A stretch of 21,107 bases of DNA from a virus: the IMG/VR virus record IMGVR_UViG_3300027797_000176, positions 1 through 21,107 of that record, one strand, 5' to 3'. Within the stretch, counting starts at the first letter, position 1; the number at the start of each line of letters is the position of its first letter. Under the pieces are notes generated by a model. The model was not told the origin of the DNA. It made no database searches and saw nothing but the letters and a program-made list of their open reading frames with translations. A program made the position numbers and the translations under genes. Below, piece after piece: positions 1 to 21,107 of this stretch.

Positions 1-1252
1 AATCACTAAAATCAGGAGAACGACCTATCGCTGCTTTTACTTTATCTTTAGGAATTACTCCTTTTTTCATATCGTTATCTACTGACTTTTGTTTGACTTG
101 CTCTAGTTCCTGAATGATAGTTTGTTTTTGCTTTCCATCTGCTTGAATGTAAAGTTCTGCTTTGTTAACCATATCTGCTAATTTAAAATAGCATTGAGAC
201 TTTAAGTTATCAAAGTTTTCCTTTTGTCTTGTTACAGGGTTTACTAATGGAGAACTATTATTGACAAATCCTTTGCACCTAAGAATATCTACAACTCCAC
301 CTCCTACTCCATCCTCATCGCAAACAATGTTAGATGTCGGCACTTTATGTTCTGTTGCAAAGTTCTTTATAAGTTCAGCGACCTCAACAACTGATTTACC
401 ATTGAACTGATAAAACCTAACACGAAAGCCACTCCATATACCAATAACAGTACTGTCATTACCAAAGCGTGCCACATCGCAAGTAATAAAAGAATCCCCA
501 ACAGGAACAAAAGTGTTACTAAAAGAATCAAGTATTTTATCATAGTCTATAAGTTGTGCAGGGTCATCTAAGTACTCCCAGTTACCAAACAAAAGCCTCT
601 CTTTAGATACACTATCCAAAGTTAGTAAGTTCTCTTTGTAATGCTTAGAGATAAAAGGATTGTCATCTATTAGGGAAGTAATGAATCTTTTATTCTTAGA
701 TATTGTATTTTCTTGTTGTGGCTTGTAGAACTCCGAGTAAGTCCAATTCTTAGCTGGGTTACAAGTGTAAAGAATCTTAGGTACTAAATTGTTTTGGTCT
801 AGTTGAAACCTTATCCTTGATTTAATAATATTCCTAGCCTTATCATCTACTTGGTTGGCTTCATCTATAAAGGCATCGGTAATCTCTAGTGAACCTAATT
901 CATCAAAGTTAGGGTCGGAAGGGTAGGAGTAAAGGTCTTTTAGTAGGATAGTAGAACCATTGGGAAATTCTATGGTAGAAGATTGAGCATTGAATTTAAA
1001 ATGCTTGTTGGCTTCTAGCCCTTGCATTTTAGCTATTTGAAAGAAGGAGACTAAGGTAGTTTCTTTTAGGGTTTTTAACACGGCTCTCCCAATTAGTCCT
1101 CTTGTATTGGGATATTTTAATCTTTGTTTAAGCTGCCAGTAGCAACCTAACGCAGTCTTTCCACCACCGGCGCCGCCTCCAAATAGAATCTCATTTGTTG
1201 TTTTATCTTCTAATAGGTCTAAAGCAGTTGTTTGTTTTATGGATAATTCCAT
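1..1252 (-). CDS. terL: Terminase large subunit, C-terminus cut by window edge
   Basis: This is the ATP-driven DNA packaging motor and headful or cos nuclease that docks on the portal. I translated 417 codons from the ATG at 1252 down to the window edge with no stop. A Walker A loop (GGGAGGGKT) lies at about residues 25-33 and a Walker B (AFIDEA) at about 127-132. The RNase H-like nuclease domain shows TCDVARFGND and, further on, CDEDGVGGG, which supply metal-binding aspartates. The start overlaps the stop of the preceding gene as TAATG, which implies translational coupling to the small-terminase candidate. The expression probably comes from the promoter near 1640. The missing C-terminal part lies at coordinates below 1. 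The family call is firm; the packaging type cannot be read from this. Confidence 0.95.
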   Translation of the reverse strand, partial: MELSIKQTTALDLLEDKTTNEILFGGGAGGGKTALGCYWQLKQRLKYPNTRGLIGRAVLKTLKETTLVSFFQIAKMQGLEANKHFKFNAQSSTIEFPNGSTILLKDLYSYPSDPNFDELGSLEITDAFIDEANQVDDKARNIIKSRIRFQLDQNNLVPKILYTCNPAKNWTYSEFYKPQQENTISKNKRFITSLIDDNPFISKHYKENLLTLDSVSKERLLFGNWEYLDDPAQLIDYDKILDSFSNTFVPVGDSFITCDVARFGNDSTVIGIWSGFRVRFYQFNGKSVVEVAELIKNFATEHKVPTSNIVCDEDGVGGGVVDILRCKGFVNNSSPLVNPVTRQKENFDNLKSQCYFKLADMVNKAELYIQADGKQKQTIIQELEQVKQKSVDNDMKKGVIPKDKVKAAIGRSPDFSD

Positions 1253-1599
1253 TATAGGCTTCCTGTTTTTTCAACGTAAGTTTTTTTCTCCTCCCAATTT
1301 ATTTGCAGTCCTCCTGATAGTTCTATTTCGTTTGTTTGCTTGGCTCTGCCTTCTAATCTATCAAGTATCTCTTGATATGCCTTTAAATCTCCTTTAAATG
1401 CCTTTTGTAGTACCATCATATCTAATTGCTCTGCCACAGTAAACTCCTCTTTCTCTCCTGTAATTGGGTTAGTCTTTACTTGGACCAATTCTAACAATCT
1501 TAGCAATCTAGTCTTTGAGTTTGGTATTCCTTTAGGTCTGCCATTAGGGTTTGCTACCTCCCCTTTCTTAAATGGGGTTAAATTTTGTTCGTTAGCCAT
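1252..1599 (-). CDS. DUF5681-like protein, candidate terminase small subunit
   Basis: The 115-residue protein begins with a short basic segment, FKKGEVANPNGRPKG, at residues 10-24. This 'NPNGRPKG' signature is typical of DUF5681 proteins, which are often found directly before large terminase genes in phages. A basic helix-rich stretch (KTRLLRLLELV) follows, and the middle is predicted helical. The position one base upstream of terL with a TAATG overlap, and first behind a good promoter, supports a role in recognising DNA for packaging. The role as a small terminase is inferred from position and size, not from a proven family function. No other small-terminase gene is visible in the window. 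Confidence 0.75.
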   Translation of the reverse strand: MANEQNLTPFKKGEVANPNGRPKGIPNSKTRLLRLLELVQVKTNPITGEKEEFTVAEQLDMMVLQKAFKGDLKAYQEILDRLEGRAKQTNEIELSGGLQINWEEKKTYVEKTGSL

Positions 1600-1620
1600 A
1601 ATCTCACTATTGTTTCACTA

Positions 1621-2823
1621 TTATTGCAAAGTTACTCCGTTCTTTTTGATTTCCAAAGCAGGGTCTAGTTTACGCATCCTATCCACAATAACTTGACAAT
1701 ACTTAGGGTCTAGTTCCATACCATAGCATTTGCGTTTAAGTTGGTGTGAAGCTACCATTGTTGTACCGGTTCCACAAAATTGGTCTAATATAATGTTTCC
1801 TTCTTTTGTGAATCGTAATGCCCATTCTGGAAGGTCTATTGGGAATGTTGCAGCGTGTACACTTGAAAACTCATTATTTCTATTAGGTTTGCCTCTATAT
1901 ATATTTGGAACAGTTCCTCTAAAATTTGCATTAGGAATTGCCCTTGATGCTTTATCTTTTGAAGATATAAAGAACATATATTCCCAAGCAGATGTCATTA
2001 CATTTTCAGCCATTGCAGGGGCTCCGTGTCCTTTATCCCATATTGCTACATCTATAAAATTGTCTTTATATTGATATAAATATTCAATTAATGCTATTTT
2101 GTTACCAGCTAAACTTTGAATATTGCAAATTAAATAATTACTATTTAACAATGCGTTATTTGTAAATCCTACTAATAAATCTAAATAATTATCTTTTGTT
2201 TGATTGTCATTATATTCATTGTATTTATTATCTATTGTATGAGTATTCCCACTTAATGCCTCACTTTTACCTGCATTATATGGTGGACTTGTAAATGATA
2301 AATCAGCCTTTTGTCCGTTCATTAGCTTTGCCACTTGGTCGCTATCTGTACTATCACCACATAGCAATCTATGTTCGCCTATTTCAAATAAATCTCCTAA
2401 GACTATATCTGTTTCAATGCCTCCCTCTGGAGTTGAAAAGTTATCTTCTTGTGCCTCTAATATTTCTGCATCAAAGTTTGGTATATCTAAACCCCATTCG
2501 GTTAGTTCTAGGGCATCCCAGTTATTTGCTAGGTCATCCCAGTCCCATTCGCCATAGCCTACATTATCCTTTACAATAAACTCTTTCTTTTTCTCCTCGC
2601 TTAGATTGTTTGCATGTATCACAGGCACATCGGTTAACCCAGCTTCAAGACAAGCCTTAAGCCTCATATTGCCACCTAAAACCATATTGTTCTCATCTAT
2701 TACAATAGGTCTAAGTTCTAGCATTTGGGGGAAATCTTGAATAGACTTTACAAGTTGCTTAAACTTATGGTCCTTACAAATTCTTGGGTTATTTGGATTT
2801 GCTTTAATTAAATTAATATTCAT
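1621..2823 (-). CDS. ParB-like nuclease domain fused to DNA methyltransferase
   Basis: A 400-residue fusion. The N-terminus (about 1-75) is a ParB/Srx-type fold: NPNNPR near residues 9-14 and the GNMRLKA box at 51-57, which corresponds to the ParB G-x-R-R motif. From about residue 140 there is a DNA methyltransferase of the N6-adenine/N4-cytosine class. It has the catalytic TSPPY at 178-182 and, later, the SAM-binding FCGTGTT at 349-355. The catalytic motif before the SAM motif is the beta-class order. ELDPKYC at 370-376 is the usual final strand. No restriction endonuclease is adjacent, so it is best read as an orphan phage methylase protecting or marking phage DNA. The start overlaps the end of the HNH gene by 11 bases. 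Substrate site and modified base are unknown. Confidence 0.9.
   Translation of the reverse strand: MNINLIKANPNNPRICKDHKFKQLVKSIQDFPQMLELRPIVIDENNMVLGGNMRLKACLEAGLTDVPVIHANNLSEEKKKEFIVKDNVGYGEWDWDDLANNWDALELTEWGLDIPNFDAEILEAQEDNFSTPEGGIETDIVLGDLFEIGEHRLLCGDSTDSDQVAKLMNGQKADLSFTSPPYNAGKSEALSGNTHTIDNKYNEYNDNQTKDNYLDLLVGFTNNALLNSNYLICNIQSLAGNKIALIEYLYQYKDNFIDVAIWDKGHGAPAMAENVMTSAWEYMFFISSKDKASRAIPNANFRGTVPNIYRGKPNRNNEFSSVHAATFPIDLPEWALRFTKEGNIILDQFCGTGTTMVASHQLKRKCYGMELDPKYCQVIVDRMRKLDPALEIKKNGVTLQ
1627..1657 (-). promoter_or_regulatory. Bacteroidota-type promoter for the terminase genes
   Basis: On the minus strand TTTG (1657-1654) is followed by 19 bases and then TAACTTTG (1634-1627). This fits the sigma-ABfr consensus TTTG-N19..21-TAnnTTTG at both boxes. 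The predicted transcript would start near 1620, about 20 bases before the ATG at 1599. The site overlaps the last codons of the methyltransferase gene, so it would give the packaging genes their own transcription start. Confidence 0.7.
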
Positions 2824-3328
2824 ATTGCCATTTATAATTTTGGACTAAATTAACCTCTCCTCTGCAACAAGAACAAATATTACCTCTATTAAATCCTGTT
2901 TGCCTTGATGCTTCGTGAGCAGATTCAAATATATTTATTACCTCGTTTGTTATAGAATTTAGTTGTTTTACTTTTTTTCTAGTTCTAACTGCTATATATT
3001 CAAAGTTAGGCTTATATAAACCATTTTTGAGTGCGTGTCTAGTATTTTCGCTTTTAGTTATAAACTCTAAATTTTCTAAAGCATTATTGCCTTTATTTCC
3101 GTCTTTATGGTTTACATCTAATTTTGATTCCCCTAACCAATTAAGAGCCACTAATCTATGAACTGTTTTTGTACTATGTTTACCATCTTTACAAAGAGTA
3201 ACTATTTTATAATTGCATTTATCAGTTGCAGCCTTTAAAATTCTATTAGTAATTAAACTTTTAATATTCCCTTTATTACCTGCTTGATACAAATTTTCGT
3301 ATCCTTTTATATCTTTAAATATTTCCAT
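2813..3328 (-). CDS. Free-standing HNH endonuclease with NUMOD domains
   Basis: A 171-residue homing-type endonuclease. Residues 1-48 match NUMOD4 (FKDIKGYENLYQ...NIKSL). Residues about 53-98 form an HNH_3 nuclease core: VHRLVALNW, then VNHKDGNKGNNALENLEF with the HNH-type histidine and asparagines. Residues about 118-168 look like a NUMOD1 DNA-binding module (VKQLNSITNEVINIFESAHEAS). There is no intron visible in either neighbour, so it appears to be a free-standing selfish gene placed between the 40-residue basic protein and the methyltransferase, whose start it overlaps. Proteins of this kind nick or cut DNA of related phages and promote their own spread. The cleavage site cannot be inferred. 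Confidence 0.88.
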   Translation of the reverse strand: MEIFKDIKGYENLYQAGNKGNIKSLITNRILKAATDKCNYKIVTLCKDGKHSTKTVHRLVALNWLGESKLDVNHKDGNKGNNALENLEFITKSENTRHALKNGLYKPNFEYIAVRTRKKVKQLNSITNEVINIFESAHEASRQTGFNRGNICSCCRGEVNLVQNYKWQYEY

Positions 3329-3371
3329 ATTGCAAATATAAGGTATTATTGTGAACTGCGTGGGTTATTTA

Positions 3372-3494
3372 TTAACACCTTCCCTGCCTCGCATAGGGTT
3401 TAGTAGGTTTGTCTTTAGGACCAAATGTCTTTTTAGCCTTTCCTTTTTTCCTTGACCCAAAGGAGACTTTGCCATTAGGATTTAGTTTCGCCAT
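3372..3494 (-). CDS. 40-residue basic protein ending in KPYARQGRC
   Basis: A short ORF starting MAKLNPNGKVSFGSRKKGKA and rich in Lys, Arg and Gly, with a C-terminal KPYARQGRC. It overlaps the end of the NinG gene by 20 bases, as expected for a coupled small gene. Its composition suggests a nucleic-acid-associated disordered peptide. The 'PY.GQGR' ending recalls small phage proteins I have seen beside NinG/HNH genes, but I cannot name a family. Its function is unknown. Support comes from overlap, strand and biased composition. Confidence 0.55.
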   Translation of the reverse strand: MAKLNPNGKVSFGSRKKGKAKKTFGPKDKPTKPYARQGRC

Positions 3495-3858
3495 ATTTAT
3501 TTATTAATTCGTTTAACTCTGTTCTAGTCCATTTCTTTATAAGTCTTGACTGACTTTCTAAGTGTATTACCATTCTTTCGCCTATCTTATCAATTAGGTT
3601 TTTTCGGTAGCCTATTAGGTGGAATTGGTCAAATCCATTACAAGCCTTGCACTCTCCGTTTACATTATACTCATCAAATCTTAAAGCTGAACTATTCTTG
3701 ACAGGCACATAATGACCTGCATCCATTTGGGAGGTATCTTTAGTAGAGCCACATGATATGCAAGTAAAGTAACCATTTTGACTATCTCTTTGTCGTATAT
3801 AACGATTAAAAATTGTTTGTGTCTTTCCTGTAAGTTTTGGAATGGTTTGTAATGCCAT
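3475..3858 (-). CDS. ninG: NinG/Rap-like recombination nuclease
   Basis: The 127-residue protein corresponds to the core of the lambda NinG (Rap) family, which cuts branched recombination intermediates in phage crosses. Metal-binding residues are visible: CISC (C33, C36), AGHY with H49, and CKAC (C70, C73). The segment after H49 (VPVKNSSALRFDEYNVNGECKACN) is the most typical stretch. It is shorter than lambda NinG (about 200 residues) because the N-terminal part is reduced. Together with the ERF annealing protein encoded at 6646-7200 it points to phage-encoded homologous recombination. Confidence 0.88.
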   Translation of the reverse strand: MALQTIPKLTGKTQTIFNRYIRQRDSQNGYFTCISCGSTKDTSQMDAGHYVPVKNSSALRFDEYNVNGECKACNGFDQFHLIGYRKNLIDKIGERMVIHLESQSRLIKKWTRTELNELINKYGETKS

Positions 3859-3872
3859 AGGACAAAATTAGA

Positions 3873-4079
3873 TTATTTCTTAATACGGAACGCTATTTGT
3901 CTATTTTGGTACTCAAATCGTTTCTTTTTAAGTGGGTTAAGGCTTTCCTTTATTTGGTATTCATTTACTCCAGTTACTCTTTTTGCGTAGGCTACTGACT
4001 TAAATTCTATTTCCTCTTTAGTATCTATAAATATTAATCTCACAGGCATTGCGTTTTCGTGTCCTTTTATCTTACTCAT
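3873..4079 (-). CDS. Small basic protein, possible NUMOD-like DNA-binding module
   Basis: A 68-residue protein of unknown family. The arrangement IFIDTKEEIEFKSVAYAKRVTGV followed by IKESL and KKRFEYQNRQIAFRI resembles single NUMOD1-type modules (a beta-hairpin carrying 'E..F.S...A' followed by a helix-turn-helix). The resemblance is by eye only. It lies 14 bases upstream of ninG and its start overlaps the preceding 39-residue membrane peptide by 8 bases. If the resemblance holds it would bind DNA without a nuclease domain of its own. Confidence 0.6.
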   Translation of the reverse strand: MSKIKGHENAMPVRLIFIDTKEEIEFKSVAYAKRVTGVNEYQIKESLNPLKKKRFEYQNRQIAFRIKK

Positions 4080-4191
4080 ATTTTTTTATGTATTCTTTAA
4101 TCTCTATGCAAATCATTACTGAGCAGTAAACCATAAGGAATACTGGTACTGAGATAAAAAAGAATTTAATCATTCCTAGTGTTTCTTTCAT
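4072..4191 (-). CDS. 39-residue single-pass membrane protein
   Basis: An ORF starting MKETLGMIKFFFISVP with one hydrophobic segment at about residues 8-32, then a charged tail IKEYIKKYE. It overlaps the upstream gene by 26 bases and the downstream gene by 8 bases (ATGAGTAA), which gives tight operon packing and supports translation. Function is unknown. It lies in the replication and recombination block, not beside the lysis genes, so a host-takeover or membrane-targeting role is as likely as lysis. Confidence 0.5.
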   Translation of the reverse strand: MKETLGMIKFFFISVPVFLMVYCSVMICIEIKEYIKKYE

Positions 4192-4351
4192 TTTGGTATT
4201 TTTTAGGTTTATTCATCTTTTCTTTGCCTTTCTCGGTCATATAGATTCCTTTAATGGCTTCTTTAAATTGCTCCTTCTCTTGTTTGGTTATATCTGGATG
4301 GTACTTGATTCTGATAAGCACATCTTCCATTGGTATATAATTCTCTATCAT
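4166..4351 (-). CDS. 61-residue hypothetical protein
   Basis: A highly charged, mainly helical protein (ITKQEKEQFKEAIKGIY, then a Lys/Asn-rich C-terminus). I recognise no family. Its start overlaps the stop of the upstream 232-residue gene by 4 bases (ATGA), and its end overlaps the following membrane peptide. This packing and the absence of a competing frame support it as a real gene of the replication operon. Confidence 0.6.
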   Translation of the reverse strand: MIENYIPMEDVLIRIKYHPDITKQEKEQFKEAIKGIYMTEKGKEKMNKPKKYQNERNTRND

Positions 4352-5046
4352 AGTTCGTTATCGTAATAAAGTTTAAGGGAATATTTTTTGCATTGTTGTC
4401 TCATAGTTTCCTCATCTACCATCATATCTTCTGGTTTCTTAGCCTGTGCCAAATGATAGGCTTTTACTTTTGATTTTATAAACTCAGCTTTCTCAGGAGT
4501 TATCTTTAGTAGCTTTCGCTTCCATAGGTAATCAAAGCATTGATAGTTTAAGAATCGCCAGTCTTTCTTAGATGTTTTCCAATACTCGGCTTCCTCTCTC
4601 ATTACTTGCTCTTCATCTACTTGCATAATTATTTCTTTAGGCTCTTCAATTGTTTTGTTTCTTACTTGTACTGCTATCTTTTTATAGGCATTCATTACCT
4701 CCCCAATTAACTTAGGACTAAAGTTTATATGATTGCCAATAGTAAACTTATCCTCTGCAAACATCTTAAATGCTACCCCCAGTTCTTTTAATTTGTATTG
4801 TCCGTAAGATTCTATTGTAAAAGAAACGCATAGATTGAATATTTGATTTGTTGGTACTTGCATCCCACTCAAAGCAATACAGGTCTTTAAATGCTCTGTA
4901 ACTTCTATTCTTGAGCATTTGCCAATGTGCATAGATTCCATTGCCTTATATACCTTTAACTCATCCCTATCCAAGATTTTTAAGTCGTTCCCATTCTCTT
5001 TCTGGATAACTAAGTTTTGCGTTATTTGTATAAGTTCCTGATTCAT
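4348..5046 (-). CDS. Hypothetical replication-operon protein
   Basis: A 232-residue soluble, helix-rich protein I cannot assign. It has no Walker motif and no obvious metal site. The C-terminal half is charged (EEAEYWKTSKKDWRFLNYQCFDYLWKRKLL), suggestive of a protein-protein or DNA-interaction surface. It lies directly after the replication-organizer-like gene, with which it overlaps by 80 bases if the ATG at 5046 is used. A start at 4941 (MESMHIGK) would remove the overlap. I keep 5046 because its leader is A-rich with a GAATCTAATG context similar to other starts in this operon. A helicase-loader role is possible by position only. Confidence 0.65.
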   Translation of the reverse strand: MNQELIQITQNLVIQKENGNDLKILDRDELKVYKAMESMHIGKCSRIEVTEHLKTCIALSGMQVPTNQIFNLCVSFTIESYGQYKLKELGVAFKMFAEDKFTIGNHINFSPKLIGEVMNAYKKIAVQVRNKTIEEPKEIIMQVDEEQVMREEAEYWKTSKKDWRFLNYQCFDYLWKRKLLKITPEKAEFIKSKVKAYHLAQAKKPEDMMVDEETMRQQCKKYSLKLYYDNEL

Positions 5047-5698
5047 TAGATTCGTTTTTTAGTTTAAATAATCCTTTCCATCCTTTAGCCATAGATTGCT
5101 CTATTATTTTAATGGCAGTTTCTTCATACCCATCTGATAAATTAACCAAATCATTTAATGCTGATTGTTCCGATTGAGCAGTCTTGAACTTGAAATTAAA
5201 TTGTTTATTCTTAAAATCCTTCCAAAATGTCCAATATTTTATAAAGTTTTCTGATTCAAAAGGTAGTATTACCATTTCCTTAACCTTATCCTTAACCATT
5301 ACCATATCCATAACCATATCCATAGCACCTTGCAAGGGGCTTTCAAGGGGCTTAAAGTTGGCAATTTCATCTTTGTACCTTTCTAAGTTTTTAATAATTC
5401 CGATATGTGCTTTGTTATTTTCGTTCAATCCAGAAGGATATTGGAACTCTATAAAAGAAGGAATAAACCATTTAGCACCATTATCTAAAGGAATGATTTT
5501 ATCTCCAAAAAGTTCAATGGCTTTTTTACCATCTAATTTTTCGCCTATCCTAATTTCAGCAACTTCTATATCAACTTGCCATATCCCTGAATGGTCGCAG
5601 TCATCACATACATATAACCAGAGTAGTTTGTATGATGCTTTTAAATTCCTAATGAATGGTTTTTTCCATTTTTCTGTATCCGTAAATCTCTTAGCCAT
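4967..5698 (-). CDS. Replication-organizer-like protein (DnaD/winged-helix type)
   Basis: A 243-residue protein. Residues 1-100 (RFTDTEKWKKPFIRNL, then YKLLWLYVCDDCDHSGIW and a 'W F I P S F I E F Q Y' stretch) match the N-terminal winged-helix domain common in phage replication organizers. A repetitive Met/Asp/Val hinge follows, and a C-terminal helical domain begins near 'FIKYWTFWKDF', reminiscent of DnaD-like domains that contact helicase or ssDNA. I chose the ATG at 5698 over the in-frame ATG at 5716, because the codons between them are the U-run of a terminator-like leader. The function as replication initiator or helicase recruiter is inferred from family and from neighbours (erf, DnaA domain IV). 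Confidence 0.7.
   Translation of the reverse strand: MAKRFTDTEKWKKPFIRNLKASYKLLWLYVCDDCDHSGIWQVDIEVAEIRIGEKLDGKKAIELFGDKIIPLDNGAKWFIPSFIEFQYPSGLNENNKAHIGIIKNLERYKDEIANFKPLESPLQGAMDMVMDMVMVKDKVKEMVILPFESENFIKYWTFWKDFKNKQFNFKFKTAQSEQSALNDLVNLSDGYEETAIKIIEQSMAKGWKGLFKLKNESNESGTYTNNAKLSYPEREWERLKNLG
5270..5323 (-). repeat. Nine in-frame degenerate hexanucleotide repeats
   Basis: On the minus strand nine consecutive six-base units follow the pattern A[TA]GG[TA][TA], for example ATGGAT, ATGGTT, AAGGAT. They encode the hinge between the two domains of the replication protein (alternating M/K with D/V/E). Because the unit is six bases, gain or loss of units changes hinge length without shifting the frame. 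Confidence 0.8.
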
Positions 5699-5700
5699 AA

Positions 5701-5787
5701 AATAAAAAAGCCCCATTGAATCCCTACCAGTCGTTTTGGTAGTTCATCGCAAGGGCAATAAGTTCTTAATAGGATAAACGACATCCT
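5701..5787 (-). ncRNA. Structured leader/small RNA with complementary hairpin loops and terminator-like end
   Basis: Read on the minus strand, hairpin A is AGGAT-GTCGTTT-ATCCT (5787-5771; 5 bp stem, 7-base loop). Hairpin B is CTACCA-AAACGAC-TGGTAG (5742-5724; 6 bp stem, 7-base loop). The two loops are exact reverse complements, so they could form a 7 bp kissing complex. Outside hairpin B, GCCCTTG (5756-5750) can pair with CAA..GGGC (5718-5710) with a two-base bulge. CTTTTTTATT follows at once, which has the form of an intrinsic terminator. The element fills the gap between the HTH gene and the replication-organizer ATG at 5698. It begins about five bases after a TATCTTTG -7 box. It could be an attenuator of the downstream gene or a discrete small RNA of about 85 nt. 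No known RNA family is recognised. Confidence 0.6.
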
Positions 5788-5791
5788 GTTA

Positions 5792-5799
5792 CAAAGATA
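5792..5799 (-). promoter_or_regulatory. Probable -7 box upstream of the leader RNA
   Basis: TATCTTTG on the minus strand matches TAnnTTTG exactly and lies three bases past the stop of the HTH gene. A transcript from it would begin at about 5787, the first base of hairpin A. No TTTG is found 19-21 bases upstream, so the -33 element is weak or absent and the call is tentative. Confidence 0.45.
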
Positions 5800-5801
5800 A
5801 G

Positions 5802-5996
5802 CTATTTTAATGAATATTGGGCTATCTGCTTTTTATTCTCTAGTTTGATAATCTTTGTTTTTATATTCATTCCATCATTCCTTAAATCGTTTATTCGTGA
5901 TGCTAATCTAAAGCATCCAAATTTAGTTAAGGCATCAAGAGTAGTTAGCTTTTTACCTTTGTTTAGGTAGTCTGCTATTTGTTTGTTTTGGCTCAT
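5802..5996 (-). CDS. Small helix-turn-helix protein (HTH_39-like)
   Basis: The 64-residue protein fits the HTH_39 type seen in many phages. There is a first helix NKQIADYLNKGKK, the phrase LTTLDALTKFGCFRLASRI in the turn and recognition region, then NDLRNDGMNIKTKII as wing. The family is thought to bind DNA and act as a small regulator; a direct target cannot be read. It sits just upstream of the structured leader and the replication gene, so it may regulate that segment. The C-terminal KKQIAQYSLK is the expected final strand. Confidence 0.75.
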   Translation of the reverse strand: MSQNKQIADYLNKGKKLTTLDALTKFGCFRLASRINDLRNDGMNIKTKIIKLENKKQIAQYSLK

Positions 5997-6019
5997 AGTT
6001 TTTGTTTTTAGATAGTTAA

Positions 6020-6256
6020 TTAAAACGGCAAATCATCTTCACTTTCCTGTTGGTTTACTGGAGATGCATACTCCATTTTAGTTTCGGCTTTAGGCTTGTA
6101 ATCATTAGGGTAGATTTTGTAATCTGGTTCTTTTGATTCAGGCTTTTTGTATTGATTTAACCACATTGAGTAGCGTTTGTCCTCAATCGTAAATTCAATT
6201 ACTTCTCCTTTTGATGTTGTTTTTTTCCAAGCACCATAGTTTGTTTTCTTTTCCAT
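6020..6256 (-). CDS. Small protein with SSB-type acidic C-terminal tip
   Basis: A 78-residue protein that ends in ESEDDLPF. This is the acidic-hydrophobic tip of bacterial single-stranded DNA-binding proteins (consensus D-D-D-I-P-F), which binds partners such as RecQ, RecO, PriA and exonuclease I. No complete SSB OB-fold is apparent in the short body, which begins GAWKKTTSKGEVIEFTI (perhaps a few beta strands) and passes through a Lys/Pro-rich linker to the tip. It lies in the same operon as the ERF, HTH and replication genes. It may be a reduced ssDNA-binding protein or a decoy/recruiter for host repair factors. The tip is seen; the role is inferred. Confidence 0.7.
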   Translation of the reverse strand: MEKKTNYGAWKKTTSKGEVIEFTIEDKRYSMWLNQYKKPESKEPDYKIYPNDYKPKAETKMEYASPVNQQESEDDLPF

Positions 6257-6258
6257 TT

Positions 6259-6435
6259 TTATTTGTTTTGTTTATTAATTAATTCATCATCAATTTGATT
6301 TTCTGCATCTATATCCTTTTGTATTTCCTCTTCATCTAAATTCTCCCAATCGCAATGCTCGTGGCATTCAGGACAAAGGTCATAGGATATTTCGCTTTCA
6401 TATCCACAACAAGTATTAATCAGCATAGTTTTCAT
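6259..6435 (-). CDS. Small zinc-ribbon protein
   Basis: About 58 residues, beginning MKTMLINTCCGYE. Four or more Cys/His ligands are visible: TCCG near the start and LCPECHEHC about 15 residues later, forming a compact zinc ribbon. The remainder is very acidic (DEEEIQKDIDAENQIDDE). In-frame ATGs exist at 6453, 6435 and 6426; I chose 6435, which leaves a 20-base overlap with the upstream gene. Similar tiny zinc ribbons are frequent in phage early operons. No function is known. Confidence 0.65.
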   Translation of the reverse strand: MKTMLINTCCGYESEISYDLCPECHEHCDWENLDEEEIQKDIDAENQIDDELINKQNK

Positions 6436-6649
6436 AGTTTTCAGTCCAATCATTCATTCTTAGGAATGGCTTAGGCTGGGTTAATAATGGAGTTTCAGGA
6501 TAATTTTTAGACTTATATTCCTTTAGGTTTTGTCTTGCTTTTACAAGTTCCTGATAGGTTTCATTTATCCAAAACTTATGACAAGCACTATGTTTCCATT
6601 CCCAATAAGAAACTAAGTCTCTTAGCTTTATTAGTTTTTGGTCAATCAT
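6416..6649 (-). CDS. 77-residue hypothetical protein
   Basis: A protein with an N-terminal helical region rich in charged and aromatic residues (LRDLVSYWEWKHSACHKFWINETYQELVKARQ) and a less ordered acidic C-terminus. I recognise no family. The start overlaps the erf stop (ATGA, 4 bases), which argues for coupled translation and perhaps a role alongside the annealing protein. Confidence 0.6.
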   Translation of the reverse strand: MIDQKLIKLRDLVSYWEWKHSACHKFWINETYQELVKARQNLKEYKSKNYPETPLLTQPKPFLRMNDWTENYENYAD

Positions 6650-6663
6650 AATTTAGATTTTTT
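6646..6663 (-). repeat. 18-base start-codon leader repeat, copy 1
   Basis: AAAAAATCTAAATTATGA on the minus strand ends at the ATG of the 77-residue gene. An identical 18-mer stands at the start of the 28-residue gene (8260-8277). Here it encodes the last residues of ERF (KKSKL-stop). Confidence 0.8.
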
Positions 6664-7200
6664 ACTTGTGAATAATGCAGTTATTCCGTCATTCATTAAA
6701 TCCTTATTTAAGCCGTGTAGCTTAGTTAATTCTGCAACTGATTCGCACATATCAATAGCTAATGTCAAATCTAGTATTGACTTGTGTTTCTTAATAAATA
6801 CTGAAGCAGTTTTCTCTCCAGAGGCATCGGTATCTTTATCAGTTACTAACCCTAAAGCAGCAGATAAAGCATATCTTCTGTAATAGGTAATGCCACTTCC
6901 GAATGATTGATACTCGTTCATACCTCTAAGAGTAATTTGTGGAATAGTTGCATTTGACTCAATTGACTCTCCACTAATAGTGTGAAAGATAACTGTCTTT
7001 AATCCATCCTCAATTAGAAGCTGGGTAAATCCTAGATTGTGTTTCTTAAGCAAAGGATTGATTACTTCAAGAATTGTAGGGAAATCGGCATAGGTGTAAT
7101 TATGACCATTTGTTCCCTTGTGAATTACAGGGCAATCCTGCTGAAAGGCAGCTAAAGCCTTGTAAATGTTGATAAGTGAGTTTGTTTGTAAGTTAATCAT
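6646..7200 (-). CDS. erf: ERF-family single-strand annealing protein
   Basis: The 184-residue protein has the ERF-superfamily core. The segment YTYADFPTILEVINPLLKKHNLGFTQ lies at about 36-60. The hallmark YQSFGSGITYYRRYALSAALGL is at about 97-118. ERF proteins form rings on ssDNA and anneal complementary strands, allowing circularisation and recombination-dependent replication. The protein lacks a visible SSB-like tail of its own, but the SSB-tip protein encoded at 6020-6256 is close by. The gene is preceded by a 24-base leader repeated elsewhere in the operon and is flanked by two exact DnaA-box matches. Confidence 0.9.
   Translation of the reverse strand: MINLQTNSLINIYKALAAFQQDCPVIHKGTNGHNYTYADFPTILEVINPLLKKHNLGFTQLLIEDGLKTVIFHTISGESIESNATIPQITLRGMNEYQSFGSGITYYRRYALSAALGLVTDKDTDASGEKTASVFIKKHKSILDLTLAIDMCESVAELTKLHGLNKDLMNDGITALFTSKKSKL
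6667..6675 (-). promoter_or_regulatory. DnaA-box match inside the 3' end of erf
   Basis: TTATTCACA on the minus strand is an exact match to the DnaA box TTATNCACA. It lies in coding sequence (ALFTS of ERF), so it may be fortuitous, but it has the same orientation as the box at 7244-7252. Confidence 0.4.
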
Positions 7201-7220
7201 ACTATGGTTTTTTGGTTATT
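7197..7220 (-). repeat. 24-base leader repeat before erf
   Basis: The 24 bases around the erf start, reading AATAACCAAAAAACC then ATAGTATGA on the minus strand, are identical to those at 8443-8466 before the 59-residue gene. The copy here lies in non-coding sequence upstream of the ATG at 7200. Confidence 0.85.
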
Positions 7221-7243
7221 AATAATTAAAAATAAGACTATTT

Positions 7244-7252
7244 TGTGAATAA
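7244..7252 (-). promoter_or_regulatory. Consensus DnaA box upstream of erf
   Basis: TTATTCACA on the minus strand matches TTATNCACA at all fixed positions. It is non-coding, eight bases after the stop of the DnaA domain IV gene and 44 bases before erf. A binding role for the phage or host DnaA is inferred. Confidence 0.5.
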
Positions 7253-7259
7253 GTCAAAT

Positions 7260-7547
7260 TTATATTAATCTTTTTATTTTGTTTAATTCATCCTTTAAAT
7301 CTGTATCGTAATGCAAGTCTAAAGTGTTTTGTATAGTCTTTAACGAATGGATTATTGTAGTGTGGTCTCTGCCTACCATATCTGCAATTGCCTTTAATGT
7401 TAAAGTTGTGTTATTTTTTATACAATACATTGCTATAAATCTAGCTTTAACAAAATGCCTTTTTCTGCTTTTGCCTTTTATGTCCTTAGGTAGTATCTTA
7501 TAATATTCTGCAATCTTATCTATAATTGTTTCAGAATACCTTATCAT
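7260..7547 (-). CDS. Standalone DnaA domain IV-like DNA-binding protein
   Basis: About 95 residues corresponding to only the C-terminal domain of DnaA. The signature ADMVGRDHTTIIHSLKTI near residues 55-72 is the DnaA box-binding helix-turn-helix (canonical GRDHTTV). The preceding KSRKRHFVKARFIAMYCIK is the basic loop and first helix. The AAA+ ATPase domain is absent. I chose the ATG at 7547 (17-base overlap with the upstream gene) over the in-frame ATG at 7601. A protein like this could compete with host DnaA at boxes, repress host initiation, or mark the phage origin. Two TTATTCACA sites lie downstream, the first in the adjoining leader, which suggests self-contained regulation. Confidence 0.85.
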   Translation of the reverse strand: MIRYSETIIDKIAEYYKILPKDIKGKSRKRHFVKARFIAMYCIKNNTTLTLKAIADMVGRDHTTIIHSLKTIQNTLDLHYDTDLKDELNKIKRLI

Positions 7548-7710
7548 TTCCTTCGTTGTCAGTCTGCTCTCCTTTTGACTTGGTATTGCCCAGTAGTTCA
7601 TTCTTTTCTATTTTAAGTTTTATAATTTGGTTTCTTAGCATCTCATTTTCTACTTCTAAAATGTAGATTTCTCTTTGCAATTGGAACTTGCTATTGTCTA
7701 TATATGTCAT
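7531..7710 (-). CDS. Small coiled-coil protein
   Basis: A 59-residue protein beginning MTYIDNSKFQLQREI. Residues about 8-38 form a heptad-like coiled coil (LQREIYILEVENEMLRNQIIKLKIEKNELL), followed by a polar tail. An in-frame ATG at 7770 exists, but its first 20 codons lie within the preceding gene and are hydrophobic and atypical, so I prefer 7710, one base after that gene's stop. It may dimerise or partner with the DnaA-like protein encoded just downstream. Confidence 0.6.
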   Translation of the reverse strand: MTYIDNSKFQLQREIYILEVENEMLRNQIIKLKIEKNELLGNTKSKGEQTDNEGNDKVF

Positions 7711-7711
7711 A

Positions 7712-8017
7712 TTAAAAATGTAAAAGGTTAATAGGTAACATAAAATCTTCGGTAATCTCGTAAAGGTCAAGTATAAGGAAGTGATAAGACTTTAAGATTC
7801 TCTTTTGTATTTGGTTCATTCTAGCAATCTTTATAAGGTAGTCATCCTCGTACTTGTTCATTAGCTTGATAGGATTGTCCCAAGTTGCTCCTCTCCATTT
7901 CTGAAGGTCGTTTTCAATACTGGATTGCCTTGCTTGTGCCTTTTTTAAGAGTTCTAGTAAACAAGTTGCTCTTTGGTGTAGTTTAAGTTGTTTTCCTTGA
8001 TAGATTAATGGTTGCAT
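7712..8017 (-). CDS. 101-residue hypothetical protein
   Basis: A mostly helical protein (LHQRATCLLELLKKAQARQSS, later DDYLIKIARMNQIQKRILKSY), perhaps partly coiled coil. I recognise no family. The start at 8017 lies behind an A-rich leader (GAATCTAAAAACTAAACCAATG region) and is separated by 4 bases from the upstream ribbon-helix-helix gene. It belongs to the early operon by strand and spacing. Confidence 0.6.
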   Translation of the reverse strand: MQPLIYQGKQLKLHQRATCLLELLKKAQARQSSIENDLQKWRGATWDNPIKLMNKYEDDYLIKIARMNQIQKRILKSYHFLILDLYEITEDFMLPINLLHF

Positions 8018-8021
8018 TGGT

Positions 8022-8168
8022 TTAGTTTTTAGATTCGTAATATTTTTGTACGATAATTGATACTAATTTGCTTGGTGCTAAGTACATCTTTTTAGCTTCG
8101 GCATCTACTTTCTTTTTAATTGATTCTGGCAGTCGGATGCAGACTACTTCTTTTTTTTCTACTTTCAT
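8022..8168 (-). CDS. Ribbon-helix-helix (Arc/CopG-type) regulator
   Basis: A 48-residue ORF with the pattern of a minimal RHH protein. A strand VVCIRLPESIKKKVDAEA is followed by helix A, the turn YLAPSKLVS and helix B ending IIVQKYYESK. RHH proteins bind DNA as dimers through the paired strand. It is the fourth gene after the strong promoter at 8645-8677 and the first with an obvious DNA-binding fold, so autoregulation at the palindromes in 8916-8940 or at the promoter is plausible but only inferred. Confidence 0.75.
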   Translation of the reverse strand: MKVEKKEVVCIRLPESIKKKVDAEAKKMYLAPSKLVSIIVQKYYESKN

Positions 8169-8176
8169 ATTTTGAT

Positions 8177-8263
8177 TTAAATGTTTTGTAAGATTCCTGT
8201 TACGATAAAGACAAAGATTAAAATAACGATTGCCTGAAAATTCTTGTTTTGTTGGTCTGTCAT
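8177..8263 (-). CDS. 28-residue single-pass membrane peptide
   Basis: MTDQQNKNFQ followed by a hydrophobic segment AIVILIFVFIVTGIL and LQNI. Only one transmembrane segment and no soluble domain. It starts three bases after the preceding stop and shares an 18-base leader with another gene of the operon, which supports translation. Function is unknown. Confidence 0.5.
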   Translation of the reverse strand: MTDQQNKNFQAIVILIFVFIVTGILQNI

Positions 8264-8277
8264 AATTTAGATTTTTT
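8260..8277 (-). repeat. 18-base start-codon leader repeat, copy 2
   Basis: Identical to the sequence at 6646-6663. Here the upstream bases belong to the end of the 59-residue gene in a different reading frame (GAAAAAATCTAA), so identity is not explained by a shared protein sequence. Confidence 0.8.
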
Positions 8278-8446
8278 CAATTGAGATAATGATTTGATTG
8301 TTTGCAAGGTCAATAGTCCTAAACTTTACTACAAAGAATTTGGTATCTTCTATTGAATAGTCTAAGAAAATGTTGTCCCCAGCTTGAGGGATAAAGTTCC
8401 CATTGTAAGGATAGAAATTTGTGTTGAGGCTTAATAGTGTTTTCAT
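8267..8446 (-). CDS. 59-residue hypothetical protein
   Basis: A small beta-rich protein (MKTLLSLNTNFYPYNGNFIP, then NIFLDYSIEDTKFFVVKFRTIDL). The alternating hydrophobic pattern suggests a compact beta barrel or sheet. No family is recognised. It starts at the 24-base repeated leader and its stop is three bases before the next ATG. Confidence 0.55.
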   Translation of the reverse strand: MKTLLSLNTNFYPYNGNFIPQAGDNIFLDYSIEDTKFFVVKFRTIDLANNQIIISIEKI

Positions 8447-8466
8447 ACTATGGTTTTTTGGTTATT
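8443..8466 (-). repeat. 24-base leader repeat before the 59-residue gene
   Basis: Identical over 24 bases to 7197-7220. Its upstream end overlaps the stop codon of the first gene of the operon (TAA at 8464-8462). Confidence 0.85.
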
Positions 8467-8602
8467 TATTTTTTAAATTTCTTGTTATCATTCTTTTTGC
8501 CATATGGATATTTGTATTTACATTTTTAGTATCATTTATATAAAATATATACCATCCATTTAAAAATTCAATTGTAATTCCTTTGTAAATAATTGTTGTC
8601 AT
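8462..8602 (-). CDS. 46-residue protein, first gene of the early operon
   Basis: An ORF starting MTTIIYKGITIEFLNGWYIF, a probable three-strand sheet, then a basic C-terminus (HMAKRMITRNLKNK). It is the first frame after the strong promoter, with a predicted 5' leader of about 38 bases. I recognise no family; very early phage peptides of this size often bind host proteins, but nothing here shows a target. Confidence 0.55.
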   Translation of the reverse strand: MTTIIYKGITIEFLNGWYIFYINDTKNVNTNIHMAKRMITRNLKNK

Positions 8603-8644
8603 AATTAATGGTTTTTGCAATTGGGTTAATTCCCTTTTGTTTCA

Positions 8645-8677
8645 CAAAGATATATAAAGATTACAATACTAACCAAA
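8645..8677 (-). promoter_or_regulatory. Strong leftward promoter for the early/replication operon
   Basis: Minus strand TTTG (8677-8674), 21 bases, TATCTTTG (8652-8645), an exact fit to the Bacteroidota consensus. The region upstream (8678-8700) is A/T-rich, like an UP element. The transcription start should be close to 8640, ahead of the first ATG at 8602. Confidence 0.75.
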
Positions 8678-8722
8678 AATTATATAAATTATTTTAGTTA
8701 AAGTTATGTTAATTAAGCTATG

Positions 8723-8825
8723 CTTTGATAATCAAGCAGTTAGGTATTTATCGGTCATAAATGAGCCAATTATCAGTCATTTACGGCTCAAAGTTCCCTT
8801 ATTGGGTAACTTTTGTGATTGATAA
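8723..8825. other. Cluster of TTATC nonamers, candidate origin or operator region
   Basis: This part of the 467-base gene-free stretch (8603-9069) holds TTATCGGTC (plus, 8748-8756), TTATCAGTC (plus, 8770-8778), TTATCAATC (minus, 8825-8817) and the weaker TTATCAAAG (minus, 8731-8723). Three fit TTATCRRTC. The two plus-strand copies are spaced 22 bases apart, about two helical turns. TGAGCC (8762-8767) and GGCTCA (8785-8790) form an inverted repeat around the second copy. The first five bases equal those of a DnaA box. No coding frame of note is present. Function as origin is inferred. Confidence 0.4.
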
Positions 8826-8850
8826 AGTTTACTATTAGAGAACTTTTGTA
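8808..8850 (+). repeat. Two AACTTTTGT direct repeats 33 bases apart
   Basis: AACTTTTGTGA (8808-8818) and AACTTTTGTAA (8841-8851 region) are near-identical and three helical turns apart. They lie in the gene-free stretch and may be paired protein sites. GTTCCC (8793-8798) and GGGAAC (8859-8864) frame them as an inverted repeat. Confidence 0.4.
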
Positions 8851-8915
8851 ACCAAATTGGGAACATTGTACAATGTTTTAGGTAGTAATACTAAGGAAAT
8901 TAGTAAAAAAGTAAA

Positions 8916-8940
8916 GTTATAACTTGACTAATGTTATAAC
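8916..8940. promoter_or_regulatory. Two GTTATAAC palindromes, candidate operator
   Basis: The perfect 8-base palindrome GTTATAAC occurs at 8916-8923 and 8933-8940, 17 bases centre to centre. Paired short palindromes in a non-coding region beside a phage promoter look like a repressor site. The RHH or HTH proteins of the operon are possible binders. Confidence 0.4.
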
Positions 8941-8948
8941 ATAAGGGC

Positions 8949-8980
8949 AAAAAAAGGGAGGCAAGTAGAAACAAGCCTCC
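8949..8980 (-). terminator. Second intrinsic terminator
   Basis: On the minus strand GGAGGC (8980-8975), a 12-base loop, GCCTCC (8962-8957), then C and seven Ts. It probably acts as a backup to the terminator at 9016-9045, insulating the replication region from read-through of the late genes. Confidence 0.65.
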
Positions 8981-9015
8981 GTTAAACCATTAGTATATCT
9001 AGATACAAATATAAT

Positions 9016-9045
9016 AAAAACTCCCCAGCTTTTTACACTGAGGAG
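9016..9045 (-). terminator. Intrinsic terminator of the late operon
   Basis: Minus strand CTCCTCAG (9045-9038), nine-base loop, CTGGGGAG (9028-9021), then TTTTT. The stem has eight pairs including one G-U wobble. It lies 25 bases after the stop of the metallopeptidase gene and should end the transcript carrying the tail, lysis and exonuclease genes. Confidence 0.8.
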
Positions 9046-9069
9046 AACCTATGAACAAGAAAAAACAAC

Positions 9070-9339
9070 CTAAATTGAACCATCTTGCAAAGGGAGGTCA
9101 ATAGTATCATCTATTTTCCTGTACCCTTCATTCCACAAGACTTTAGTCAAAGTTACACTTTTGCGAATTATGGTTTTTTCATCATCTTTAGGATTTGTGA
9201 GATGGAGCAGCTCATGTATTAAAATTTCCATTGCCTTTTTGCCACGCAGCCTTTCATCAATCTCTATTACCCCATCACTAGAGGATATGCCGTAAGCCTG
9301 TTCCTTACCAAGTTTACGATATATGATTTTGATTCTCAC
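9070..9339 (-). CDS. Mini metallopeptidase-like protein with HELLH
   Basis: An 89-residue protein with the zinc-binding HELLH at about residues 42-46, preceded by the helix KKAMEILI. The N-terminal part is a beta segment (MRIKIIYRKLGKEQAYG...VIEIDERLRG) that resembles the strand arrangement of SprT/ImmA-like proteases. A third ligand could be an acidic residue in NPKDDEK or a later Glu. It is smaller than typical SprT (about 150 residues). It overlaps the gene before it by 4 bases (ATGA). Function could be cleavage of a host or phage protein. Activity is inferred from the motif only. Confidence 0.7.
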   Translation of the reverse strand: MRIKIIYRKLGKEQAYGISSSDGVIEIDERLRGKKAMEILIHELLHLTNPKDDEKTIIRKSVTLTKVLWNEGYRKIDDTIDLPLQDGSI

Positions 9340-9521
9340 GACTTTAATAAGGCTTCATCTGGTCTTTCAATCTCCTTTACTACTATTCTGTTGCCACCTC
9401 TTATCTTGGCTAACATCTTACTTACTGATTCTACTTCGCTAATCATTTCTTGATACTTCTTTACTAACCAGCTTTCTTGTTCTGCTAAATTCATTTTGTT
9501 CCACTTAGAAGGCATTTTCAT
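9336..9521 (-). CDS. 61-residue hypothetical protein
   Basis: A charged helical protein (MNLAEQESWLVKKYQEMISEVESVSKMLAKI) with a basic middle (RGGNRIVVKEIERP). I recognise no family. It sits one base after the exonuclease stop and overlaps the metallopeptidase start, so it is translated in the same unit. Confidence 0.6.
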   Translation of the reverse strand: MKMPSKWNKMNLAEQESWLVKKYQEMISEVESVSKMLAKIRGGNRIVVKEIERPDEALLKS

Positions 9522-9522
9522 T

Positions 9523-10269
9523 TTATTTATCGGTTTTACTATGATATTTGTAGCAAGTATTACATCTATATTGAATCCTTGTTAATCCAGTAGCAGTTAC
9601 TACTTTATTATTTTTTATTAAATCATCACTTCCACACTCAGGGCAAGTTCCTCTATCCTCTCCAAAAACAACTCCGTAATGTGTCTTAGGCTCTATATGA
9701 TTCTTTAATTCAGCAAATACTTTCTCTAGCAAAACAACATCTTTTTTGCAATACTTTATCATCTTTTCCATAGCAATTTTATCCTTGTGTAAAAGAATGT
9801 CTTTCCACAATGAATATTCGGTCTTTATCTTTTGACCTAAGCCTAAAAAATCTGCTATGTAATTAAGTCTATTTGAATTGAATCTAAACTTTTGTCTTGC
9901 CACCTTTAAAGTATCAATGGTTAAATACTTTGGAAACATTGGGATATGATGAAATAAACATCTTGTTCTAATCCAAGCCAAGTCAAATTTGTCGCCATTG
10001 TGTCCAACCATTTCCGTAGATAGATTTGCCACCTCAATAAATTTAAGAAGCATTGTCTTATCATTCTGCTTAGAATCCCATTGTAAAGAGTAAACTTCTT
10101 TTTCATCTTCCCATTTGTAGCAAATACAAATGATTGCTCGTTCTTGAATAATGTTTGAGTAATCAATGTTCTTTTTATAACCAGCCTCCCAGAACAATCC
10201 GATGTTTGGACTTGTTTCAATGTCAAAGAAAAGTCTCCTGCGTTTTGTACGCAGTTGTGGAGTTGCCAT
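9523..10269 (-). CDS. DEDD 3'-5' exonuclease (RNase H-like) with zinc ribbon
   Basis: A 248-residue exonuclease of the RNase_H_2/DnaQ-like group. Motif I is FFDIETSPN (D16, E18), motif II HNGDKFD (90-96), and motif III YCKKDV (Y173 to D177), giving the DEDDy set of metal ligands. The C-terminus adds a zinc ribbon with CPECG (C209, C212) and CNTC (C236, C239). No polymerase domain follows, so it is a free exonuclease that may trim 3' ends for annealing, degrade host DNA or proofread. The start at 10269 is chosen because the protein begins MATPQL just ahead of the first strand. Confidence 0.85.
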   Translation of the reverse strand: MATPQLRTKRRRLFFDIETSPNIGLFWEAGYKKNIDYSNIIQERAIICICYKWEDEKEVYSLQWDSKQNDKTMLLKFIEVANLSTEMVGHNGDKFDLAWIRTRCLFHHIPMFPKYLTIDTLKVARQKFRFNSNRLNYIADFLGLGQKIKTEYSLWKDILLHKDKIAMEKMIKYCKKDVVLLEKVFAELKNHIEPKTHYGVVFGEDRGTCPECGSDDLIKNNKVVTATGLTRIQYRCNTCYKYHSKTDK

Positions 10270-10283
10270 ATTTTAGGTTTTTG

Positions 10284-10889
10284 TTATGCTAACGAATCTC
10301 TAATCAAATCTGCTTCTGCTTCCCTTCTCACTACCAAGCCATCTAATCCTTTTCCTTCCCAATGTCTTTTACTCTTTTCAATCTCTTCTGCTATCCCATC
10401 GTAATCTTTGTTCTTGACCATTTCAACTATTGCCTTCATTTCAATCCTAGAATCCCCTTCTAACTTATTTCCTCTATTGTAAACCATAGAAACTAAAGCA
10501 CCTTGAGTATCTTCGTTTAATGATTCTAGTTCTGGATATATTTTCTTAGTTAGTTTAAAATACTTAGGTATTGAACACTTAACGAAAACTTCGTATGCCG
10601 TATTGTATGAGATTTTAACCTGCATTAATTCCCCTCTAAGCATTTGTTTGGCTTGAACTCCTTTAAGCCCTATGACCTTTCTTAATGGGTCTAAAAAGTT
10701 GGGTGTAAGTTTATTACCCCAATCTATAAAGAACTGCTTTTCGCTTACATAACCACAATCATACCCCATTCCTATTGTAATGCCTGAATCTCCACCTGCC
10801 CAAATAGGGGATTGTAATTTCTTGTCGTAGTAGGCTCTGCCACCTACCTCAAATTGGATAATAAGTTCAATTGCCTTTTTACTTAACAT
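10284..10889 (-). CDS. Pesticin/T4-lysozyme-like muramidase (endolysin)
   Basis: From the ATG at 10889 the protein has 201 residues. The N-terminal IIQFEVGGRAYYDKK (catalytic Glu at about 14) and GGDSGITIGMGYDCGY (about 32-47) match the active-site region of Pesticin-type lysozymes, which share the T4 lysozyme fold and cut the glycan strands of peptidoglycan. The C-terminal helices include ALVSMVYNRGNKL, as in the family. The frame is open 35 codons further upstream, but that part overlaps two membrane-protein genes in another frame, so I reject it. No signal peptide is present; export needs the holin genes encoded upstream. Confidence 0.82.
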   Translation of the reverse strand: MLSKKAIELIIQFEVGGRAYYDKKLQSPIWAGGDSGITIGMGYDCGYVSEKQFFIDWGNKLTPNFLDPLRKVIGLKGVQAKQMLRGELMQVKISYNTAYEVFVKCSIPKYFKLTKKIYPELESLNEDTQGALVSMVYNRGNKLEGDSRIEMKAIVEMVKNKDYDGIAEEIEKSKRHWEGKGLDGLVVRREAEADLIRDSLA

Positions 10890-10954
10890 AGAAAAAATAT
10901 TAATAAAACAACCCAAAGAATTAATGCACCCTTTAAGATTGCTTCTTGTTTCAT
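10883..10954 (-). CDS. 23-residue membrane peptide in lysis cassette
   Basis: MKQEAILKGALILWVVLLIF with a short C-terminus. It is one transmembrane helix after a short N-terminus. The ATG overlaps the preceding stop as ATGA, and its own stop overlaps the lysozyme start (ATGTTAA). It may be a pinholin-like or holin-regulating peptide, or only a coupling ORF. The overlap pattern is the main support. Confidence 0.45.
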   Translation of the reverse strand: MKQEAILKGALILWVVLLIFFLC

Positions 10955-11154
10955 TTTGTAAACTTATCAATTGTTGCCAATCCCATACAAGCACAAACGA
11001 AATAAAATATTAAGTCTGCTAAATGAGAATCTTTGCTAATAATGTAAACTACAAAAAGAATAACTGCTCCAATAGTAGCTAAAATTCTCTTGTGGGAAAT
11101 AGAACCTCTTTCATCCGAAAAGGTTGATAGAATAAAATCTTTAAAGCTGAACAT
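10951..11154 (-). CDS. Putative holin, two transmembrane segments
   Basis: A 67-residue protein with a short cytoplasmic start (FKDFILSTFSDERGSISHKR), hydrophobic segments at about 24-41 (ILATIGAVILFVVYIIS) and 46-62 (LADLIFYFVCACMGLA) and a short polar tail. Size, topology and position two genes upstream of the lysozyme fit a holin that opens the inner membrane at lysis time. 'GSISHKR' is a phrase I have seen in small phage holin-like proteins, but no precise family can be named. Confidence 0.6.
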   Translation of the reverse strand: MFSFKDFILSTFSDERGSISHKRILATIGAVILFVVYIISKDSHLADLIFYFVCACMGLATIDKFTK

Positions 11155-11158
11155 AATA

Positions 11159-11692
11159 TTAAAATTTAGTGTAATAACCGATTGAATATTGATTAGTAGT
11201 AGCCGATATTGTAAATAAGCCCTTTTTAGCCATTTTAAACCCTAAACCAACTCCTATGCCAACTTTATTGTCAAATGTCCTTAAATCGGCTAAAACACCC
11301 CAATAAAGCTCATTTTTGGATGGTATTGTCTTGATGGTTTCCACTTTTATCGTTTTTTGACTTATATCGGCATAAAAACCTCTATTTTGAACCTTGTTTT
11401 TAGAGATTGTATCGTTTATGATGAAAGTGCTTGAATCTACTTTGATAGTGTCCGAGTAAGCTCGTACGTACGCATAATCTTGAACTATACGTACAGTATC
11501 GTGTACAATGGTTGTATCAATACCTAAAACGACAAAAGGGATAGAATCCCCTTTAATATATTTCTTTGTTATGTCGTGCTTATAAATAGTATCGGTATGC
11601 GTTACTATTATAGGCTCATTTCCGTTGTACCTTCCGTTGAAGATAAAAATAAGTGCTACTGCAATCACTATCGTAATTACAATGTCTCTCAT
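11159..11692 (-). CDS. Membrane-anchored periplasmic protein of lysis cassette, spanin-like candidate
   Basis: A 177-residue protein with an N-terminal membrane anchor (residues 3-18) and a long Thr/Asp/Lys-rich beta-type periplasmic region with repeated D-T-I/V phrases (HTDTIYK, IDTTIVHDTVRI, SDTIKV, NDTI). It ends in a glycine-rich C-terminal part (YWGVLADL, VGIGVGLGFKM) and finishes with YSIGYYTKF. The final aromatic residues and alternating pattern hint at an outer-membrane association. A protein anchored in the inner membrane that could reach the outer membrane, within a lysis block, suggests a unimolecular spanin analogue. This role is inferred. Confidence 0.5.
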   Translation of the reverse strand: MRDIVITIVIAVALIFIFNGRYNGNEPIIVTHTDTIYKHDITKKYIKGDSIPFVVLGIDTTIVHDTVRIVQDYAYVRAYSDTIKVDSSTFIINDTISKNKVQNRGFYADISQKTIKVETIKTIPSKNELYWGVLADLRTFDNKVGIGVGLGFKMAKKGLFTISATTNQYSIGYYTKF

Positions 11693-11865
11693 TACTTAAA
11701 CTTTTTAGCTGCTTTGTAATAATATCTAATGGCAAAAAGTCCAGAAACAATAGCAACCAAACTAGCAAATAGGGTTACAATAGGTTGAATACTTGCGATG
11801 CTTATTGCAGCACTTGTGATACTCAGTACCATTCCAAAGTCGGCTTGATTGCTATGTGGAGTCAT
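11692..11865 (-). CDS. 57-residue membrane protein, second holin candidate
   Basis: The ORF has two apolar segments (about 11-26 and 29-47; SITSAAISIASIQPIVTLFA then LVAIVSGLFAI) and a strongly basic C-terminus RYYYKAAKKFK, a common layout of class II holins. The start overlaps the preceding stop and the stop overlaps the following start, both as TAATG, so expression is coupled. Either this or the protein encoded at 10951-11154 could be the pore-former, with the other as antiholin. Confidence 0.6.
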   Translation of the reverse strand: MTPHSNQADFGMVLSITSAAISIASIQPIVTLFASLVAIVSGLFAIRYYYKAAKKFK

Positions 11866-12011
11866 TAAATTTCTTTTGCTTCCTCTATTGGAGGATTTTG
11901 TTCTGCATTTAATTTACCTAAAAACTGCAATAGGGGTAAGCCGTAAGCAGTAGGAATAGTGTTGATAAATGCTTCTAAATCTTTTAATTGTTGTTCTGAA
12001 ATTGTTATCAT
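11865..12011 (-). CDS. 48-residue hypothetical protein
   Basis: A small acidic soluble protein (MITISEQQLKDLEAFINTIP, then GLPLLQFLGKLNAEQNPP) with an amphipathic helix and a short C-terminal tail. No family recognised. It is coupled by TAATG to the 57-residue membrane protein and stands between the tail and lysis genes, a place often taken by small regulators of lysis or by tail chaperones. Confidence 0.55.
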   Translation of the reverse strand: MITISEQQLKDLEAFINTIPTAYGLPLLQFLGKLNAEQNPPIEEAKEI

Positions 12012-12037
12012 AATATTGATTTTTTACAAATATAAGA

Positions 12038-12346
12038 TTAAATACTATATGTTGTTTGTTCTTCTATTGGAGTTTTTACAATAGGAAAAACATAATCACC
12101 TGTAATTGTTAGATTTAATTCGGTAGCAATCCAATCCCAAGCATAAGAATCCACAGTCCATTGAGTGTAGGCTTCACCTGTCATTGTTAAATTACCTTGT
12201 GCAACACTAACTAAATCTGAGTCTAATAGGCTATAATAGAAAGTAGCTGATACACCTAATGCTACATTAATCGCATAAGCGTTAAGAATTGTTGCCGTTA
12301 CTGATTGTCCGTTTATCCAACTTTGGATGGGAGAGATTGTTTTCAT
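12038..12346 (-). CDS. 102-residue accessory protein after the fibre genes
   Basis: A beta-rich protein: MKTISPIQSWINGQSVTATI, then repeated aromatic/Thr strands (QGNLTMTGEAYTQW, WDWIATELNLTITGDYVFPI). No family recognised. Its position at the end of the tail-fibre block and its composition are compatible with a small virion or fibre-assembly protein. Confidence 0.6.
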   Translation of the reverse strand: MKTISPIQSWINGQSVTATILNAYAINVALGVSATFYYSLLDSDLVSVAQGNLTMTGEAYTQWTVDSYAWDWIATELNLTITGDYVFPIVKTPIEEQTTYSI

Positions 12347-12365
12347 TTTATTTTATTTTTAATTA

Positions 12366-12857
12366 TTAACAAGTTACTACTTCTAATACTACACCTGTTG
12401 TTGATACCCTTACTGATTGAGCAGTTCCAGTACCATTATATTTTAATGGAACCCATAAGCCATTGCCATTTGTTAAAGTTGTATTGTAAGAATCATATAG
12501 GACATCTCCTACATCAATACTAGGATTGCCCCCTTTTCTCCAGCCTATATAGTAGGCTCTAACTGTTACATACCCAGCACAAGACAACGCACTTGTAGAA
12601 AACGATGGTGTTGAGTTACCCATATATTGTATGTAATCACTTGTAATGGTTTCACTCTTTGTTGGTAATTGATTAGAATCTGCACTAATAGTAAATACGT
12701 TTACCATAGATTCTACTTGTGCCTTAGTTAATAATTCATCAGTTAATGGAATAGCAGTGCCACCAGTCTTTAATTGGAAATATCCAAAAGTAATTGCATT
12801 TTGAAGCGTGTTACCTGAATAACATTGATTATCTGCAGTAGTTGCCCAAGTTGCCAT
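12366..12857 (-). CDS. Probable minor virion/fibre-tip protein
   Basis: A 163-residue protein with Gly/Thr/Ser-rich beta composition (FTISADSNQLPTKSETITSDYIQYMG, RAYYIGWRKGG, SYNTTLTNGNGLWVPL). Several cysteines are present. It begins MATWATTADNQCYSGNTLQ, and its start is upstream-coupled by TAATG to the end of the fibre gene. It is a plausible distal fibre or receptor-binding subunit that follows the fibre. No family name can be given. Confidence 0.6.
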   Translation of the reverse strand: MATWATTADNQCYSGNTLQNAITFGYFQLKTGGTAIPLTDELLTKAQVESMVNVFTISADSNQLPTKSETITSDYIQYMGNSTPSFSTSALSCAGYVTVRAYYIGWRKGGNPSIDVGDVLYDSYNTTLTNGNGLWVPLKYNGTGTAQSVRVSTTGVVLEVVTC

Positions 12858-15800
12858 TATTTAAGTTTTGCTTTTAGTTCTTTAATTTCTTTTTCTAGTT
12901 GTGCAATTTTTAAAGTATGAACATCTAAATAGTTTACATTTAAGAATTCATTTCCTGTAACTGCATCAGGTAATATAGATTGAACTTGTTGTGCAGAGTA
13001 ACCATATCTTACTTGATTAGTGTCGTTATCTTTACGAGTAAACTTAATTACATCTATCGCTGATAAATTTATATTAGGATTTGTTTCTAGTATATCTTTG
13101 AATCTTATGTCAGAACTTTCGTAAAAACCTGTGGCATATATAGTACCATTAACTTGAAGTTTCCCTGTTGCATCAGTACTAGTTCCTATTAATACATTAC
13201 CCCCACTTGTAATACGCATTCTTTCGGTAGCGTTAGTAGCAAAAGCCATAGCATCGTTAGCGTGTTGATATTCTATATAGCCTTTGTATTGAGATGTGCC
13301 ACTTGTTCCATTAGCCCAAGCTAAAACACCTGTTGCTGTTCCAGTAGATGCTATTGTTACACCTCCACCAGTCGAACCTCCAAATACTACTAATTGCCTA
13401 TAAATTCCATAATCACTTGGCGAAGTTGTACCAATACCTAATCTACCACTTGTATCTAAGGTCATTGCTTGGTTAAAGGTCGCAACATTACCTGCTGTTC
13501 CTGAAATAGTGCTTACAAACCATTGGTGAGCACCTGATGCTTGTTGATATCTTGTTGCGTAACCTGAAACTTTATAAATATAATCAGTACCATTAAAATA
13601 ATTATTTGCTCCAAGATACATTGTTTGACCTCCTGCTGTGTATGTACCAAGATAAATTCCATTTGCAAATTCAAGAACTTTAAAATCACTCCACGCACTT
13701 TGCGTTGTACCTATTGCTACATTACCACTTGATGAAGCCAAAATAGTTGCTCCTGTAAATCTTCCTGTACCATTAACATCTAGCTTGTAACCTGAATCAG
13801 TACTAGTTCCTATTAAAACATTACCCCCACTTGTAATACGCATTCGTTCTGCAGCATTATTTTCAAATGATAAATATGGGGTAGTTCCTGTACCAATTTG
13901 ACTAATTATTGCTGCTCTTTCTACACCACCTTCAGTGAATGATATTTTACTTCCCGAAGAAGCACTAACTGAAGCATTTTCTAATTTTAATAAAGTTTGA
14001 ATTGAACCACTTGAAACGTAAGCGTGTATTTTAGAATCAGGCGTTGCAGTACCTATACCTAACCTATTATTCGTATTATCCCAAAAGAGATTTGCGTTGT
14101 CTTGTGCAATAGTTGTTCCGTTACTAAATAGGACTGAACCGCTTGTAAGAGATGGAAGGTTAAACTTACCATTAAATGTTGTCCAATCGGTAGATGTCAA
14201 ATATCCATTCACAGATGTTGTCGCAGCAGGAATAGAAATAGCAGGAGTTGTACCTCCACTTGAAACAATAGGACTTGTACCTGTAACCGATGTAACATAA
14301 GTACCGGCAGCTTGATATTGTGGTATATTTAAAGTTGCACCTACTAATGTCGCAGCACCACTTGTTCCTGTTGTGGTAAGGGTTATTGCACCTTGCTTAG
14401 CAGTAAATGTTAACCAATCAGCACTTGATAAGTAACCATTAGTAGAACCTGTCGCTGCACTTATTGTAAACACTCCTGTACCACTATTATAAAATAAAGG
14501 ACTTGCAGCACTTATTGAAGTTGCAGTAATGTATGTATTTGAATCTACACTACCATCTCCTTTTAAGAATTGACTTGATGTACCACCACTTTTTACAAAA
14601 CTTAATGCGGTTATTGAAGCAGAGAATTTACCACCTCCTGTTACATCTAATGTTGTAGTTGGAGCAGCATTCATTATACCTACATTTGTTCCACTTTGAA
14701 CGATAATACTATTCCCTATTGTACTTGTTCCTGTAAATAAAGATATATAACCTGAATTACCTGTCCCCGTTACAGGATTAGTTAATGCGTTTTGTTTGCT
14801 ATTAAAAGTATTCCAATCAGCTATTGATAAATAACCGGCAGTTGAAGCCGATGCTAATGATATTGAAATAGCATTAGATGAAATGCTTAAAGGGAAACTT
14901 GCACTTGTAATTCTATTTGTGTAAGCCGTATCCCAAGTTGTTTGACTTGCATTAGTAGGAATAGAATAACCAGCAGTAAATGTTACACCTAATGTACCAC
15001 TTGATGTAATTGGACTACCACTTACTGACAATCCTGTTGGAACACTCATAGCCACCGAAGTAACTGTTCCTGTGTTTGCATCCGTATCGTTAATCCACGC
15101 AGTTCCGTTGTATTTTAATACTTGTCCGCTTGATGGACTTGTTATTGTTACATCACTTAATTGCGTTAAACTATAATCACCTTCAGTAGCTACAACCGCA
15201 CCTGTTCTACCAAATACGCTTGTAACCGCATCCGTATTAATATCAGTCCAAGAAGCCGTTATAGTACCTGCATCTTGTTGTGTTAATGTTAAAGTCTTTG
15301 TAGTCGTTCCTGTAACTGCTGCACTTACAATCATATTGTTATAAGCAGTATTAAAATTAGTCCAATCTAAATTATCTAAATACCCATCAATCAAACTTGT
15401 AGCCACAGGAATTGAAATAGTATTGCTTGTGTTTATTAAAGGTGCAGTAAAAGATAATGCAGCTTGTTTATTATTAAATGTACTCCAATCAGTTGAACTC
15501 AATTTACCAGTATTTGCAGCCGAAGCCACAGGCAAGTTAAAAGTATGAGTAGCTACGCTTGAAGATATAGCAAAGTCAGTTCCACTTGTTCCTGTTTGAA
15601 AGAATTGTACTTGTCTTGTTAAATTATTTAATGTAGTCAATCCCTTAGAGAAGGTTGTAACAACTTGACACAAATGATTGTTCTCAGTATGTAAAGTAAT
15701 AGTTCTACCATCTACATTTACAAATATTCTAATTGCTATTCTATCCGTTATTGTTAAAACAGAAGTAGCAACAGGAATAGCAAAATAATAAGGACTTAAT

Positions 15801-16294
15801 GTAGTTCCATTAGTTAAATACTCTGGTACACTTTGACTACTACCTAATAAGGTAAAAGTTGTTCCGTCATACTTATAGACTTCTGCATAAACATAAGGAT
15901 TGTGAGCATTAGAGTTTACACTAAAATAAAACTCACAATTAAAGTTTCCAGCAGGTACTTCTAATAAAGCAGGGTCATTAGCATCAGTAATATAACTTGC
16001 TATGTAACCATCAGCCGAAATACTAACATCAGTTCCAGCACCAGCAATAGGAACTTTACTTAATTGTTTATAAGCAACCCCTCCTATCGTACCTTGACTT
16101 ACACTTGTATTAAGATAATAAGAAACTGAACTACCTCCACCTGTTGATGTAGGGAAATCAGCTAAAGTACCATCTCCTCTAACATATTGAGAAGCATCGC
16201 CATCTAAGGCAGTTATTACACCACTATTAGCCACTACTGGACCTTGTATGCTCCTAATCTTTGCTGCTCCTGATATTTGTAATTGATTGCTCAT
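12857..16294 (-). CDS. Tail fibre with C-terminal S74 self-cleaving chaperone
   Basis: 1145 residues. The N-terminus (about 1-55) carries QYVRGDGTLADFP, an adaptor-type phrase. Residues about 59-215 form a domain also inserted in the adjacent tail-tube-like protein (VSQGTIGG, ITDANDP, YKYDGTTFT, TDRIAI). Five copies of a GYLSS.DW.TFN.KQ repeat occur near residues 265, 305, 490, 625 and 700. ERMRITSGGNVLIGTSTD occurs twice (about 817 and 1025). The last 88 residues are a Peptidase_S74 domain: SSDIRFKD at 1060-1067 supplies Ser and Lys for the autocleavage, GYSAQQVQ follows, and a coiled coil (IAQLEKEIKELKAKLK) ends the protein. S74 domains trimerise the shaft and are then cut off. Receptor is unknown. 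Confidence 0.9.
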   Translation of the reverse strand: MSNQLQISGAAKIRSIQGPVVANSGVITALDGDASQYVRGDGTLADFPTSTGGGSSVSYYLNTSVSQGTIGGVAYKQLSKVPIAGAGTDVSISADGYIASYITDANDPALLEVPAGNFNCEFYFSVNSNAHNPYVYAEVYKYDGTTFTLLGSSQSVPEYLTNGTTLSPYYFAIPVATSVLTITDRIAIRIFVNVDGRTITLHTENNHLCQVVTTFSKGLTTLNNLTRQVQFFQTGTSGTDFAISSSVATHTFNLPVASAANTGKLSSTDWSTFNNKQAALSFTAPLINTSNTISIPVATSLIDGYLDNLDWTNFNTAYNNMIVSAAVTGTTTKTLTLTQQDAGTITASWTDINTDAVTSVFGRTGAVVATEGDYSLTQLSDVTITSPSSGQVLKYNGTAWINDTDANTGTVTSVAMSVPTGLSVSGSPITSSGTLGVTFTAGYSIPTNASQTTWDTAYTNRITSASFPLSISSNAISISLASASTAGYLSIADWNTFNSKQNALTNPVTGTGNSGYISLFTGTSTIGNSIIVQSGTNVGIMNAAPTTTLDVTGGGKFSASITALSFVKSGGTSSQFLKGDGSVDSNTYITATSISAASPLFYNSGTGVFTISAATGSTNGYLSSADWLTFTAKQGAITLTTTGTSGAATLVGATLNIPQYQAAGTYVTSVTGTSPIVSSGGTTPAISIPAATTSVNGYLTSTDWTTFNGKFNLPSLTSGSVLFSNGTTIAQDNANLFWDNTNNRLGIGTATPDSKIHAYVSSGSIQTLLKLENASVSASSGSKISFTEGGVERAAIISQIGTGTTPYLSFENNAAERMRITSGGNVLIGTSTDSGYKLDVNGTGRFTGATILASSSGNVAIGTTQSAWSDFKVLEFANGIYLGTYTAGGQTMYLGANNYFNGTDYIYKVSGYATRYQQASGAHQWFVSTISGTAGNVATFNQAMTLDTSGRLGIGTTSPSDYGIYRQLVVFGGSTGGGVTIASTGTATGVLAWANGTSGTSQYKGYIEYQHANDAMAFATNATERMRITSGGNVLIGTSTDATGKLQVNGTIYATGFYESSDIRFKDILETNPNINLSAIDVIKFTRKDNDTNQVRYGYSAQQVQSILPDAVTGNEFLNVNYLDVHTLKIAQLEKEIKELKAKLK
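13172..13221 (-). repeat. 50-base fibre repeat, copy 1
   Basis: Near-identical (one mismatch seen) to 13796-13845 and in the same frame; encodes the ERMRITSGGNVLIGTSTD phrase of the fibre. Such blocks favour recombination and shaft-length change. Confidence 0.8.
13796..13845 (-). repeat. 50-base fibre repeat, copy 2
   Basis: Partner of 13172-13221, 624 bases (208 codons) away, so loss of the intervening piece by recombination would preserve the fibre reading frame. Confidence 0.8.
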
Positions 16295-16299
16295 ATTAA

Positions 16300-17460
16300 T
16301 TATTGAAATATTCCTCTAATAAATTCATCTGCTTCTAATGCTCTACCGAATGTAACCACACCACTTGCACTTGTAAACTTAATTTGGTCGTTTGTAGGAG
16401 TTCCTGTTGTAAGTATCTCTCTTACCTCTACACCACCTCTTGTAAAGCCTAAACAACTCTTTCCTATCATATCTGCAAAAGTAATAGTAGTCTCTCCACC
16501 TGTTGCCGTTGCAAACTTCATATATACTTGACCATTTGCTATTACTATCACACCATTTTGATTTATTGAAGTTCCTGTTGTAGAATAAGCACCAGACCCT
16601 TGTAAACTAACCGAATAAGTACCTATGTCCTTATAAGGAGCATTGATTTGTAAACTTGTTAAATTACAATTTCCTGCTATTATTACTAAGCCATTTACTC
16701 CGTTATCAATAGCAAATTTAATGGCTATTTGTGTTCTATTTTGTTGAGTTTGTAATAAGTATAAATATCCGTAATTATCCAAAGTTATTAAGCCATCGCA
16801 GTTTACACTCCAATTAGCTATGTCGTTCTTAAATTCACGATAATAAGCACTCGTTTGACTTGTTACTTCTTTCTGGTCCACATTAACTGAGAAAGAACAA
16901 TTTGTAGAACAAGCAAAAGGAATATCTGTTGGTATTGTAGTCGTTACCTTAGAAACGTTAGTTCCTTGAGTGTAAAAAGTAATATTTCTTGCACCTACGT
17001 TTACAGGATAGACAGTTATTGCTATTCTATCAGTTACACCAAGTGCCGTAGATGGGAAGGTCAATGAGGTAGAATATAAAGTCTTATTTGTAGAAGTCAA
17101 TACAGTAGTAGAACTTGTTGCTATTGTTGTAAATGTAGTTCCATCGTACTTAGAGACAACAAAGTAAAAAGAAGGACTAGATGTTAAATCTGTTGTAATA
17201 GATACATAAGAACTAAAAGTCCAAGTTCCAGCAAGGATAGAAGTCATATTAGGTTTATTCACATCCGTAATAAATCTAGCTATAACATTGTTTCCTGTTG
17301 CAGTAAAGTTTACACTAGCACCTACATTTTCAGTAGAACTAAATTGATAGTAAGAATTACCACCTATTGTGCCTTGTGAGACACCACCATTAAGATAGAA
17401 GTCCCCATTGGGATTTTGCCAATAGAGAATCATATTATTACCTTGTACTTTGTCTGCCAT
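16300..17460 (-). CDS. Tail-tube-fold protein with large inserted domain
   Basis: 386 residues. The start MADKVQGNNMILYWQ looks like the first strand of phage tail-tube proteins. The next part of that fold appears only at residue 179: DIPFACSTNCSFSVNVDQKEV, then FKNDIANWSVNCDGLI (about 210-225) and GTYSVSLQGSGAY. Between them (about 21-178) lies a domain that is also present in the fibre N-terminus. The C-terminal 85 residues form a further beta domain (ITFADMIGKSCLG...EADEFIRGIF). It is encoded after the tape measure and hub, so it may be a tail-tip or fibre-attachment relative of the tube instead of the tube itself. Tail-tube similarity is by motif recognition. Confidence 0.65.
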   Translation of the reverse strand: MADKVQGNNMILYWQNPNGDFYLNGGVSQGTIGGNSYYQFSSTENVGASVNFTATGNNVIARFITDVNKPNMTSILAGTWTFSSYVSITTDLTSSPSFYFVVSKYDGTTFTTIATSSTTVLTSTNKTLYSTSLTFPSTALGVTDRIAITVYPVNVGARNITFYTQGTNVSKVTTTIPTDIPFACSTNCSFSVNVDQKEVTSQTSAYYREFKNDIANWSVNCDGLITLDNYGYLYLLQTQQNRTQIAIKFAIDNGVNGLVIIAGNCNLTSLQINAPYKDIGTYSVSLQGSGAYSTTGTSINQNGVIVIANGQVYMKFATATGGETTITFADMIGKSCLGFTRGGVEVREILTTGTPTNDQIKFTSASGVVTFGRALEADEFIRGIFQ

Positions 17461-17476
17461 ATTACAAATTTAATCT

Positions 17477-19471
17477 TTAATTGTAATTAACACCATTAAC
17501 TGTGAAAATAGTATCTATTGTACTACTTAATTCAACATTTGAAATATCTAATAAAGTAGCTTGAGTTTCACAATTAACAATATCAATAGTCATATTACCT
17601 GTCATATATCTATTATCTTGAATGTTAATTTGTGCTGGGTCAGTATCTAATATTTTTAATAGTTTATTAGCAGCAAAATTACCATTACTTGTTGTTATTC
17701 CAAATACATTACAATCAACATTTATTAAGTTTCTTCTATAATTATTGATATATTCTTTCATTATAGTTTGGCTTAATCCATCGGTAGGGCTTGTGTAAGG
17801 TCCATAACGATACCATCCTGTTGCAGATACAAAGTTGCCTGATACTAATTGCTGAATAGTTCCGTAAGCCATATTTGCTTGAGTTCTATTTACACCATCA
17901 CCACTATAAATTGGATAACCTAATGGCAAATCCATTTCTAATTGATATTGATTATTTGCATCTATAATTGAAGTAGATGTAATTAATGACAAAGGAGATT
18001 CAAAAGTTAATCCAAAAGCACCAATTTTTACATTAGTAGCACAATTCACAATATCTTGTGTTAGCATATAAGTTATTGCTAAAGTACCATTTATAGGAAT
18101 TGGTGGTGTTGTTATTGATACTTGATTTATTTTATCTTCTTCTACTAAAGGAACTTCATAGTAATTATCAAAAGGTGCAACTGAAGCATCTTGCCAAATG
18201 CTATCAATATTTAAATAATATATTGCAGCACCGCCACCGATACCTGTTATTTGTAATTGTATTTGTCCTCTTACCTTATCAATGCTTTGCTCAAAAAATG
18301 TTTGAGTATAAGTTAAAGTATCATTTTCAGTAACATATCCAGTTATGATTGTAGAAACTCTGCTAAATGCAGTAAATCCACCACCACTAGTACCTAAAGT
18401 AATATTAAACCAATCACTTGCCTCATAAGGTTTATTTACAACTGTAACACTTCCCCCCGTTCCTTGAGTAAATGATTGCCATAATGTAGGAAATCCACTT
18501 GTTATACTTTTTAAGTTAAAGTTAGAAATATAGTTAGGTGAATAAGTTATATCATATCTATAATTAAAATTGTTATAACCTTTCTTAAATAGCTTCATTT
18601 GGCTATTATTAGTAAAGTATAAACCGCTTGTATTTCCTGTGTATGCTTGTATTTCGCTTAATGTATTAAATGTTCCTGATGTAACCAATGTTCCAGCTGA
18701 TGTATATTCTGTAAAATATGTAAAAGCAAAATATGGAGCAGCAGCAAATTCATTAACTGCTACAATATACCATTTGCCATTAGCCTGATAAAGTTTGCAA
18801 CCAAATGACTTTAATATTTTAGTCAAAACAATTAAACAAGTTTCGTATTTTTCATCATTATTTTGGAAGTAAACAGGTCTTAAATAGCTTTGATTAAATG
18901 GCTCATATTGTGTGCCATCGCCTCTATTACTCATCCCTGCTGCATAATAAGAACAAGCAGTTAATAAATTTAATCCTGTTGGGAATCCTATCTTAGCTAA
19001 ACAATTATATAAAAAATAAAGTACTGTTTGTGGGCTTAATTTTGTGTTACCTACTACATTAGTTTCAGTATATGTAAAAGGAATATAATCTAACATTCCA
19101 AGTCCATCAATAGCATTAAAAGATAATTCTTTTCTACCTGTTGTAAATGAGTATTGAACTAAATCACTTAAAACCCATCCTTGCCAATAAATATTACCAT
19201 CTATAAATAGTTTTACTAAATATTTTCTGTCATTTAAAGTTGTAAAGTTTGGTAAGTTATTTTGGTCATCTGTTACATCAATACTAACATTTAATTGACT
19301 AGCATAAATAGGTTCGTAAATATCATCACTTCTTGGGATATATTGTAACTGAATTGCAGTAGCAGGATATTCAATTACGGCAGCAACCGCTTCATCAATA
19401 TACATTTCAACTAATGCAGTTGTATTGTTTTTAGTTTCAGCAGTTATTGAATATTTTAAATTATATGCCAC
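17477..19471 (-). CDS. Tail hub/baseplate-like structural protein
   Basis: A 664-residue protein with beta-rich N-terminal region: IQLQYIPRSDDIYEPIYASQLNVSIDV, then KYLVKLFIDGNIYWQGWVL. This layout (a strand-rich module describing a receptor for ligand or partner, followed by a long mixed domain) is typical of the hub or distal tail proteins encoded directly after tape measures in Bacteroidota phages. Middle and C-terminal parts contain many Tyr/Asn/Thr repeats. It overlaps the tape-measure stop by 11 bases. Role at the tail tip is inferred from order and size; no enzyme motif is visible. Confidence 0.65.
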   Translation of the reverse strand: MAYNLKYSITAETKNNTTALVEMYIDEAVAAVIEYPATAIQLQYIPRSDDIYEPIYASQLNVSIDVTDDQNNLPNFTTLNDRKYLVKLFIDGNIYWQGWVLSDLVQYSFTTGRKELSFNAIDGLGMLDYIPFTYTETNVVGNTKLSPQTVLYFLYNCLAKIGFPTGLNLLTACSYYAAGMSNRGDGTQYEPFNQSYLRPVYFQNNDEKYETCLIVLTKILKSFGCKLYQANGKWYIVAVNEFAAAPYFAFTYFTEYTSAGTLVTSGTFNTLSEIQAYTGNTSGLYFTNNSQMKLFKKGYNNFNYRYDITYSPNYISNFNLKSITSGFPTLWQSFTQGTGGSVTVVNKPYEASDWFNITLGTSGGGFTAFSRVSTIITGYVTENDTLTYTQTFFEQSIDKVRGQIQLQITGIGGGAAIYYLNIDSIWQDASVAPFDNYYEVPLVEEDKINQVSITTPPIPINGTLAITYMLTQDIVNCATNVKIGAFGLTFESPLSLITSTSIIDANNQYQLEMDLPLGYPIYSGDGVNRTQANMAYGTIQQLVSGNFVSATGWYRYGPYTSPTDGLSQTIMKEYINNYRRNLINVDCNVFGITTSNGNFAANKLLKILDTDPAQINIQDNRYMTGNMTIDIVNCETQATLLDISNVELSSTIDTIFTVNGVNYN

Positions 19472-21107
19472 CTCTCCTTAAGTTTAATGATGAATTAGAC
19501 CTTTGTAAAGCTAATACTAAATCATTGCCTCTTAATACAAAAGAACCTCCATTAGACATCCCATTACTTGAATTAGCACCACTATTAAATGCACTACCTA
19601 ATATGCTATCTAATTTAGATAATGGCATAACGGCTTCGCTTTCTCCACCCTCACCTACCATTGCAAAAGTAGGTTTGCTTACTATTCCACCTTCAGCTAA
19701 AGGAGTAAATCCAAATAATTTACTTAAGCCACCAAGTAAACCTCCAGTTAAATCATTAGTTGTTCCAGCTGCACCGCCCATTCCTAGAGCAGTCATAATT
19801 CCTTTAAATATTAAAGCCTGTACAACCATTTGTGCAAGTTGTAATGTCATATCCTTAAATACATTTAAAACTGCATCTCCAATATTATCACCACTTTGTA
19901 ATGCTTGAAATACATTACCAAGACCTTCTGCAAGAAATCTAGAAGTTACCTCAGCCTCATTTAATAAATAATTAAATTTAGCTTGTTCGGTAGCAGCTTG
20001 TGCAATTGCTTGAGCTTCTAAAATAGCTTGAGATGGACCTTTAGTTAAAGGAGATTGTGGTGCTAATGGAACTACTGGTAAAGCATTTCTTACTTGTGGA
20101 ATAAATGTTCCAACTTGTTCAGCAGTTAATTTAGTAAACGCTTTATAGTTTTTAGTTACTTCTATAATAGTTTTATCTAAATCTTTTGCACCTTTATCCA
20201 TTACATAATACGCATTATTTGATTTTAACGCATTATCTATTGTTGTAAATACTTCTTTATTTAAATCGGCAATCCCATTTGTTAAATCCGTTACTGATTT
20301 GTTTGCTGCATCAAAAGCATTTTTATCTCTATTAGTTACGGATGCCATTGTTACTGAAGCATCAACATAACCATTAACCATATTTTTAGACCTTTCTACA
20401 CTTGCAGCATAATCTTCACCAGCTTTCTTTGCTAATTTTGTTGCATCTGATAATTTTATATTTTTATCAGCAATTTCATCAATATATCTTGAAGTAATTG
20501 CTTGTGCAACTAAAGCATCAGTATATAATGTAACTGCTTTTCTAGCATCATCAGTTGTCTTAATTGTTGCGGTATATGAAGCATTTACTTTCCCTAATTC
20601 ACTTCTAACTGCATCTAATGCTTCTTTTCTCCTAGCATCAGTATTTGTTGCATCTTCAGCAACTCTAATATATGCTAATAATTTAATTCCACTTTCACTT
20701 GCAGATGCTCGTGCCTTATCTAAACTTTCCTTAAATTTATCTTGTGCTTCACTAGCTGCATCTGTACCATTTATAAACTTTGCTATTTTAGGACCAAATG
20801 CGACTATCAAAGATGAAACAACACCTAATGCAAGACCAATACCTGCTGGTCCCATTAAGCCTTTAGCCATCTCCTTTAAAGCACTACTTGCAGAACCAGT
20901 TGTTTGTTTTAAACTTTGGAATGATTCTAATAAAGGGTTTAAGTTATTCGCAATACCGATAAAACCATAAGGAGCATCTTGTGCAACCCTTGAAACATTG
21001 ACCAAAGACTGATTAACTTGATTAGTTATTGGTGTTACTCTTTTAAATGCAGTACCTAATTGAGTTGTAGCAGTAACAGTTTCCTGTATATTTTGAACGG
21101 CTTGTTT
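19461..21107 (-). CDS. Tail tape measure protein, 5' end outside window
   Basis: The frame is open to the window edge, giving 548 residues of the C-terminal part of a tape measure. A hydrophobic segment MAKGLMGPAGIGLALGVVSS with IVAFG is typical of the membrane-penetrating stretch. Long helical Lys/Asp/Ala-rich runs follow. The C-terminus has LAEGGIVSKPTFAMVGEGGE, then AVMPLSKL, the conserved 'GGI...P....GE.G.EAV.PL' ending of tape measures. A TTG at 21005 could serve as a start but the reading continues upstream without a stop, so I treat it as partial. Its full length would set tail length. Confidence 0.88.
   Translation of the reverse strand, partial: KQAVQNIQETVTATTQLGTAFKRVTPITNQVNQSLVNVSRVAQDAPYGFIGIANNLNPLLESFQSLKQTTGSASSALKEMAKGLMGPAGIGLALGVVSSLIVAFGPKIAKFINGTDAASEAQDKFKESLDKARASASESGIKLLAYIRVAEDATNTDARRKEALDAVRSELGKVNASYTATIKTTDDARKAVTLYTDALVAQAITSRYIDEIADKNIKLSDATKLAKKAGEDYAASVERSKNMVNGYVDASVTMASVTNRDKNAFDAANKSVTDLTNGIADLNKEVFTTIDNALKSNNAYYVMDKGAKDLDKTIIEVTKNYKAFTKLTAEQVGTFIPQVRNALPVVPLAPQSPLTKGPSQAILEAQAIAQAATEQAKFNYLLNEAEVTSRFLAEGLGNVFQALQSGDNIGDAVLNVFKDMTLQLAQMVVQALIFKGIMTALGMGGAAGTTNDLTGGLLGGLSKLFGFTPLAEGGIVSKPTFAMVGEGGESEAVMPLSKLDSILGSAFNSGANSSNGMSNGGSFVLRGNDLVLALQRSNSSLNLRRGGI

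Follow-up and report, generated by a model that had tools for sequence, protein, structure and literature searches.

Introduction

Kissing contacts between RNA loops have a place in replication control, as in plasmid ColE1, where RNA I and RNA II meet through a contact of ~7 bp and the loops can change together. The ColE1 partners, however, are two RNAs transcribed from opposite strands, whereas in the phage leader described here both loops belong to one RNA with selection acting on one strand, and in all the groups of leaders found each loop covaries with a partner on its own transcript and not on a separate antisense RNA, although a further antisense RNA is conceivable. Attenuators that use intrinsic terminators in 5' leaders, among them those of plasmid rep attenuation, resemble the phage leader in placing a terminator (here a terminator-like hairpin) immediately ahead of the first gene in a replication or other operon; the known ones switch by alternative pairing or in response to a ligand, a peptide, an antisense RNA or a protein, and we know of no attenuator whose terminator is tied to a 5' hairpin via a loop-loop contact.

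Two further systems come close in other respects. In the purine riboswitch (PMC4464220), two loops of one RNA kiss upstream of the expression platform, much as here, but they do so around a three-way junction with a ligand pocket, whereas no junction surrounds the two hairpins of the phage leader and the second of these is the putative terminator itself. The put RNAs of phage HK022 (putL and putR) are phage RNAs of ~70 nt with two stem-loops, putL lying just after an early promoter and governing the passage of RNA polymerase (PMC9378689). The leader shares this anatomy (length of ~70 nt, two stem-loops, proximity to an early promoter); the put text searched, however, names no kissing contact, put is not itself a terminator, and no sequence relation between the two was seen.

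Results

The leader in the window

The window analysed is the whole 21,107-base virus record IMGVR_UViG_3300027797_000176 (positions 1-21,107). An earlier note, made from its sequence alone, had described two hairpins 28 bases apart with complementary 7-base loops, a -7 box just 5' of the first, and a stem enclosing the second, followed by a U-run before an ATG, and each of these parts was found again on the minus strand (Table 1). In minus-strand order, the stop codon of an HTH_39 gene is followed by the box, hairpin A, the linker, hairpin B, six U residues and the ATG, so ordered that hairpin A forms the predicted 5' end of the RNA or lies a few nt from it, its loop being the exact complement of that of hairpin B. 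Pseudoknot-free folding of the leader RNA recovers precisely these two hairpins, the nested part reaching -23.2 kcal/mol (z -2.5; 4 of 200 shuffles equally low), and in a scan of the window under the criteria used they are the sole hairpin pair with a 7-nt loop match, at least one such pair occurring in 2 of 100 dinucleotide-shuffled windows.

Table 1. Coordinates of the leader, its parts, neighbouring genes and further leader copies
Feature	Location	Strand	Sequence or basis
-7 promoter box, type TAnnTTTG	window 5792..5799	minus	TATCTTTG; read from sequence
Hairpin A	window 5771..5787	minus	stem 5787-5783 / 5775-5771 (AGGAU/AUCCU), loop GUCGUUU 5782-5776; sequence and folding
Linker, 14 nt, A/U-rich	window 5757..5770	minus	AUUAAGAACUUAUU; alignments A3/A4
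Hairpin B, terminator-like	window 5710..5756	minus	loop AAACGAC 5736-5730; sequence and folding
Hairpin B outer stem	window 5756-5752 / 5714-5710	minus	GCCCU/GGGGC
Hairpin B 2-bp step	window 5748-5747 / 5719-5718	minus	GA/UC
Hairpin B internal loop	between 2-bp step and inner stem	minus	UGAA/GGAU
Hairpin B inner stem	window 5742-5737 / 5729-5724	minus	CUACCA/UGGUAG
U-tract, immediately 3' of hairpin B	window 5704..5709	minus	UUUUUU
ATG of downstream gene	window 5698	minus	
O-like replication initiation protein, 243 aa	window 4967..5698 (stop codon counted)	minus	phrog_678, phrog_18589
HTH_39 winged-helix protein, gene end just before promoter	window 5802..5996	minus	PF14090, E 3e-15
Extra leader before HNH/NUMOD-like endonuclease gene	L198 8101-8191	minus	
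Extra leader before HNH/NUMOD-like endonuclease gene	L201 7441-7531	plus	
Extra leader before HNH/NUMOD-like endonuclease gene	L355 (G019) 1356-1445	minus	
Extra leaders before HNH/NUMOD-like endonuclease genes	L357, L358		
Two leaders with different loop pairs in one cluster	L281 1960-2048 and ~3200-3290		before ABC-type ATPase gene; before initiator

The downstream protein matches phrog_678 ("replication initiation O-like", E 9e-4) and phrog_18589 (E 5e-7). Elsewhere on the minus strand of the window, a small protein matching the DnaA C-terminal DNA-binding domain (7263-7601; PF08299, E 6e-23) is encoded near an Erf annealing protein gene, and a NUMOD4/HNH homing endonuclease gene (2816-3328) lies between a NinG-like gene and one whose product combines ParB-like with DNA methylase domains.

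Covariation of the loops

The start set consisted of 80 IMG/VR relatives of the downstream protein, and two pattern scans built on the linker and stems, with the loops left out, matched at least 119 and at least 120 contigs; among the matches listed, 154 of the 155 distinct elements of the window's architecture (group A) that were parsed had complementary loops of 7-9 nt, the single exception (L241) having lost hairpin A and the promoter through a deletion or fusion. The surrounding genes being kept with loop complementarity lost, which the earlier note had named as speaking against its proposal, is not the pattern seen: relatives carrying the RNA differ in their loop letters and keep complementarity via paired changes, down to a contig (L009) whose protein is 99% identical to the window's and whose loops, GUCGGAU/AUCCGAC, are two paired changes away. 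The covariance model used for search and alignment, built without the kissing pairs, brought in more distant copies with the loops GUACGAG/CUCGUAC, GUACCAG/CUGGUAC, AUGCGAC/GUCGCAU and GUGAGAU/AUCUCAC, and of the 13 loop pairs in the aligned set 12 are fully complementary, the remaining one (L140) matching at 7/8.

Over the 64 distinct aligned sequences, 97.1% of the stem and kissing cells are standard-paired versus 74.6% in shuffles, and 337 cells versus 98.5 show double-sided changes, comparisons that kinship among the sequences can inflate; the covariation of the loops, for which the earlier note had proposed a test in related phages, is nevertheless present by every measure, none of which was matched in any of the 500 shuffles, and shifting the partners along abolishes the signal. 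Double-sided changes occur in 22 of the 24 pairs overall and in 6 of the 7 kissing pairs, at every pair of helices 3, 4 and 5 (hairpin B), and in 3 of the 4 pairs of the hairpin A stem (helix 1; 99.6% paired). The unpaired kissing cells in the covariation table are 8-nt loops displaced by the alignment, and in the 7-nt kissing helix all 406 of 406 cells are Watson-Crick. On these alignments, a dozen distinct loop pairs demand many independent paired changes, the kinship effect notwithstanding, and both the hairpins and the loop-loop pairing are under selection, the decisive evidence being evolutionary. A chance loop match is ruled out by the covariation, here and in the second group of leaders (group B) described below. 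As to the linker, the motif AACUUAUU is almost invariant in group A (alignments A3/A4), and the conservation of AACTTATT, which belonged to the search patterns, is in part a product of the search itself; most of the divergent copies recovered with the covariance model retain it.

The stems contain 59 G-U cells and no A-C cells, which indicates that the structure is selected as an RNA of the minus strand and rules out a DNA structure or a structure of the opposite strand. The same imbalance makes it scarcely credible that the hairpins serve as a replication origin, acting as DNA or as primer RNA beside the initiator gene, a reading that the near-constant presence of a replication initiator after the leader would fit, but one that the extra copies before endonuclease genes elsewhere in the genome also contradict.

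Promoter box and terminator-like end

Of the 153 group A elements checked, 152 have a TAnnTT(T/C)G box ending 1-4 nt ahead of the modelled RNA, and 72 of 72 in group B have one upstream, against ~1% of random 16-nt windows; boxes of the TAnnTTTG type we take to be the Bacteroidota kind of promoter. Across 749 other start regions in the same contigs A is dominant and T-runs of at least 5 occur in 9, whereas next to the leader stem there are T-runs and hardly any A. Taken together, the type of promoter box and the prevalence of A at gene starts suggest that the hosts of these phages are probably Bacteroidota; a search with the chaperone-type tail protein gave only distant tail fibre matches from mixed hosts.

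Since the start regions elsewhere in the contigs are A-rich, the U-tract of the leader is not the usual start region. In 95 of 95 distinct group A leaders a G+C-rich hairpin runs straight into a U-tract, as expected of an intrinsic terminator, with a T-run of at least 4 beginning 0-2 nt after the stem. Of the regulated terminator proposed earlier, the terminator-like sequence thus stands, its regulation being part of the model discussed below. Termination in group A could be weak, because the outer stem is short (5 bp) and hairpin B is broken by internal loops; some of the U-tracts are also interrupted (GCACUUUU, GCUAUUUU). A by-eye search of alignments A3/A4 for a conserved antiterminator pairing gave only weak, non-conserved alternatives (e.g., UUGGC/GCCGA, in one subclass).

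The U-tract also bears on the idea that the RNA is a protective or translational leader, i.e., a compact 5' cap against mRNA decay or a device for positioning the ribosome, with the U-tract merely A/U-rich. Such a role, suggested by the place of hairpin A at the predicted 5' end and by an ATG spacing that is nearly constant across unrelated genes, seems unlikely to us, if worth keeping in view, as T-runs with almost no A beside the stem, where other starts are A-rich, fit a terminator better, and a stable stem ending ~11 nt before the AUG should impede ribosome binding.

Terminator-like sequences were also seen in other places. In the window, the minus strand of 9045-8640 has a terminator-like hairpin, a -7-like box and a ~60-nt stretch closing in a second terminator-like hairpin, followed by ~300 nt that contain inverted repeats GTTATAAC but no ORF of 50 aa; no kissing loops were seen in this region, which is possibly a control or origin region. 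A weak second match in L151/L155 proved to be a terminator of the ordinary kind ahead of an ATG, with no kissing loops.

Genomic setting and distribution

At the threshold used, 44 of the 50 longer records carry a group A leader, nearly all in single copy, and two records with the leader at both ends suggest circularity. In most of 150 elements, 9-14 nt separate the upstream stop codon from the RNA. The leader is retained while the genes flanking it on both sides vary: a replication initiator nearly always follows it, with N-terminal types that include HTH_36, DnaD-like, DUF1376-like and Lin1244-like, and in some contigs a further gene is inserted between leader and initiator, its ATG at the usual distance and the initiator after it. 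These inserted genes encode a 118-aa endonuclease-like (GIY-YIG-like) protein, methyltransferase-like proteins (MKVLIAC and MEINKIY starts) and an ABC-type ATPase, names that rest partly on a reading of their sequences. The AUG comes 10-13 nt after the stem, with a near-constant spacing. The proposal of a kissing-loop RNA ahead of the replication gene is strongly supported; the RNA is not specific to one replication protein, as it also precedes endonuclease, methyltransferase and ATPase genes. Distant relatives of the downstream gene (L059, L062, L065 and L076) have no such RNA.

Some genomes carry extra leaders before HNH/NUMOD-like endonuclease genes (Table 1), with a -7 box and self-complementary loops of their own, and in L198, L201, L355 (G019), L357 and L358 the loop pair of the extra leader differs from that of the replication-gene copy. 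This distribution speaks to whether the element might be the gene of a free, stable, trans-acting RNA of ~80 nt, near which the next gene starts by coincidence. Although its own promoter box and terminator-like end delimit a complete small transcription unit, we hold this to be decidedly improbable, given that the ATG spacing is kept for unrelated inserted genes, that second copies again stand directly before genes, and that the loops change freely provided that the two still match, a freedom unsuited to a fixed external target.

Other architectures in the same place

Other relatives have, in the same place, a leader of a second kind (group B), made of an 8-bp hairpin (ACACAUUA/UAAUGUGU) with a long loop, the linker UUUAGUGGUUAAAUAAU, which served as the search pattern, and a terminator-like hairpin whose 12-bp stem appears strong by itself. 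A complementary stretch of 7-8 nt, in six loop types, is found in 70 of the 72 distinct group B leaders; the two exceptions (L401 and L471) have one mismatch in the kissing stretch and are apparently recombinants of two loop types, i.e., natural single mutants. For a third kind (group C), with an extra small hairpin in between, a first pattern gave no matches and a looser one five contigs, with the loops GUGGAU/AUCCAC or AGGGAAG/CUUCCCU (two types, few examples). Common to the three groups are the 5' hairpin, the terminator-like hairpin with its U-tract before the ATG and the complementary loops, the -7 box having been checked in groups A and B; the UGAA/GGAU and linker motifs conserved in group A are absent from groups B and C.

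This comparison weighs on a possible put-like role, in which the RNA would stay on RNA polymerase and carry it past its own or later terminators. The outline is similar (~70-90 nt with two stem-loops, immediately 3' of a promoter), and put RNA acts alone on the polymerase (PMC9378689), just as no gene for a dedicated trans-acting factor adjoins the leader, whose upstream genes are variable. Against it stand the kissing contact, of which the put text searched has none, the ending of the phage leader in a terminator-like stem and U-tract, and the existence of three architectures that share no common surface besides the kissing pair, all of which leads us to consider antitermination of the put kind quite unlikely.

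Search for earlier descriptions

With the window and 12 related loci as queries, Rfam 15 returned no family at or above its gathering threshold, a CRISPR-DR16 match (E 2.6) being taken as chance. A blastn search of cultured phages with six variants gave only chance-level matches, several of them to terminators; in Pseudanabaena phage Pan5 a relative of the downstream gene is present and the RNA absent. A strict pattern search of bacterial genomes found one match, in a Lactobacillus MAG, judged to be chance. Literature text searches, mostly outside subscription papers, turned up no description, an earlier one being possible. The kissing-loop leader is, it seems, an undescribed RNA family.

Discussion

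The reading that we favour, with modest confidence and on the pattern of conservation, is that the leader acts as a promoter-proximal attenuator of transcription for the phage replication operon, with a kissing contact of 7-8 bp tying the terminator hairpin to a 5' hairpin. Against this reading weigh, besides the features of group A that could make termination weak, the lack of a conserved antiterminator pairing in the by-eye search, the variable upstream genes, among which no dedicated trans-acting factor is encoded, and in group B a terminator stem that already looks strong alone. RNA polymerase would begin at the -7 box, and hairpin A, at the 5' end of the RNA, would fold first; the inner stem-loop of hairpin B would then emerge and its loop kiss that of hairpin A through seven Watson-Crick pairs, with the 3' arm of the terminator stem still to be transcribed. 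Should the outer stem close beside the U-tract, transcription would end just before the ATG; should it fail to close, the polymerase would enter the replication gene, so that the kissing contact would set the balance between a terminated RNA of ~80 nt and expression of the first gene. With ~14 nt of RNA covered by RNA polymerase, loop pairing can precede the emergence of the outer stem's 3' arm. If the kissing helix and the stems form one continuous stack, the 14-nt linker would have to span ~30 base-pair steps, which is near its limit, and a coupling between kissing and outer-stem closure is for this reason likely, be it as help or as hindrance. Termination itself, the effect of the kissing contact on it, and the direction and signal of that effect are what we infer from this arrangement.

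A rather unlikely elaboration would make the leader a sensor of dosage: terminated leaders from many phage genomes would pair in trans with nascent ones, their concentration setting the level of termination. If true, this would amount to ColE1-like copy-number control by a single self-complementary sense RNA, and loop changes would sort co-infecting phages into compatibility groups. Where a genome has two copies, their loop pairs do differ, though those copies also come from different subfamilies.

Conclusions

The leader represents an RNA family in which a long kissing contact links the 5' hairpin of a transcript to a terminator-like hairpin further along the same molecule. Paired changes have maintained this contact in hundreds of phage contigs from the environment, and it is built in at least three architectures. 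The leader offers a compact, modular terminator candidate for the study of co-transcriptional tertiary folding, and its natural loop swaps are ready-made compensatory mutants, which makes direct testing possible. If it is indeed an attenuator, it would mean that phages of what are probably Bacteroidota hosts control their replication at the level of RNA.
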